A DNA stretch of 64,000 nt from Rhodospirillales bacterium. Its GTDB lineage: Bacteria > Pseudomonadota > Alphaproteobacteria > SMXQ01. The notes under the pieces were generated by a model. The model was given only the letters and a program-made list of their open reading frames with translations, was not told the DNA's origin and made no database searches. The stretch spans positions 62,001 to 126,000 of the forward strand of contig JABIXC010000010.1 in NCBI GenBank assembly GCA_018666775.1. Reading direction: 5' to 3'. The position numbers and the translations under genes were made by a program. Shown piece after piece: positions 1 to 64,000 of the stretch; position 1 is the stretch's first letter; every line of letters begins with the position of its first letter.

Positions 1-897
1 GAAGTGTATGGGGATGTGCAGCGCGCCGCCGGGGCCACGGAACGGTTGCTTGAAATTATGGCGTTAAAGCCGGAAATCACGGCCCCGGAAAACCCGGTTG
101 CCCTGCCAGAACCGGCTGTTGGGACGGTGCGGTTTTCCGATGTGACGTTCCATTATCCATCGCGCCCCGATACCTCGGCGCTTACGGGGTTGAACCTTGA
201 CATTACCACGGGCGAAACCGTGGCTTTGGTTGGCCCATCTGGGGCGGGCAAAACCACGGTGTTTCAATTGGCCCTGCGGTTTTATGACCCGCAAACGGGG
301 ACGGTGTCGCTGGATGGGGTGGACCTGAAAGACGCTGATCCTGTGGCCACCCGCCAGCGAATTGGGCTTGTGCCCCAAGAACCGGTGATCTTCGCTGCCA
401 ATGCTTGGGAAAACATCCGCTATGGCCGCGAAGACGCAACGAACGAAGAAGTCCGTGCCGCAGCCGAAGCCGCCGTTGCCACGGAATTTCTGGACCGCAT
501 GCCCGATGGCTTTGATACCTTTATGGGGGAACGCGGCGTACGCCTTTCCGGTGGCCAGCGCCAGCGCATTGCCATTGCCAGGGCCATTTTGCGCAACCCT
601 GCTGTGTTGCTGTTGGATGAAGCGACATCGGCGCTGGATGCAGAAAATGAACGCCTTGTCCAAGCGGCCTTGGAGCGCTTGATGGAAGGCCGGACCACGT
701 TGATCATTGCCCATCGTTTGGCCACGGTGGTCAATGCAGATCGCATCGCCGTGATTGATCGCGGGCGGATCATATCGACGGGCACCCATGCAGAATTGAT
801 GGAATGCTGTGATCTGTATGCCCGATTGGCCGCCATGCAATTTGATCCGGATATGACATTGGAAAAACTGGCCGCTGCCCGGGGGGCAATTCATTAA
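1..897 (+). CDS. ABC exporter, C-terminal ATP-binding part (5' end outside window)
   Basis: This is the nucleotide-binding half of a fused ABC exporter of the MsbA/ABCB type, which would use ATP to move a lipid or hydrophobic substrate across the inner membrane. The frame is open to base 1, so the membrane domain lies upstream; the first residues ([17 protein letters not shown]) match the helix that links the last membrane segment to the ATPase. Visible motifs, counted from the first GTG: Walker [10 protein letters not shown] near 77-85, Q-loop Q125, signature LSGGQRQ at 181, Walker B VLLLDE at 201, H-loop H237. The substrate cannot be told from this half. Confidence 0.92.
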
Positions 898-958
898 ATT
901 CTAAACGGTGCGGAGACCTGTAAAAAACCCGGAAATCTGGGAAATTCAGGGAGTTATT

Positions 959-1819
959 ATGAAAAATTCAGTCCTTAATCTACGCCCGGCTTCGGCCTTT
1001 ACGGGCACGGTCATCAGCGACATTGATTTGCGGGAACCGATCCCTGATTCTGCCGTGGCCGAAATGAAAAATGCGCTTTTTGAAACCGGCGTTTTATTTT
1101 TTCGAAGCCAGAATCTGGAACCCGCCCATCAAATGGCGCTGGCCGAAAAATTTGGCCCCGTGCCAGACGCAGAATTTTTAAAAACCGTCGATGGCTTTCC
1201 GGCAATTGGCTTGATCGAAAAACAGGCCGATCAGGTGCGCAATGTGGGTGGCAACTGGCATTCGGATCATTCCTTTGACGAAATCCCGCCCTTGGGGTCT
1301 TGCCTGTATGCACAGGTCTTGCCCGAAAGTGGCGGGGACACGCTTTTTGCCAATATGGCCACCGCCTATGACAGCCTGTCTGATGGTTTGAAGAAAACCG
1401 TAGAGACATTGAAAGTGGTTCACGCTAAAAAAAGCTCTTTCTACAATGACCCCCGCCCTGAGCGCCAGGTCAGCCCGAAGGAACTTGCCAAGATCGAAGA
1501 AGAACTGGGGGATCGCTTTACATCCCATCCCGTCGTGGTGCGCCATCCTGAAACCGGGCGCAAATGTTTGTTCGTCAATCCTACCTATGCGTCAAAGATC
1601 GACGGCTGGACAGAGGCGGAATCAAAGCCGTTTCTTGAAATGCTTTATGCCCATGCAACGCGGCCCGAAAACACCACCCGCTTTTCGTGGGAAGATGGTT
1701 CTATTGCATTCTGGGACAACCGAACGGCCATGCATTACGCCATCAATGATTATCAAGGCCAGTACCGCATGCTGCATCGCGTCGTTGTGGCCGGCGCACC
1801 GTTTCAAACACACGCTTAA
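959..1819 (+). CDS. TauD/TfdA-family Fe(II)/2-oxoglutarate dioxygenase
   Basis: Predicted non-haem iron, 2-oxoglutarate-dependent dioxygenase of 286 residues, the usual size for TauD/TfdA enzymes that hydroxylate and cleave sulfonates, aryloxyacids or similar carboxylates. The iron ligands are visible as H101 and D103 (NWHSDHSF) and a distal H273 (MLHRVV). I start it at ATG 959 because GGAG sits 6-9 bases upstream; an in-frame GTG at 908 has no such site. A hydrolase and a dehydrogenase follow on the same strand with short gaps, which suggests a catabolic operon. The substrate is not recognisable from sequence. Confidence 0.88.
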   Translation: MKNSVLNLRPASAFTGTVISDIDLREPIPDSAVAEMKNALFETGVLFFRSQNLEPAHQMALAEKFGPVPDAEFLKTVDGFPAIGLIEKQADQVRNVGGNWHSDHSFDEIPPLGSCLYAQVLPESGGDTLFANMATAYDSLSDGLKKTVETLKVVHAKKSSFYNDPRPERQVSPKELAKIEEELGDRFTSHPVVVRHPETGRKCLFVNPTYASKIDGWTEAESKPFLEMLYAHATRPENTTRFSWEDGSIAFWDNRTAMHYAINDYQGQYRMLHRVVVAGAPFQTHA

Positions 1820-1833
1820 ATCAGGACAAAAAA

Positions 1834-2586
1834 ATGCCAGAAAATACAGCAGAGAAAATTGTGTCACTTCATGCAGGCTATGAAACCAACGGGGTTTATT
1901 CCGATGGCTTTATTGCACGGCCGGAATCTGGTGTTGGACGCCCGGGCGTGGTTTTGCTTTCGGGCATGGGGGGGCTGACCTGGATACAGCGCGAAATTAC
2001 GCGCCGCTATGCCCGTGCAGGCTTTGTTGCCTTGTCACCTGATTTTATGGGCGGCCATATGCCCGATGATATTACCGGCCGGTTGCAGGCCAAAAATTCT
2101 CTGGATTTTGGCGCGGCGGCCGATCAAATCATTGGTGGCGTCGATTTTCTGCGCAGCCTGCCCTGGGTGGGTGAAGGCGGCCATGTTGGCGTCATGGGCT
2201 TTTGTCTTGGTGGTGGCTTGTCGCTTTTGGCAGCGGCGCGCAGTGATAAATTTGATGCCTGCGAGGTCTATCACCAAAGCCTGTTCCCAGATACGCGCGA
2301 TCTTGAAAATATCAATTGCCCCATGCAATGTCATTACGGGACCAATGATCATTCCACCCCGGTGATTGAGGTTGAGGCCTTTACCAAAACCCTTGATCAG
2401 GCGGGCAAGACCTATCAGGTCCACTGGTATGAAGGCATGCCCCATAGTTTTGCCCAGATCACGCCCGATGCCGATGTGCCAGCGGATCAAAAGGCGGCAT
2501 CTGATTTATCTTATGAACGCAGTTTTGAATTTTTCCACGCAACACTTGGTTCAGGTGCCAGTGCCGGGGATGCAGCCGAGGACTAA
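1834..2586 (+). CDS. Dienelactone hydrolase family protein
   Basis: Alpha/beta hydrolase of 250 residues in the dienelactone hydrolase family. Members open lactones or cleave esters in aromatic and related catabolism. The family's cysteine nucleophile is visible in GFCLGGG (C124); D172 (GTNDHS) and H204 (GMPHSF) complete the triad. AGGA lies 7 bases before the ATG. It begins 14 bases after the dioxygenase stop and is followed closely by a beta-hydroxyacid dehydrogenase, so the three probably act in one pathway. This is inference from context; the true substrate is unknown. Confidence 0.87.
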   Translation: MPENTAEKIVSLHAGYETNGVYSDGFIARPESGVGRPGVVLLSGMGGLTWIQREITRRYARAGFVALSPDFMGGHMPDDITGRLQAKNSLDFGAAADQIIGGVDFLRSLPWVGEGGHVGVMGFCLGGGLSLLAAARSDKFDACEVYHQSLFPDTRDLENINCPMQCHYGTNDHSTPVIEVEAFTKTLDQAGKTYQVHWYEGMPHSFAQITPDADVPADQKAASDLSYERSFEFFHATLGSGASAGDAAED

Positions 2587-2615
2587 ACGGGGGACGTGAC
2601 GTGAGGGAACATGCC

Positions 2616-3473
2616 ATGGGAAAGCAAATCGGCCTTGTCGGTGTTGGGGCCATGGGCTCATCCCTGTTGGAACGCTTGTTCGCATCCCGCCACACCGTAA
2701 AAGCCTTTGATATTGCAGACACGGCCATGACCAAGGCCAGTAATGATGGCGCCCAAACCGTCGATTGTGCGGCCAGTGCGGCCAAAGATGTCGATTTCGT
2801 CCATGTGTTCGTGCGCACCGATCAGGAAATGCTGGATGCCACCCTTGGCCCCAAAGGCGTTCTGGAAGGTGTCTCACCCGGTTGTCCGGTAATCCTGCAC
2901 AGCACCATCTTGCCCGATACCACAAGACAGGTCGCATCTGATGCCGCCAAAGCCGGCATCGATGTGATGGATGCATCGGTGACTTCGGTGCCCCGGGTAT
3001 TGCGCGCAGGCGGGGCGACCTTTTTGGTGGGTGGCCCCGATGAAGTGGTGGCAAAGGTTCGCCCCCATCTAGAGGCTTTGGGCAAAGCTGTGATCCATTT
3101 TGGCCCCGTTGGTGCGGGCAACACGGCAAAGATTATCAAAAATTATTCCAATGTTGTGGAACGGGTGTTGATGGCCGAAACCGTGGCGCTGGCCCAGGCA
3201 GGCGGGTTGGATGTGTTGCAATATCTTGAAATGGCCCAAGGCGTCAGTTCAGGCAACATTATTGAGAAATGGGAAAAAGCGTTGGTGGTCGAAGACGGCA
3301 CCTATGGCCCCAAACGCGCCGCTGGCCTGTTCAACAAGGACATCCACCATGTCGCCCAATTGGGTGATCTTCTGGGCCTTGATCTGCCCCTGACCCGGGG
3401 CGCTGCGAAAGCATCAAAGAATTATCTGGAACACTGGGCAAAAAAAGACGCCAATAAAGACGCAGCAGAATAA
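2616..3473 (+). CDS. Beta-hydroxyacid dehydrogenase (3-hydroxyisobutyrate dehydrogenase family)
   Basis: NAD(P)-dependent dehydrogenase of 285 residues related to 3-hydroxyisobutyrate and tartronate semialdehyde dehydrogenases. The N-terminal Rossmann motif GVGAMG is at residues 9-14, and the conserved catalytic lysine is in GAGNTAKIIKN (K172). The substrate loop reads DASVTSVPRV instead of the usual DAPVSGG, so the preferred substrate probably differs from the classic enzymes. Start chosen at ATG 2616 because GAGGGA lies 7 bases upstream; an in-frame GTG at 2601 is the alternative. It is third in a probable operon after the dioxygenase and the hydrolase. Confidence 0.88.
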   Translation: MGKQIGLVGVGAMGSSLLERLFASRHTVKAFDIADTAMTKASNDGAQTVDCAASAAKDVDFVHVFVRTDQEMLDATLGPKGVLEGVSPGCPVILHSTILPDTTRQVASDAAKAGIDVMDASVTSVPRVLRAGGATFLVGGPDEVVAKVRPHLEALGKAVIHFGPVGAGNTAKIIKNYSNVVERVLMAETVALAQAGGLDVLQYLEMAQGVSSGNIIEKWEKALVVEDGTYGPKRAAGLFNKDIHHVAQLGDLLGLDLPLTRGAAKASKNYLEHWAKKDANKDAAE

Positions 3474-3510
3474 ACAGAATAGATAACGAAACCAGAGCGA
3501 GGAGAAATCC

Positions 3511-4359
3511 ATGTTCGGTCCGCGTAAAAGTTTAGCGTTTCTTGTTTTGGCTTTGGCTGTGTTGTTTGGCGGTGTGACTGCACCGGCCCTTGCAACCTGT
3601 CTGCCGGTGGCAAGTGCGCCAACGCTTTCCCCCCATCCATATTTTTTGCACGCGGGCTTTTCTCGCGCTGCTATCCAAGGCCCGGTGTTATTGCCGGGCA
3701 GGGTGGCGCTCAGTTATTTGGGCCATTCCAGTTTTCTGATTCGCACACCGCAAAACGTGACCGCCATCACCGATTACAACGGGGTCGAAGTGGCGGGCTT
3801 TCCCCCCGACATCGTCACCATGAACCACGCCCATGACAGCCATTACACGGATTTTGTGGAACCGGGCGTGCGCCATATCCTGCGGGGCTGGATGACCTTA
3901 AAGGGATACCCGCGCCACAACGTGACGATCCGCGACATGCGGGTGCGCAATGTTGCCACCAACATCCGCACCGATTTTGATGCCAGCGGCACAGAAATCG
4001 CCGGGAATTCAATTTTTATATTTGAAACCAATGGCTTGTGTCTGGCACATCTGGGCCATTTGCATCACGCATTGACCCCATCCCATCTAGGCCGCATCGG
4101 ACAGGTCGATGTGGTCATGGCCCCGGTTGATGGCGGCATGACGCTGAACCACGATGAAATGGCCAAAGCCATCAAGGCGCTCAAGCCTAAAATGGTGGTG
4201 CCCATGCATGTCTTCGGCCTCGATTCGCTGGCCTACTTCACCACCCTGATGCGCGACCAAGGCTACGTCCCCCTGCGCGTCACCACTGACAATTTCCAGC
4301 TCAGCCGCAACGTGCTGCGTAGAAAAACCGTGCTTATATTTCCGGAAAATTTGTTTTAG
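3511..4359 (+). CDS. Exported metallo-beta-lactamase-fold hydrolase, UlaG-like
   Basis: Protein of 282 residues with an N-terminal signal peptide (basic start, hydrophobic stretch, cut after about residue 29 in APALAT) followed by a metallo-beta-lactamase fold of the COG2220/UlaG type. Beta strand LGHSSFLI and metal site NHAHDSHY are visible. The site is HxHDxH, with D and the next residue swapped relative to the textbook HxHxDH. The distal histidine is in VPMHVFGLD. GAGGAGA lies just before the ATG. Predicted periplasmic hydrolase; substrate unknown. It ends 4 bases into the convergent rmuC gene. Confidence 0.8.
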   Translation: MFGPRKSLAFLVLALAVLFGGVTAPALATCLPVASAPTLSPHPYFLHAGFSRAAIQGPVLLPGRVALSYLGHSSFLIRTPQNVTAITDYNGVEVAGFPPDIVTMNHAHDSHYTDFVEPGVRHILRGWMTLKGYPRHNVTIRDMRVRNVATNIRTDFDASGTEIAGNSIFIFETNGLCLAHLGHLHHALTPSHLGRIGQVDVVMAPVDGGMTLNHDEMAKAIKALKPKMVVPMHVFGLDSLAYFTTLMRDQGYVPLRVTTDNFQLSRNVLRRKTVLIFPENLF

Positions 4360-5471
4360 AGGAGACGGTCATCCGCGCCCGAAACCAGTTTCGGTTTTGT
4401 CGGGGCTTCGGGGGCGGTGAGGGATTCTTCGGCATCGTCTTCGGCCATTTCGATTTTTTCGATGCGCTCAGCGCGGGAGGTTATTTTGCGCGATGAGGTT
4501 TCGATTTCGCCGAGGTCTTTTTCGGCGAGATTGAAATGTTGGCGCAGATTGCCGACGCGTTTATCAAGGCGGAGAACGTCTTCGCCCAGTGTTGCCACTT
4601 CGCGCTGGATGACGTGGGCTTGTTCGCGCATTTGCACATCGCGCAACACCGCGCGGACGGTGTTGAGCATGGCCATGCAGGTGGACGGCGAGACAATCCA
4701 CACCCGTTTTTTGTAACTTTGTTCAATGACCGAGATGAAATTTGCGTGCAGTTCCGCAAACACGGCTTCGGACGGCAGGAACATCAGGGCCTGTTCTGCG
4801 GTTTCGCCGCCGATGATGTATTTATCGGCAATGTCGTTGATGTGTTTCAGAACATCGGCGGAAAAGGCCCGCGCTGCGACCTTTTTATCGGCCTCAGACG
4901 TGGCCGTTTGCAGGGCGTTATAGGATTCCAGCGGGAATTTGGCATCAATCACAATGGAGCCCGGCGGATTGGGCAGTTTCAACAGGCAATCAGCCCGCCT
5001 GCCATTGGAAAGGGTGGCCTGGAACGTATAGGCCGATGGTGGCAGGGTGGCAGAGACCAGATCGTTTAGCTGGATTTCACCAAAGGCCCCCCGGGCCTGT
5101 TTGTTGGACAAGATGTCTTGCAGCCCGACCATGCGGGTGGAGAGTTCAGAAATGTTCTTTTGCGCTTCATCAATTACTGCCAGACGCTTTTGGATATGGG
5201 TCATGGTTTCATTGGTGCGATCAGTGGATTTGATCATGCCATCAGACAGGCGTTTGGAAACGTCCGATAGCCGTTCATCTAACAGTTTCGTCATAACCCG
5301 TTCCTGGGCATTCAGGCGTTCGTTTAATCGATCCTGATTGCTGGAATTGGAGTCTGCGATCTGTCCGATGGAGCCCATGAGGCGTTCACCGCGCATCAGG
5401 ACAAAAACCACCAAAACCCCAAGAGCGATGATGGCGATAACGATAATGATGGCGCTTAATTCCATGATCAA
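4356..5471 (-). CDS. rmuC: DNA recombination protein RmuC
   Basis: Protein of 371 residues. It has one N-terminal membrane helix (IIIVIAIIALGVLVVFVLM), a long coiled-coil region with repeated Asn/Arg/Glu heptads, and a C-terminal restriction-endonuclease-like fold with the hallmark FGEIQL and VIDAKFPLESY motifs. RmuC limits recombination between inverted repeats and has been linked to genome-defence-like roles. The acidic C-terminal tail is lineage-typical. It is convergent with the upstream hydrolase and divergent from the def promoter region. Confidence 0.93.
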   Translation of the reverse strand: MIMELSAIIIVIAIIALGVLVVFVLMRGERLMGSIGQIADSNSSNQDRLNERLNAQERVMTKLLDERLSDVSKRLSDGMIKSTDRTNETMTHIQKRLAVIDEAQKNISELSTRMVGLQDILSNKQARGAFGEIQLNDLVSATLPPSAYTFQATLSNGRRADCLLKLPNPPGSIVIDAKFPLESYNALQTATSEADKKVAARAFSADVLKHINDIADKYIIGGETAEQALMFLPSEAVFAELHANFISVIEQSYKKRVWIVSPSTCMAMLNTVRAVLRDVQMREQAHVIQREVATLGEDVLRLDKRVGNLRQHFNLAEKDLGEIETSSRKITSRAERIEKIEMAEDDAEESLTAPEAPTKPKLVSGADDRLL

Positions 5472-5538
5472 AGCCTAGCATAGCGCCCGCGTTTTGAATA
5501 TGGCCCGATTGCTAAATTTGGGGGGGCAATTGGGGGTA

Positions 5539-5567
5539 TTGACGCCGCGCAATTGCGGGGATAGGTA
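5539..5567 (+). promoter_or_regulatory. Candidate sigma-70 promoter for def-fmt-truA
   Basis: TTGACG at 5539-5544 is followed after exactly 17 bases by TAGGTA at 5562-5567. It lies 47 bases before the def start in the only gap upstream of the def-fmt-truA run. The spacer contains the palindrome CGCAATTGCG. The call rests on motif match and position only. Confidence 0.5.
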
Positions 5568-5613
5568 ATGGCCAGACGTGCACAATCATGACAGAGCATC
5601 ACAGAGCACCACC

Positions 5614-6177
5614 ATGGCCATTTTGCCCATTATCACCGCGCCTGATCCCAGGCTTAAAATCAAGGCCACACCCGTTGATCGGGTCGATGATGATGTGCGC
5701 CAGTTGATGGATGATATGCTGGAAACCATGTATGTGGCCCCGGGCATCGGTCTGGCGGCACCTCAAGTGGGATCAAAGCTGCGCGTGATCGTGTTGGATG
5801 TTGGTGAAGAGGTGCCAGAAGGGCATCCTAAAAATAGCCAGTCCAAAAAACGCAACCCCATGCAGCTTGCCAATCCGGAAATACTCTGGGCATCCGAAGA
5901 AACCCTGATCGCAGAAGAAGGCTGTCTTTCGCTGCCCGATCATTATGCCGATGTTAAACGACCGGCATCGGTGCGCCTGCGCTATCTCGATTATGAAAAT
6001 GAGGTCCGGGAAATTGAGGCATCAGACACGTTGGGTATCTGTTTGCAGCATGAAATTGATCATCTGGATGGCAGACTGTTTATCGATCATATATCGGCCT
6101 TGCGGCGCAGCATGGTATTGCGAAAGCTGAAAAAGGCTAAAAAAGCCGAGAAATCCGAGAAAGCTTCAATATACTGA
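5614..6177 (+). CDS. def: Peptide deformylase
   Basis: Metal-dependent enzyme that removes the formyl group from the N-terminal methionine of new proteins. At 187 residues it is the usual length. All three family motifs are present: GIGLAAPQVG (44-53), EGCLS with the metal-binding cysteine, and QHEIDH with the two metal-binding histidines and catalytic Glu. I start at ATG 5614 (MAILPIITAPDPRL), the typical family N-terminus; an in-frame GTG at 5578 would add 12 unlikely residues. The C-terminus is lysine-rich. Next on the strand is fmt, which adds the formyl group that this enzyme removes. Confidence 0.96.
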   Translation: MAILPIITAPDPRLKIKATPVDRVDDDVRQLMDDMLETMYVAPGIGLAAPQVGSKLRVIVLDVGEEVPEGHPKNSQSKKRNPMQLANPEILWASEETLIAEEGCLSLPDHYADVKRPASVRLRYLDYENEVREIEASDTLGICLQHEIDHLDGRLFIDHISALRRSMVLRKLKKAKKAEKSEKASIY

Positions 6178-6226
6178 GTCTAAATACTGATCCTAATTTG
6201 CGGTTGATTTGGTTAAGGAAAATCCA

Positions 6227-7192
6227 GTGCGCGTCATCTTCATGGGAACCCCCGATTTTGCCGTAAGGGCGCTTACTGCCATCATGGATAGCCCCCATGA
6301 GGTCGTCGCCGTCTATACCCAGCCCCCGCGCCCGTCAGGCCGGGGTCAGGCCGAAAAGCGTTCCCCGATCCATGAATTGGCGCTGAAATTAGACATTCCC
6401 GTTCACACCCCCAAAAGCTTGCGCGGGGTTGATGCCCAAAAAGAATTCTCCGATGTGGTGGCATCGACCGGCGCCGACATTGCCGTGGTTGTGGCGTATG
6501 GCCTGATTTTGCCCGCACCAGTTCTGGAAATGCCGCCCAAGGGCTGCATCAATATTCATGGCTCACTCTTGCCACGCTGGCGGGGGGCGGCACCCATTCA
6601 TCGGGCCATATTGGCGGGCGACACGAAATCCGGCATCACCATCATGCAGATGGATGAAGGCCTGGACACCGGGCCGATATTGTTGAGCGAAGAAATTTTT
6701 CTTGGTCCCGCAGTCACGGCCATGGAACTGCATGACCGGTTGGCCATTTTGGGCGCGCGCATGGTGGTTTACGTTTTGCACGGGCTGGAAGCGGGCCTTT
6801 TGGAATCAACACCGCAGCCAACGTTCGGGGTTAATTATGCGAAAAAGTTGACCCGTGAAGAAGGTCGCCTGGATTGGCAGAAATCAGCAGAAGACCTTGC
6901 CTCTCAGGTGCGTGCCTTTACGCCGTGGCCCGGTGCGTGGTTTGAAATCAATGGCACCCGGATCAAGGTCGATGACGTGCAAATTATGGCGTCTGCAAAA
7001 AATACCCAACCCGGTGAAGTGCTGGACGGGGAGGGTCGCCTGACTGTTGCCTGTGGTGTCGGCAGTCTCCGAATTTTAAGTTTGCAGCGATCGGGCAAAA
7101 AAAAGCAGAGTGCCGCAGAATTTTTGCGGGGCTTTCCTGTAGCAAAAGGCCTGATTTTGGAACTTCTAAACCTGGAAAACCCTGAACCGTGA
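6227..7192 (+). CDS. fmt: Methionyl-tRNA formyltransferase
   Basis: Transfers a formyl group from 10-formyltetrahydrofolate to initiator Met-tRNA. 321 residues. The N-terminus MRVIFMGTPDFAV is classic, and the catalytic region has GCINIHGSLLPRWRGAAP. GTG at 6227 is taken as start because AAGGAAA lies 6 bases upstream and the protein then begins as in the family; a TTG at 6209 is a longer alternative. The stop overlaps the truA GTG by four bases (GTGA), so translation is probably coupled. Confidence 0.96.
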   Translation: MRVIFMGTPDFAVRALTAIMDSPHEVVAVYTQPPRPSGRGQAEKRSPIHELALKLDIPVHTPKSLRGVDAQKEFSDVVASTGADIAVVVAYGLILPAPVLEMPPKGCINIHGSLLPRWRGAAPIHRAILAGDTKSGITIMQMDEGLDTGPILLSEEIFLGPAVTAMELHDRLAILGARMVVYVLHGLEAGLLESTPQPTFGVNYAKKLTREEGRLDWQKSAEDLASQVRAFTPWPGAWFEINGTRIKVDDVQIMASAKNTQPGEVLDGEGRLTVACGVGSLRILSLQRSGKKKQSAAEFLRGFPVAKGLILELLNLENPEP

Positions 7193-7926
7193 GCCGGTGG
7201 CGCATCGACGTTGAATATGATGGCAGGCCCTTCGTTGGCTGGCAGCGCCAGAAAAGTGGCTTAGGCGTCCAAGCCGCCCTGGAGGCCGCCATTAAAAGCT
7301 TTTCCGGTGAGGCAGCCTTGGTTACCGGTGCCGGGCGCACCGATGCCGGGGTTCACGCACGTGCCCAGGTTGCCCATTTTGATCTGCAAGGGGATTGGGA
7401 CGCAGACACCGTGCGCGATGCGGTTAATTTCCACCTCAAGCCGCAGCCCATTGCCGTGCTGCGCGCAACTGCGGTCGATGATGAATTCCATGCACGGTTT
7501 TCAGCCAAATCAAGAGAATATGATTACCGGATTATCACCCGGCGCGCACCCTTGGCCCTTTCGGCGGGGCATGCATGGCGGGTGGGGGTGGCGCTGGATG
7601 CGGATGCCATGGATCGCGCATCAAAGGTGTTGCTGGGCCATCATGATTTTACATCCTTTCGTGCCGCCCAATGTCAGGCCAAAAGCCCGGAAAAAACACT
7701 GGATGAAATATCGGTGTCCCGCACCGGAGAAGTCATCACCCTGCATTTGCATGCCCAGTCATTCCTGCACAATCAGGTGCGCATCATCACCGGCACGCTT
7801 AAGCTGGTGGGGGAAGGAAAATGGACGATTGGGGATGTGGAAAAGGCACTGGTGGCATGTGACCGCGCCGCTGCGGGGCCAACGGCACCGCCTGATGGAT
7901 TGTATTTATCCGCCGTTCATTATTAG
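7189..7926 (+). CDS. truA: tRNA pseudouridine(38-40) synthase TruA
   Basis: Converts uridines 38-40 of the tRNA anticodon arm to pseudouridine. 245 residues, normal size. The catalytic aspartate is D52 in GAGRTDAGVHA. The GTG start overlaps the fmt stop (GTGA). It is the last gene of the def-fmt-truA run and ends 1 base before the convergent membrane-protein gene. Confidence 0.96.
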   Translation: MSRWRIDVEYDGRPFVGWQRQKSGLGVQAALEAAIKSFSGEAALVTGAGRTDAGVHARAQVAHFDLQGDWDADTVRDAVNFHLKPQPIAVLRATAVDDEFHARFSAKSREYDYRIITRRAPLALSAGHAWRVGVALDADAMDRASKVLLGHHDFTSFRAAQCQAKSPEKTLDEISVSRTGEVITLHLHAQSFLHNQVRIITGTLKLVGEGKWTIGDVEKALVACDRAAAGPTAPPDGLYLSAVHY

Positions 7927-7927
7927 C

Positions 7928-8491
7928 TCAGCTAACCAGAGACCGTGCCCACAGGCTGATGATGATGGAAAGCCCCAGGTTCATGGCGACCACCATGCCA
8001 GCTTCGGCCTTGCTGGCTTCCAGTGCGACCACGGCAATGAACCCGTGATAGATCAAAATCGCGATCAGTAAGATTACGGGGATCAGGGCGAACATGCCAT
8101 TCGATGACATGCTGCCCAGAATGGCGGCGGGCAGGAACACTGCCACCTCGACGACCCGCGCCCAGTTCAGCGCCGAGACGTATCGGTAATAATGTTTGCC
8201 TTTTCCCATGGACGTGCTGATGGATCGCATGGCGAGGGGAAAGCTTGCCCAGTCCAGAACATAGGAAATGGCATACACCATGATGAGCTGCATTGGCCCG
8301 GCATTCACGGGGTTTTCAGAGAATTCGAGGCCCAAAAGTACGATATAGGCAGGCAGGGCGATCACCCCGGCCCAGAAGGATCGCGCCGCCCCATTGGCGG
8401 TTGCATCAAACCAGTTCAGGCCGCTTCGATCCCCATGGGCCAGCCGCCACGCACCGAAAACACCTGCAGAAACTTCGCGCAAGCTGATCAT
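7928..8491 (-). CDS. Uncharacterised integral membrane protein
   Basis: Protein of 187 residues with about four or five hydrophobic helices (for example around residues 38-55, 69-85, 118-136 and 139-155) and a short soluble N-terminus (LREVSAGVFGAWRLA). I do not recognise a named family with confidence; the look is that of a small YIP1- or DUF-type alphaproteobacterial membrane protein. It begins 8 bases after dapE on the same strand, so it is probably cotranscribed with dapD-dapE. No catalytic motif is evident. Functional link to lysine/peptidoglycan supply is only positional. Confidence 0.75.
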   Translation of the reverse strand: MISLREVSAGVFGAWRLAHGDRSGLNWFDATANGAARSFWAGVIALPAYIVLLGLEFSENPVNAGPMQLIMVYAISYVLDWASFPLAMRSISTSMGKGKHYYRYVSALNWARVVEVAVFLPAAILGSMSSNGMFALIPVILLIAILIYHGFIAVVALEASKAEAGMVVAMNLGLSIIISLWARSLVS

Positions 8492-8499
8492 CGGGGGGC

Positions 8500-9660
8500 T
8501 TAATCCTTTTCGAAATAGCGGTCCAGCACGCCCTTGTAAATATCGGCGAGTGCGGTGATGTCGCTGACATCCTGACTTTCATCGGTTTTGTGCATGGTTT
8601 GCCCGATCAGGCCAAATTCTGCACAGGTGCAGATTTTGTGAATATAGCGTGCATCCGATGTGCCCCCGGTGGTGGACATTTCCGGGCGTGTGCCGGTGAC
8701 TGCCTCAGCCGCATCGGCAATGGATTGCGCAAGCTTTCCCGGTTCGCACAGGAACGCCTCACCATTGTCTTGGTGGCGGAATTCATATTTGCCACCAACC
8801 GCATCAAACAGGCCAGTTAACCACGCCTTCAGGCTTGCCTGGGTGTGGTTGTCGTTAAAGCGGATATTGATTGTCGCTTTGGCAATGGCCGGGATAATGT
8901 TGGTGGCCGGGTTGCCCACATCAATGGTGGCAAACGCGACGGAAGACGGCTGGAAATGTTCGGTGCCATCATCCAGCGGCTTTTCAACAATGGCATTCAG
9001 CATCTTTAACAACCGATCAATGGGATTGTCGGCAAGATGGGGATAGGCGGTGTGGCCCTGGGTGCCATGAACCGTCAGATAGCCCACCAGACTGCCGCGC
9101 CGACCGATCTTCATCATTTCACCCAAGGTGGTCGGGTTGGTGGGTTCCCCCACCAGACAATCGGTCAGGGTTTCGTTCTGGTCTTGCAGCCAGGTGACCA
9201 GTTTTCTCGATCCGTTGATCCCAACGCCTTCTTCATCCCCGGTGATCAACAGGCTGATAGAACCGCCGAAATCGGGGCCTTGTTCATCCAGAAACCGGGC
9301 CGTGGCGGAAACAAAGGCGGCAATGCTGCCTTTCATGTCCGCTGCCCCACGACCATGAAGCACCCCATCGACAATATCGCCGCTGAACGGATTTTTGGAC
9401 CAGCCCGCAGGGTCACCCACAGGCACTACATCGGTGTGCCCTGCGTAACAGAAATTGGGCTCATCTGTGCCAATCCGGGCGTAAAGATTATCAACCGGAT
9501 CGGCACCTTCTTCTTCAAAGGGAAGGCGGGTGCAGGTAAAGCCGAGAGTTTCCAGGGCACCCTGAAGCGTGTCCAACGCGCCTTCATCGGCGGGTGTTAC
9601 CGACGGGTGGCGGATCAGCCGTTGGGCAAGGTCCAGTGGATCAGAGAGTGGGCCAGTCAT
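8500..9660 (-). CDS. dapE: Succinyl-diaminopimelate desuccinylase
   Basis: Zinc metallohydrolase that removes succinate from N-succinyl-LL-diaminopimelate, giving LL-DAP for lysine and cell-wall synthesis. 386 residues. Metal-site motifs are visible: YAGHTDVVPVGD, GRGAADMKG and TGDEEG, with the last Glu pair typical of M20 peptidases. It starts 2 bases after the dapD stop, which means tight coupling in a dapD-dapE operon. Confidence 0.96.
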   Translation of the reverse strand: MTGPLSDPLDLAQRLIRHPSVTPADEGALDTLQGALETLGFTCTRLPFEEEGADPVDNLYARIGTDEPNFCYAGHTDVVPVGDPAGWSKNPFSGDIVDGVLHGRGAADMKGSIAAFVSATARFLDEQGPDFGGSISLLITGDEEGVGINGSRKLVTWLQDQNETLTDCLVGEPTNPTTLGEMMKIGRRGSLVGYLTVHGTQGHTAYPHLADNPIDRLLKMLNAIVEKPLDDGTEHFQPSSVAFATIDVGNPATNIIPAIAKATINIRFNDNHTQASLKAWLTGLFDAVGGKYEFRHQDNGEAFLCEPGKLAQSIADAAEAVTGTRPEMSTTGGTSDARYIHKICTCAEFGLIGQTMHKTDESQDVSDITALADIYKGVLDRYFEKD

Positions 9661-9662
9661 GG

Positions 9663-10520
9663 TTAGTCCCGAAGCAGGTCGTTGATAGAGGTTTTAGACC
9701 GCGTCCGTTCATCGACCTGTTTGACGATGACCGCACAGTAAAGCGAAGGACCCGGTGTGCCATCAGCCAGAGGCCTGCCCGGCAAGGTGCCCGGCACCAC
9801 AACGGAATAGGCAGGCACGCGGCCAATAATAATTTCGCCGCTGTCGCGATTGACGATTTTCGTAGACGCCCCAAGGAACACACCCATGGAGAGCACGGAA
9901 CCGGTTTCCACCACCACGCCTTCGGCAACTTCGGAACGCGCACCGATGAAACAATTGTCTTCGATGATCACGGGGCCGGCTTGGAGGGGTTCCAGAACGC
10001 CACCGATGCCGATGCCGCCGGAAAGATGGCAGTTGGCCCCGATTTGGGCACAAGACCCAACGGTGGCCCAGGTATCAACCATGGTGCCTTCGCCAACATG
10101 GGCGCCGAGGTTCACAAAGCTGGGCATCAAGACAGCCCCGGGGGCGATATAGGCAGAGCGGCGCACGACGCAATTGGGAACGGCGCGGAAACCGGCGGTC
10201 CGAAAACGCGCATCATCCCAGCCGGCAAATTTTGACGGGACTTTATCAAACCATGGGCTATCGCCACGTTTGGGGTCTCGCGGCCCGCCGGGGATTGGCA
10301 CCATGTCATAAATGCGGAACGATAAAAGGACGGCCTTTTTTGCCCATTGGTGGACGGTCCAGGTGCCATCAATTTTTTCGGCAACCCGGAGTTCGCCGGT
10401 ATCAAGCAGATCCAGGGTCGCTTCGATCGCATCGCGTGTGGCACCCTTGGTGTCAGGGCTAATTCCGTCCCGGTCTTCCCAGGCTTGGTCGATGGTTTTT
10501 TGCAGGTCTTGATTGGACAT
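9663..10520 (-). CDS. dapD: Tetrahydrodipicolinate N-succinyltransferase
   Basis: Transfers succinyl from succinyl-CoA to tetrahydrodipicolinate, the step before the aminotransferase and DapE in the succinylase route to meso-diaminopimelate. 285 residues. The N-terminal helical region contains [12 protein letters not shown], and the C-terminal half is a left-handed beta helix of hexapeptide repeats ([19 protein letters not shown] and onward). Together with dapE it shows that this organism uses the succinylated pathway. Confidence 0.96.
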
Positions 10521-10596
10521 GTGTCTGGTTTTCTTTCCCTAAAAACGGCGTGTGGGTTCAAAATTTTCCGGTGACAAAATGGCCTCCGGGCGCGTT

Positions 10597-11343
10597 CTAG
10601 TCAACCTTTGCGCCCGGTTTTGGCATCTGGGGCGCATTGGTCTGTTTGGTGAGCCAGTGCGCCAGATCATCTGTGATGTGGTGGATATGGTCTGCATTGG
10701 TCTCGTTGGTCACACCGTCTTCGCCGGGGGTGACCAGCACAGTGGTCATGCCCAGCTGGTCGGCGGGCTTTAAATTTGCTGCGGTGTCTTCAAACAAGAT
10801 CGCGCGGGCAGGGTCAATGGCATGGGTTTTAATAAACCGGTCATAGGTTTCCATTTCGGGTTTGGGCAGGTAATCGGCATCACAAATATCAAAAATACCA
10901 TCGAAAAACCGTGTAATACCAAGATGTTCCACAATTTGTTCGGCATGATCGCGGCTGGCATTGGTGAAGATAACGCAATCACCCTCCAATCCATCCAGCG
11001 CGTTGATCAGGGCAGCATTTTCAGGAATGACCGAAAGATCGATATCGTGGACGAAATCAAGAAAGGTTTTGGGTTCAACCTTATGGTGCAGCATCAGCCC
11101 GCGCAGGGTGGTGCCATAGGTGTGGAAATAGTCTTTTTGAATTTTCCGGGCGGCAAGATATTCAAGATCAAGCAGGGAGGCAATGAAATCCCCCATGCGC
11201 CGGTCGATCTGGTCGAACAGGTGTGAATCGGCTGAATAGAGCGTGTTATCAAGATCAAAAACCCAATGATGGATATCCCCCGATTGCCCCAAAAGGGACG
11301 TGGAAGAGGCGGGCTTTAAATCGTTGTTTTTATTTATGGGCAT
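10597..11343 (-). CDS. HAD-family pyrimidine 5'-nucleotidase
   Basis: Haloacid-dehalogenase-type phosphatase of 248 residues, of the Ssm1/Phm8-like pyrimidine 5'-nucleotidase group. Motif I is FDLDNTLY (D30 nucleophile, D32 acid/base), motif II is in FTNASRDH, and motif IV is in LFEDTAANL. The family dephosphorylates nucleoside monophosphates. It lies 76 bases upstream of dapD on the same strand, an arrangement often met in Rhodospirillales, and could be part of that transcription unit. Confidence 0.88.
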   Translation of the reverse strand: MPINKNNDLKPASSTSLLGQSGDIHHWVFDLDNTLYSADSHLFDQIDRRMGDFIASLLDLEYLAARKIQKDYFHTYGTTLRGLMLHHKVEPKTFLDFVHDIDLSVIPENAALINALDGLEGDCVIFTNASRDHAEQIVEHLGITRFFDGIFDICDADYLPKPEMETYDRFIKTHAIDPARAILFEDTAANLKPADQLGMTTVLVTPGEDGVTNETNADHIHHITDDLAHWLTKQTNAPQMPKPGAKVD

Positions 11344-11520
11344 TTTTGAACATTCTTGGCAAATAGAGGTCTGGAATTTCCCGGAAAACGGCCATTTCTT
11401 TCTGAATATGGGTCAAATTGATAACCCTTCCTTAAGCCTGATCCTTTAGCGTGTCCAGTGTCGTAAAGGCCCCGGCGGCAGATAGGGGAATGGGGCATCA
11501 TACGTGAGAAACGGAAATTC

Positions 11521-13209
11521 GTGATGGCACTCATCACAAAAGATTCTGAGGACGAATTATCACCCGGCCTGTTGCGCCAAGACCGGGACCGTTTTGTTGC
11601 ATTCGCATTTTCTGCATCTGACATGCTTTTTGAACTGGAAGGCGATGGGGTAATCGTCTTTGCCAGCGGCATTTGCGAAAGCCTTTTCGGCGTTGATCCC
11701 GGCGCACTGGAAGGGCGAAATTTTCTGGATCTTGTTTGTGTTGATGATCGGCCTTTGTTGCGCCATGCCCTGGCCGAAGCAAAGACCGGTTCGCGCATCA
11801 ATGGTCTATCGATCCGGATGGAGGGTAAATCAGGCCCAACCCCATCTTTGTCATTGTCTGGATATCAGCTTTCGGATTTTGAGGGCCATTTTTTCTTGGG
11901 CGCACATTTGGGCGGCCCTGTTGCGACAGACTTGCCCACACAAAATGAACCGATCATGGATGCCGATGCCTTTGCCGCAAGGTCCGGTGAAGTTCTTGCC
12001 AATGTTGGGGAAGACGATACCGAATGCAAGATGACCATGATCCGGTTGGGGCAGATGCATGAACTGCTCCAGCGTCTTGATCCCGACAGCGCCCATCGTA
12101 TGCATGTTGCCATGGGTGCATTGTTGCACGAAACGTCTGTTGGTGGCGAACTGGTTGGTGAAATTGACCCTGAAAACCTGAGCGTCGTCCATGACGATAA
12201 AACCGATATCGATCTTTTAAATGATCGTCTGCGGTCCATGATTCGCCAAGCCGATCCCGAAGGACGCGGTGTAGAGGTGGAAAGTACCACTGTTAATTTG
12301 GCATCCAATTCCAGCGACGGCGATACCCAGGCCCGCGCCCTTGGCTATATTTGCACTGAATTTGCAGATTCTGAACCAGAGGCATTTGCCACCGCCGCCC
12401 GAACGGACGGGCTGGATACCATGATGGACGATGCGATTGATCGCATTGGTGCGTTCCAGGCAATGGTTGCGCGGGGGGATTTTTCCGTTGCCTTCCAGCC
12501 CATCGTTGATTTGAAAGCCAAGACCCCCCATCACTATGAGGCATTGGCCAGATTTGACGATCAGGCCAATGGAAAAAGCCCCTATGAAACCATCAGGTTC
12601 GCTGAAAAAACGGGTTTAATTCAAGAATTCGACCTTGCCATGTGTGCCAAGGTTATCGCATGGATGGACAATGCGGCCCGTCAGGGAAAGCGTTACAAGG
12701 TTGCGGTCAACCTGTCTGGCGCATCCATTAATTCTCAGTCATTTGTTGATGCGCTTAACCGTCTTTTTGCCAAACATGAAAGCCTGCGTTCATGGGTTAT
12801 GTTTGAAATTACCGAATCATCAAAAATTGAAGACCTGCAGCGGGTTAACAAGACCATCCAGAACTTTCGCCAAGTTGGGCATAAGGTTTGTCTGGATGAT
12901 TTTGGTGCCGGTGCGGCGGCGTTCCAATACATCAGGGATCTGGAAGTGGATCTGGTCAAGATCGACGGGGCCTATGTCAAAGGTGCGCTACGCACAGCAA
13001 AGAGCCGCGCTTTTTTAAAGGCCATGGCCAGCTTGTGCAAAGACCTGCGGATTAACACCGTTGCGGAAATGGTGGAAGACGAAGCATTGCTTAGTTATTT
13101 GCAGGAATGCCGTGTCAGTTATGGGCAGGGCTATCTTTTTGGACGTCCATCTTTTGATATTGATGTCTTTGAGGCATCGCCGTCTTTTACTGGCAATAAT
13201 TTCAGGTGA
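11521..13209 (+). CDS. PAS-EAL protein, predicted c-di-GMP phosphodiesterase
   Basis: Predicted enzyme that degrades cyclic di-GMP, 562 residues, soluble. An N-terminal PAS-like domain covers about 20-130. The middle (about 165-275, containing SVGGELVGEIDPENL) resembles a decayed GGDEF domain. The EAL domain covers about 305-555. All usual catalytic residues are seen: EAL (E340), N in VNLSG, E in FEITES, D459/D460 in LDDFGAG, K in VKIDG, E in VAEMVED and Q in YGQGYLFG, so activity is expected. The start may be GTG 11521 or ATG 11524. Its stop overlaps the start of the GGDEF gene, the first of two coupled junctions. Confidence 0.9.
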   Translation: MMALITKDSEDELSPGLLRQDRDRFVAFAFSASDMLFELEGDGVIVFASGICESLFGVDPGALEGRNFLDLVCVDDRPLLRHALAEAKTGSRINGLSIRMEGKSGPTPSLSLSGYQLSDFEGHFFLGAHLGGPVATDLPTQNEPIMDADAFAARSGEVLANVGEDDTECKMTMIRLGQMHELLQRLDPDSAHRMHVAMGALLHETSVGGELVGEIDPENLSVVHDDKTDIDLLNDRLRSMIRQADPEGRGVEVESTTVNLASNSSDGDTQARALGYICTEFADSEPEAFATAARTDGLDTMMDDAIDRIGAFQAMVARGDFSVAFQPIVDLKAKTPHHYEALARFDDQANGKSPYETIRFAEKTGLIQEFDLAMCAKVIAWMDNAARQGKRYKVAVNLSGASINSQSFVDALNRLFAKHESLRSWVMFEITESSKIEDLQRVNKTIQNFRQVGHKVCLDDFGAGAAAFQYIRDLEVDLVKIDGAYVKGALRTAKSRAFLKAMASLCKDLRINTVAEMVEDEALLSYLQECRVSYGQGYLFGRPSFDIDVFEASPSFTGNNFR

Positions 13210-14966
13210 TGACGGCCATGGCGGGTAGAAATTTTTTGCAGAAACTTTTTGGCTTGGGTGGGGGCGCCACCATTGGGGGCACGTGCGCATTTCCAGTTCA
13301 GGTGGAAATGCTTTCATCGCCCGCCCTGATCATGGATGCGCGCGGTTCTATTCTAGCCGTTAATGGCCGCGCCGAAGTGATTGCCCGGGCAATCACTGGA
13401 AACGCCCCTTCGATGTCTGCCTTTCTGGTGTCGGCAAAGGATGCTGCTCAGGATCAGATGGGGCGCAAAGAGAGCATCGAAATTCCTGAAGATTCAGGCG
13501 AAATTCGGTTTGAACTGTCTTTGGTCCCCATTGGCAGTGATTTGGTTCTGGTGCTGGCGCGCGATATTACGCTGGATTGTAACCTGCGGGATGCCCTTGT
13601 GGAATCCCGGCAGCGGTTTAAGGATCTGGTTGAAATTTCCAGTGATTTCGCATGGGAAGTCGATGTTGAGGGACAGTTTGCATTTGTGTCTCCTGCAGGG
13701 GCTCTGGGTTGGGCTGCCGATCAATTGGTGGGCCGGCACGTGAACGATTTTCTTGCCGCAGGGCCTGACGGGGATATGGCGCACCCTTCCAATCCATTTT
13801 GTTCCCATCATGCCATGCAAGACGGAGAGCTTTGGTTCAAGCGGGCAGATGGCACTGTCACATGTTTATCTGCCAGTGTTCAGCCCTTGCAGGGCGTGGA
13901 TGGGCAGTGGTCAGGGGCGCGTGGGGTTTGCAGGGATGTGACAGAAGATCGCGCCCGGGATGCTGCTTTGGCCCAGGCCCACAGCCGTGAAAGGCTTTTC
14001 AGCTACATCCTGCGTACCATGCGCGATGAAATGGAACCCGAAAGCATGATGAAAACAGCCACGGCGGCGATTGCGCGGGCTTTGACGGCAACGGAGACCG
14101 GCATTTACAGCATTCAGGACGGGGTGCCCGTTTTAGCGGCAAGCAATGGTGAAGCATTGCCGGTATCTGATGGCCTGATTGGCATTGCCATTGGACGCAA
14201 GGGGGTTGTGGTGGTTGAAAATGAAGCAGGCTACGGCCTTGCTGTGGCCACGCGCTTTCGCGCCGAGGTCAATGGTGTCCTGCACGTTTCACGGGACGCT
14301 ACCCTTGGCCCTTGGAGTGATGAAGAGCAAGACGTTGCGATCCGGGCGGCGGAACATCTTGGGATTGCGATTGAACAGGTGGCAGAACATGAACAGCTCC
14401 AGACGCTGTCGCGCACCGATGGGATGACGGGTCTGTTGAACCGGCGCAGCTTTATTGCCGATTTGGCAAGGCGCTATGCCCGAGCCAGTCATGGCGGGAC
14501 AGAAGGCACATTGATCTATTGTGATCTTGATAATTTTAAACAAGTTAATGATACCCATGGCCATGAACAGGGCGATAAAGCCATTTGCGAAGCAGCAAAA
14601 CTTTTACAAACCAACACCCGTGGCGGAGATTTGGTGGCGCGCCTTGGGGGTGATGAATTCGCGGTGTGGCTCGATAATACCAATGAGACAAATGCCCGTT
14701 TGATGGCCGAGCACCTGTTGGTGTCCGCCGATTGCCTGAAGGTGTTTTCCGGCAGCGAAGATTGTCCTTTGGGCATGTCCCTTGGGGTTGCGGTTCAGGT
14801 GCCGGGATCAGATGAAAGTCTGGAAGCATTAATGGCGCGTGCCGATGAAGCCATGTATGCCTCAAAGAAAAAAGGTAAGGGCCAGCTAACACTTTCAGCC
14901 TCTCCCGATGTTGGCGTGGCTGTGGGAACGCAGGTTGGTTCTGTACGGGCAGGGGGCAAACAATGA
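13206..14966 (+). CDS. PAS-GAF-GGDEF protein, predicted diguanylate cyclase
   Basis: Predicted enzyme that makes cyclic di-GMP from two GTP, 586 residues with no membrane helix. Order: degenerate PAS (about 25-125), PAS (about 135-255), GAF-like (about 270-400), GGDEF (about 410-570). The active-site motif is intact (RLGGDEFAVWL near 480-490). RGGD sits exactly five residues before GGDEF, matching the product-inhibition I-site. The gene overlaps the EAL gene by four bases (GTG 13206, or ATG 13209) and the DUF2336 gene by four bases, so the opposing enzymes are probably made together. Confidence 0.92.
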   Translation: MMTAMAGRNFLQKLFGLGGGATIGGTCAFPVQVEMLSSPALIMDARGSILAVNGRAEVIARAITGNAPSMSAFLVSAKDAAQDQMGRKESIEIPEDSGEIRFELSLVPIGSDLVLVLARDITLDCNLRDALVESRQRFKDLVEISSDFAWEVDVEGQFAFVSPAGALGWAADQLVGRHVNDFLAAGPDGDMAHPSNPFCSHHAMQDGELWFKRADGTVTCLSASVQPLQGVDGQWSGARGVCRDVTEDRARDAALAQAHSRERLFSYILRTMRDEMEPESMMKTATAAIARALTATETGIYSIQDGVPVLAASNGEALPVSDGLIGIAIGRKGVVVVENEAGYGLAVATRFRAEVNGVLHVSRDATLGPWSDEEQDVAIRAAEHLGIAIEQVAEHEQLQTLSRTDGMTGLLNRRSFIADLARRYARASHGGTEGTLIYCDLDNFKQVNDTHGHEQGDKAICEAAKLLQTNTRGGDLVARLGGDEFAVWLDNTNETNARLMAEHLLVSADCLKVFSGSEDCPLGMSLGVAVQVPGSDESLEALMARADEAMYASKKKGKGQLTLSASPDVGVAVGTQVGSVRAGGKQ

Positions 14967-16249
14967 CATCCTTCCTTGGCCGTTTTTTAAAACAGAAACC
15001 CAGTGATCCCATCAGTGATTCCATCAGTTACGAGGAATCCCGGAAAATAGCGAATGACCCGGACCCGGCCATTCGCAAGCAGCTTGCCGCGCGCACGGAT
15101 ATTCGCCCGGAAGTGCTTTATTACCTTGCTGAAGATGCCGCGCCAGAAGTGCGACGTGAAATTGCGACCAACGAACAAACCCCGGCCCACGCCAATGTGT
15201 TGTTGGCCCGCGATGGGGACACAAATGTTCGGTGTGATCTGGCCTTGAAGATTTCCCAGCTGGCCCCGGAGTTGAGCCCTGATGAAAGGGATAAGGTCAG
15301 GGCCATGACATTGGATGCCCTGGACATTCTGGTTCAAGACCAGTTGGTCCAGGTGCGACAAGTCATTGCTGAGGCCCTGAAAGATGCACATGATGCGCCC
15401 CATGGGATCATCCAGCGTCTGGCGCGGGATGCAGAGCTGGAGGTGGCGGGGCCAATTTTGGAATTTTCGCCAATTTTGACCGATGAAGACTTGTTGGAAA
15501 TAATTTCGACCACTGCTGTTACCGGGGCCATCAGGGCGATTTCCCGGCGCGATGGTGTGTCTGAAGACGTGTGTGATGCCATTGTCGTTAGTGACGATGT
15601 TGATGGGGTGACCGCATTGTTGGGTAATGCATCCGCCCAGATCAGAGAAGAAACGCTGGATAGCCTTGTTGAAGGTTCCAGACGCACCCAGGATTGGCAA
15701 ATGCCCATTGTGAAGCGGCCCTTCCTGCCGATTGGTGCGGTGCGCAAACTGTCCAGTTTTGTGACCGATGCGGTGCTCGGTGCCTTAATACGCCGGGATG
15801 ATCTGGATGCGGAAACCGTTGATATGGTTGGCAAAGCCGTGCGTGAACGCATGAATGGTGATGGGGCAGAAAAACAATCAGAACCAGAACGTCCAACCCG
15901 CGAAAGCGATGCCCGGACCAAGGTTATGGCACTCCATGCAGAAGATGCGCTTGATCAAGATGCCATCGATGAGGAATTGATGGGCGGGAACAGGACATTC
16001 GTGACAGAGGCTTTGGCGGTGCTTTCCGGTCTGGCCCCTGCGGTGGTATTGCGCATTGTGTCTGCGCGCAGCGCAAAGGCCGTCACGGCATTGTCATGGA
16101 AGGCAGGGCTAAGCATGCGATTTGCTATAAAATTACAGGCCCGGTTTGCCAATGTTCCCATGCGTGAAGTGCTTCAGGCCAAAAATGGGCTTGAGTACCC
16201 CATGTCCGAACAAGACATGGCCTGGCAGATAGATTTGTTCTCAGGCTAG
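14963..16249 (+). CDS. DUF2336 protein with HEAT-like repeats
   Basis: Protein of 428 residues of the DUF2336 type, a family found mostly in Alphaproteobacteria and without a settled role. The N-terminal 200 residues are short paired helices of HEAT/Leu-rich-variant character (for example NDPDPAIRKQLAAR, EDAAPEVRREIATN, DGDTNVRCDLALK), the pattern of a protein-protein scaffold. The C-terminal part is also helical and ends with conserved MSEQDMAWQIDLF. The ATG overlaps the GGDEF stop (ATGA). Position suggests a scaffold or regulator for the two c-di-GMP enzymes; that is inference. Confidence 0.83.
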   Translation: MTSFLGRFLKQKPSDPISDSISYEESRKIANDPDPAIRKQLAARTDIRPEVLYYLAEDAAPEVRREIATNEQTPAHANVLLARDGDTNVRCDLALKISQLAPELSPDERDKVRAMTLDALDILVQDQLVQVRQVIAEALKDAHDAPHGIIQRLARDAELEVAGPILEFSPILTDEDLLEIISTTAVTGAIRAISRRDGVSEDVCDAIVVSDDVDGVTALLGNASAQIREETLDSLVEGSRRTQDWQMPIVKRPFLPIGAVRKLSSFVTDAVLGALIRRDDLDAETVDMVGKAVRERMNGDGAEKQSEPERPTRESDARTKVMALHAEDALDQDAIDEELMGGNRTFVTEALAVLSGLAPAVVLRIVSARSAKAVTALSWKAGLSMRFAIKLQARFANVPMREVLQAKNGLEYPMSEQDMAWQIDLFSG

Positions 16250-16266
16250 GTTAAATCAGGCGCTTA

Positions 16267-17175
16267 TCAGTCGTCTCGAATGATGGTACCAACGCCGGCA
16301 TCGGTGAAAATTTCCAGAATTAAGGCATGGGGGATGGTGCCGTCGATGATGACGGCAGCTTCGACATCGCCAGCGACCGCCTGGGTGCAGGTTTCCACTT
16401 TGGGAATCATGCCGCCACTGATAACCCCTTTTTTGATCAGATTTTCCGTATCCTTAAGGGTCAGTTCCTTAAGAATATTCTCATTTTCATCAAGCACGCC
16501 CGGCACATCGGTCAAAAGAAGAAACCGGGTGGCCCCGACCGCGGTCGCAATGGCACCGGCGGCGGTATCGGCATTGATGTTATAGGTTTGCCCATTGGGC
16601 CCAATGCCGATGGGCGCGATGACCGGAATAATATCTGATTCTTCAAAATTTTCGAGGATATGGGGATTGATATGGGTCGGTTCCCCGACGAACCCAAGGT
16701 CCAGAATTTTTTCGATGTTGGAATCGGTTTCGCGGCGATGGCGCCGGATTTTTTCCGCCTGGATCAGGTTGCCATCCTTGCCCGATAGCCCAACCGCGTT
16801 GCCACCCGCTTCGTTTATGGCTGTGACGATCTGTTTGTTGATGGAGCCTGACAGCACCATTTCAACAATTTCGACGGTTTCTTTGTCGGTCACCCGCAGG
16901 CCGTCGATAAATTCACTTTTTATGGCGAGCCGTTCCAGCATCTGGCCAATCTGGGGCCCACCGCCGTGAACGACCACGGGGTTGATGCCAACTTGTTTCA
17001 TCAACACCACATCCCGGGCGAAACATTCAGCCAGTGCCGGATCGCCCATGGCATGGCCGCCGTATTTTATGACGAAGGTTTCCCCGGCATATTTGCGCAT
17101 GTAGGGCAGGGCTTCAGAAAGGGTTTTTGCCTTTTCAAGCCAGATGGGTTGCGGTGTGTGTTTGTTTTTATCCAT
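16267..17175 (-). CDS. argB: Acetylglutamate kinase
   Basis: Phosphorylates N-acetyl-L-glutamate, the second step of arginine synthesis. 302 residues with the amino-acid-kinase fold: [11 protein letters not shown] near the N-terminus, [10 protein letters not shown] substrate loop, and [15 protein letters not shown] in the ATP domain. Length and N-terminal extension fit the arginine-inhibited type. It starts 12 bases after engB and is last in the rpmH-rnpA-yidD-yidC-engB-argB string. The argD-argF pair lies 25 kb away. Confidence 0.96.
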
Positions 17176-17187
17176 AGCGCGCGGACT

Positions 17188-17838
17188 TTAACCTAATTGT
17201 TTCAGGGCCGCCAGCGCGGCGATAACAGCCCGGAGTTCTGCAATTCCGGCCCCTTTATCGGCCGAACTGGTCAGAATATCGGGGTGTGCTGCGGGATGTC
17301 TGGCAAGGTTGAGCGCCGTTTGGGCAATCAAAGCCGTTTGTTTGGTGGCGGAAATCTTGTCGCATTTGGTCAAGACGACCTGATAGCTGACAGCGGCTTT
17401 GTCCAGCTCAGTCATGATTTCGATATCACTGTCCCCGATTCCACGGCGACAATCGATTAAGACAAAGACCCGTTTCAGCCCGACGCGGCCCTTCAAATAC
17501 AAGGTTGCGGTTTCCGTCCATGCCAGGACTTTGCTTTTGGATACACGGGCATATCCGTACCCCGGCAGATCAACCAGACCAAGCACGCCGCCCAGATCAA
17601 AAAAGTTGATCTGTTGGGTGCGCCCAGGCGTTGAAGAGGTCCTGGCCAATGCTTTTCTGCCCGTCAATGCGTTAATCAGGCTGGATTTCCCGACATTGGA
17701 TCGTCCGGCAAAGGCAACCTCTGGCAGAACAGGCGGCGGCAAATGTTCGGTGCTGGCAGCCCCTGCGGTAAAATCAACCGGGCCTAGAAACAGCTTTCTT
17801 GCGGCCTCTAGTTCTGCCGGTTCATATGCATCATTCAT
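17188..17838 (-). CDS. engB: Ribosome biogenesis GTPase EngB (YihA/YsxC)
   Basis: Small essential GTPase acting in large-subunit assembly. 216 residues. G1 motif is GRSNVGKSS, G3 is in VDLPGYGYA, G4 is TKCD and G5 is in SSADKG. It follows yidC by 31 bases and precedes argB by 12, a gene order common in Alphaproteobacteria. Confidence 0.95.
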   Translation of the reverse strand: MNDAYEPAELEAARKLFLGPVDFTAGAASTEHLPPPVLPEVAFAGRSNVGKSSLINALTGRKALARTSSTPGRTQQINFFDLGGVLGLVDLPGYGYARVSKSKVLAWTETATLYLKGRVGLKRVFVLIDCRRGIGDSDIEIMTELDKAAVSYQVVLTKCDKISATKQTALIAQTALNLARHPAAHPDILTSSADKGAGIAELRAVIAALAALKQLG

Positions 17839-17869
17839 GGTGTGGCTCCTGTGCCCCCATGCGGGTGTA

Positions 17870-19687
17870 TTATTTGGACGCTTCTGCTTTATCCATGCGC
17901 CGCATGATCGTCCACTGCTGCGCCATGGACAACGTATTGTTCCACGCCCAATACATCACCAGACCAGCCGGGAATGGGGCCATGATGAAGGTAAAGAAGA
18001 TAGGCATCAGCATGAAGATGCGTGCCTGCACAGGGTCTGGTGGCTGCGGGTTAAGGCGCATTTGCAGGAACATGGATCCGCCCATGATCAGCGGCCATAT
18101 GCCGATGGAAATGAACTCAGGCACAAAGCCCGGAACGTCGTATGGCAAAAGACCAAACAGGTTGATGAACGATGTCGGGTCGCGGGCGGATAGATCTTCA
18201 ATCCAGCCATAGAAGGGGGTGTGGCGCATTTCGATGGAAACGAACAAGACCTTGTAGAGCGCAAAAAACACGGGAATCTGGATCATAACCGGAAGACAGC
18301 TTGATGCCGGGTTCACTTTTTCGCGCTGGTACAGTTTCATCATTTCCTGATTAAGGCGCTGTTTGTCGTCTTTGTACTGTTCCTTCAGTTTCACCAATTT
18401 GGGCTGAAGTTTCTTCATCTGGCTCATGGAGCGATAGGACTTGTTGGCCAGGGGGAAGAACAGAATTTTCACCAGAACCGTCACCCCAAGAATGGCAAGG
18501 CCAAAATTGCCAAGGAACGAATTGAGGTAATTGAGAAGATAAAAGAATGGTTTGGTCAGGAAGTAGAACCAGCCAAAATCAACCGCAAGATCGAAATTGG
18601 CGACCCCGAGTTTTTCCGAATAATCATCAAGAATTTTGACCCGTTTGGCACCTGAGAACAGATGGGACGTGGTTTCCATACGCCCGCCCGCAGGGATCAT
18701 CACAGCAGGGCTGACAAAATCGACCTGATACTTTTCTTTGTTCCCTGCTTTCCAGTGCAAGAAGCGCATGTTGGTTTTTGTCTTCTGATCGGGAACAAGG
18801 GCTGAAAGCCAGTATTTGTCGGTGATGCCGATCCAGCCGCCCGTGGTGGTTTTGACGATCTGGCGTTTGTCCACCAGGTCGTCGTAATCGACTTCTTCCA
18901 AAGTCCCGTTGAACACCCCGAGCGGGCCTTCATGCAGAATATAAAACCCCAGCGTGCTGGGCGTGTTGGTCCTGTTCACAAGGGCATAGGGCGTTAATTG
19001 AACCGGTTTTGAACCCCGGTTTTCAACTTCCTGGACAACCTTGAACATGTAGTGATCATCGACGCTGATGTTGCGGATGAAGCGAAGGCCCTGGCCATTA
19101 TCCCAGATCAAGCGCAGGCCGCGTCTTGGGCTAAGGGATCTGCCTTCGGCTTTCCACAAGGTGTTGGATGTGGGGAGCTTGATCGAAGAATCAGAAGAGA
19201 TCCAACCATGTTCTGCGTAATACGCCCCCTTGGACCCAATCGGGGAAAACAGGCGGATGGGATCGCTGTTGGCGTCAATGGTTTCGCGATATTTTTTCAA
19301 AATGACATCGTCAATGCGCGCACCCCTCAATGCGATGGAGCCCTGTAATTCAGGGGTATCCAACGTTATCCGGGGCCCGGTGATGACGGGTTTGGTCGAC
19401 ACGATGGCAGGCCCCGGGGCACTGAGCCCGCTGGAGGCGGGCATCGGTGATGGGCTTGCGGTGGGCAAGCCAGGGGTAGCGGAAGGCGTGGCAGGTGTGT
19501 TGGTTGCGGGCATCTGGGCGCGTGGGAGACCAGCTTGTGGCTGGCCGGGCTTGGTTGCAGCAAGCTGTTCGGATTGTTGCTGTAACTTTGCCTTTTCAAT
19601 TTTTGGCCGTTCCCAGAAAAACTGGAAGCTGACCATAATCAGAACCGAAACGATGATGGCAATGACAAGATTCTTTTGTTCGTTCAT
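17870..19687 (-). CDS. yidC: Membrane protein insertase YidC
   Basis: Inner-membrane insertase (YidC/Oxa1/Alb3), 605 residues. One N-terminal membrane helix (ILIMVSFQFFW region after NLVIAIIV) is followed by a Pro/Ala-rich linker, a large periplasmic beta-sandwich domain (about 105-370) and the conserved five-helix C-terminal core, with MMKLYQREKVNP in the cytoplasmic hairpin and PVMIQIPVFFALYKVL. The ATG overlaps the yidD stop (ATGA). The periplasmic domain is the long proteobacterial type. Confidence 0.97.
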   Translation of the reverse strand: MNEQKNLVIAIIVSVLIMVSFQFFWERPKIEKAKLQQQSEQLAATKPGQPQAGLPRAQMPATNTPATPSATPGLPTASPSPMPASSGLSAPGPAIVSTKPVITGPRITLDTPELQGSIALRGARIDDVILKKYRETIDANSDPIRLFSPIGSKGAYYAEHGWISSDSSIKLPTSNTLWKAEGRSLSPRRGLRLIWDNGQGLRFIRNISVDDHYMFKVVQEVENRGSKPVQLTPYALVNRTNTPSTLGFYILHEGPLGVFNGTLEEVDYDDLVDKRQIVKTTTGGWIGITDKYWLSALVPDQKTKTNMRFLHWKAGNKEKYQVDFVSPAVMIPAGGRMETTSHLFSGAKRVKILDDYSEKLGVANFDLAVDFGWFYFLTKPFFYLLNYLNSFLGNFGLAILGVTVLVKILFFPLANKSYRSMSQMKKLQPKLVKLKEQYKDDKQRLNQEMMKLYQREKVNPASSCLPVMIQIPVFFALYKVLFVSIEMRHTPFYGWIEDLSARDPTSFINLFGLLPYDVPGFVPEFISIGIWPLIMGGSMFLQMRLNPQPPDPVQARIFMLMPIFFTFIMAPFPAGLVMYWAWNNTLSMAQQWTIMRRMDKAEASK

Positions 19688-20025
19688 GACCGTCCTCGGT
19701 GCAACTGATGAAAAGATTGTTTTTTGGCCAAATGCAAATCTGGTTCAGGAACCGGATCATGGCCGTGATCACCCCAGGGGTGACAGCGTAAAATTCTGCG
19801 GATCGTAAGCCAGCTGCCCCGGATGGGCCCGTGCGTTTTCAGGGCTTCCATCCCATAGGCGGAACAGCTTGGATTAAAGCGACATGATGCGGGAAACAAG
19901 GGGGCAACCAACAACCGGTATGCCCAGATCAATGCCATCCCCAGAACGGTCAGGGTCCAGCGCACACAAATGGTGATGGATTTTGTGATTTTTGTTGCCC
20001 CGCCCATTTTTGAAATTCCGTTCAC
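19684..20025 (-). CDS. yidD: Membrane protein insertion efficiency factor YidD
   Basis: Small membrane-associated helper of YidC, 113 residues. The family core is clear: ALIWAYRLLVAPLFP, CRFNPSCSAYGMEAL and HPWGDHGHDPVP. The N-terminal 20-25 residues are an extension. The start is GTG overlapping the rnpA stop (GTGA), and its own stop overlaps the yidC ATG, so three genes are translationally linked. Confidence 0.94.
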   Translation of the reverse strand: MNGISKMGGATKITKSITICVRWTLTVLGMALIWAYRLLVAPLFPASCRFNPSCSAYGMEALKTHGPIRGSWLTIRRILRCHPWGDHGHDPVPEPDLHLAKKQSFHQLHRGRS

Positions 20026-20432
20026 GACTTTTTCTGCGTTTTATCTTCGGATGTGCTGCTTGAATGTTCCGGACGAATTAAAAGCCCGAGCCTTTTTAGC
20101 GTCCCCGCAAGGTCACGGGTAAGGGCATCATAAGGCCGTGACTTCGTCGCGGCACGTCCAATTAACACATAATCATGTCCCGGTGTTGCATTGGATGGCA
20201 TGATTTCTCTGGCCACCGCACGCAGGCGTCGTCGGGCGCGATTGCGGGCAACCGCATTGCCAATGCGCCGCGTGGTGGTGAAACCAACGCGGATGTCGGC
20301 ATTTTCATCATCGCGGTCCAGTGCTTGTAGGACAAGCCCCGGCGCGACAGCCTTTAGGCCCTTGTTGGCAACCCGCAAAAACTCGGGGCGCCGTTTCAGA
20401 TGAGAAAGAACCATCACCATCATTCGGGCCAC
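20022..20432 (-). CDS. rnpA: Ribonuclease P protein component
   Basis: Protein subunit of RNase P, which with the catalytic RNA matures tRNA 5' ends. Up to 136 residues; basic throughout, with LKRRPEFLRV near the N-terminus and the RNR signature in ARNRARRRLRAVARE. The exact start is uncertain: GTG 20432 is the longest, ATG codons at 20423, 20420 and 20414 follow, and none has a clear ribosome site. The last 25 residues are a hydrophilic tail. It lies 60 bases downstream of rpmH as usual. Confidence 0.93.
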   Translation of the reverse strand: MARMMVMVLSHLKRRPEFLRVANKGLKAVAPGLVLQALDRDDENADIRVGFTTTRRIGNAVARNRARRRLRAVAREIMPSNATPGHDYVLIGRAATKSRPYDALTRDLAGTLKRLGLLIRPEHSSSTSEDKTQKKS

Positions 20433-20492
20433 ATAATTGGAAATTGCCTGTGTTGAGCGTCTGTAATCGGGAAAAACGCGCGAATAAAGAGG

Positions 20493-20627
20493 CTACGCCG
20501 AAAGACGCTTGCGTCCCTTTTTGCGACGGGATGCAAGAACACGGCGACCAGCGACGGAAGCCATGCGCGAACGGAATCCGTGGCGACGTTTGCGGACAAT
20601 TTTGGAAGGCTGAAAAGTACGTTTCAC
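20493..20627 (-). CDS. rpmH: 50S ribosomal protein L34
   Basis: Ribosomal protein of 44 residues beginning [20 protein letters not shown] and ending KKGRKRLSA, matching L34 from end to end. It is too short for a 60-residue ORF cut-off and was found by translating the minus strand upstream of rnpA. The start is GTG at 20627, with GGAG 8 bases upstream (ACGGAGCACGAC). It heads the rpmH-rnpA-yidD-yidC-engB-argB series. No dnaA lies on the other side, unlike in many bacteria. Confidence 0.97.
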
Positions 20628-20673
20628 GTCGTGCTCCGTTCAAGGGTATTGGAATGTTTGAAAACAGGCCCGC

Positions 20674-20702
20674 TGTATACGGTTTCAAAGCGGCGAAGTC
20701 AA
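20674..20702 (-). promoter_or_regulatory. Strong sigma-70 promoter for the rpmH operon
   Basis: On the minus strand, TTGACT (20702-20697) is followed after exactly 17 bases by TATACA (20679-20674). The -10 box is about 46 bases before the rpmH GTG. Position, spacing and near-consensus hexamers make this one of the clearest promoters in the window. Confidence 0.75.
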
Positions 20703-20807
20703 TTCCGATTGAGCTTTTTATGGCCTTTTTCGTGGAAAAAACACTTTAATCACACCTGCCTCACCCTTTGGTGAACGGGATTGATTGGACCCATGGGCTT
20801 GAAACAG

Positions 20808-20841
20808 GCACATTCCCTGTGCTCATGAGGGGAATATTCCC
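20808..20841 (+). promoter_or_regulatory. Two palindromes upstream of the VTT/reductase pair, possible operator
   Basis: GCACA-TTCCC-TGTGC (20808-20822) is followed by the perfect 12-base palindrome GGGAATATTCCC (20830-20841). Both lie 63-96 bases before the start of the TVP38-like gene and no other gene explains them. They look like regulator-binding sites. The regulator is not identifiable. Confidence 0.35.
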
Positions 20842-20903
20842 TGAAAATCAATGCTTTACCGGATTTGCCCCGGTCTGAAAGCCCAAAAACAGGTTAATGC
20901 AGA

Positions 20904-21749
20904 ATGATCAAAAATATGAATAATGGAGCGATCAATCCAAGCGCATCCTCTTCGAGAGAAGATGCGCCCACACCCGGAGATCATGGTTATATGGCTGAGT
21001 CTGAAGATCCTGTTCGCACCAAGCCTACATTTTCCCTTGGGCGTCTTGTGCCGCTTGGGGTGATGGCGGCGGCATTGATTGCCTTTTTTGCCCTTGATCT
21101 AAATCAATATCTTAATTTTGGTGCCCTCAAGGACCATCAGGAAACCTTGTCGGGCTTCGTTGCCAGCAACGCAATATTGGCAGCGGTCCTTTTTATCGTG
21201 ATTTATGCGGTGTCGACGGCGATTTCACTGCCCGGCGGTGCCATCCTGACCATTGCCGGTGGGTTCCTGTTTGGTACCCTGATTGGGACGGTTTATGTGG
21301 TCATTGGGGCGAGCCTTGGGGCTACGGGCTTGTTTCTGGCTGCGCGAACCGCATTGGGGGAACCCTTGCGTGCCCGCGCGGGTCCCCAGCTTCAGCGGAT
21401 GGAAAAGGGATTTCGTGAAAATGCGTTCAGTTATCTTTTGTTTCTAAGGCTGATCCCCATCTTCCCTTTCTGGCTGGTTAATCTGGTCCCGGCGTTTCTT
21501 GGGGTGCCCATTGGCACCTATTTCATCGGCACGTTGATTGGCATTATTCCCGGCAGTTTTGTGTTTGCCTCTGTGGGCAATGGCCTTGGTGCCTTGTTCG
21601 CCGCAGGTAAGACGCCGGATTTAGGTATTATTTTTGCCCCCGACATTCTGATCCCCATTGCTGGCCTTGGATTGCTGGCATTGGTGCCGGTGCTTTACAA
21701 ACGGTTCAAAGATAAAAAGAAATCCGATCATTCAGGTTTGGGGGGCTGA
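20904..21749 (+). CDS. TVP38/TMEM64 (VTT/DedA-like) membrane protein
   Basis: Integral membrane protein of 281 residues in the VTT (SNARE-associated Golgi, DedA-related) superfamily. A hydrophilic N-terminus of about 45 residues precedes six or so hydrophobic segments. The family core GGAILTIAGGFLFGTLIG and the later re-entrant-like NLVPAFLGVPIGTYF are visible. Related DedA proteins act in lipid-carrier flipping and membrane homeostasis. It sits 3 bases before a flavin disulfide reductase, a pairing often seen in proteobacteria, so the two probably work together. A second paralogue lies at 58008. Confidence 0.88.
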   Translation: MIKNMNNGAINPSASSSREDAPTPGDHGYMAESEDPVRTKPTFSLGRLVPLGVMAAALIAFFALDLNQYLNFGALKDHQETLSGFVASNAILAAVLFIVIYAVSTAISLPGGAILTIAGGFLFGTLIGTVYVVIGASLGATGLFLAARTALGEPLRARAGPQLQRMEKGFRENAFSYLLFLRLIPIFPFWLVNLVPAFLGVPIGTYFIGTLIGIIPGSFVFASVGNGLGALFAAGKTPDLGIIFAPDILIPIAGLGLLALVPVLYKRFKDKKKSDHSGLGG

Positions 21750-21752
21750 TCC

Positions 21753-23186
21753 ATGGCCGATATTATAAAAGCAGATCTTTGCATTATTGGTGGCGGTTCA
21801 GGCGGGCTTTCGGTTGCTGCCGGTGCCGCACAAATGGGGGCCAAATGCGTTTTGGTGGAAAAGGCAAAGATGGGCGGTGATTGCCTTAATACCGGCTGTG
21901 TCCCATCCAAATCTCTTTTGGCAGCTGCCCACACGGCCCATGATGCGCGCCACGGGGCACGCTTCGGAATTGATGCCGGGGAGGTGAAGGCCGATTTCGC
22001 CCGGGTGCATGATCATGTCCATGGGGTAATCGCATCCATTGCCCCCCATGATTCCGTTGAACGGTTTGAAGAACTGGGCGTGCAGGTCATAAGTGCTGCA
22101 GCAGAATTTACCGGCCCCCGGGATTTGATTGCGGGTGAAGCCCATATTCAGGCGCGGCGCTATGTGATTGCGACGGGGTCGCGCGCCTTTGTGCCGCCCA
22201 TTCCGGGCCTTGATTCTGTTGCTTATTTTACCAACGAAACCATTTTTGATTTAACCGATTGTCCCCGCCATTTGATTGTTATCGGCGGCGGGCCGATTGG
22301 TCTGGAAATGGCTCAGGCCCATCGCCGTCTGGGGGCGGAGGTCACGGTGATCGAAGGCCTTACCATCATGAATAAAGATGATCCAGAGCTGGTGGAAGTG
22401 GTGCGTAGCGCCATGAAGAATGAGGGCCTGGCGCTCTATGAAGGGGCCAAGGTTAGCTCCGTTGAAAAAGCCGATAACGGTGAGCTGCGCGTTTCTTTTG
22501 AAAAGACAGATGGGGGGATTGGCGAAATTACGGGTTCCCACCTGTTGGTGGCTGTTGGGCGCGCCCCCAATGTTCAAAATCTTGGTCTGGATGCGGCAGG
22601 GATCACCCACAGCCCGCGCGGGATTGAGGTGGATGCCCGGTTGCGCACGTCCAATAAGCGCATCTTCGCCATTGGCGATGTGGCGGGGGGCTATCAATTT
22701 ACCCATGTCGCGGGCTACCACGCGGGCGTGGTCATCCGTAACGCGCTGTTCCGCCTGCCAGCCAAGGCCGATCATTCAGCGATCCCCTGGGTCACCTACA
22801 GCGCGCCAGAGCTGGCCCATGTGGGTTTAAGCGAAGCAGATGCCAAAGAACAATTTGGCGATAGCGTTCAGGTCTTGCGCGCAGAATTTTCTGAAAATGA
22901 TCGCGCCCGGGCAGAGCGGGCAACCGATGGCCTGCTAAAGGCGGTGGTTACGAAAAAAGGCAAGGTTCTTGGCGCATCCATTGTTGGCGCCCATGCGGGT
23001 GAATTGATCCTGCCCTGGGTGTTTGCGGTTCAAGGCAAACTTAAGGTCAAGGACATGGCCTCTGTGATCGCGCCCTATCCAACGCTTTCTGAAATCACCA
23101 AACGCGCCGCTGGCAGTTTTTATACCCCCAGTCTGTTCTCAGACCGAACCCGTCGTCTTGTGCGGTTTCTGGGCCGGTTTGGCTGA
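21753..23186 (+). CDS. FAD-dependent disulfide reductase (dihydrolipoamide dehydrogenase-like)
   Basis: Flavoprotein of 477 residues in the pyridine-nucleotide disulfide oxidoreductase family. FAD-binding GGGSGGLSVAAGA, redox-active cysteines C44 and C49 in GGDCLNTGCVPSK, NAD-binding GGGPIGLEMA, and a C-terminal dimerisation domain are present. It is often named mercuric reductase in databases, but it lacks both the N-terminal heavy-metal domain and the C-terminal cysteine pair of true MerA, ending RRLVRFLGRFG, so I do not use that name. The TVP38-like membrane protein just upstream is its likely partner. Confidence 0.9.
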   Translation: MADIIKADLCIIGGGSGGLSVAAGAAQMGAKCVLVEKAKMGGDCLNTGCVPSKSLLAAAHTAHDARHGARFGIDAGEVKADFARVHDHVHGVIASIAPHDSVERFEELGVQVISAAAEFTGPRDLIAGEAHIQARRYVIATGSRAFVPPIPGLDSVAYFTNETIFDLTDCPRHLIVIGGGPIGLEMAQAHRRLGAEVTVIEGLTIMNKDDPELVEVVRSAMKNEGLALYEGAKVSSVEKADNGELRVSFEKTDGGIGEITGSHLLVAVGRAPNVQNLGLDAAGITHSPRGIEVDARLRTSNKRIFAIGDVAGGYQFTHVAGYHAGVVIRNALFRLPAKADHSAIPWVTYSAPELAHVGLSEADAKEQFGDSVQVLRAEFSENDRARAERATDGLLKAVVTKKGKVLGASIVGAHAGELILPWVFAVQGKLKVKDMASVIAPYPTLSEITKRAAGSFYTPSLFSDRTRRLVRFLGRFG

Positions 23187-23335
23187 TCCACTATCTTTCA
23201 CAATAACGTGATCTGAGTTCATTGGACCGGGAACGTGTTTTGCCGCTCAATAGGCATTGTATCCAGGCCCCGATGATCGGTGCCGGAATGAGCCGGAAAT
23301 TTTAATTCCAGTAAAATATAATCAAGGAGGTTCTT

Positions 23336-23572
23336 ATGTTTAAAAAATCTCTTACCGCATTGACCATTGCCGCAGCGGCGACAGCGATGACCCTACCGGC
23401 TGCCATTGCAGCACCGGCAGATGTTGCGTCTATTCAGGTTGCAGCGTGTAATCCCTGCAAGGCCAAAAGCCCCTGTAATCCCTGTGCAGCCAAAAACCCG
23501 TGCGCGGCTAAAAATCCGTGTGCTGCTAAAAACCCCTGTGCAGCCAAAAACCCCTGTGCGGCTAAGCACTAA
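23336..23572 (+). CDS. Small exported Cys-rich repeat protein
   Basis: Protein of 78 residues. Residues 1-26 form a clear signal peptide ending AIA. The mature part of about 52 residues carries eight cysteines and ends in CAAKNP six-residue repeats (four full copies plus CAAKH), preceded by CNPCKAKSPCNP. Synonymous codons differ between repeats, so the amino-acid pattern is being kept. AAGGAGG lies 5 bases before the ATG, predicting strong translation, and a perfect terminator follows. I do not know a function; metal or copper binding, or a modified peptide, is conceivable. No maturation enzyme is adjacent. Confidence 0.8.
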   Translation: MFKKSLTALTIAAAATAMTLPAAIAAPADVASIQVAACNPCKAKSPCNPCAAKNPCAAKNPCAAKNPCAAKNPCAAKH

Positions 23573-23624
23573 TCTCTGTAGTTCTTCTCCCAAAGCGGCA
23601 GTCCCCCATCCGCTTTTCCCTGAC

Positions 23625-23663
23625 CGGCATGGCTCCTGGCATTGGAGCCATGCCGTTTTTTTT
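23625..23663 (+). terminator. Rho-independent terminator after the Cys-rich repeat gene
   Basis: A perfect 12-bp stem (23625-23636 with 23644-23655, arm CGGCATGGCTCC) with a 7-base loop is followed by eight T residues (23656-23663). It lies 53 bases after the stop and isolates the small gene as its own transcript. Confidence 0.92.
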
Positions 23664-23733
23664 AAATTGCAGCCCGTTTGAACAGGCCTCTTATTCATGG
23701 CCTTGCACCCATTTCTTGGGATAAAGTCCGGTT

Positions 23734-25164
23734 ATGACACCCATGCACCCGCCCGCCCCATCACCGATGCCTTCATTGGCAAAATCGCTATCGGCGCGCC
23801 TTCTGTTGCTGACAATCGTCTGCGTCATGCTGGCTGAGGTTCTGGTGTTTGCGCCCTCTATCGCCCGGTTCCGGCTGAACTGGATGGAAGACCGGATCTC
23901 TGCGGCCCATCTTGCAACCATGGCCTTGGAGGCCACCCCAAATCGTGCCATCGCCAAACCGCTGGAAGAGGAACTGTTGCGCCATGTGCAGGGGTATGGC
24001 GTTATTTTGCAGAAACCGGGTTCCAAAGTTTTGATGTTATCTGCCGATATGCCGCCTTCGGTTGATGCGACGGTTAATCTCGCAAACGCGACATTCTTCG
24101 GCCTGATTGGTGATGCGTTATCGACCCTGATCCGATCCAAAAACCGGGTGCTGCGGGTTATGGGGCCATCGCCCCGGGACGCCAACATCATCGTTACGGT
24201 GGTTTTGGATGAACGGCCTTTGCGCGATAAAATGATTGCCTATGGATGGCGCATATTGGGGCTATCGGTCATCATATCGTTGTTTACCGCAGCGCTGGTG
24301 TTCCTCAGCCTGCAATGGTTGATGGTGGCGCCCATGCGGCGCATCACAACGTCCATGGTGGCCTTTCGTGAAGATCCCCTTGATCCGGAAAGCAGGGTCG
24401 TGCCCAGTGCCAGGCGTGATGAAATTGGCGTGGCCGAACGAGAGCTTTCAACCCTTCAGACCCGCCTTCGATCTGCCCTTCGCCAGCGTGAAAGTCTGGC
24501 GGCCCTGGGAGAGGCCGTGGCAAAAATCAATCACGATTTGCGCAACATGCTGGCCACCGCACGATTGGTGTCTGAACGCATGGCCTATAGTGATGATCCC
24601 GATGTCAAACGCGCCTTGCCCACACTGGAACGCGCCATTGATCGGGCCGTGGCACTGTGCACCCAGACCCTTAATTTTGCCGAGGAACGCAATGAGCTGA
24701 AATTTTCGCGGTTTAATCTTGTGGAAATGCTGGCCGAAGTGCCCGTCGCTGTTCCCGTCGCCGTTCCAGTCGCGGGCACAAAAGACAGTGGCACAAAAAT
24801 GGTGACGGAAATCCCCGTTGACTTGAACGTGACGGCGGATCGGGATCAATTGTTTCGGGTGTTTGCCAATTTGACCAAAAATGCCTTTGAAGCGGGGGCC
24901 ACCACGGTAACCACCCGATTGATTGATGAAGATGATGATGGCGGCGTTATCGGGTTGGCACTATCCGATGATGGACCGGGGATGCCTGAAAAATCGGTTG
25001 AACATTTATTCAAGGCTTTCGCGGGCTCAACCCGGGCCGGGGGCACGGGCCTTGGGTTGGCCATTGCCCGCGAAGTCATGGAAGCCCATGGCGGCAGCAT
25101 TGACCTGTCTGAAACAGGCGCGGGCGGCACTGTCTTTCATTTAAGGCTGCCCAAAAAAGACTAA
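23734..25164 (+). CDS. Orphan sensor histidine kinase
   Basis: Membrane sensor kinase of 476 residues. Helix 1 is about residues 20-46 and helix 2 about 170-195, flanking a periplasmic domain of about 120 residues. HAMP follows (about 195-250). The phosphorylated histidine is H267 in INHDLRNM. The ATPase domain has NLTKNAFEAG, DDGPGMPE and GGTGLGLAIAREV. HDLRN, rather than HELRT, places it in a less common histidine-kinase group. No response regulator is encoded in the window. A tandem PVAV repeat lies between the two kinase subdomains. Confidence 0.9.
   Translation: MTPMHPPAPSPMPSLAKSLSARLLLLTIVCVMLAEVLVFAPSIARFRLNWMEDRISAAHLATMALEATPNRAIAKPLEEELLRHVQGYGVILQKPGSKVLMLSADMPPSVDATVNLANATFFGLIGDALSTLIRSKNRVLRVMGPSPRDANIIVTVVLDERPLRDKMIAYGWRILGLSVIISLFTAALVFLSLQWLMVAPMRRITTSMVAFREDPLDPESRVVPSARRDEIGVAERELSTLQTRLRSALRQRESLAALGEAVAKINHDLRNMLATARLVSERMAYSDDPDVKRALPTLERAIDRAVALCTQTLNFAEERNELKFSRFNLVEMLAEVPVAVPVAVPVAGTKDSGTKMVTEIPVDLNVTADRDQLFRVFANLTKNAFEAGATTVTTRLIDEDDDGGVIGLALSDDGPGMPEKSVEHLFKAFAGSTRAGGTGLGLAIAREVMEAHGGSIDLSETGAGGTVFHLRLPKKD
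24742..24777 (+). repeat. 12-base tandem repeat inside the histidine kinase gene
   Basis: Three consecutive 12-base units encode PVAV, PVAV and PVAG, differing at a few third positions. They lie between the dimerisation helices and the ATP domain, where they lengthen the linker. Probably a replication-slippage product kept in frame. Confidence 0.7.
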
Positions 25165-25174
25165 TCTTCAAATA

Positions 25175-27004
25175 CTAATCTCCCAGCACCAGGCCTTCAC
25201 GTCTGGGATCGGCACCGCCATAAAGCGTGCCATCTTTGCCAATCGCAATGGCGTGCAATCCGCTGGTTAGTTTCTTGATGCGGGTTTTGTGACCCAGGGC
25301 CTTAAGACCGGCTTCGATGTTGGTGATGGCGGTGTCGCGTTCCAGTTCAATTTTTCCACGGCGGATTGCGTGGTTTGGTAATTCGATTGCCGCTTGAATG
25401 TTCAGTTTCCAGTCCAGAACCCCGATCAGTGTTTTGACCACATAGCCAATGATCCGTGTCCCCCCGGGCGAGCCAACAGCCAAAAGCAGTTTTCCGGACC
25501 CATCAAAGACAAGGGTGGGTGATTGTGCCGATCGGGGCCGTTTGCCAGCCCCCGGCCGGTTGACCTTGGGACGGCCTGATCTGCTGCGGGGGCGGGATGA
25601 AAAATCAGTTGCGTGATTGTTCAACATGAACCCGCGCACCATGATGCGTGATCCAAAAGCGCCGCCAACAGAAGCCGTCATGGAAACCGTATTGCCCTGT
25701 TTGTCGACAATGGCCATGTGGGTCGTGGAAGGCTGTTCTTCGTCTTCTGATGCCACATAATTTGCGGCGCGTTTATTGGGCATGGAAAATTTGCCGGGTG
25801 AGACATGTTTCATGGCCCGATCAATGCGGATGCGATCAGATCGTTCGGCCAGATATTTGGGGTTCAGCATCCCTGAAAGGGGGACTGAGACAAAATCCGG
25901 GTCGCCCACATACCGCAGACGATCTGCATTGGCCAGCCGGAAGGCTTCGGATATCAGATGCACGGCCTTGGCACTGCCGGGTTTTATCTTGTGTAATTTA
26001 AACCGCTCCAGCATGGACAAAACCATCAAGGTTGTAACCCCACCTGCGGTGGGTGGGCCAAAGCCACAAACCAGCCAGACCCGGTATGGGCCACAAAGTT
26101 GGGGGCGTTTTTTCGTTTTATAGGCAGCCAGATCACGAACGGCCAAAAGGCCCGGGCGCATTTTGTCGGCTTGGGTTGCTTTGGCGATGTCGCTGGCAAT
26201 GGCGCCCTGATACAGGGCGTTCGCGCCATGATTGGCGATGGCTGTTAACGTGTTCGCCAATTCAGGGTTCTTGAGCAAACTGCCAACCGCCTTTGGCTGG
26301 TTGGTTTCATCCAGAAAATATTTCCGCGCTGTTGGGTATTGAATAAGATACCGGTCGCGCTTTATCGAAGCATACAGCCGCTTTGAAACCTTGAAGCCAT
26401 TTTGGGCCAAGGTGATGGTAGGCGTGAACAGGTCTTTCCAGGGCAGGCGACCGTATTTTTTATGGACGGTTTCAAGCACCCGCAAAATGCCCGGCGTTGC
26501 CACAGAGATGCCGCCAACGCGATAGCGATCGCGGACCATGGACGTGCCATCGGTATTCATGAACATATATTCTGTTGTGGCCCCCGGGGCTTCTTCCCGG
26601 CCTTCATAGGCCGAGATTTCACCCGTTTTGCCGTTGAAATGAAGCAGGAACCCGCCGCCGCCAATGCCCGAAGATTGGGGTTCAACCAGGGTCAACATGA
26701 TTTGCATGGCAATGGCTGCATCAATGGCTGTGCCACCTTTGCGTAAAATATCGCGGCCAACGTTTGATGCATGGGGATTGGCGCTGGAAACCATGTGGTG
26801 TTTACTGGCTTTTTTACCGGCTTTTTTGATCACGACCGGTTTGTTGCGCGCAACGGGGGTGAAGCCCGCATCGTCAGTTATGGCGCTGTCTGGTCCATCA
26901 GGGTCGCTTCCACAGGCCCCAAGCCCCAAAAGGGCTGTGAACGCAAGCATCAGAAACCCTGATCTAATGCCGGTTTTTCGGTCTTTTTGTTGCAAAACTG
27001 TCAT
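25175..27004 (-). CDS. ggt: Gamma-glutamyltransferase, lipoprotein form
   Basis: Cleaves glutathione and other gamma-glutamyl compounds or transfers the glutamyl group. 609 residues. The precursor autocleaves before the nucleophilic Thr, seen in QPSTTHMAIVD. The N-terminus is a lipoprotein signal with lipobox LGAC (C31), so it should be lipid-anchored rather than free in the periplasm. The region before the Thr contains an Ala/Lys-rich linker, and a basic RPRSRSGRPKVNRPG insert lies in the small subunit. ATG 27004 is preferred to TTG 27007. It is convergent with the histidine kinase. Confidence 0.92.
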   Translation of the reverse strand: MTVLQQKDRKTGIRSGFLMLAFTALLGLGACGSDPDGPDSAITDDAGFTPVARNKPVVIKKAGKKASKHHMVSSANPHASNVGRDILRKGGTAIDAAIAMQIMLTLVEPQSSGIGGGGFLLHFNGKTGEISAYEGREEAPGATTEYMFMNTDGTSMVRDRYRVGGISVATPGILRVLETVHKKYGRLPWKDLFTPTITLAQNGFKVSKRLYASIKRDRYLIQYPTARKYFLDETNQPKAVGSLLKNPELANTLTAIANHGANALYQGAIASDIAKATQADKMRPGLLAVRDLAAYKTKKRPQLCGPYRVWLVCGFGPPTAGGVTTLMVLSMLERFKLHKIKPGSAKAVHLISEAFRLANADRLRYVGDPDFVSVPLSGMLNPKYLAERSDRIRIDRAMKHVSPGKFSMPNKRAANYVASEDEEQPSTTHMAIVDKQGNTVSMTASVGGAFGSRIMVRGFMLNNHATDFSSRPRSRSGRPKVNRPGAGKRPRSAQSPTLVFDGSGKLLLAVGSPGGTRIIGYVVKTLIGVLDWKLNIQAAIELPNHAIRRGKIELERDTAITNIEAGLKALGHKTRIKKLTSGLHAIAIGKDGTLYGGADPRREGLVLGD

Positions 27005-27089
27005 CAAACGGGTCTCCGTGGGCCATTTAGAAACAGCATCTTAGCGGGGCTTTGTACTTTATGCATTAAGGCTGAATGATAGAAAAATC

Positions 27090-27108
27090 ATTTCCCGTTA
27101 AGGGAAAT
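27090..27108 (+). promoter_or_regulatory. Inverted repeat upstream of panB, possible operator
   Basis: ATTTCCC-GTTAA-GGGAAAT is a perfect 7-bp inverted repeat located 70-88 bases before the panB start, in the divergent gap with ggt. It could bind a dimeric regulator of either gene. No T-run follows, so it is not a terminator. Confidence 0.35.
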
Positions 27109-27177
27109 AGGGGTACTACTCTCGGCAACAGCCGAAATGATGCCCAAACCAATGCCTGAAAACAACGGGACAAGCCA

Positions 27178-28014
27178 ATGTCTAAGCAGAAAAACGCCGT
27201 GACTGTACCCGAACTTGCCGCCCGCAAAGGCACCACTCCCATTGTGTGCCTGACCGCCTATACCACCCCCATGGCGCGCATTATGGACCCCCATGTGGAT
27301 ATTCTGTTGGTGGGCGATTCGCTCGGCATGGTGTTGTACGGGATGGATACCACGTTGGGTGTCACCATAGACATGATGGCCAATCACGGCGCGGCCGTGG
27401 TGCGGGGCGCGGAACATGCCTGTGTCATTGTTGATTTGCCATTTGGCTCTTATCAAGAATCACCCGAAGCGGCCTATCGCACGGCGTCCCACCTGTTGCG
27501 TGAAACGGGCTGTGATGCGATCAAGCTTGAAGGCGGCATGGAAATGGCCGAAACCATTCGGTTCCTGGTTGACCGTGGTGTGCCCGTGATGGGCCATATT
27601 GGTTTGAAGCCACAATCTGTTCGAACCATGGGTGGCTTTGCCATTCAGGGAAAAGATGAAGAAGCCGCAAGACGTCTTATGGATGATGCCCGCGCCGTCG
27701 CCGATGCGGGTGCATTTTCCATGGTTGTTGAAGGCACGGTTGAAAAGGTTGCCCGTGCCATTACCAAGACCGTGAAAATCCCGACCATTGGCATTGGCGC
27801 ATCGGTGGCCTGTGATGGGCAAATTCTTGTTTCCGATGACATGCTTGGTCTGTTCGGAGAATTCACACCAAAATTCGTCAAGCGCTATGCCGATCTGACC
27901 TCCGACATTGAAGCGGCCGTTCGCGCCTATGCCGATGATGTGCGCGCGCGCAATTTCCCCAGTGATGAGCATTGTTTTGGTGCAAAGCGCGGGCCAAAGT
28001 TGATTTCGGGATAA
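27178..28014 (+). CDS. panB: 3-methyl-2-oxobutanoate hydroxymethyltransferase
   Basis: First committed step of pantothenate synthesis: transfers a hydroxymethyl group from methylenetetrahydrofolate to ketoisovalerate. 278 residues. Conserved [22 protein letters not shown]-type (here [10 protein letters not shown]), [11 protein letters not shown] and TIGIGAS are visible. Next gene is panC, 36 bases downstream. Confidence 0.96.
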
Positions 28015-28050
28015 AAGATTAATCCCTGCCCATGAACTTACAGCTCAATC

Positions 28051-28920
28051 ATGTCTGATACGTCTGAACTAGAAACCGTAAACGATGCAAAAGGCCTTGG
28101 CGCCCGGGTGAAAGCCTGGCGTGATGCAGGGTTGAGCATTGCGCTGGTGCCCACCATGGGGGCCCTACATTCGGGCCATGGTGTCTTGATGGATCAGGCG
28201 GCCCAAGCATGTGACCGGGTGATTGTGAGTATTTTCGTCAACCCGACCCAGTTCGGCCCCAATGAAGATTTCAAGGCCTATCCCCGTGATGGTGCGGCAG
28301 ATACGGCATTCTTGCGTGAACGCAGGGTTGATCTTCTTTATGCCCCCGATGTTGATGCGCTGTATCCCGATGGTTTGGCATCCAGCCTTTCTGCAGGTCC
28401 GCTTTCCCAAAATCTATGCGGGGAACACAGGCCCGGACATTTCGACGGGGTAGCAACGGTGGTGGCCCGGCTTTTGGAACAGGCAAAACCGGATCGGGCC
28501 TATTTTGGGGAAAAAGATTACCAGCAGCTTTGTGTGATCCGCCATACCGCGAACGAACAGGGCTTGGCGGTTGCTATTGAAGGCGTGGGCACCGTGCGTG
28601 AAGCAGATGGATTGGCGATTTCTTCGCGCAATGCCTATTTGTCTGATGATGAACGGACCATCGCACCGGTTCTTTTCCAGACCATCACAGACGTTGCTGC
28701 AAAAATCTCAGACGGCCAGGATGCGGGGGATGTTTTGGCCGAAGGGACTTCCAAATTGCGCGCATGCGGGTTTGGCAAAATTGATTATCTCGCCTGTATG
28801 GATGCCACCAGTTTGCGCCCGCAAATATCATCATCCCGGCCTGCACGGGTGTTTGTCGCAGCACGGCTTGGGGCTGCGCGATTGATTGATAATGTTGCGG
28901 TGCCGGGTTGGCCTAAATAA
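28051..28920 (+). CDS. panC: Pantothenate synthetase
   Basis: Joins pantoate and beta-alanine using ATP to give pantothenate. 289 residues. N-terminal VPTMGALHSGHGVLM carries the HxGH nucleotide motif; VNPTQFGPNEDF, FGEKDYQQL and SSRNAYLS follow. The residue before the motif's final H is conserved, so activity is expected. Forms an operon with panB and ends 2 bases before a convergent cupin gene. Confidence 0.96.
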   Translation: MSDTSELETVNDAKGLGARVKAWRDAGLSIALVPTMGALHSGHGVLMDQAAQACDRVIVSIFVNPTQFGPNEDFKAYPRDGAADTAFLRERRVDLLYAPDVDALYPDGLASSLSAGPLSQNLCGEHRPGHFDGVATVVARLLEQAKPDRAYFGEKDYQQLCVIRHTANEQGLAVAIEGVGTVREADGLAISSRNAYLSDDERTIAPVLFQTITDVAAKISDGQDAGDVLAEGTSKLRACGFGKIDYLACMDATSLRPQISSSRPARVFVAARLGAARLIDNVAVPGWPK

Positions 28921-28922
28921 GC

Positions 28923-29507
28923 TCAGGCAAGCTCGAACGGGACCTGGGTTGGGCCGTGCCCTTGGCTCATGATTTTTTTCTCGACATCAAACCGGCCTTG
29001 GGTGACACGACCCACCAACCGTTCAGACCGGACAATAACCGCAACAGACCGTTGGGGCCCGCCCTGTTCTGCATGAATGGCAAAGGGTGCCACCAGATCG
29101 ACGGTGCCAGGCGTGCCTTCGGTGACGCTTTCCATGCGCAGATCGGCGTATCCTTCTTTTGTGCCATCATCCAGACGTTCATAGCGTTCCAGCTTTTCAA
29201 CCCCTTCCAGAACGCCATAAGCTGTCCATGCGTGGGCATGATCGTGGACGCTGCCGGTCCGTCCCGGGGTGCGGACAACGGCATTGATGGCAAATCCGTG
29301 ATCAGAATCTTCATATAAAAGCAGGTTTTTGTGACCCTCAGTGCTTGGCCAGTCTTTTGAATGGATGCGCAAACTTTTGTCATCGACCAGTCCTTCTAAA
29401 AGGACACGGGTTTGTTCCATGGCGCTTTTGGTGTCGTCAGCCCTATCCCATGCGGCACGAAGGTCATCGATGAATTTCTGGAATATGGGCATGCGCTGGC
29501 TGGCCAT
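28923..29507 (-). CDS. Cupin-fold protein, cysteine-dioxygenase-like
   Basis: Protein of 194 residues with a double-stranded beta-helix. The metal-binding-like motif is HDHAHAWTAYGVLEG, with a second histidine in APFAIHAEQGG. It resembles the metal-dependent cupins of the COG5553/cysteine dioxygenase group. The helical N-terminus (about 50 residues) is typical. It lies 34 bases after an isochorismatase-like gene on the same strand, and both may serve one pathway. Substrate unknown. Confidence 0.78.
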   Translation of the reverse strand: MASQRMPIFQKFIDDLRAAWDRADDTKSAMEQTRVLLEGLVDDKSLRIHSKDWPSTEGHKNLLLYEDSDHGFAINAVVRTPGRTGSVHDHAHAWTAYGVLEGVEKLERYERLDDGTKEGYADLRMESVTEGTPGTVDLVAPFAIHAEQGGPQRSVAVIVRSERLVGRVTQGRFDVEKKIMSQGHGPTQVPFELA

Positions 29508-29541
29508 GGTGGTTCTCCCTAGTACGGATTACTGGTGATCT

Positions 29542-30240
29542 TTATTCAGCTGCCGCACGGCCAGTGAGGCCATCCAGCGCAGATGTGATTTCTTCGACAT
29601 GGACGACATCTGCATATTTATGGTGCAGGTCAAACAAGGCAACCTTGTGGCTGAGCACAGAGCGATCAAAGCAGCATTCTTCGGCGACGGCCACGGGGAA
29701 CCCATAAGAAAATGCATCAATAACCGATGCCCGCAAACAGCCCGATGTGCTTTCGCCACACAGGATTAGGCTTTCGATGCCGCGTTGTTTCAGGTGTGCG
29801 AACAGGGGGGTGCCAAAGAACCCCGATGCCCGTTCTTTGCGGATCATCAGGTCTTCTGGCTGGGGTGCAAACTCTTCCTTGATTTCATAGCCATCGCCCA
29901 CTTTTTCGCCGCTGCGTTGGCGGTTGGTGGCAGAAACCGCGCTGGGATTGCCGGTGGTGTAAATGATGGGAATGCCTGCACGTCTGGCTGCTTCGAATAA
30001 TTTTACTGTCGGTGCAATGGCATTCCATGCCTGATCGCCACAGGCCCCGCGATGTTTGCGGTTGATTTCGACCACAGGACCGGAACCCCCGGCATAGACC
30101 TTTTTGTAAAGATCAATGGCAAGAAGCGCGGGCTTTGGGCCAAGGCCCTTTACGTCGCGTGGGAAAAAACTTGAATAAATTTCACGTTCTTCGCTGGGGA
30201 TGATGTCATCCCAACAGTGATCCGTGCGAAAAGTGCCCAT
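29542..30240 (-). CDS. Isochorismatase-like cysteine hydrolase
   Basis: Hydrolase of 232 residues in the isochorismatase/N-carbamoylsarcosine amidase superfamily. Nucleophile C is in CGESTSGCLRAS, Asp in LLAIDLYK and the basic residue in MIRKERASGFFGT, giving the Asp-Lys-Cys triad. The family cleaves amides such as N-carbamoyl or nicotinamide-type substrates. The N-terminal 40 residues (HCWDDIIPSEE) are an extension shared with N-carbamoylsarcosine amidase relatives. It precedes the cupin gene by 34 bases. The exact substrate is not readable. Confidence 0.84.
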   Translation of the reverse strand: MGTFRTDHCWDDIIPSEEREIYSSFFPRDVKGLGPKPALLAIDLYKKVYAGGSGPVVEINRKHRGACGDQAWNAIAPTVKLFEAARRAGIPIIYTTGNPSAVSATNRQRSGEKVGDGYEIKEEFAPQPEDLMIRKERASGFFGTPLFAHLKQRGIESLILCGESTSGCLRASVIDAFSYGFPVAVAEECCFDRSVLSHKVALFDLHHKYADVVHVEEITSALDGLTGRAAAE

Positions 30241-30332
30241 GAAAATTTCCTCTGTTTAAAACGGCTTTTGGCAAAATGCTTATGTATCCCCATTAAACGC
30301 CCCAGCGCCGGGTTCTGTCAAAGGGGACCCAT

Positions 30333-30365
30333 AAAAAAGGGGCAGCCCATAAGCTGCCCCTTTAA
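30333..30365 (-). terminator. Rho-independent terminator of the OmpA-like lipoprotein gene
   Basis: An inverted repeat with arms AAGGGGCAGC and GCTGCCCCTT around a 6-base loop is followed on the minus strand by a run of T (complement of the A-tract at 30333-30338). It lies about 20 bases after the lipoprotein stop. Confidence 0.88.
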
Positions 30366-30386
30366 TGCATTGGCTTCAAACCGGGC

Positions 30387-31559
30387 TTAACGCACGTAGA
30401 TGTGCACTTCGTTGGTTTGGGCCTGATTGGATGTACCGGCCGAAAGGGTGACGCGGCTTGCGGGCAATCCCATTGATGTCAGGGAGCGTAGCACCCGTTC
30501 TGCGGCGCGGCGCGCTGCATTGGAGGATTGGGCCACCTTGGCAGCACTGCCCCGGATTGGCGTCACAGCAACCAGATCAAAGCCGGCCTGGGGCCTGCGT
30601 TCAAGGGTGCGGGAAATGGCTGAATAGAGGGCTTGTTCGTATTCAACCTTGGCCTGATCAAAGCGGATCACCACCAAGGGGCGGCGTTGGCCACCGACCG
30701 ATGCCATGGCACGAGAGCCGGAATTTGGCCGCGCCTGGAAGGGGGCTGCATTAAACGCACGATTGGCGAGGCTGGAACCCAGAAGTTCGCCGTTCTTTAC
30801 CGCCACCGACAGGGTGGTGAGGTTTTTGCGTTCATTGCCGACATAGGCAGATTGACGATTGATGTCTTCGCTCAGTTCATTCAGCAGACGATCGATTAAA
30901 ACCACAGTGCGGTTCACTTCGTCTTCCAGAATGGAAAGCTGGCGGTGATCGCCGTCCACTGCACCGGAAAGTCCGTAGGTGGCGCGGGTGGTTTCAAGCA
31001 GATAGCTGGCGGTTGCTGAATCGCTGGCGACATTATTAGCTAGCGAATTCATAGCGGCGATATCGCGGCTAACACCATCAAGCTGGCTCTGGGCGACATT
31101 CCACTGGTTTATCAGAACCGGATTACCGGGGGTGGTGCCAACCTGAAGACGGGAATTGATGGCGGCCACAGTGCCGTGATAGCGCTGGGCATGGGCAATG
31201 GTTTGAACCCGTGTGCGCTGCAGGCGAGAATTATGACGATTGATGGCGGATTGAAGTTGCCCCAATTCGCTGCGCATTTGTGCGACCTTGGCACCAACGG
31301 CTGTGCCGGTGGGGCTGCCAGGGGTGACGCTAGGTGGCGTAAAGGTTGATGTGCCAAGCCGTGGCGGGTTTGCCGCCTGGGGCACCGGACGAGGGACCAC
31401 CTTTGGCGCAATAGGCCTTGCTTTTGCTACCTTGCTGGGCGGCGGTGTCACTGGATCATCCCCCCAAAGTGAAGGAAACAACGAATCGGACACGTATGAA
31501 CAGCCGCCTAAAAGCAGACCAGCCATAATTAAAGCCGCATGATTTTTCAATCGGGCCAT
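30387..31559 (-). CDS. Lipoprotein with coiled coil and OmpA-like C-terminal domain
   Basis: Protein of 390 residues. Start taken at ATG 31559, because the sequence then opens with a lipoprotein signal and lipobox LGGC (C20); a longer frame reaches 31613. After the lipid anchor comes a Pro-rich linker (about 35-95), then a mainly helical region (about 100-250), then a domain ending FDLVAVTPIRGS...VHIYVR whose layout resembles the OmpA peptidoglycan-binding fold, though the diagnostic Asp/Arg are not obvious. A role linking envelope layers is inferred. It has two good upstream promoters and its own terminator, so is a single-gene transcript. Confidence 0.78.
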   Translation of the reverse strand: MARLKNHAALIMAGLLLGGCSYVSDSLFPSLWGDDPVTPPPSKVAKARPIAPKVVPRPVPQAANPPRLGTSTFTPPSVTPGSPTGTAVGAKVAQMRSELGQLQSAINRHNSRLQRTRVQTIAHAQRYHGTVAAINSRLQVGTTPGNPVLINQWNVAQSQLDGVSRDIAAMNSLANNVASDSATASYLLETTRATYGLSGAVDGDHRQLSILEDEVNRTVVLIDRLLNELSEDINRQSAYVGNERKNLTTLSVAVKNGELLGSSLANRAFNAAPFQARPNSGSRAMASVGGQRRPLVVIRFDQAKVEYEQALYSAISRTLERRPQAGFDLVAVTPIRGSAAKVAQSSNAARRAAERVLRSLTSMGLPASRVTLSAGTSNQAQTNEVHIYVR

Positions 31560-31637
31560 CGGAAAACCACCCCTATTTTCTGTAAGCAGCACGTTAGTAC
31601 CCCCAGGTGTCAATTTGCTGTTCTATGGGAGTTCATA

Positions 31638-31666
31638 ATTTTACACAACCCATTAATTTGCAACAA
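31638..31666 (-). promoter_or_regulatory. Sigma-70 promoter P1 for the OmpA-like lipoprotein
   Basis: Minus strand: TTGTTG (31666-31661), 17 bases, TAAAAT (31643-31638), about 80 bases before the start codon. Confidence 0.6.
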
Positions 31667-31694
31667 TTATATCTAACAGAACGAAGCTTCACAA
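31666..31694 (-). promoter_or_regulatory. Sigma-70 promoter P2 for the OmpA-like lipoprotein
   Basis: Minus strand: TTGTGA (31694-31689), 17 bases, consensus TATAAT (31671-31666). It abuts P1, giving two tandem promoters 28 bases apart and a leader of about 70-100 bases. Confidence 0.6.
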
Positions 31695-31807
31695 GGAACA
31701 AGGTCCGATCAAGGCGTTATGGGGGTGTTTGAACGTGCTATTCGGGGAATTATTTAATCCAATTGATGACTTAAATGCGTCCCAATAAAAAATCCCCTGT
31801 CATTTGC

Positions 31808-31836
31808 TTGCCAAGGCTTGCGCTTTTGAGTAGCTT
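31808..31836 (+). promoter_or_regulatory. Candidate promoter of tRNA-Arg
   Basis: TTGCCA (31808-31813), 17 bases, TAGCTT (31831-31836). The tRNA begins 20 bases after the -10 box. Confidence 0.4.
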
Positions 31837-31856
31837 GCGGGCCTTCAAAAGCGGAT

Positions 31857-31933
31857 GCGCCCGTAGCTCAACTGGATAGAGCACTTGACTACGAATCAAG
31901 AGGCTAGGGGTTCGAATCCCTTCGGGCGCACCA
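31857..31933 (+). tRNA. tRNA-Arg (anticodon ACG)
   Basis: Full cloverleaf: 7-bp acceptor (GCGCCCG with CGGGCGC), D arm GCTC/GAGC, anticodon stem CTTGA/TCAAG with loop CTACGAA, T loop TTCGAAT, and an encoded CCA (31931-31933). Anticodon ACG, read as ICG, decodes CGU/CGC/CGA. No integrase or attachment-site repeat is seen nearby. Confidence 0.96.
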
Positions 31934-31943
31934 TTTTTTCCCT

Positions 31944-32237
31944 TTATTCAACCACTTCGTACCGCCAGACCACCGCCCGGCCCCCTTGCAGGGCGCGGGA
32001 TTCGGACTGGATTGACTTGTGATCTTCGCTGTCGCGATAGCGGTCGATGTCAACCTGGCTGTCCCATTCAGAATAAGAAATGAACAGGCCGGGCCGATCG
32101 AGCGATCGTAAAAGTTTTTCAGCCGTGCATCCCTTTTGCTTGCGCATCAGGGTCGAACAATCTTCTTTCCATACCCGTTCGGCATCCGCTTCCTGGCCTT
32201 CGGGTACATTAATCAGAATAACGCGTGAAATGGTCAT
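31944..32237 (-). CDS. Antibiotic-biosynthesis-monooxygenase (ABM) domain protein
   Basis: Small protein of 97 residues with the dimeric ferredoxin-like ABM/Dabb fold. The pattern runs MTISRVILINVPEGQE for strand one, a helix with CSTLMRKQKGC, then SYSEWDSQVDIDRYR, typical of ABM proteins where an Asp/Trp region contacts substrate. Members degrade haem or oxidise quinones, but many are uncharacterised. It stands alone between tRNA-Arg and a ZIP transporter. Confidence 0.75.
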   Translation of the reverse strand: MTISRVILINVPEGQEADAERVWKEDCSTLMRKQKGCTAEKLLRSLDRPGLFISYSEWDSQVDIDRYRDSEDHKSIQSESRALQGGRAVVWRYEVVE

Positions 32238-32332
32238 CGATGTTGCCTCCGGACATTGCTGCGATGGATAGCTTACGACCGATTTGTGGCAGGCGGGGGA
32301 GAAATTAATGAATTGGGCTTAATTCCAGAAAA

Positions 32333-33079
32333 TTAATGACTGCTGAAATTCATGGCAATGGCGACCAGAATGCCGGTGCCAAGGGTAATAAGGCTATATT
32401 TTTTAGGCTCGGTTTCCGTGCGCGGCAGCAAATGGGTGGCCCCCACATAGATCAAGGCCCCCGCTGCCACAGAAAGCAGAATGCCAAGGGTCGGGCGGTC
32501 AATCTGGCTGACGATAGGATAAGACAAAACCATGCCAAGCGGCGTGGTCAGGGCGGCGGCGATAAATGCCAGAAAGGCTGCCTTTGACCGTGAAAACCCA
32601 CCGCGTACCAGCATCAGAAACATAACCACCCCTTCGGGGAATTCATGGAGGATCAGCCCAAGGGCTGTCAGAAACCCGGTATAGGTGCTGACGGCAAAGG
32701 TGACTGAGTAGGTGATGCCATCAATAAAGGAGTGAATGCCGATCCCCACCATGGGCACAAGGCCAATGGCATAATGTTGGGTGTGGGGCTTGTCGCACAG
32801 ATGGGCCGTGACGAACCGGCTAAAGAAATGCATGAACAAATAGCCGCCCAGAATATAGATCGGTGCGTTTTCGCTCATCCCCAATGCGGTGGGAATAAGG
32901 TGCAGGAAGGAAATAGAAATCAGAACCCCAGCGGCGAAGCATGCAAAATACGTCGTATTTTCACGGCCCCATGTATCGAACCGACGGATCACATAGATGC
33001 CCACAGTGGTAATCAGCGCTGCAAAGGCACTGGTTAGAAAAGGCGTCCAAAATGGGCTTGTTGCGAAAGAAGCAATCAT
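32333..33079 (-). CDS. ZIP-family metal transporter
   Basis: Inner-membrane divalent metal transporter of 248 residues with about eight helices. Signature residues are IGIHSFIDGITYSVTF (helix 4, His and Asp) and ILHEFPEGVVMFLML (helix 5, HEFPEG), which form the binuclear metal site in ZIP proteins. The histidine-rich loop is short (KPHTQHY). Probable zinc or iron uptake. No regulator lies next to it. Confidence 0.9.
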   Translation of the reverse strand: MIASFATSPFWTPFLTSAFAALITTVGIYVIRRFDTWGRENTTYFACFAAGVLISISFLHLIPTALGMSENAPIYILGGYLFMHFFSRFVTAHLCDKPHTQHYAIGLVPMVGIGIHSFIDGITYSVTFAVSTYTGFLTALGLILHEFPEGVVMFLMLVRGGFSRSKAAFLAFIAAALTTPLGMVLSYPIVSQIDRPTLGILLSVAAGALIYVGATHLLPRTETEPKKYSLITLGTGILVAIAMNFSSH

Positions 33080-33107
33080 GCGATCTCCAGAGGTTAGGCA
33101 GACAGAT

Positions 33108-33142
33108 AAAGAAAGACCGCGCCCTGGTCAAGGGGCGCGGTC
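33108..33142 (-). terminator. Terminator of the TTT-type binding-protein gene
   Basis: A 10-bp perfect stem (33115-33124 with 33133-33142, arm GACCGCGCCC) with an 8-base loop is followed on the minus strand by a T-rich tract (TTTCTTTA). It lies 37 bases after the stop of the gene ending at 33179. Confidence 0.75.
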
Positions 33143-33178
33143 AATTTCACCTGTCTTTTAAACCCCAGCGTTTGCTGG

Positions 33179-34477
33179 TTATTTTTTGCAGTCCAGAGAA
33201 CGGGCTTCTTTACCATTGCCTGGATAGGCGATCTTGCACACCATGCCGATCTTGATTTTACCGCGTGATGATAATTCACCATTCAGCATGACGTCGGTGC
33301 GGGAACCCGAAATTTTAACCTTGTGTTCCTTGCCCTTGACCATGAAATACATGCGCCGGCCACCGCGTTTTTTCTTGGTGATCTTGGCGGTAACGGCGGT
33401 CATTTTTTTGGACAGGCTGGATGCAAGGCCATGTTTCTTGCGCAGGGCAATGAAATAGGCCAGTTCCTCATCGGTTGTGGCGGCCAGATCTTTTACGACC
33501 GTGTCCATGGTGGCGCCGGGGATCCAGTCAAAATCTGCGCCAAATTCAGCGCGGACGATTTTAAGAAATTTTGGATCCTTCATGACCTTGGCATAGGCGC
33601 CGCGATACATTTTCACGAATTTTTCGGGTGTGCCGGGTGGCAGGGCAATCCATTTTTCCACCGTTTGATCCCCAAGCCAGGTTTTGTAAGACCGCTTTGC
33701 GGCAGCATCCATTTTGGGCCATAACAGATCGCCCAGAACCGGCACCGTAGAGAAAGATGAACGGGCAATCATTTTGCCTTTGGCGTCGCGATTGCCCAGC
33801 TGGACAAGGGCATCCATATTGTCTTTCAAAAGCGGGCCGACGTTAAAAACGGTTTGGTTATGGACCATATCAATCTCGCCGCGTCGTGCTGCCAGCAGAA
33901 GGTCCGATGTTCCTGAATACCCCAGAACAAATTTCACATTCCAGTTCAGGAATTCCTTGCCCCAGATTGCAGCATGGCTGCCGGTGCGTTCTCCATCGAT
34001 GCCACCAAATGCCAGAACCTTTCCTTTGGTCAGGCGTCCATGCAGTTTCTTGTTGATCAAGATGATGGTGCCCAGACGCGCCGTGCCCCCAACAAACCGG
34101 TATTTGCCGGGATTATATTTGGCAGCGCGATGGCGAAGCTTGTACGGGCTGACCTGGGTCCGCGAACCGGATAACAGTGTCATGCCATCGGGCTTTACCT
34201 TGGCGAAGAAATAGTTGTTGGCTTTGATGCCGCCGCCGCCGGGAAGATTGCGAAAGATCACCTGAGGCTTGCCAGGCAGATGGTGGATCAGATATCCGCC
34301 GATGCGCCGGGCATTGGCATCGGTGCCGCCACCGGGGCGTGAATTGATGATGATCTGGACGGTTTCGCCCTTTAAGGACATATCGGCTGCGACTGCAGGC
34401 GCCATTTGGGTGCCAAAGCCAAGGGTGACCCCAAGGGCTGCCCCGGATAGCAATATTGAAAATCGTGGATAGGACAT
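33179..34477 (-). CDS. Tripartite-tricarboxylate-type (TctC/Bug) binding protein with C-terminal extension
   Basis: Exported protein of 432 residues. A signal peptide of about 31 residues (cut in AVAA) is followed by a TctC/Bug-type solute-binding fold with INSRPGGGTDANARRIG and LPGGGGIKANNYF, which normally holds a carboxylate. TctC proteins are near 320 residues; this one has about 80 more, a basic KKKRGGRRM linker and a small beta-rich tail with two cysteines (MVCKIAY and LDCKK). No TctA/TctB membrane partners are nearby, so its transporter is elsewhere or it has another use. Confidence 0.82.
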   Translation of the reverse strand: MSYPRFSILLSGAALGVTLGFGTQMAPAVAADMSLKGETVQIIINSRPGGGTDANARRIGGYLIHHLPGKPQVIFRNLPGGGGIKANNYFFAKVKPDGMTLLSGSRTQVSPYKLRHRAAKYNPGKYRFVGGTARLGTIILINKKLHGRLTKGKVLAFGGIDGERTGSHAAIWGKEFLNWNVKFVLGYSGTSDLLLAARRGEIDMVHNQTVFNVGPLLKDNMDALVQLGNRDAKGKMIARSSFSTVPVLGDLLWPKMDAAAKRSYKTWLGDQTVEKWIALPPGTPEKFVKMYRGAYAKVMKDPKFLKIVRAEFGADFDWIPGATMDTVVKDLAATTDEELAYFIALRKKHGLASSLSKKMTAVTAKITKKKRGGRRMYFMVKGKEHKVKISGSRTDVMLNGELSSRGKIKIGMVCKIAYPGNGKEARSLDCKK

Positions 34478-34591
34478 AGATATTTCTCCCTGTTAAAAAA
34501 TACATTTTTATTTTTATGGGTGACAGCGTACGCAAGTTTTACCCCTGAGAGCAAGACTCCCGTTTGCGTATGGGGCTACTTGGTCAGGGGC

Positions 34592-34993
34592 TTAGTACGG
34601 GGTGTAGGACTTTTCTTCGACCAAGGCTGAACCCAGTGCTTCGTTGATTTGGCGCTTTAGGGCTGCGCGTTTGTCGTTGGTGCGATAGACGGCGCGAGCA
34701 AGGGAAATGAAGGTATCGCTGAAATCCTTGGCGCGTTCGCAGTCACGGATATCATCTTCGATCACCCAAAGTGCCTCATTGACCGATTTCAGGTCTGCGC
34801 GAAGGGTGGTGATGGGTTCGCTGTCTGGAATCTTTGCCGCCGCAATTGCTGCCAGTTCAACCTGTTCGATCTGCACGTTGGCCCGTTTGGCGGCGTCGTC
34901 TATGCGGTCCAGTTTGATTTCAAGAATGGTTAGCCGATCAAGCAATTCCCCCGGTGCGATGGGAATGGTGATAGCAGCAGTTGCATCGGCCAT
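34592..34993 (-). CDS. DUF6165 family protein
   Basis: Protein of 133 residues, highly helical: ITIPIAPGELLDRLTILEIK, then a coiled region with DIRDCERAKDFSDTFISLARAVYRTND. This matches DUF6165, a family without assigned function that commonly sits next to TPR or sugar-nucleotide genes. Start is ATG 34993; a TTG at 35032 would add an unlikely lead. The TPR/glycosyltransferase gene is immediately upstream on the same strand. Confidence 0.8.
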   Translation of the reverse strand: MADATAAITIPIAPGELLDRLTILEIKLDRIDDAAKRANVQIEQVELAAIAAAKIPDSEPITTLRADLKSVNEALWVIEDDIRDCERAKDFSDTFISLARAVYRTNDKRAALKRQINEALGSALVEEKSYTPY

Positions 34994-35042
34994 GATATTA
35001 TCGCGCGCAAAGCGCCTCTTTGATGGTTGCAAACACGCCCTG

Positions 35043-36662
35043 TCAGTCGCCGGGGCTTGTTTGGCGGTGAAGGGTCATGGTGGGATACCAGACACAGGCT
35101 GATCCCTCAAGCCCCCAACGCCAATCTGGCACATGGGCCAATGCCACATGGACCGGTTTCCCCATCGCACCTGCCAGGTGGGCAAGGGCGGTATCGGATG
35201 TCACAACACAATCAAGACCACCCATGATGGCTGCCGTTTCCATAAAGGCACCACCTTCAGCATCAATGTTGGTGCCAAGATCAACAAAGGGCAGCGCTGA
35301 TGGCCAATCTTTTATTTGTTCTGTGCCTTCGCCTTTTTGTAGCCCAATCAGGGTAACGCCGGGCATTTTTGCCAGGGATTCAAAATGATGCAGGGGAATG
35401 GAGCGTTCCCGATCCAAACGGTAGTCCTGATTGCCCTGCCAGGCGATGCCGACCTTCAGCCCGTCTATGTGTGCAAGTGGATTATGATCCGGCTTTGCCG
35501 ATAGATAGGTATCCTGTGCCAAACTGGCGCCATCGAGTTTCAGGATGTGGGGGATGCTCATCATTGGGACAAAGGCATCGAATGGGGGTGGGGGATCGTT
35601 CAGATCACAGGTTTCGTCCACCCCGGCCATGGCACCGATAATGGGCAGCATGGGTTTTGGCCCCTGATAAATCACGTGCCCGCCAAGGGCCTTGGCATAG
35701 GCTGCAAAGCGCATGAATTGCAGGGCATCGCCAAAGCCCTGTTCATGGAGGATTAAAAGCCGCGCGCCTTCAAGGGAGGTGCCGTTCCAAATCGGCTGAT
35801 CGGGTTCTGCCAAACCATAGCTGGGCATTTTCCGGCGCCATTCATATTCGGCCCAGCCTGTGGCCCAATTTTCGCCCATCAATTGTGCCAATCCAAGATT
35901 CCAGTGGGCTTCTGCGTCGGTAGGGGAAAGCCTGGTGGCAGTTTCCAGATGGGTGATGGCCCCTGCCAGATTGCCCGTTTGTCTCAGGGCAGCGCCCAAA
36001 TTCATATGGGCACTCAAATGGGTAGGGTTGAGGGACAGGGCGTGATTGTAGCAGGTGATGGCGCCTGCGGTATCGTTATCGGCCATGCGGGCATTGGCCA
36101 GATTGTAGTGAAACCCCGGCTCATTGGGTGTGATGGCGATGGCCTTTAAAAAGGCCGCAAAGGCCCCATCAAAATCACCACGTTCGCGGTGAACCAGACC
36201 CAGATTAGACCAGCCAGCAGCAAATTCAGGATCAAGAATGACGGCGCGGGAAAGATGATCTGCGGCATCATCATAGTGGCCCAGGCGTTTCAGGACATTG
36301 CCAAGGTTGGAAAGGGTCAGGGGGCGTTTGGGGTCTTGGGCCAGTGCCGCTTTGTAGCGTGCAACAGCTTCTTCCAATTGACCAAGGCCCGCCAAAATAT
36401 GCCCGGCAGAATGCAGATAGTCAGCCCCATCGGGGGCAAGCTTTAGGGCCTTTTCCACCAGTTGCAGCGCACGCTGTCCCCGGCCCTTGTCCAGGGTGGC
36501 AAGGGCCAAAAGATGCAGGGCCCCATGGTTCTTTGGGTCTCGCGACAGCACGCGTCGATAGGCCGCTTCGGCTTTGGCAATATTGCCTGCGCGATGATGG
36601 AAAAGCCCCGCCTCTAGTGGGTCGGGCCTTTTAGCGATTGTGATTTCTTGCCTGACTGTCAT
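35043..36662 (-). CDS. TPR protein with GT9-like C-terminal domain
   Basis: Protein of 539 residues. The N-terminal half (about 15-260) consists of seven or so tetratricopeptide repeats (for example ALHLLALATLDKG, TLSNLGNVLKRLGHYDDAADH, AHMNLGAALRQTGN). The C-terminal half resembles the heptosyltransferase/GT9-like domain of Flr/TPR proteins (RLLILHEQGFGDALQFMRF, KVGIAWQGNQDYRLDRERS, DCVVTSDTALAHLAGAMGKPV). The latter motif is the nucleotide-sugar site. A soluble glycosyltransferase acting on protein or surface glycan is likely. It is paired with DUF6165. Confidence 0.85.
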   Translation of the reverse strand: MTVRQEITIAKRPDPLEAGLFHHRAGNIAKAEAAYRRVLSRDPKNHGALHLLALATLDKGRGQRALQLVEKALKLAPDGADYLHSAGHILAGLGQLEEAVARYKAALAQDPKRPLTLSNLGNVLKRLGHYDDAADHLSRAVILDPEFAAGWSNLGLVHRERGDFDGAFAAFLKAIAITPNEPGFHYNLANARMADNDTAGAITCYNHALSLNPTHLSAHMNLGAALRQTGNLAGAITHLETATRLSPTDAEAHWNLGLAQLMGENWATGWAEYEWRRKMPSYGLAEPDQPIWNGTSLEGARLLILHEQGFGDALQFMRFAAYAKALGGHVIYQGPKPMLPIIGAMAGVDETCDLNDPPPPFDAFVPMMSIPHILKLDGASLAQDTYLSAKPDHNPLAHIDGLKVGIAWQGNQDYRLDRERSIPLHHFESLAKMPGVTLIGLQKGEGTEQIKDWPSALPFVDLGTNIDAEGGAFMETAAIMGGLDCVVTSDTALAHLAGAMGKPVHVALAHVPDWRWGLEGSACVWYPTMTLHRQTSPGD

Positions 36663-36849
36663 GGGGGACAGGATAGAGGGTAGAGGTTTACGAAAACTTT
36701 ACCTTAATCGATCCAGCATCATTTTGCCCCCGATTAGAGGCTAAATGACATCCCAAACCCCCGATACGCATAAGAATATGACAGCGCTGCGGGGACGGGC
36801 TAATCTGGGGACATCATATGAAGACGGGTAAGGGAATACTGGGGGAATC

Positions 36850-39060
36850 GTGGGCAAGATCATCAAAAAAACAGGGTTTACGCTGGCCATTTTTTTAATG
36901 GCCGCATGTGTCGTTGCGGCCACGCCGCGTGCCGCCAAGGCCGCAGATCAAGGTTCTGCTCAGGCGGTTCCAATTAGCGAACTGGAAACCCTTGCCCAAA
37001 CCCTTGAAAATGATGGGGAGCGCAAGAAATTCATTGCCACGTTGAAAGGCTTGATTGCCACCCAAAAAACCGGGTCGGCAAAACCCAATATTGCCAAGGA
37101 TCTGAGCGGGCGCGTTGCGGGGGCGATATCTGGCCATCTTTTGGCGCTTGGCAATCGTGTTGTCGGTGTTGTGGGGGTTCTTGAAGATGTGCCTGATCTG
37201 ATCCCCTGGGCAAAACGCTGGGCAACGGATGAGTCCAAACGCAATCGCCTGTTCGGGGTTGTCTGGCACTTTCTGGTGATCGTCGCTGCGGGTATGGCGG
37301 GCCAGTATGTGTTCCGTTTCTTGACGGGCCATTGGCGCAAAGGCGTGGAAACTGATACGGGCACGGAAATAGCGGGCAGGGTATGGCGGTTTGTTCTGCG
37401 CACGGTCCTGCTGTTTGCCAATGCGGTTGCCTATGGTGCGGGTGCGTATGGCGCGTTGGTGCTTTTGCCCATGACCGGTGTTGCCCATCAGGTGCTTTTT
37501 GTCGGGGCCAGTTCATTCTTTGTGGCCAAGATGATTTTGGCAGCAACCAGAACGGCGGTATCGCCTGGCCTTGCTTTGTTGCGACCCATCCCAATTTCAG
37601 ATGAAACGGCAAACTATCTTTATATCTGGGCGCGGCGTTTGGTCCGCATCTTTGTCTATGCATTTTTTCTGCTCGAAGCGGTGCGCCTTGTTGGCTTGCC
37701 AGCGCCGGCATATGAATCGCTTCTTTATCTTTTGGGATTTGTTCTGGCGGGCTTTGTTGTGGTGTTCGTGTTGCAAAACCGAATGGCGGCTGCGACGGCC
37801 ATTCGGGGCGATGCAGAAGGTGCCTATGGGGGCTTGCGTGCGCGGATCGCTGCCACGTGGCATTTGTTTGCCATTGGGTATGTCATGGCCGTTTATCTGG
37901 TGTGGCTGTTCAAGGTGGCGGGCGGTTTTGAATTTCTGATTTCAGCAACCCTGTGGACGGCCATTCTTGTTGTCGGTGCCAAGCTTGCGATTCTTGGGAC
38001 GGAACGTGCGACCACGCATTTATTTGCCATCAGCGATGATCTGGACAGTCGTTTTCCGGGCCTTAAAACGCGGGCGAATCGCTATGTGCCAGTGTTGAAC
38101 AAGATCATTGCCTGGGTTGTTTCTATCGGTGCGGGATTGATCGTTCTCGATGTCTGGGGGGTGGATACGCTGGGATGGCTAGCCTCAGAAGAGGGCACAG
38201 TGGTGATTGGAAAATCGGTCACTGTGGCGATCATTCTGTTGATGGCCTTTGTCGCCTGGGAAGGGTTGAACCTTGCTATTGGGCGCTATCTTGATGGCAT
38301 CGACGATAACATTAAGGGGGCGGCCCGGGCGCGGACCTTGTTGCCCTTGATGCGCACCACGGCGGCCATTGTTATTTTGCTGCTGACCGTGCTGGTGGTC
38401 TTGTCAGAGATTGGCGTGAACATCGGGCCGTTGCTGGCGGGTGCCGGGGTCTTTGGTCTTGCCATCGGGTTTGGATCACAAAAGCTGGTCCAGGATGTCA
38501 TCACCGGATTGTTTATCTTGATCGAAGACACCTTGGCCATTGGTGATGTTGTGCGGTTTGATTCAGACCACGCAGGCACCGTAGAGGCCTTATCGATCCG
38601 TTCCGTGTGTCTGCGCGATCTGGCGGGCAATGTGCACACGCTGCCGTTTTCTGAGGTGAAGACCATCCTGAACATGACCAAGGACTGGTCTTATTATGCG
38701 CTGGACGTCGGTGTTGGGTATCGTGAAAACGTTGATCATGTGATCACTGTCTTGAAAGAAATCGGTGACGATCTGAAGGCCGATCCTGAATTTGGGGTTC
38801 ACATGTTGGAAAGCATTGATGTTTTGGGGCTTGATCAATTCGGTGATTCGGCGGTGATTATCAAAGCCCGCATCAAAACCAAACCCTTGCAGCAGTGGAT
38901 TGTTGGGCGCGAATTTAACCGCCGAATGAAAGAACGGTTTGATGCGGAAAACATCGAAATCCCATTCCCCCACCAGACCATTTATTTCGGCGAAGATCGC
39001 GATGGCAATGCACCACCTGCCAATGTTGCGATGAAGCCAACGCCGCCGGAATCCAGCTAA
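36850..39060 (+). CDS. Large MscS-type mechanosensitive channel
   Basis: Protein of 736 residues. A signal peptide (cut near AAKA) precedes a periplasmic helical region of about 100 residues, then roughly ten membrane helices, then the MscS core: pore helix GVFGLAIGFGSQKLVQDV, beta domain IEDTLAIGDVVRFD and a C-terminal mixed domain with DVGVGYREN. Opens under membrane tension to release osmolytes. GTG start with GGGGG 4 bases upstream. The N-terminal extension places it with the long YnaI/YbdG/MscK-like subgroup. It stands alone. Confidence 0.9.
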   Translation: MGKIIKKTGFTLAIFLMAACVVAATPRAAKAADQGSAQAVPISELETLAQTLENDGERKKFIATLKGLIATQKTGSAKPNIAKDLSGRVAGAISGHLLALGNRVVGVVGVLEDVPDLIPWAKRWATDESKRNRLFGVVWHFLVIVAAGMAGQYVFRFLTGHWRKGVETDTGTEIAGRVWRFVLRTVLLFANAVAYGAGAYGALVLLPMTGVAHQVLFVGASSFFVAKMILAATRTAVSPGLALLRPIPISDETANYLYIWARRLVRIFVYAFFLLEAVRLVGLPAPAYESLLYLLGFVLAGFVVVFVLQNRMAAATAIRGDAEGAYGGLRARIAATWHLFAIGYVMAVYLVWLFKVAGGFEFLISATLWTAILVVGAKLAILGTERATTHLFAISDDLDSRFPGLKTRANRYVPVLNKIIAWVVSIGAGLIVLDVWGVDTLGWLASEEGTVVIGKSVTVAIILLMAFVAWEGLNLAIGRYLDGIDDNIKGAARARTLLPLMRTTAAIVILLLTVLVVLSEIGVNIGPLLAGAGVFGLAIGFGSQKLVQDVITGLFILIEDTLAIGDVVRFDSDHAGTVEALSIRSVCLRDLAGNVHTLPFSEVKTILNMTKDWSYYALDVGVGYRENVDHVITVLKEIGDDLKADPEFGVHMLESIDVLGLDQFGDSAVIIKARIKTKPLQQWIVGREFNRRMKERFDAENIEIPFPHQTIYFGEDRDGNAPPANVAMKPTPPESS

Positions 39061-39068
39061 CGTCGGCT

Positions 39069-39752
39069 TTATTCTGTATCTTCTGAATTTTTGGCGAGTG
39101 CGCGCATGGCCACGTCTCGGGAAAATCCGGCCCGTGCCATCGCGCCCATATCGCGGGTTTCCTGGTCTTTGATCTTGTCACGTTCTGCCAAGGCGCGGTG
39201 TCTTTCAGGGCTGCGCCAGGGGCCTAGGCGGCGGCGTTTGGCATATCGAATTGCGGCGGCAATGTCGGGGTTTTCATCCATGCCATCAGCAATCAGGCGT
39301 TCGCGCAACGCATTAAGGGCATGGTCAATATCTTCGGGGTCTACCCCCTTTTCCCGTAACCGGCCTGAAATTAGGCGAAGTGAGCTGCCCCGGCGATACA
39401 GGGTTTCGGTGCGGGCAATGGCATAGGTTCGATCATCCAAAAGCCCCACTTCGCGGTAGCGGGCAATCAGTTCCTTGACCATTTCAATGCCAATATCGGG
39501 ATCTGCTTCATGGAAATTGGCGGAACGATAGACGCGGCGAATTAAAACCCGTTCCAGGGATTTGGCCGTTGCCTGAAACCGCTCCAGATACCAAAGCGCC
39601 ACATTCTCTAAATGGCTCATGGTTATCTTGCGCGGGTTTTTGCGCTTGCGGTCGGCACGCTTTGGCCCGGTTTCTTTGCCGTTATCTTCACCGCCATCTG
39701 TGTTGTCTTCGCCATTTTCCATGGGCAAAGCATGGCAGGCTTGCCAGCGCAT
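39069..39752 (-). CDS. recX: RecX-family regulator of RecA
   Basis: Protein of 227 residues with the helical RecX repeats: KITMSHLENVALWYLERFQATAKSLERVLIRRVYR and downstream LLDDRTYAIARTETLYRRGSSLRLISGRLREKGV. RecX inhibits RecA filament growth. The N-terminus is acidic then basic (DNTDGGEDNGKETGPKRADRKRKNPRK). The start is uncertain: ATG 39752 or 39719. No recA in the window. It ends 8 bases from the convergent MscS gene. Confidence 0.85.
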   Translation of the reverse strand: MRWQACHALPMENGEDNTDGGEDNGKETGPKRADRKRKNPRKITMSHLENVALWYLERFQATAKSLERVLIRRVYRSANFHEADPDIGIEMVKELIARYREVGLLDDRTYAIARTETLYRRGSSLRLISGRLREKGVDPEDIDHALNALRERLIADGMDENPDIAAAIRYAKRRRLGPWRSPERHRALAERDKIKDQETRDMGAMARAGFSRDVAMRALAKNSEDTE

Positions 39753-39804
39753 GTCATCCCGCCTTAGGATCGCCCGCCCCGATCACATGTCTTGCAGGAA
39801 TTTT

Positions 39805-40635
39805 ATGAGCCCCGATCAATTTTCACCAAACCCGCTCCAACAGGCCCATCCGGGTCCCCGTCCTATGGGTCGGGTCAACTGGCGTGGCATGTGGTCTTTG
39901 TATTGCAAAGAAGTGATGCGCTTCATGGCGGTTTATGTTCAGACCGTGGCGGCACCCATTGTGACCACGCTTTTGTTTTTGGCAATTTTTTCTCTGGCGT
40001 TGGGCCGCGCACTGACGGTGGTGGGCGGGGTGCCCTTCATTGAATTTCTGGCACCCGGTTTGATCATGATGTCGATCATCCAGAACAGCTTTGCCAATAC
40101 ATCGTCATCTATTGTGATGTCGAAAATGCAGGGCAACATCGTCGATGCCATCATGGCACCCTTGTCGCCTTTGGAATTGACCATCGGTTACGGGCTGGGC
40201 GGCATGACCCGGGGCTTGGTGGTGGGCATGGTGGTCATGGCGGGGATGGCGATTTTTGTGCCGTTCCATATCCATTCTCTGGTGCATCTGGTTTTTTATT
40301 CGGTTCTGGCGGCACTGATGCTGTCGCTTTTGGGGGCCATTGGCGGCATCTGGGCGGAAAAGCATGAACAATCGGCCTTGCTGACCAATTTTGTGATCAC
40401 CCCCTTGGCCTTTTTGTCCGGCACGTTTTATTCCATCGATCGGTTGCCGGGCCTGTGGCATGTGGCAGCCAGACTTAACCCATTCTTCTATATGATTGAT
40501 GGGTTCCGGTACGGCTTTACCGGCCATGCCGAAGCACCGCTTTACATCGGTTATGGCATCATGATTGTTGGCAATATCGGGTTGGGCTTGATCTGCTGGG
40601 CCATGTTCCGGTCAGGCTATCGCCTCAGGACGTGA
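39805..40635 (+). CDS. ABC-2-type transporter permease (orphan)
   Basis: Membrane protein of 276 residues with about six helices. The family pattern is clear: CKEVMRFMAVYVQTVAAPIVTTLLF, EFLAPGLIMMSIIQNSFANTSSSI, and SGTFYSIDRLPGLWHVAARLNPF near the end, as in YadH-type or capsular exporter permeases. Start is ATG 39805, with AGGA 8 bases upstream; a longer frame reaches 39619 but overlaps recX. The ATPase is not encoded nearby, so it must be in another locus. Confidence 0.87.
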   Translation: MSPDQFSPNPLQQAHPGPRPMGRVNWRGMWSLYCKEVMRFMAVYVQTVAAPIVTTLLFLAIFSLALGRALTVVGGVPFIEFLAPGLIMMSIIQNSFANTSSSIVMSKMQGNIVDAIMAPLSPLELTIGYGLGGMTRGLVVGMVVMAGMAIFVPFHIHSLVHLVFYSVLAALMLSLLGAIGGIWAEKHEQSALLTNFVITPLAFLSGTFYSIDRLPGLWHVAARLNPFFYMIDGFRYGFTGHAEAPLYIGYGIMIVGNIGLGLICWAMFRSGYRLRT

Positions 40636-40647
40636 TTTAGATCGGGT

Positions 40648-41154
40648 TTAGATCACGAACGGTATCCAGCGTTTTACCCGGTCCTTGTATTCCCGATATG
40701 GATTTCCAAAACGTTTTTCAAGGCTGAGCTCATCGCCTTTTACCCGGCGTTGAAACCACACCACGTGGAAGACCAAAAGGGCAAAACCGGCAATTGAATG
40801 GAACGTCAATGCAAGACCGGTCATAAAAATCAAATGGCCAAGATACATGGGATTGCGCGTGAACCGGTAAAGCCCGGTGTTGAGAATCCGGTCAGGTGGG
40901 ATGGCAATACCGGGCCCGCCACCGCCAAGGCGTGAGCGATATCGGCCCGTCCATTTGAATTGCAAATACCCCCAAACCATCAACGCCGCCCACCACGGTG
41001 TGATGGTCCATGTTGCATCAGGCAGGGTGGCCCAGGGCAGGCTAGGCGGGGTGAGGCCATGGCGCGCCCAGGTAAGGGCCGGGATCAAAATGGGATAGAT
41101 GATAAAGGAGCGGTTGGATGTGCTACCCAGCCATTTGATGATGGGGTTGGTCAT
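40648..41154 (-). CDS. Isoprenylcysteine-type methyltransferase family protein
   Basis: Small integral membrane protein of 168 residues related to ICMT/NnrU/PEMT methyltransferases. It has about four helices; the family motif is YRFTRNPMYLGHLIFMTG and the C-terminal DELSLEKRFGNPYREYKDRVKRWIP, which line the AdoMet site. Bacterial members methylate lipids or other carboxylates. Start taken at ATG 41154, which follows AGGA by 9 bases, rather than the longer frame reaching 41451. Substrate unknown. Confidence 0.85.
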   Translation of the reverse strand: MTNPIIKWLGSTSNRSFIIYPILIPALTWARHGLTPPSLPWATLPDATWTITPWWAALMVWGYLQFKWTGRYRSRLGGGGPGIAIPPDRILNTGLYRFTRNPMYLGHLIFMTGLALTFHSIAGFALLVFHVVWFQRRVKGDELSLEKRFGNPYREYKDRVKRWIPFVI

Positions 41155-41251
41155 GCTTTTTATTCCTGATTGGTCTGATTGATCTGTGTGAACGCCTATT
41201 AAAGCATGGTTTGGATGGGGTTTGCCAATGCCCCGAACATCGCCAGTAACA

Positions 41252-41280
41252 TTGACATGGACCCCCGTTATATGGATACT
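41252..41280 (+). promoter_or_regulatory. Sigma-70 promoter for argD-argF
   Basis: Consensus -35 TTGACA (41252-41257), 17-base spacer, -10 GATACT (41275-41280). It lies 83 bases upstream of the argD GTG. Confidence 0.6.
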
Positions 41281-41302
41281 CGCCGCTTTTTTGCGCAAGG
41301 CA

Positions 41303-41330
41303 CCCTCATAGATTGATCGATTTATGAGGG
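41303..41330 (+). promoter_or_regulatory. Hairpin in the argD leader
   Basis: CCCTCATA (41303-41310) pairs with TATGAGGG (41323-41330) around a 12-base loop, 33 bases before the start codon and inside the predicted leader. No T-run follows, so it is not a terminator; a leader control element or binding site is possible. Confidence 0.35.
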
Positions 41331-41362
41331 GTTTCGCAGTTCCTGAATATAGGAGTGAAGTC

Positions 41363-42541
41363 GTGATTTCCGCCGTTATGCCCACATATGGGCGCGCCGA
41401 CATTGCATTTGAAAGAGGGGAAGGGGCATATCTCTTCACCAAAGATGGCACGCGCTATCTTGATTTTACGGCTGGCATTGCCGTGGATGCCCTTGGTCAC
41501 GCCAACCCCCGTTTGGTGGCGGCGTTGACGGAACAGGCAGGGAAACTTTGGCACACGTCCAATTTGTTTCATATCCCGGGTCAGGAGCGTTTGGGGGAAA
41601 GGCTGGTTGCGGAAACCTTTGCCGATACCGTCTTTTTCTGTAATTCCGGCAGTGAAGCCATGGAATGTGGCATCAAGACCGTGCGGTCCCATTTTGATGC
41701 CGTGGGTGATCCAGACCGTTACCGGATTATCTGTGCCAATCAGGCCTTTCACGGGCGCACGTTGGCTGCCATTGCAGCGGGCGGTCAGGAAAAATTGCTG
41801 AAAGGCTTTGATCCCGCTGTTGGTGGTTTTGATCATGTTGCATTTGGTAACCTGAATGAAACCCGCGACGCCATCGGGGACGAAACTGCGGCGATCTTGA
41901 TCGAACCCGTTCAGGGCGAAGGCGGCATCCGTCCGGCATCCGAAGATTTCCTCTGTGGCCTTCGGGAAACAGCAGATGAATATGGATTGCTTTTATTCTT
42001 TGATGAAGTTCAGTGCGGCATGGGCCGGACCGGAAAGCTGTTTGCCCATGAATGGGCAGGCATCACCCCTGATGTTATGGCCGTGGCCAAGGGCATCGGC
42101 GGCGGGTTCCCGGTTGGTGCGTGTCTGGCAACGGAAGATGCGGCCAAGGGCATGACCCTTGGCACCCATGGGTCCACCTATGGGGGCAATCCGCTGGCCA
42201 TGGCGGTGGGCAATGCGGTGTTGGATGTCATGACCGAAGACGGCTTTATGGATCACGTCCAAACCATGAGCGCGTCATTGATGGCGGGGCTGGAGAAACT
42301 GGTTGCGGCCCATCCCAAAACCTTTACGGCAGTGCGTGGCAAGGGATTGATGATCGGCATTGTCTGTGCCGGTGAACCCCGGCCCTTGATTGCCAAAATC
42401 CGCGACAACGCCATGTTGTGTCTTGCCGGTGGGGGCAATGTGATACGGCTTTTGCCACCGCTGAACATTGATGAAAGCCATATTCGCCTCGCGCTGGAGA
42501 TTCTGGATCGCACGGCAACAGAGGCGGAGGCGGCCGCATGA
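41363..42541 (+). CDS. argD: Acetylornithine aminotransferase
   Basis: PLP-dependent class-III transaminase that makes N-acetylornithine (and can act on succinyl-DAP precursor, the step between DapD and DapE). 392 residues. Visible: FCNSGSEAMECGIK, FHGRTLAAIAAGG, FDEVQCGMGRTG and the PLP lysine in AVAKGIGGGFPVGA. GTG 41363 follows AGGAG by 7 bases; ATG 41378 is an alternative. The stop overlaps the argF ATG (ATGA). Confidence 0.95.
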   Translation: MISAVMPTYGRADIAFERGEGAYLFTKDGTRYLDFTAGIAVDALGHANPRLVAALTEQAGKLWHTSNLFHIPGQERLGERLVAETFADTVFFCNSGSEAMECGIKTVRSHFDAVGDPDRYRIICANQAFHGRTLAAIAAGGQEKLLKGFDPAVGGFDHVAFGNLNETRDAIGDETAAILIEPVQGEGGIRPASEDFLCGLRETADEYGLLLFFDEVQCGMGRTGKLFAHEWAGITPDVMAVAKGIGGGFPVGACLATEDAAKGMTLGTHGSTYGGNPLAMAVGNAVLDVMTEDGFMDHVQTMSASLMAGLEKLVAAHPKTFTAVRGKGLMIGIVCAGEPRPLIAKIRDNAMLCLAGGGNVIRLLPPLNIDESHIRLALEILDRTATEAEAAA

Positions 42542-43467
42542 TTGATTCCCCCACGCGCCATTTTCTGGACCTTGATCAGTTCTCTGCTGAAACACTGAGG
42601 CAGATGATTACATCTGCCGGGGACTATAAGGCCGGGAAGATTGTATCGGAAAAATCGCCCGCAAATGGCAAGGTTTTGGCTTTGGTGTTTGAAAAACCAT
42701 CGACGCGAACCCGGGTATCGTTTGAGGTTGGCATGATGCAGATGGGTGGCATTGTGACATCCCTTGATGTTCAATCCTCCCAATTGGGCCGGGGCGAAAG
42801 CATTGCGGATACGGCGCGGGTATTGTCGGGTTATGCCGATGCCATCATGTTCCGTACCTTGTCTGAAACAAGCCTGATTGAGATGGCTAAATATGCATCG
42901 GTGCCGGTGATCAACGGGTTGACTGATAAAAGTCACCCCTGCCAGATCATGGCCGATATCCTGACCTTTGAAGAACACATTGGTCCGATCAAAGACCGGG
43001 TCATTGCCTGGATCGGCGATGGCAACAATGTGTGCGCATCGTGGATTCACGCAGCATCTTTGTTTGGCTATACCCTTCGCATAGCCACCCCCAAAGGGTA
43101 CGCGCCCGATGCGGATCTGGTGGCCCGTGCCATTGATGGCGGTGCCAAAATAGAGCTGAGCGAAGACCCGGCCCAAATGGTGGCCGGTGCTGATTGCGTG
43201 ACCACCGATACCTGGTTGTCTATGGGCAACGGCGATGGGCCAAGCCCGGAAGAACACATTAAAGCGCTTAGCCCATACCGGGTGGACGAAGCCCTGATGG
43301 CTGGTGCCGGGAAGGATGCGATCTTTATGCATTGTCTGCCAGCCAGCCGCGATCATGAGGTCAGTGCGGGGGTCATTGATGGCCCCAGTTCCGTCGTATG
43401 GGATGAGGCTGAAAACCGCATGCATGCCCAAAAAGGCATCCTGCACTGGTGCCTCTCTGAGGTCTAA
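42538..43467 (+). CDS. argF: Ornithine carbamoyltransferase
   Basis: Makes citrulline from ornithine and carbamoyl phosphate. 309 residues. The carbamoyl-phosphate site is KPSTRTRVSFEVG, with NGLTDKSHPCQIMAD, and the ornithine site HCLPASRDHEVSAGV with the expected catalytic Cys. Coupled to argD by an ATGA overlap. The two form an argDF operon far from argB. Confidence 0.96.
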   Translation: MIDSPTRHFLDLDQFSAETLRQMITSAGDYKAGKIVSEKSPANGKVLALVFEKPSTRTRVSFEVGMMQMGGIVTSLDVQSSQLGRGESIADTARVLSGYADAIMFRTLSETSLIEMAKYASVPVINGLTDKSHPCQIMADILTFEEHIGPIKDRVIAWIGDGNNVCASWIHAASLFGYTLRIATPKGYAPDADLVARAIDGGAKIELSEDPAQMVAGADCVTTDTWLSMGNGDGPSPEEHIKALSPYRVDEALMAGAGKDAIFMHCLPASRDHEVSAGVIDGPSSVVWDEAENRMHAQKGILHWCLSEV

Positions 43468-43574
43468 ACCCCCTGTTGGGTCCGGTGAGTGGCAGCCGTT
43501 TCGCGCGCCATGCTTGAAAAGCCAGCATTTGAAGCGCAGTATTTCCACGATCAAGATAGCGGGGGATTGCTGAC

Positions 43575-44204
43575 ATGCGTGGTTTTTGGCCCAAGGCTAA
43601 TTTCAGATTTTCTGGATATCGGTTCATTGTGCCGGTCTTTACGGCATTCTTGGCATTGGCACTATCGGGGTGTGAATCGGCCCCGCCACGGGCCTTTCCC
43701 GACCTGACCTTTGCGCATCTTTCCCCGATCAATTTTAAAGTCGGGCGCATCGATATTTCCACCCGTTATATCCCGCCGCTGAAAGAACCCAATGTAGAAC
43801 ATCTGGCTCCGGTAACGCCGTATGGGGCAATCCGCCGTTGGGGTGAACATCGGTTGCGCGCCATTGGCGGCGATCATGTCGCCAATCTTATTATTCTGGA
43901 TGCGTCCATTCGTGCGGTGCCGCTTAAAACCACAAGTGGGATCAAGGGATTATTCCTTCGCGAACAATCGCTCCGCTATGAGGGGCGTGCATCCTTTTTG
44001 CTGGAAATCAGGGATTCTCGCGGACGCCAGCGTGCATTCCTGACGGTCCGGTCTAAATATGATGGCACTGCGGTCGAAGGGACGAGCATCGCTGATCGTG
44101 AAAAAATATGGTTCAAAATCGTCGATGAGATGATGAAGGAACTTAATGCTCAGATCCAAGCTGGGCTGCCCCAACATTTCGGCGCATATCTGGCAGGGAA
44201 TTAA
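43575..44204 (+). CDS. Uncharacterised lipoprotein
   Basis: Protein of 209 residues with a lipoprotein signal and lipobox LSGC (C33). The mature part has a beta-rich start (HLSPINFKVGRIDISTRY) and a helical C-terminus (EKIWFKIVDEMMKELNAQIQ). I do not recognise a named family; it resembles small alphaproteobacterial outer-membrane or periplasmic lipoproteins of unknown role. It lies 107 bases after argF and overlaps the end of the convergent trkH gene by 4 bases. Confidence 0.75.
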   Translation: MRGFWPKANFRFSGYRFIVPVFTAFLALALSGCESAPPRAFPDLTFAHLSPINFKVGRIDISTRYIPPLKEPNVEHLAPVTPYGAIRRWGEHRLRAIGGDHVANLIILDASIRAVPLKTTSGIKGLFLREQSLRYEGRASFLLEIRDSRGRQRAFLTVRSKYDGTAVEGTSIADREKIWFKIVDEMMKELNAQIQAGLPQHFGAYLAGN

Positions 44205-45649
44205 TTCCGCCAGAATGCCGGGGTGAACAGGATCAGGACCGTAAACAATTCCAGCCTGCCCAAAAGCATGCCAAAGGACAAAAGCCACTTGGCCGCATCG
44301 GGCAGGGATTCATAGGTGCCACCCGGGCCGATAATCGGTCCTAGGCCGGGGCCGACATTGGCGATGGCGCTGGCAGCACCAGAAACGGCGGTCAGAAAAT
44401 CCAGCCCCATCCAGCCAAGACCGATTGCCAATGCGCCAAACGACATCACATAAAAGAAAAAGAAGCTCATCACCGATGCCGATACAGATTCCGGTATTGG
44501 CTTGCGATTAAACTGGGGCAGGAAAACCCCATGGGGTTGTAACAGTTTCCCGATCTGGGCCTGGGTGGTGGCATAGAGAACCTGAAGGCGGAATACCTTT
44601 AACCCGCACGTGGTAGAGCCGGCACAGCCTCCGACGAACATCAAAAAGAAGAACAAGGCCACCGGGAAAGAGCCCCACAGACCAAAATCAGTTGATGAAT
44701 AACCGGTCCCGGTCATGATCGAGACGGCGTTAAACGTGACGTAGCGGGCGGCCTCGCCAAATGGCACCCCATTGATCAGCGTTTGCCAAGTGACCATCAA
44801 TGCCACGGCTGAAAATGCCAGAAACAGAAAACAGCGCACCTGGGTGTCTTGAAGCAGGGGTGTCATGTTGCCGCGCACCGCCTGAAGGTAAAGCACAAAG
44901 GGCAGGGAGCCCAAAATCATAAAGATCACGGCAACCCAGTCGATGGCGGCGTTGTTGAAAAACCCGATTGATGCATCCCGGGTTGAAAACCCGCCGGTGG
45001 CAATGGTGGTCATGGCGTGGGCAAAGGCTTCAAATCCGGGCATGCCGGATGCCCAATACAGGGCGGCACACAGGCCGGTTAATCCAACATAGGTAATGCC
45101 AATGGCGCTGGCCACCTGGGCAATGCGGGGCATGGCCTTTTCAGATTTGTCAGATGATTCCATGCGGAACAATTGCATGCCGCCAACCTGGAGCTGCGGC
45201 AAGATGGCCACGGCCATGACAATGATGCCGATGCCCCCAAACCATTGCAGCAACGCCCGCCATAATAAAATGCTCGGCGGCGCATCGTTAAGGTTGGTCA
45301 TCACGGTCGCCCCGGTGGTGGTAATCCCGGACATGGCTTCAAACACCGCATCGGTAAAAGACAGCTGCAGATCGGCAAAGGTAAAGGGCAATGCCCCAAA
45401 CACGGCGATCACGACCCAGCTCATGGCGGTCAGCAGAAAGGCCTGGCGCATGGAAAGGTTCCCAGGGGCCGTGCGGGTGGTCAGGATCATGGTAATGCCG
45501 ATAAAGGCATTGACCCCGGCACTGGCCGCAAAGACCAGCCAGTCGCCCCGACCAGAGATTAGATCGGCCAGCGCGGGCAGGCACATCCCAACGGCTAATG
45601 TCGTCAGCAAGATGCCTAAAATGAATAGAATAGGGCGAAAATCGATCAT
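44201..45649 (-). CDS. trkH: Trk potassium uptake protein TrkH
   Basis: Potassium-transporting membrane subunit with four pore-loop repeats, 482 residues. Selectivity-filter-like loops are seen in MSGITTTGATVM, MTTIATGGFSTRDA, VSIMTGTGYSSTD and ASAIANVGPGLG. It depends on a TrkA NAD-binding subunit, which is not in this window. Upstream is a very AT-rich gap that probably holds its promoter. Confidence 0.94.
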   Translation of the reverse strand: MIDFRPILFILGILLTTLAVGMCLPALADLISGRGDWLVFAASAGVNAFIGITMILTTRTAPGNLSMRQAFLLTAMSWVVIAVFGALPFTFADLQLSFTDAVFEAMSGITTTGATVMTNLNDAPPSILLWRALLQWFGGIGIIVMAVAILPQLQVGGMQLFRMESSDKSEKAMPRIAQVASAIGITYVGLTGLCAALYWASGMPGFEAFAHAMTTIATGGFSTRDASIGFFNNAAIDWVAVIFMILGSLPFVLYLQAVRGNMTPLLQDTQVRCFLFLAFSAVALMVTWQTLINGVPFGEAARYVTFNAVSIMTGTGYSSTDFGLWGSFPVALFFFLMFVGGCAGSTTCGLKVFRLQVLYATTQAQIGKLLQPHGVFLPQFNRKPIPESVSASVMSFFFFYVMSFGALAIGLGWMGLDFLTAVSGAASAIANVGPGLGPIIGPGGTYESLPDAAKWLLSFGMLLGRLELFTVLILFTPAFWRN

Positions 45650-45911
45650 GAAACCCCTGAAATGGATAAAATTACGATTATATGTGGTAATTCCAAGGGG
45701 TTTTTCCAGATTATAAGGATTTTTTCCCTGTTTTTTATCATATTTCGTACATTTAATCGATTTTTATGGAAAAAATTGATTCTTTTAGGGATGAATAGGC
45801 AAATTTTTCGTATTTTTTGAATTTATTAAGATTTCTACTACAGCTTGTGGCATTGGGTCTTAATACAATTATTTTTGTCTATATGTGGTCTTCTCAGTCG
45901 GGCTCTTGCGG
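45650..45911. other. AT-rich gap upstream of trkH
   Basis: 262 bases between the trkH start and the folE stop, far more AT-rich than the surrounding genes. On the minus strand two TATAAT hexamers occur near the trkH side, but neither has a good -35 box at 16-18 bases. No RNA gene, terminator or coding stretch is evident. Possibly a nucleoid-protein-bound control region. Confidence 0.4.
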
Positions 45912-46583
45912 CTAGCCGCGACCAATCATGGCCAGGAATTCGCGTCGGGTTTTTTGGTCTGTCCTGAAACTGCCAATCATATGGCTGGTGACCATGGTTG
46001 TTCCGGGTTTATGGATGCCCCGGGTGGTCATGCACTGGTGTTCTGCCTCTATGACAACGGCAACCCCTGCGGGCTGGAGAATTTCATCAATGCCCGTGGC
46101 AATTTGGGCGGTCATCTTTTCCTGAATTTGCAGGCGGCGGGCATAGGCTTCTACCAACCGGGCCAGTTTGGAAATGCCAACAACGCGCCGGGTGGGCAAA
46201 TAGGCGACATGGGCCACCCCGATGATGGGTAACAGGTGATGTTCGCAATGGGATTCAAAGCGGATGTCTTTCAGCACGACCATTTCGTCGTAGCCTTCGA
46301 TCTCTTCGAATGTGCGGGCAAGGATTTCCCTTGGTTCTTCGTTGTAACCACAGAAAAATTCTTCCCAGGCCCTGACCACCCGGTCAGGTGTTCCAAGCAA
46401 GCCTTCACGATCAGGGTTATCGCCGGCCCAGCGGATCAATGTCCGAACGGCACGCTCGGCTTCCATGCGGCTTGGCTTATCACTTGGCGCATCATTGGGC
46501 ACATCATCGGCGGGGGCTTTATCCGGGCCGCATGCAACAAGCGGCTTGGTTGAAACCAGTTTTGTGGGATTGTCTGCCTTCAC
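45912..46583 (-). CDS. folE: GTP cyclohydrolase I
   Basis: Converts GTP to dihydroneopterin triphosphate, the entry point to folate and also to queuosine. 223 residues with an acidic/Asp-rich N-terminal extension of about 40 residues. The zinc and catalytic residues are in HCEHHLLPI and [12 protein letters not shown], with GVAHVAYLP between. GTG start at 46583. It supplies the substrate of QueD encoded 14 kb away. Confidence 0.95.
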
Positions 46584-46605
46584 GGGGCCACCTTTGATTT
46601 ATTTA

Positions 46606-46629
46606 GCAATTGATTTGGCAATTGATCTG
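46606..46629. repeat. 12-base tandem repeat upstream of folE
   Basis: GCAATTGATTTG and GCAATTGATCTG lie head to tail (11 of 12 identical), beginning 23 bases before the folE start codon. Could be a binding site or slippage product. Confidence 0.5.
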
Positions 46630-46732
46630 GGGGGTGCCATTTCCCCCGCATTTTGCCTGATAACCATGGCATGAGGTCAAAAAAATAGAAAGCAAAAGAG
46701 GGTGGGCAGGGAATGGCCTCTAATGGATCAAC

Positions 46733-47125
46733 TTAATGAATGAGTGGGCGATCATTGGGGCGATCAAGGGAAAAGGCCGGGATTTCAATTTCTAGGGGGT
46801 GTCCGTCTATGGTTTCCATTTTGTAGTGACCGGCCATAATGCCTGATGTGGTTTCAAGGGGTGTCCCAGATGTGTATTCAAAACTTTCCCCCGGCCCGAT
46901 CACGGGCTGTTCACCCACAACGCCGTCTCCTTCAACTTCTTGAATGCGCCCCAGCGAATCGGTGATCATCCAATAGCGGCTTTTTAACTGGACGGTTTCC
47001 CTGCCCTGATTCTCGATAATGACATGATAAGACCAGAAATAACGCCCCCGACGCGGGGACGATTCATGGTCCATATAGGACGGCTCGACGGTGATGCTAA
47101 TCGAATGGGTTGTGGTGTTATACAT
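46733..47125 (-). CDS. apaG: ApaG protein (Co2+/Mg2+ efflux protein family)
   Basis: Small beta-sandwich protein of 130 residues (family about 125). Conserved RGRYFWSYHVIIENQG, VQLKSRYWMITDS and GVVGEQPVIGPGESFEYTSG are present. Its role is not settled; it has been linked to cobalt resistance. ATG 47125 is taken as start; a TTG at 47146 would add seven residues. It stands 108 bases after a hairpin that separates it from metZ. Confidence 0.9.
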   Translation of the reverse strand: MYNTTTHSISITVEPSYMDHESSPRRGRYFWSYHVIIENQGRETVQLKSRYWMITDSLGRIQEVEGDGVVGEQPVIGPGESFEYTSGTPLETTSGIMAGHYKMETIDGHPLEIEIPAFSLDRPNDRPLIH

Positions 47126-47208
47126 GTCCGTTTTTTTGCTGTGCAAAGGATGATAAATCAGAATTCAGGGAAGTTTAGGGAACCTTTCGCTTCTGTCCAG
47201 TCTTCATG

Positions 47209-47244
47209 TTTAAGGGGCATGGGACCAGCCCATAACCCCTTAAA
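47209..47244 (-). terminator. Hairpin between metZ and apaG, probable terminator
   Basis: A long interrupted stem: TTTAAGGGG with CCCCTTAAA and an inner ATGGG with CCCAT, 5-base loop. There is no strong T-run after it on either strand. It lies 39 bases after the metZ stop, so termination or RNA-end protection is likely. Moderate certainty. Confidence 0.45.
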
Positions 47245-47282
47245 ATGAAACTATTTTATGGTATTCTCTGATCAGACGCCGA

Positions 47283-48494
47283 TTACAGAATGGCCTGTTT
47301 CAGCGCTTGGTCAATATCTTCGCGGATGTCTTCAATATCTTCCAGACCGACAGAAATGCGTACATAACCTGGTGTTATGCCCAGATGGACACGCACATCT
47401 TCTTCCAATCGTTGGTGCGTCGTGGTCCCGGGGTGGGTTACCAACGATTTGGCATCTCCAAGATTGTTGGAAATATCAATCATGCGAAGCGCATTCAGGA
47501 AACGAAACGCACCGTCCTGGCCTCCGGGCACTTCAAACCCGAACACAGTGCCGTTTCCGGTCATCTGCTTTTCGACCAGCGCACGCTGGGGATGATTGGC
47601 AAGGCCCGGATAGACCACCCTTGGAAGATCGCTTCTTCCATTTAGCCATTCAGCAATGGCCCCGGCGGTGTCGCACATGGCATTGACACGAAGATCAAGG
47701 GTTTCCAGTCCTTTTAGCAAAACCCAGGCGTTGAACGGGCTAAGGGATGGTCCGGTGTTGCGCAGGAACATGCGCAGATGATCTTCCATGAATTCCGGAT
47801 CACCCAGAATGGCCCCACCCAGTACCCGGCCCTGGCCGTCAATATGTTTGGTTGCGGAATAGACAACCACATCGGCACCAAAGGCCATGGGTTTTTGCAA
47901 AGCGGGGCTGGCAAAGACATTGTCCACGATTAAGCGGCCCCCGGCCTGATGGGTCAGTCCTGCAACCGCCTCTAGATCAATGATTTCAAGGCCCGGGTTG
48001 GATGGCGTTTCTAAAAAGACAGCCTGGGTCGGGCGGCTTAAGGCCTTTTCCCATTGGCCAAGATCGGTGCCATCGACAAAGGTAACCTCTATTCCGTAAC
48101 GCGGCAAAATATCGGAAATCACATAAAGACAAGATCCAAACAAGGCCCTTGATGCAACCACGTGATCGCCAGCGCGGAGCATACAGACCAGTGCCGCAAA
48201 TACGGCGGCCATGCCCGATGCCGTGGCGCGGCAGGTTTTCGCACCTTCCAATAAGGCCATCCGTTCTTCGAACATGGAGACGGTGGGATTGGAAAACCGG
48301 GAATAGATGTAGTTGTCATTTTCACCCTTAAAGGCACCGGCAGCTTCTTCGGCCGAGCCGTAAATATACCCAGAAGTGGCGAAAATCGCTTCGCTGGTTT
48401 CCTGAAATTCGGACCGCTTTGTGCCACCCCGAACCAAATTGGTTCGTGGGCGATACCCATTGGGTCCCTTGTCGTTGCTGTCGTTCGTACCCAT
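47283..48494 (-). CDS. metZ: O-succinylhomoserine sulfhydrylase
   Basis: PLP enzyme that makes homocysteine from O-succinylhomoserine and sulfide in methionine synthesis. 403 residues from ATG 48494, which has AAGGA 8 bases before it; ATG 48503 lacks spacing. The PLP lysine is in YSATKHIDGQGR, with SRFSNPTVSMFEERM near the N-terminus and NPGLEIIDLEA in the middle. MetZ rather than cystathionine gamma-synthase is supported by the upstream SAM-II riboswitch and alphaproteobacterial context. The function call within the trans-sulfuration family is inferred. Confidence 0.9.
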   Translation of the reverse strand: MGTNDSNDKGPNGYRPRTNLVRGGTKRSEFQETSEAIFATSGYIYGSAEEAAGAFKGENDNYIYSRFSNPTVSMFEERMALLEGAKTCRATASGMAAVFAALVCMLRAGDHVVASRALFGSCLYVISDILPRYGIEVTFVDGTDLGQWEKALSRPTQAVFLETPSNPGLEIIDLEAVAGLTHQAGGRLIVDNVFASPALQKPMAFGADVVVYSATKHIDGQGRVLGGAILGDPEFMEDHLRMFLRNTGPSLSPFNAWVLLKGLETLDLRVNAMCDTAGAIAEWLNGRSDLPRVVYPGLANHPQRALVEKQMTGNGTVFGFEVPGGQDGAFRFLNALRMIDISNNLGDAKSLVTHPGTTTHQRLEEDVRVHLGITPGYVRISVGLEDIEDIREDIDQALKQAIL

Positions 48495-48518
48495 ATGCTT
48501 CATCCTTTGGCGCTCTGG

Positions 48519-48550
48519 GGTTGGGACAAAAAAATCCCCAACCAGTTGGG
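48519..48550 (-). terminator. Attenuator-like pair of exclusive hairpins downstream of the SAM-II switch
   Basis: On the minus strand, CCCAA (48550-48546) can pair with TTGGG (48541-48537), followed by seven T (48534-48528): a weak intrinsic terminator. The overlapping GGTTGGG (48543-48537) can instead pair with CCCAACC (48525-48519), trapping the T-run in the loop. The two folds exclude each other, as in a transcription attenuator. Confidence 0.5.
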
Positions 48551-48571
48551 TCGGGGGCTTGTGCAAGCGCC

Positions 48572-48632
48572 TGACCTTTTTAGCTGTGTTTTTTACGTGG
48601 ACGCAAGCCGGTCGGCACAAATCTCCACGAGT
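48572..48632 (-). promoter_or_regulatory. SAM-II riboswitch controlling metZ
   Basis: The minus strand contains, in order, the conserved SAM-II pieces: CTCGTGGAGATTTG, CCGACCGGCTTGC, CCACG closing the first stem, and GCTAAAAAGG. The arrangement fits the H-type pseudoknot that binds S-adenosylmethionine. It starts just after the predicted transcription start and lies about 80 bases before the metZ ATG. It should turn metZ off when SAM is abundant. Confidence 0.92.
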
Positions 48633-48645
48633 TGGTATGTGTGGG

Positions 48646-48674
48646 GTAATACATTGATAAGGCGTTCCCGTCAA
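48646..48674 (-). promoter_or_regulatory. Sigma-70 promoter of metZ
   Basis: Minus strand: TTGACG (48674-48669), 17 bases, TATTAC (48651-48646). The start point would fall about 7 bases before the riboswitch. The -35 box lies in the first of two tandem repeats, so the -35 region is duplicated. Confidence 0.7.
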
Positions 48675-48714
48675 GAACGCGGGGATCAGGCGTTCCCGTC
48701 AAGAACGTGGATCA
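48661..48714. repeat. Tandem duplication carrying the metZ -35 box and the Rrf2 stop codon
   Basis: Two imperfect copies (48661-48688 and 48689-48714), each starting GGCGTTCCCGTCAAGAACG. The second copy contains the stop codon of the Rrf2 gene; the first supplies the metZ -35 hexamer. Each unit has a CGTTC/GAACG inverted repeat. Confidence 0.85.
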
Positions 48715-49161
48715 GGCGCAACGCGATCCCTCGCTTTGCTTTTGTTCTTTAAGTTCCGTGCGCACAGGTGCACTGCCATTTTCCTTAATGAAATCAGCAA
48801 GGGTATAGGCGGCAAAGGTGTCGGTGAAGGCCTCTAGTGCTTTGCCTAGAACAAGCCTGATATTCTCCCGGCCAGCCGTTTCAAAGTTGTCTTCGTCTAC
48901 CTTGAGGTTGCGTTCGACATCACCCAATAGTTCACCCATGTTGATGGTGCGGGCGGGGCGAGCCAACATAATCCCGCCGCCTTTGCCACGATAGCCAACG
49001 ATGTAGCCATGGCGCGCCAGATTTTGGGAAACTTTCATCAAATGATTGCGAGATATATCGTAATCCTTGGCGATGGTGGCAATGGAGACACGAGTCCCTG
49101 AGCGTTCCGCCAGATAAATTAAAACACGAATGCTGTAATCAGCATATTTTGTAAGAATCAT
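48712..49161 (-). CDS. Rrf2-family regulator, NsrR-like but without cluster cysteines
   Basis: DNA-binding regulator of 149 residues. The N-terminus MILTKYADYSIRVLIYLAER and recognition helix ISRNHLMKVSQNLARHGYI are NsrR/IscR-like, and the end KALEAFTDTFAAYTLADFI is NsrR-like. NsrR and IscR bind an Fe-S cluster through three cysteines between these parts; here the loop reads DNFETAGRENIRL and has none. The only cysteine is the penultimate residue. It therefore cannot hold that cluster in the known way. ATG 49161 is preferred over GTG 49170. Target genes unknown. Confidence 0.88.
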   Translation of the reverse strand: MILTKYADYSIRVLIYLAERSGTRVSIATIAKDYDISRNHLMKVSQNLARHGYIVGYRGKGGGIMLARPARTINMGELLGDVERNLKVDEDNFETAGRENIRLVLGKALEAFTDTFAAYTLADFIKENGSAPVRTELKEQKQSEGSRCA

Positions 49162-49246
49162 ATTAGGCACTATCCTTTGTCTGCATTTTTGTCCCCCGAC
49201 GAAGGACCAATGAGAGGCCCCCCTTATTCATTAAGTTGCAGCAAAT

Positions 49247-49275
49247 ATAGTAAGGTCGCTCGGAAATTGAGTAAA
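49247..49275 (-). promoter_or_regulatory. Sigma-70 promoter of the Rrf2 regulator
   Basis: Minus strand: TTTACT (49275-49270), 17 bases, TACTAT (49252-49247), about 86 bases before the ATG. Rrf2 regulators often repress themselves, but no clear palindrome is visible here. Confidence 0.55.
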
Positions 49276-49507
49276 ACATATCTGTAACAATAGAAAACAT
49301 ACAGGCATTCTGTAAAATATCAATGAAGGGAAATGGCCAAAAAAGGCTAGATTTCTAATTGTTTTTAATGCGTTACGATGTTTTTCGGGAAAATCTGCCC
49401 TTGGGCCATCTCTGTGGGGTTTTACTTGATGAAAGTGGTATGAAAACGCTACATAGAAGCCCCTTGAGGGCAGACTGTCCAGATGCTGTGCGTTTGCTCT
49501 GGTCTAC
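49276..49507. other. Non-coding gap upstream of tRNA-Gly
   Basis: This is the larger part of the only gene-free stretch above 300 bases (49162-49507). It is fairly AT-rich at its left end. TTGATG (49426) with TACATA (49450) at 18 bases is a weak promoter candidate for the tRNA. I find no coding, repeat or RNA signature. Confidence 0.4.
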
Positions 49508-49581
49508 GCGGGTGTAGTTCAATGGTAGAACATCAGCTTCCCAAGCTGAATACGAGGGTTCGATTCCCTCCACCCGCTCCA
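49508..49581 (+). tRNA. tRNA-Gly (anticodon CCC)
   Basis: Cloverleaf: acceptor GCGGGTG with CACCCGC, anticodon stem TCAGC/GCTGA with loop TTCCCAA (anticodon CCC), T stem with TTCGATT, encoded CCA at 49579-49581. Decodes GGG. The MFS transporter gene starts 34 bases downstream. Confidence 0.95.
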
Positions 49582-49615
49582 AATTTTTTGCCAAATATTC
49601 TGAAAGAGGTGTTGT

Positions 49616-50896
49616 TTGAGTAATCCACCCACAGGCGGTCCCGGTTCTGACCAAACCCCTGAAAAATCTGAGGGGAAAAAGAACATGGGGCTGGCGGCTT
49701 TTCGTCGGCGCGATTTTAGATACTTCTTTTTTGGCAAGGCCTTCGCTTCGTTCTCACTGCACATGGTGATGGTGGCCATTACCTATCAGGTTTATGACCT
49801 GACCGGTGATCCCATGAACCTTGCCTATATTGGCCTGTCAATCTTTGCGCCAGCCTTTGGCTTTGCCCTGGTTACAGGGTATGTGGCCGATCAGTTCGAC
49901 CGGCGTTTTGTGTTGGCCATGTGTTATCTGGTGATGATGGCGTCAGCGGTGCTGTTGGCATTGTTCAGCATCTCAGGCAGTACAGAAGTTTGGCCTGTGT
50001 TTCTGATTTTGGTGTTGTTTGGCACGGGGCGCGCGTTTTATCAGCCCACTTCTAATGCCTTGGTGCCCAATCTGGTGCCACCGGAAGAATTCCCCAATGC
50101 GGTCGCATGGAACACCACCGCCAACAAACTGGCGGCGATCTGTGGCCCTGCCCTTGGCGGGTTTCTATATCTTTTGGGGCCGGAATTTGTGTACGAGGTA
50201 AGCGCTGTTGTTCTGGTCATGGCATCCGTGACCGTGTTGATGATCAAAACCCGGATCGCCCGCGAAGGCCGTGGCCCGATTACGATGGAAGTTTTGTTCG
50301 CAGGGGTTGCGTACGTCTTCGAAAAGAAAGTTATTCTTGGGGCCATTACCCTTGATTTGTTTGTGGTGTTGCTGGGCGGTGCCACGGCTTTATTGCCGGT
50401 ATTTGCCAAGGACATTCTTGATGTCGGGGCAGGCGGTGCCGGGTTGCTTCGGGCTGCCATTGCGGTCGGCGGTATTTCCACCGCGCTGGTGTTAACCCAA
50501 ATCACGCTGACCCGGGCTGCGGGCAGGATCATGTTTATCACCGTGTTCATCTTCGGGCTTGCCACCATCACGTTCGGATTGTCTTCGTGGTTTGCGCTGT
50601 CCTTGTTGGCAATGTTCGTGTTGGGGGCATCGGATATGGTCAGCGTCTATATTCGCCAAACCCTGATTCAGCTTGCCACGCCCGATGAAAAACGGGGCCG
50701 GGTCAGTGCCGTGAACTCAATCTTTATCAACACCTCCAATGAAATCGGAGAATTTCGCGCGGGCGTGATGGCAGCGTGGCTGGGGGCTGTGCCCGCCGTT
50801 GTTATCGGTGGGGTGGGGTCTGTTATTATTGCCGGCCTGTTCTGGCGTCTGTTCCCGGATCTTGCCAAGGTAGAGCGTGTGGACCGCACGATGTAG
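49616..50896 (+). CDS. MFS transporter (EntS-like)
   Basis: Major facilitator exporter of up to 426 residues with about twelve helices, most like the enterobactin-exporter/DUF894 group (FRRRDFRYFFFGKAFASFS, GYVADQFDRRFVLAM, YQPTSNALVPNLVPPEEFPNAVAWN). TTG 49616 is used because AGAGGTG sits 5 bases upstream; ATG 49685 with AGGGG is a close alternative and would remove a polar leader. The substrate is unknown; siderophore genes are not nearby. The gene end is tandemly duplicated. Confidence 0.85.
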   Translation: MSNPPTGGPGSDQTPEKSEGKKNMGLAAFRRRDFRYFFFGKAFASFSLHMVMVAITYQVYDLTGDPMNLAYIGLSIFAPAFGFALVTGYVADQFDRRFVLAMCYLVMMASAVLLALFSISGSTEVWPVFLILVLFGTGRAFYQPTSNALVPNLVPPEEFPNAVAWNTTANKLAAICGPALGGFLYLLGPEFVYEVSAVVLVMASVTVLMIKTRIAREGRGPITMEVLFAGVAYVFEKKVILGAITLDLFVVLLGGATALLPVFAKDILDVGAGGAGLLRAAIAVGGISTALVLTQITLTRAAGRIMFITVFIFGLATITFGLSSWFALSLLAMFVLGASDMVSVYIRQTLIQLATPDEKRGRVSAVNSIFINTSNEIGEFRAGVMAAWLGAVPAVVIGGVGSVIIAGLFWRLFPDLAKVERVDRTM

Positions 50897-50928
50897 CTGG
50901 CATGCGTGGACCGCATGACGTAGCTGGC
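50879..50928. repeat. Tandem duplication at the MFS gene 3' end
   Basis: Two 23-base copies (50879-50901 and 50906-50928) that match at 21 of 23 positions. The first contains the end of the gene with its TAG stop; the second repeats it after a 4-base spacer. Confidence 0.85.
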
Positions 50929-50974
50929 GCATAATCGCCAGAATCCAACAAGGACTGAAAAAGACCCTATCGCG

Positions 50975-52537
50975 ATGACACCCTTGTTCCAAAATTCTGA
51001 ACCCCCCAGACAGGGGCTCACCAGGACCCTATTTGGACCATCCGGTGTTGGTCTTATGGTTGGGGGCATTGTTGTGCTCCGGCTTTTGTACCTCATGGCC
51101 TATCCCATGGGCCTGCATCCTGATGAGGCCCAGTATTGGAGTTGGTCGCGCGATCTGGATTGGGGATATTTTTCAAAACCCCCTGTGGTCGCATGGTTGA
51201 TCGCCGCCACCACGGCGATCTGTGGGGATGGGGTGGCTTGCGTTAAAGCAAGTGTCCCGGTTCTTCACGGGATCACGGCACTGTTGATCTATGGCATGGC
51301 ACGCAGGCTTTATGATGCGCGCACAGGCTTTATGGCAGCGCTGATTTTCATCACCTTGCCCGGCGTTACGTTTTCTTCTGCCATTGTTTCCACCGATCCG
51401 CCCTTGATGATGTTTTGGGCATTGGGGATGTATGCGCTGGTTCGCCTTGGGTCTGATCCCGATGGTGCATATCGCTGGTGGGCGTTGCTTGGGGTGGCTG
51501 TGGGGCTTGGGTTTTTGTCCAAATACGCCATGGCCTTCTTTGTGGCGGCGCTGGTGGTCTGGCTTGTTTTAGACCGCGACGGTCGGCGGTATTTTCTGGC
51601 AATGCCCACATTCGGGCGGGGTGTTTTGCTGTCAGGCATTTTAGGGTTTGTGATTTATCTGCCTAATTTTATCTGGAACATGGGCACGCAATTTATCACC
51701 TATGCCCATACCCGTTCCAATGCGGATCTTGGCGGCGAACTCTTTCGCCCCGATAAACTTCTGGAATTTTTTGGGGCTCAATTTGGCCTGTTTGGCCCCA
51801 TTTTGTTTGCTGCCCTCCTGTGGTTGATGTTTCGCCATCGACAATGGCGTGCCCATCCCCGGGCCCGCATGCTGGTGGCTTTCATTCTGACCATGGGGTT
51901 GCCCATTTTAGGGTTAAGCCTGTTGACCCGGGCCAATGCCAATTGGGCAGCACCGGTCTATGTTGCGGCCAGCATTTTTGTGACCGGTGAACTCCTTGCC
52001 CGATATAAGGCATCGTTGGTTCAGGGCTCGCTTATTTTGCACATCGGGCTTGCGGTGATCTTGATGGGGGGCAGTTTGTTGGCATCTGCCCCCGGAATAT
52101 ATGCGGGCTACGCGGTTCCGGCCAAATTGGACCCCTACCGTCATCATCGGGGGTGGGCGTTTATTGGTGATAAAATCAACGAACTTCGATCAAAACATCC
52201 GGGGGCGGCGCTGTTGATCCGCGACCGCATGGCCATGGCGGCGCTGTTGTATCACCATGGACGATCTGGGAAAACGCTGCCGAACGATTATTATGCCTGG
52301 TATTCCAATGGGCATGTGACCAACCATTTCCGGCTGACCCGGCCCTGGATTGGGCCTGAAAAAAAGGGCCGGAATGCGGTTATTATTTCGCTCTGGCCCG
52401 ACCCAAAAGATATTTTGTCCAGATTTTCTGGCATCCAAAAGCTTGGGGTTATTGCAGGCCCGACAGGCACCAAGACGGTCCGGCGCATCTGGGTCTTTTA
52501 CGGACAGGGGTTTATCGGTTATAAACCGCATTTATAA
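50975..52537 (+). CDS. GT39-family membrane glycosyltransferase (ArnT-like)
   Basis: Integral membrane protein of 520 residues with about ten helices and the GT39/PMT_2 N-terminal signature LHPDEAQYWSWSRDLDWGYFSKPP, where the acidic pair is catalytic. Such enzymes use a polyprenyl-phosphate sugar donor in the periplasm to modify lipid A or other glycolipids or proteins. C-terminal part is soluble. A GT2 enzyme that could make the donor is at 57286. It precedes the hydantoinase pair by 27 bases but probably is not functionally linked to it. Confidence 0.88.
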   Translation: MTPLFQNSEPPRQGLTRTLFGPSGVGLMVGGIVVLRLLYLMAYPMGLHPDEAQYWSWSRDLDWGYFSKPPVVAWLIAATTAICGDGVACVKASVPVLHGITALLIYGMARRLYDARTGFMAALIFITLPGVTFSSAIVSTDPPLMMFWALGMYALVRLGSDPDGAYRWWALLGVAVGLGFLSKYAMAFFVAALVVWLVLDRDGRRYFLAMPTFGRGVLLSGILGFVIYLPNFIWNMGTQFITYAHTRSNADLGGELFRPDKLLEFFGAQFGLFGPILFAALLWLMFRHRQWRAHPRARMLVAFILTMGLPILGLSLLTRANANWAAPVYVAASIFVTGELLARYKASLVQGSLILHIGLAVILMGGSLLASAPGIYAGYAVPAKLDPYRHHRGWAFIGDKINELRSKHPGAALLIRDRMAMAALLYHHGRSGKTLPNDYYAWYSNGHVTNHFRLTRPWIGPEKKGRNAVIISLWPDPKDILSRFSGIQKLGVIAGPTGTKTVRRIWVFYGQGFIGYKPHL

Positions 52538-52563
52538 TATAATCTGAAAACAGGCATTATTCC

Positions 52564-54618
52564 GTGAGCAAATATCGCATCACCGTCGATACCGGCGGAA
52601 CCTTTACTGACGTCGTTTATTTTCGCGAAGATACCCGCGAAATCTCTATCCACAAGCTGCCCTCTACGCCCCATGACCCCTCTTTGGCCATTGTTGCAGG
52701 CGTGCGCCATCTGCTGGATCAAGGCGTTGCGGCAGAAGACGTCGAATATTTTTGTCATGGCACCACCGTTGGCACCAATGCCCTTTTGGAAGGCAAGGGG
52801 GCAAAGACCGGGTTGTTGGTGACCGAAGGGTTTAGGGGCATCTATGAGGTGGCGGAACAATCCACCCCCCATGGCCCGTCTGTTTTTGATGTTACCTATC
52901 AAAAGCCCAGCCTTTTGGCCCCTGAAAGCATGACCGGCGAAGTGATAGAGCGGGTCGATTTTCAGGGCAAGGTTCTGAAAAAGCTGGATGAAGCAGCGCT
53001 TCGCAAGACCGTGCAGGAATTTCGCAAAAAGGGCGTCCAATCTGTTGCGGTTTGCCTTTTGTTTTCCTTTCTCTATCCCCGCCATGAAAAACGCATTGCG
53101 GAAATCTTCGAAAAAGAAGCCCCGGAAATCAGCATTTCGCTTTCTTCTGAAATTTTGCCGCAAATTCGGGAATTTTTCCGCCTCTCCACAACTGTGATCA
53201 ATGCCTATCTGCAGCTTATTTTAGAACGTTATGTCCACCACCTGGAAACCCAGCTGGATGATGCCGGGCTACATACCAAAAAACGCTACATCATGCAGTC
53301 CAATGGCGGCACGGCAACGTTTGATGCCGCAGCACGCAAAGCGGTGGCGACGGTGTTGTCAGGCCCCGCAGGTGGGGTAACGGCCGGGGTCAATCTGGCC
53401 CGGGACGTTCGCGAACCCAATCTGATCACCTTTGACATGGGCGGCACCAGTTGTGATGTGGCCTTGATCAAGGATGGTGAGGCATCGCATTCCAACCGCA
53501 TCGAAGTGGATGGCCGGGTTATTTCCGTGCCGATGATGGACATCAATACGGTGTCTGCGGGCGGGGGCACCATTGCCCGAGCCGACAGCGTCGGACAGCT
53601 TCAGGTCGGGCCGGAATCAGCAGGTGCCCAGCCGGGCCCTGCGTGTTATGGCCATGGCGGTACCCAGCCGACGGTGACTGATGCCAATCTTATTTTGGGC
53701 TATCTTGGGGAAAATAATTTTCTGGGCGGGCGCATGGCACTGGATACGGCTAGCGCCAAGGCGGCCATGAAAAAGCAAGTCGCAGATCCATTGGGCATGT
53801 CGATTATGGATGCGGCCGAAGGCATTGCCAGAATTATCAACGTCAAGATGGAAGAGGCGATCAAGGCCATTTCCACCATGCGCGGGTTTGATCTTCGTGA
53901 TTTCACGCTGGTGGCTTTTGGCGGCGCGGGCCCCCTGCATGCCTGCCAAATGGCCAGTAACCTTGGGATGCGGGGTATTTTGGTGCCGCTGTACCCGGGG
54001 GTTAATTCGGCCATTGGTCTGCTTCAGGCCGATGTTCGCCATGATTATGCGGTGTCGCGCCTGACCTTGATTTCAAAACTTGGCCCCAGGGACGTGGCGG
54101 GAATGCTTAAAGAGCTCGCGGATCGTGCCCGCGGGGAACTGCGTGCCGAAGGATTTAAAGCGGGGCAAATCATCATCGAATACGCCATTGACATGCGCTA
54201 CGCCGGTCAAGGCTATGAGCTGACCGTGCCCCTGGACAGCGGCAAGGTCACGGCAAAAACGCTTGCAGCCGTGCGCAATACCTTTGATGAAACCCATCGC
54301 CAATTGTTTGGCCATTCGGCACCGGAAGAACCGGTAGAGGTGGTGACGTATAGGGTGGTTGGCATCGGTAAATTACCAGAGGTCAAGATGCCCACCTTCC
54401 GCCGCCAAGGCCTGAAGTTGAACGATGCGTATCTTGGCAAGCGCACTGCGCGGTTTGATGGGGTTACCCATGATGTTCCGGTATACCAGCGTGAACGCCT
54501 TGATGTTGGGCACAAGATCAAGGGGGCAGCCGTGGTTGAACAGCTCGATTCCACCCTTGTGATTGGCCCCGGTCAATCCGCTGAGGTCGACCGTTTTAAA
54601 AACTTGATGATTGTTTAG
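52564..54618 (+). CDS. Hydantoinase/oxoprolinase subunit A
   Basis: ATP-dependent ring-opening amidohydrolase subunit A, 684 residues. Sugar-kinase-like phosphate loops are DTGGTFTDVVYF (residues 9-20) and TFDMGGTSCDVALI. Family members open hydantoins or 5-oxoproline, or with other partners act on acetone or acetophenone. The B subunit follows 9 bases later. GTG start at 52564. The exact substrate is not readable. Confidence 0.93.
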   Translation: MSKYRITVDTGGTFTDVVYFREDTREISIHKLPSTPHDPSLAIVAGVRHLLDQGVAAEDVEYFCHGTTVGTNALLEGKGAKTGLLVTEGFRGIYEVAEQSTPHGPSVFDVTYQKPSLLAPESMTGEVIERVDFQGKVLKKLDEAALRKTVQEFRKKGVQSVAVCLLFSFLYPRHEKRIAEIFEKEAPEISISLSSEILPQIREFFRLSTTVINAYLQLILERYVHHLETQLDDAGLHTKKRYIMQSNGGTATFDAAARKAVATVLSGPAGGVTAGVNLARDVREPNLITFDMGGTSCDVALIKDGEASHSNRIEVDGRVISVPMMDINTVSAGGGTIARADSVGQLQVGPESAGAQPGPACYGHGGTQPTVTDANLILGYLGENNFLGGRMALDTASAKAAMKKQVADPLGMSIMDAAEGIARIINVKMEEAIKAISTMRGFDLRDFTLVAFGGAGPLHACQMASNLGMRGILVPLYPGVNSAIGLLQADVRHDYAVSRLTLISKLGPRDVAGMLKELADRARGELRAEGFKAGQIIIEYAIDMRYAGQGYELTVPLDSGKVTAKTLAAVRNTFDETHRQLFGHSAPEEPVEVVTYRVVGIGKLPEVKMPTFRRQGLKLNDAYLGKRTARFDGVTHDVPVYQRERLDVGHKIKGAAVVEQLDSTLVIGPGQSAEVDRFKNLMIV

Positions 54619-54627
54619 GAAAAGCCC

Positions 54628-56415
54628 ATGGCAAAAATTGCAAAACGGCCCGCCCAGAAAAAAAGGTCAAAAAAGGGCTCGAAACCCGGCATCGATCCCA
54701 TCACCTTTCAGGTGATCAAGGCATCCTTGGTTGGCATCGTGCGCGAAATGCAGAACTGCCTGTTTCGCACCGGCTTTTCGACCATCATTCGTGAATCCCA
54801 GGACGCCAGTTGTGCGTTGATGAACGCCAAAGGTGAAGTGGTGGCCCAGCATGTTGTGCTGCCCCTTCATGTTGGTGCATTCCCCCATTGCACCGCCGCT
54901 GTGCTGCGCGATTATGGCGATGATATCGCGCCGGGCGATGCCTACATCATTAATCACACCTATGAAGGCGGCAGTCCCCATGCCCCGGATATGGCCGTGA
55001 TCACACCGATTTTTGCTGGGTCTCAACTGATCGGGTTTTCCGGCAACATTGCCCATAAGCCAGATTTGGGCGGGGTGGTGCCCGGCAGTTGTTATGCCTT
55101 GGCCAAAGAAATTTTTGCCGAAGGCCTGCATTTGCCAGCCATTCGCTATCAGCGTGATGGCAAGACCTTGCATGAAGTGGATAAAATTCTGGCCGCCAAT
55201 TCACGCACGCCGGAAATGGTACTGGGCGATATTCGCGGCCAGGTGGGCGCGGACCGTCTGGGTGAAGGACGGGTTGGCGAATTGGTTACAAAATATGGTG
55301 CCGATCAGGTGATGGCATCGTTTGATGAATTGATGCGGGTTTCCGAAGGCATCATTCGCGCCGCCATGCGGACATGGAAAGATGGCCGCTATGAGGCCGA
55401 ACGGTTCGTTGATAATGACGGCATTGATCTGGATAAACCCATTCGGGTTCATGTGGTTCTGGAGAAAAAGGGCGATCGTATTTCCTTTGATTTCACGGGC
55501 TCTAACGATCAAACCCGGGGGCCTGCGAATATCCGCCCGCCACTGGTTCAGGCGGCCATGGTCTATACCCTGATTTCTCAGGTGGACCCCACCATCACCA
55601 TTAATTCCGGCCTGTTAAAGGTGGCAGAAGTCAAACTGCGCAAGGGCAGTGTTCTGGACCCCCATTTCCCGGCCCCGGTAAACACCTATATGCCAACGGT
55701 CACGGCCGTGACGGAAGCAACGGTTGAGGCCATCAGCAATATTGTTCCCGAATGCGCCCGCGCCGATGGCTGTGGGTCGCGGTCTATCATTATTGGCGGG
55801 CGATCAACGCGTTCGGGCAAGGGTTACGTTCAATATGAAATCGTCGGCGGTGGCACCGGCGGGCGAGCTATGATGGATGGGGTTTCGGGTACGTGTTCCC
55901 ATCAATCCAACGCCCGCATCGCGCCGATTGAAATTGTCGAAAGTGAATTCCCAACCCGGGTGAAACGGTTTGAACTGATCCCAGATTCCGGGGGCCCGGG
56001 GGCCTTTCGGGGGGGGCTTGGTATTCTCAGGGAATATGAAAACCTTGCCGAAGCCAGATTTACCATCCGTTCCAACAAGCATTTCATCGCACCCCGTGGG
56101 GTGCGCAAGGGATCGGATGGCCGGTGTGGTCGATTGACCATGCACCCTGATACCAAAGGCGCAGAAATCCTGCCTTCGCGCTATTCCGATTATCCCCTGA
56201 TGGCGGGGAATATTTTCCGTCTGGAAAGTCCGGGCGGTGGGGGCTTCGGGGACCCAAGAAAACGTGACCCCCAATCGGTTTGCCACGATGTGAACGAAGG
56301 CTATGTCAGCGCCAAATCGGCCAAACAGGATTACCGGGTGGCTTTGAAAAAATCAAAGGGGGCCTTCATTGTGGATTTGCCCGCGACCAAAGCCCTGCGC
56401 AAAGCAAAGCGGTAA
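54628..56415 (+). CDS. Hydantoinase/oxoprolinase subunit B
   Basis: Partner subunit of 595 residues. Conserved FQVIKASLVGIVREMQ, LHVGAFPHC, NHTYEGGSPHAPDMAV, GGGTGGRAMMDG and SPGGGGFGDPRKRDP are visible. N-terminus is Lys-rich. AGGA lies 7 bases before the ATG. It forms a two-subunit complex with the preceding gene. It ends 4 bases before the convergent PAP2 gene. Confidence 0.94.
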   Translation: MAKIAKRPAQKKRSKKGSKPGIDPITFQVIKASLVGIVREMQNCLFRTGFSTIIRESQDASCALMNAKGEVVAQHVVLPLHVGAFPHCTAAVLRDYGDDIAPGDAYIINHTYEGGSPHAPDMAVITPIFAGSQLIGFSGNIAHKPDLGGVVPGSCYALAKEIFAEGLHLPAIRYQRDGKTLHEVDKILAANSRTPEMVLGDIRGQVGADRLGEGRVGELVTKYGADQVMASFDELMRVSEGIIRAAMRTWKDGRYEAERFVDNDGIDLDKPIRVHVVLEKKGDRISFDFTGSNDQTRGPANIRPPLVQAAMVYTLISQVDPTITINSGLLKVAEVKLRKGSVLDPHFPAPVNTYMPTVTAVTEATVEAISNIVPECARADGCGSRSIIIGGRSTRSGKGYVQYEIVGGGTGGRAMMDGVSGTCSHQSNARIAPIEIVESEFPTRVKRFELIPDSGGPGAFRGGLGILREYENLAEARFTIRSNKHFIAPRGVRKGSDGRCGRLTMHPDTKGAEILPSRYSDYPLMAGNIFRLESPGGGGFGDPRKRDPQSVCHDVNEGYVSAKSAKQDYRVALKKSKGAFIVDLPATKALRKAKR

Positions 56416-56419
56416 TTTT

Positions 56420-57148
56420 TTAAGACTTGTGGCCCGTGATCCGGTGCCAGACCCGGGATAGGGTTTCTCTGCCCAGCCCGTTGCGGGTGACGATCCAGTG
56501 ATACAGCGCCCATGCAATGGCGATGTTAATCACGCCGGCAAAGATGACATCGGAAAGATAATGCGCCCCCTGGGCAATGCGGGCGAGGCCAACGGCGGCC
56601 CCAAAGGCGATTGCCAGACTAAAAACCATGGTTCGCCTGAACCCCGGGATCATCAGGAAGCCAAAGCTTGCAAAGAAAAAGCCCATGGAGGCATGGCCGG
56701 AAACAAACGCACAATTGCGCTCACATTGATCGGACACGATAAAGGCGGGGGTAAAGGTTTTGGTGCCGCCAAATTCTGTGGTTTGCGCCGGTCTGGCGCG
56801 ATCCACATGATTTTTAAGAACTTCGTTGGTAACCAGCCCCGGCCCAATGGCAAGGGACAGGACGATAAAGACAATGGCCTGTCCCCGGGCATGAAGGATG
56901 GCCGGTGCGCGGTTGCTCAGGCTGTCTGGTATCAGGCGGATCAGCGCCATGATGATGATCAACCCGACGGTAACGCGTAAAACAAGGGGAACAATGTCAT
57001 AGAGAAAAACGAACGGTCCCCAGCCTTTTAGGAAGAATTTTTCCCCATCAACGTAAAACAGGTGTGAAAATGCTTCGTCCAGGCCCGGAAAGGCCATAAA
57101 CAGGGCTGCTAAAGCAATGCTGGCGCCAAGGAAGGTGGCAGGTTTCAT
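56420..57148 (-). CDS. PAP2-family membrane phosphatase
   Basis: Lipid phosphatase of 242 residues with about six helices. The three-part active site is complete: KNHVDRARP (KX6RP), VSGHASM (SGH) and RIAQGAHYLSDV (RX5HX3D). Such enzymes remove phosphate from lipid A, undecaprenyl diphosphate or phosphatidylglycerophosphate. It is divergent from the GT2-VTT operon, which suggests envelope lipid work. The lipid it acts on cannot be told. Confidence 0.88.
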   Translation of the reverse strand: MKPATFLGASIALAALFMAFPGLDEAFSHLFYVDGEKFFLKGWGPFVFLYDIVPLVLRVTVGLIIIMALIRLIPDSLSNRAPAILHARGQAIVFIVLSLAIGPGLVTNEVLKNHVDRARPAQTTEFGGTKTFTPAFIVSDQCERNCAFVSGHASMGFFFASFGFLMIPGFRRTMVFSLAIAFGAAVGLARIAQGAHYLSDVIFAGVINIAIAWALYHWIVTRNGLGRETLSRVWHRITGHKS

Positions 57149-57198
57149 CTTTTCACCGTATTAAACTGTCTCATATGGGGCAATCTAGCAAAATTATC

Positions 57199-57227
57199 TT
57201 TAAACAAGAATCCCCTGCTTTTATAAA
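57199..57227 (+). promoter_or_regulatory. Candidate promoter for the GT2-VTT-que operon
   Basis: TTTAAA (57199-57204), 17 bases, TATAAA (57222-57227), about 58 bases before the GT2 start. The -10 is good and the -35 modest. Confidence 0.4.
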
Positions 57228-57285
57228 ACCCGTATAAAGCACGGGCATATTGCCATTTGGCACCCATTTTGGAAACCAGACTACC

Positions 57286-58011
57286 ATGACCATCGCCCTT
57301 TCTGTCATCGTTCCGGTTCGTAATGAAGCGGAAAATGTTTTGCCCTTGATCGGGGAAATTCATGCAGCCCTTCATGGCCGCCATGAATTTGAAATTATCT
57401 ATGTCAATGATGGCTCCACCGATGATACGGCGGATATTCTGGCAAAGGCGTGCGCTGAATTTCCAGAGCTTCGGGTGATCCACCATGAAAAAAGCTGTGG
57501 TCAATCGGCCGCAATCTGGACCGGTGCCTCTGCGGCACGAGGGGAATGGATTATTACCCTTGATGGGGATGGCCAGAACGATCCTGCCGATATTCCAGCA
57601 CTGGTCGATGTCGCCCTTGGCTCAGATGATGAAACCCTGCATCTGGTGGCGGGCATTCGGGCCAAACGCCAGGACAATTGGCTGCGCCGGGTTACGTCGC
57701 GCATTGCCAATGGCATTCGGCAATGGATGTTGAAAGACGGGGTGACAGATACCGGGTGCGGGTTGAAGGTTATGGCGCGTATTCCCTTTTTGCGGCTGCC
57801 CTGTTTCGATCATATGCACCGGTATTATCCGGCTCTTGTGATCCGGGGTGGCGGAAAAATTATCTGTGTCGATGTAAACCATCGCCCACGGCTTCGTGGC
57901 GTTTCCAATTACGGGTTATTCGATCGCCTATGGGTGGGAATCACCGATCTGTTCGGGGTTGCCTGGCTGTTGCGCAGAATTAAACGCCCGGATATCAAGC
58001 CCGATTCATGA
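57286..58011 (+). CDS. GT2 glycosyltransferase, dolichol-phosphate-mannose-synthase-like
   Basis: Soluble or membrane-edge GT2 enzyme of 241 residues without the C-terminal membrane helices of ArnC. VIVPVRNEAENVLPLI opens the fold, VNDGSTDDTADIL is the nucleotide motif, and LDGDGQNDPADIP carries the metal-binding DxD-type site. It would transfer a sugar to a polyprenyl phosphate. Start at ATG 57286; a longer frame begins at 57250. The downstream VTT gene overlaps its stop (ATGA), so they are cotranslated. Donor sugar not identifiable. Confidence 0.9.
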   Translation: MTIALSVIVPVRNEAENVLPLIGEIHAALHGRHEFEIIYVNDGSTDDTADILAKACAEFPELRVIHHEKSCGQSAAIWTGASAARGEWIITLDGDGQNDPADIPALVDVALGSDDETLHLVAGIRAKRQDNWLRRVTSRIANGIRQWMLKDGVTDTGCGLKVMARIPFLRLPCFDHMHRYYPALVIRGGGKIICVDVNHRPRLRGVSNYGLFDRLWVGITDLFGVAWLLRRIKRPDIKPDS

Positions 58012-58727
58012 ACGCCTTAAAACCCTATCTACGCGGCTTTGTCCTGATCGGGGCGTTCGTTGCTTTTGGCTTTCTGGTCAAGGCAACGGGGCTGTATGGC
58101 CTGTTGGACGAAGCGTGGATTGATCAAACGATCCGGGGTCAGGGATTATCAGGAGAGTTCATCTTCATCGGTGCTGGCATTGTGATGGCAGCCATCGGGT
58201 TTCCCCGCCAAGCCATCAGTTTTTTAGGCGGCTATGCCTTTGGCTTTGGTCTTGGCACGGCATTGGCATTGGGCGCTGTGGTCGGCGGCTCCGTGGTAGC
58301 GCTCTATTGTGCGCGGTTTCTTGGGCGTGATTTTATCCTGAGACGGTTTCCAGATCGCATTGCTCGCATCGATGGGTTTCTCCATGACAACACGTTCTCG
58401 ACAGCACTTTTGATCCGTCTGTTGCCTGCGGGCAGCAATCTTTTGACCAATCTGGCCGCCGGGGTTTCCGGCACAAAACCCGTGCCGTTTTTTGCTGGCA
58501 GTGCCCTTGGCTATATTCCCCAAACAGTGATTTTTGCCCTTTTGGGCAGTGGCATCCATCTTGATCCGGGCTTGCGCATTGGGGCATCTGTCGGCCTGTT
58601 TATCATTTCCGGCATGCTTGGCATTTATCTGTATCGGCGCTACCGGACCTTGCGTGACATTACCGATGCGCCGGTCCCCGGCATCACCGTTGCGCCGGTC
58701 CCCGGCAGGGGCGAGGGGGAAGGCTAG
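58008..58727 (+). CDS. VTT/TVP38-family membrane protein (second copy)
   Basis: Membrane protein of 239 residues with six or so helices and the VTT core [38 protein letters not shown] is the second conserved segment. Its start overlaps the GT2 stop. DedA/VTT relatives include polyprenyl-phosphate flippases, so it may move the lipid carrier or glycolipid made by GT2. The C-terminal tail holds an in-frame 8-residue tandem repeat. It is distinct from the copy at 20904. Confidence 0.85.
58659..58706. repeat. 24-base tandem repeat at the VTT gene 3' end
   Basis: Two adjacent 24-base units (58659-58682 and 58683-58706) match at 22 of 24 positions, encoding ITDAPVPG and ITVAPVPG in the tail of the VTT protein, just before queC. 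Confidence 0.85.
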
Positions 58728-58728
58728 G

Positions 58729-59424
58729 ATGGCCAAAAACGCAATTCTTCTGCTTTCGGGCGGCCTTGATTCCACGACGCTTACAGCCATGGCACAGGCC
58801 CAGGGCTTTAATATTTGTGCGCTTACCATTGATTACGGCCAGCGCCACAACATTGAAATTGAGGCAGCCCGAACGGTGGCGCGCACCTTTGATGTGGCCC
58901 GCCATGTGGTGTTGCCCATTGATCTGCGCGCCTTTGGTGGGTCTGCCCTGACCGATAATATCCCCGTGCCCAAGGGCCGCACCAATGATGAAATAGAGGG
59001 TGCCATCCCCATCACCTATGTGCCCGCGCGCAACACCATCTTTTTGTCTCTGGCGCTGGGCTGGGCGGAAACGATGGACAGTGGCGATCTTTTTATTGGC
59101 GTGAATGCCAGGGATTATTCCGGCTATCCCGATTGCCGGGGCGAATTTATTCAGGCCTATGAAACCATGGCCAATCTGGCAACCCAGGGTGCGGTTGAAG
59201 GCAGGTTGCCGGTGAAAATTCACACCCCATTGATTGATATGACCAAGGGTGAAATCATCCGTGCGGGCACCGCCCTTGGGGTTGATTACGGCCAGACCCG
59301 CAGTTGCTATGACCCCGACGATGCGGGGCGTGCGTGCGGCGAATGTGATTCCTGTCAGCTACGCCTGAAGGGTTTTTCCGAAGCAGGCCTAGCCGATCCA
59401 ACCCCGTATCAGGACCGGAATTAA
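58729..59424 (+). CDS. queC: 7-cyano-7-deazaguanine (preQ0) synthase
   Basis: Converts 7-carboxy-7-deazaguanine to preQ0 with ATP and ammonia. 231 residues. ATP-pyrophosphatase loop [10 protein letters not shown] is near the N-terminus and the C-terminal zinc site is [17 protein letters not shown]. The start is ATG 58729, one base after the VTT stop; a longer frame overlaps that gene. It heads queC-queE-queD. Confidence 0.96.
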
Positions 59425-59425
59425 C

Positions 59426-60067
59426 ATGGCCTATATGGTCAAGGAAATGTACCTGACCCTGCAAGGGGAAGGGGCACAGGCGGGTCGGGCAGCGCTTTTC
59501 TGCCGGTTTTCCGGGTGTAACCTGTGGTCGGGCCGCGAAAAAGATCGCCTGGATGCCCAGTGCCAGTTTTGCGATACAGATTTTGTCGGCACCGATGGTC
59601 CCGGTGGCGGCCAATTTGAAGATGCCGCGTCTTTGGTGGCAGCAGCTAAAGTCCTTTGGGCAAAAGACAGCGATGGCGAGGCACCGGGCTATGTTGTTTG
59701 CACCGGCGGAGAGCCATTATTGCAATTGGATAAGGCCTTGATTGATGCATTTCATGAGGCGGGGTTCAGCATCGGCATTGAAACCAACGGCACATTGGCG
59801 GCCCCTGATGGCATTGATTGGATCTGCGTCAGCCCCAAGGCGGGCACGGACCTTGTTTTGACAACGGGTAATGAATTGAAATTGGTGTATCCGCAAACCG
59901 GTGCCATGCCCGAACAATACAATGATCTGGCGTTTGATCATTTTTTCCTGCAGCCCATGGATAGTCCTGAACGCGATCAAAATACCAAAAAGGGGATAGA
60001 ATATTGCCTTGCCCATCCCCGCTGGCGGCTCAGCCTCCAGATTCACAAAACCCTTGGCCTAGCTTAG
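59426..60067 (+). CDS. queE: 7-carboxy-7-deazaguanine synthase
   Basis: Radical SAM enzyme that contracts the ring of 6-carboxytetrahydropterin. 213 residues. The cluster motif is the CX14CX2C variant (SGCNLW ... QCQFC) diagnostic of this QueE subgroup. TGGEPLLQ and ETNGT are also present. Starts 1 base after queC ends, so the two are coupled. Confidence 0.95.
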   Translation: MAYMVKEMYLTLQGEGAQAGRAALFCRFSGCNLWSGREKDRLDAQCQFCDTDFVGTDGPGGGQFEDAASLVAAAKVLWAKDSDGEAPGYVVCTGGEPLLQLDKALIDAFHEAGFSIGIETNGTLAAPDGIDWICVSPKAGTDLVLTTGNELKLVYPQTGAMPEQYNDLAFDHFFLQPMDSPERDQNTKKGIEYCLAHPRWRLSLQIHKTLGLA

Positions 60068-60073
60068 AGAGAC

Positions 60074-60433
60074 ATGATGGAAATTTTTAAACGGTTTACG
60101 TTCGAAGCAGCCCACCGTCTGCCCAATTTGCCTGAAACCCATAAGTGCCATCGATTGCATGGCCATTCTTTTCAGGTTGAACTTCATATTGAAGGCCCCA
60201 TTGCGCCGCCCGAAGACTGGGTGATGGATTTTGCCGATGTGAAGCAAATTTTCGCCCCCATTCTGGATCAGCTGGATCATCATTATCTGAATGAAATTGT
60301 GGGCCTTGAAAATCCCACCAGCGAGGTCATCGCGCGCTGGATTTGGGACAGCCTGAAGCCAGACTTGCCGGGATTGTCATCGGTGGTGTTGAACGAAACC
60401 TGCACGGCAGGCTGTGTGTATCGCGGCGCGTGA
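60074..60433 (+). CDS. queD: 6-carboxytetrahydropterin synthase
   Basis: Small enzyme of 119 residues turning dihydroneopterin triphosphate (from FolE) into 6-carboxytetrahydropterin. Zinc histidines are in AAHRLPN and HRLHGHSF, the catalytic Cys in HKCHRLH, and the C-terminal [12 protein letters not shown]. It follows queE by 6 bases, completing the queCED operon. The start may be ATG 60074 or the adjacent ATG 60077. Confidence 0.95.
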
Positions 60434-60445
60434 TCGGGGTATGAC

Positions 60446-60907
60446 TTACCGGCCTTGATAGGCCGGAACACCGGCATCGGGGATATGAACGCCATCAGGC
60501 GGATTGCCGGTTTGATAGAAAACATCGATGGGAATGCCGCCGCGCGGATACCAGAACCCGGAAACTCGCAGCCATTTTGGCGATGTCACCTCGATCAAGC
60601 GCTCGGCAATGGTCACGGTGGTTTTTTCATGAAATGCCCCCGTATTGCGCCAGCTCGCCAGAAACAGCTTCAGGGATTTGCTCTCAATGCAGTGTTGATC
60701 GGGCACATAATCAAACACAAAATGGGCAAAATCTGGCTGGCCGGTGATGGGGCAAAGACAGGTAAATTCCGGGCACGAAAACCGCACCAGAACATCCTTT
60801 CCCAGATTAGGGTTCTCAAATGTTTCAAGAACGGCCACTTCCGGGCTTTCAGGAAGTGGGCTTGGCCTGCCCAATTGGGTTAGTTCAGGTTTTTTGTCAT
60901 CATTCAT
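60446..60907 (-). CDS. queF: NADPH-dependent preQ0 reductase
   Basis: Reduces the nitrile of preQ0 to the aminomethyl of preQ1. 153 residues, the short unimodular form. Key motifs: [13 protein letters not shown], the catalytic Cys in [14 protein letters not shown], and [13 protein letters not shown]. Convergent with queD, 12 bases apart. Because QueF is present, the pathway proceeds to queuosine rather than only to preQ0. Confidence 0.96.
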
Positions 60908-60938
60908 GGCGCGATCTTATGGCTGTGGGCAGGATGGG

Positions 60939-63119
<2,181 letters not shown>

Positions 63120-63133
<14 letters not shown>

Positions 63134-64000
63134 GACTGTGTTTCATGTCGGATTGAAGGGCCATATTCCATTCTTCGATAACGTCGGGATCTTTTTCATC
63201 CCCCATGGTTTGGGCAGACAGCGCTGAAAATTCATCCGCTGGAATTAATCTTGAAAGCGCCCAGACGGCCATGGCCCGGACCACAGGCGCATCATCTTTT
63301 AGCCGATCACGCACCACAGGGGCAAGGGTGGAATCGCCAGAATTTCCTATGGCAATCAATACGTTGCGGATAAATCGGGCGCGCCCGATCCGTTTGATGG
63401 GAGAGGTGGAGAAAACATCCCTGAAGCCTTGATCATCAAGCAGCACAAGATCGGCAAGTTTCGGTGCGGTCAGCTCAATGCGGGGCAAAAAGGTTGGCTC
63501 GCTGGTTTGGGATGCGTATTTATTCCAGGGACAAATCGCAAGGCAATCATCACAGCCATAGATGCGGTTGCCCATGGGGATACGAAATTCCGGTGCAATG
63601 GTGCCTTTGTGTTCAATGGTCAGATACGAAATGCACCGCTTTGAATCCAGCTTTCCCGGTTCCGGAAAGGCATCGGTGGGGCAAATATCAAGGCACGCCT
63701 GACAGTTGCCGCAATGATCAGATTCCGGTGCATCGGGGGTGAGATCAAGGGTGGTAAAAATTTCACCCAGAAACAGCCACGAGCCAAATTCACGGGAAAC
63801 CATGTTGGTGTGTTTGCCCTGCCATCCAATGCCGGCGCGTTGCGCCAATGGTTTTTCCATGACCGGGGCGGTATCGACGAAGACCTTGATATCGGAATCG
63901 TAGGTTTCAGCAATCCATCGTCCCAATTGTTTGAGCCGGGATTTGACCACCAGATGATAATCCCGCCCCCGGGCATAGGATGCGATGGTGCCGCGCCCGG
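63120..64000 (-). CDS. queG: Epoxyqueuosine reductase (5' end outside window)
   Basis: Final queuosine step, reducing epoxyqueuosine with cobalamin and two 4Fe-4S clusters. The frame runs open to the window end; the N-terminal residues read [15 protein letters not shown], as expected about 100 residues into the protein. Cluster ligands are in [16 protein letters not shown] and [19 protein letters not shown]-like C-terminal region (about 70 residues) matches the QueG type. It is upstream of queA and tgt, with overlap. Confidence 0.95.

Follow-up and report, generated by a model that had tools for sequence, protein, structure and literature searches.

The window, a 64,000-nucleotide stretch of a Rhodospirillales genome (G000), contains a 78-residue open reading frame at positions 23336-23572 of the forward strand, which translates to MFKKSLTALTIAAAATAMTLPAAIAAPADVASIQVAACNPCKAKSPCNPCAAKNPCAAKNPCAAKNPCAAKNPCAAKH. 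The features of the locus are given below with their coordinates in the window and, in brackets, the basis of the assignment.

20904-21749, forward strand: VTT/TVP38 membrane protein, conserved upstream neighbour (PF09335; conserved gene order)
21753-23186, forward strand: FAD pyridine-nucleotide-disulfide oxidoreductase, conserved upstream neighbour (PF07992/PF02852, NCBIfam; conserved gene order)
23324-23330, forward strand: Shine-Dalgarno sequence AAGGAGG, with the ATG 5 nt downstream (sequence)
23336-23572, forward strand: gene of the exported Cys-array protein, 78 residues (open reading frame, homologues, synonymous-only repeat differences)
23336-23410, forward strand: predicted Sec signal peptide, about residues 1-25, AIA/A (by eye; N-terminus conserved in homologues)
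23447-23572, forward strand: Cys array with eight cysteines at gaps of 3, 6, 3, 6, 6, 6 and 6, in units CNPC and CAAKNPC (sequence)
23625-23663, forward strand: intrinsic terminator, a 12-bp stem followed by eight T (terminator scan, sequence)
23734-25164, forward strand: sensor histidine kinase, conserved downstream neighbour (PF00512/PF02518; conserved gene order)

A preliminary description of the gene had reported a ribosome-binding site, a signal peptide, eight cysteines in repeats and a terminator of its own, all of which are borne out by the sequence. The N-terminus displays, by eye, the features of a Sec signal: KK, a hydrophobic stretch and an AxA motif. All eight cysteines lie downstream of this signal, and the predicted mature protein of about 53 residues is a free-standing array with no heme domain. 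A consensus scan of the forward strand found no sigma-70-like promoter. The peptide matched no Pfam family at E-values up to 10, and thus no metallothionein or copper storage profile, and sequence searches of NCBIfam and the PDB left it unassigned.

The repeat comprises four exact AAKNPC units, whose DNA differs by at least six changes, all of them synonymous. With 22% of the possible changes being synonymous, the chance of such a pattern in these units is about 1e-4. Together with the spacing of the cysteines, which is kept across many genomes, this variation between units supports the earlier proposal that the protein pattern is under selection.

A search for homologues with the repeat in related species had also been proposed, and 8 of the 10 further genomes sampled from the GTDB family of the source genome contain them. 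The gene order near the VTT, MerA-like and histidine kinase genes is kept, with some variation, in several genomes of this family, and the same neighbourhood, again somewhat variable in order, is found in four further families (G011, G026, G037 and G038). Because its place near these genes is kept across families, the window gene is considered an inherited gene and not a chance open reading frame. The oxidoreductase of this neighbourhood is MerA/lipoamide-dehydrogenase-like, scoring below the curated cut-offs.

The Cys array was found in three forms: free, fused to cytochrome P460 and, outside the class Alphaproteobacteria, joined with a cytochrome c of the SoxA/TsdA type. The array-bearing relatives of the window genome have free arrays, P460 fusions, or both. 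The source genome itself encodes a second array protein of 329 residues, in which a signal and two NPCAAK repeat blocks are combined with a cytochrome P460 domain bearing a CTECH motif; its gene adjoins one encoding a DUF6969 protein. Genes for UspA and a TAXI-TRAP transporter stand beside the P460-array paralogue (L005:8712-12766) and recur at about 35-40 of 80 DUF6969 loci. In two genomes (L120 and L154:11557-12474), the array interrupts the P460 domain at the loop that follows the Lys-bearing strand. This insertion, together with the fusion to two unrelated redox hemes, suggests that the array is a functional appendage.

In 76 array proteins, gaps of 3 or 6 make up about 80% of the 1367 gaps between cysteines. 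Strict modulo-3 spacing was dropped as a rule, gaps of five residues being also common, and the 3/6 period is a tendency. The residues between the cysteines vary by lineage (NPC, GAC, GPC, AAK, AMK), and the versions of family f185, outside the class, gain Met and His (NPCAMKH). Sequence of such simplicity does not prove that all arrays descend from one ancestor. No match to the array was returned by BLAST from a plasmid collection, where the low-complexity filter may hide some, and the open-access literature searched yielded no description of the family.

The heme part of the paralogue in the source genome was assigned to PF16694 with 33.7 bits (cut-off 27) and contains the CxxCH motif. Residue K67, in the numbering of alignment A4, is invariant in 22 of 22 P460-part sequences. 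The profile aligns it with the Lys of GTVTVK in 8gar, which concerns the presence of the residue alone and does not imply the cross-link itself. The position of the heme-cross-linking Lys is counted as Lys106 in NsP460 in a 2025 review of P460 (PMC11928373), a text in which a term search found no Cys-array fusion. The distal carboxylate that hydroxylamine oxidation requires is not clearly present: an ungapped hand comparison places Phe at its position, with Glu three residues later. The paralogue and its relatives thus resemble cytochromes P460 and c'-beta in domain, CxxCH and Lys position, whereas the window protein differs in having no such heme part. Likewise, the array proteins outside the class resemble SoxA/TsdA cytochromes c by their PF21342 domain and differ from them by the array in cis; no Sox operon stands beside the loci that were read.

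A survey of the neighbours of repeat proteins, also put forward in the preliminary description, was run, and DUF6969 (PF22308) is the gene that accompanies the array in each of the three forms. Genomes were searched with a consensus array query written for this purpose, and six weak array matches were removed post hoc for low identity, stops or a short frame. Among 385 genomes of the class, DUF6969 is present in 46 of 49 with arrays and 43 of 336 others, an odds ratio of about 104 on raw genome counts, with kinship addressed by a family tally alone; before removal of the weak matches, the count was 48 of 55 array genomes. In that tally, each of the 25 families with arrays in the class has DUF6969, which occurs in 44 families. 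In 35 of the 48 genomes with both, an array and DUF6969 lie no more than 8 kb apart. Exceptions exist in both directions. DUF6969 is missing from three array-bearing genomes of the class, from array-bearing G407 (family f183) and from all 13 genomes tested of family f185, which has arrays; conversely, DUF6969 occurs with no array in Sinorhizobium meliloti, for instance, as well as in 43 genomes of the class.

The gene at 23336-23572 does not have DUF6969 as a neighbour in the window. DUF6969 adjoins a free array in G026, following the very genes that lie upstream in the window, and free arrays beside DUF6969 are also found in G091, G205, G177, G273 and others. In G568, a free array is located a few bases upstream of DUF6969. 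P460 arrays are adjoined by DUF6969 in G000 and G477, and SoxA/TsdA-type arrays in G719 and G448. In G011, two P460 genes without array are on contigs other than that of DUF6969. An NPC-type array is in reach at 18 of 80 named DUF6969 loci, including those of Thalassospira and Magnetovibrio, and a CGAC-type array is present at one more. In a tree drawn quickly from 59 DUF6969 proteins, the array-linked ones are spread, requiring at least seven changes, though a single origin may still account for them. As the array and DUF6969 are what these otherwise unlike loci share, DUF6969 most likely concerns the array, although its target may be some other protein that these loci have in common.

Two array neighbourhoods were also noted for their other genes. 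At four loci of family f185 (L267:3623-7843, L268:3840-8061, L274 and L278), genes for an ArsS radical SAM protein and an ArsM-like methyltransferase stand by a short array and a fusion of an array to a SoxA/TsdA-type cytochrome, in many cases along with a multiheme cytochrome, and DUF6969 is absent. The G568 locus (L280:3208-7391) comprises the short array and DUF6969 with two rhodaneses, a YeeE/TsuA-like transporter and a BigR-like regulator, the matches to the latter two both falling below cut-off.

DUF6969 is His-rich and, having no signal peptide by eye, is taken to be cytosolic. It has 32 invariant residues, among them H52, H70, H72, H85, H87, H89 and H121. Searches of Pfam, NCBIfam and PDB sequences matched it solely to the Pfam family that bears its name, one of unknown function, and it was not named in the open-access literature searched. 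The model of its structure is confident (pLDDT 94.3, pTM 0.92) and returned no convincing match in the PDB (best Foldseek E-value 0.5, best VIA-align Z-score 4.1), by which a new fold is not proven.

The preliminary description had likened the protein to MNIO-modified peptides, a suggestion that did not survive the genome survey. No MNIO gene (PF05114) was found in the whole source genome, which is 98.2% complete, or in most of the repeat-bearing relatives, and among the 385 genomes MNIO does not co-occur with the array (16 of 49 array genomes, 132 of 336 others, odds ratio 0.75, p=0.43). The window protein does have a Sec signal and several cysteines, as do bufferin precursors (PMC12452194), and the BufA2 profile gave a sub-threshold match of 11.7 bits (cut-off 60). 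Because MNIO was not found in the genome and is unassociated with arrays, a bufferin-type RiPP modified by MNIO fails at its defining feature and is extremely improbable here. Bufferins and oxazolins, of which the repeat-bearing ones carry many cysteines (PMC12452194), are Sec-exported, Cys-rich, small or repetitive, and linked to a cytosolic partner gene, as is the array; here, however, the partner is DUF6969 and not MNIO, the motif is another, and no family is matched above cut-off. By analogy it is plausible that the array works like a bufferin; that it is one is not supported.

Another candidate modifier was an FGE-sulfatase/SUMF1-like protein, secreted and bearing a GCGxCRPAARH motif, which is found at 43 of 80 DUF6969 loci (L175-L254) and 15 of 18 array loci. 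It was rejected as a required modifier, the window genome holding an EgtB/SenA-like FGE protein only. Secreted FGE/SUMF1-like genes were also observed at L051:6716-7594 and L053:6694-7584. The EgtB/SenA-like DinB-FGE enzyme of the source genome (L255, C7:379273-380049) lies, by eye, next to a glycosyltransferase-like gene, and the pair possibly belongs to an ergothioneine or selenoneine pathway.

Metal binding or modification of the window protein, as initially envisaged, is plausible from its sequence. Statistics establish the linkage between arrays and DUF6969; that the array binds metals or small molecules, and that DUF6969 works on it, we infer. The favoured explanation, to which a probability of about 0.5 is assigned, is that of a periplasmic thiol array capturing soft metals or reactive sulfur or nitrogen species, with DUF6969 as a dedicated partner or maturase. 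The window gene would provide a free-standing periplasmic member of a family of Sec-exported arrays, a multi-thiol surface that would buffer soft metal ions, Cu(I) being the first candidate, or the reactive species. In the sister proteins, the array is joined to a redox-active heme of c type, either P460 or SoxA/TsdA-like, so that heme and array probably share one chemistry. With its conserved His clusters, DUF6969 probably acts on the array before export as a maturase or chaperone, since it accompanies free, P460 and SoxA-type arrays alike. The hints on the ligand are mixed and none is decisive: Met and His residues and Ars neighbours in family f185, sulfur genes in G568, and a heme of the NO/hydroxylamine type in the alphaproteobacterial fusions.

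Metallothioneins and copper storage proteins are Cys-dense and a possible store of metal. The array shares their density of cysteines and differs by its export, its mainly 3/6 spacing and the lack of a Pfam match. An unmodified periplasmic buffer of this kind, with DUF6969 serving some other protein and linked through shared regulation or ancestral gene order, is a contender, strengthened by the Met- and His-containing arrays of f185, which go without DUF6969, and by the genomes that have DUF6969 and no array. It is nevertheless considered rather unlikely, as DUF6969 accompanies all three forms in unlike neighbourhoods. The cysteines may otherwise carry or sink reactive sulfur, taking up sulfane sulfur or thiosulfate in the manner of SoxY, for oxidation or release by the fused heme. 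The fusion to PF21342 cytochromes, the rhodaneses at the G568 locus with its below-cut-off transporter and regulator, rhodanese at 15 of 80 DUF6969 loci, and the disulfide-reductase-type neighbour in the window are all consistent with such a role, but in the alphaproteobacterial fusions the heme is P460, of the hydroxylamine/NO type, and most array loci have no sulfur-oxidation genes, which makes it improbable. A disulfide-cross-linked envelope protein, structural or disordered and with no binding role, would fit the low complexity and the export; it is very improbable, since the two unrelated heme fusions and the insertion in the P460 loop suggest a functional appendage.

The explanation by a thiol array with DUF6969 as partner can be extended, tentatively and at less than even odds, to a cytosolic maturation system of which DUF6969 would be the founding enzyme. 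It would modify Sec-exported Cys arrays, in parallel to MNIO and independently of it, and the modified arrays would be metal- or small-molecule-binding modules, free or carried by periplasmic heme enzymes. DUF6969 gains with these loci its first genomic context, and a Cys-array module is defined that recurs in free peptides and in two heme proteins unrelated to each other. A route that yields exported, Cys-rich, metal-binding peptides independently of MNIO is suggested. Cultured relatives are available for direct testing, arrays adjoining DUF6969 in Thalassospira. The window gene belongs to a widespread, conserved family of arrays, for which the literature searched gave no description, and its partner is unexpected. 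Free or joined to heme proteins, and tied to DUF6969 by gene order, these arrays suggest a new system that would handle metals or reactive small molecules on the outer side of the cell membrane.
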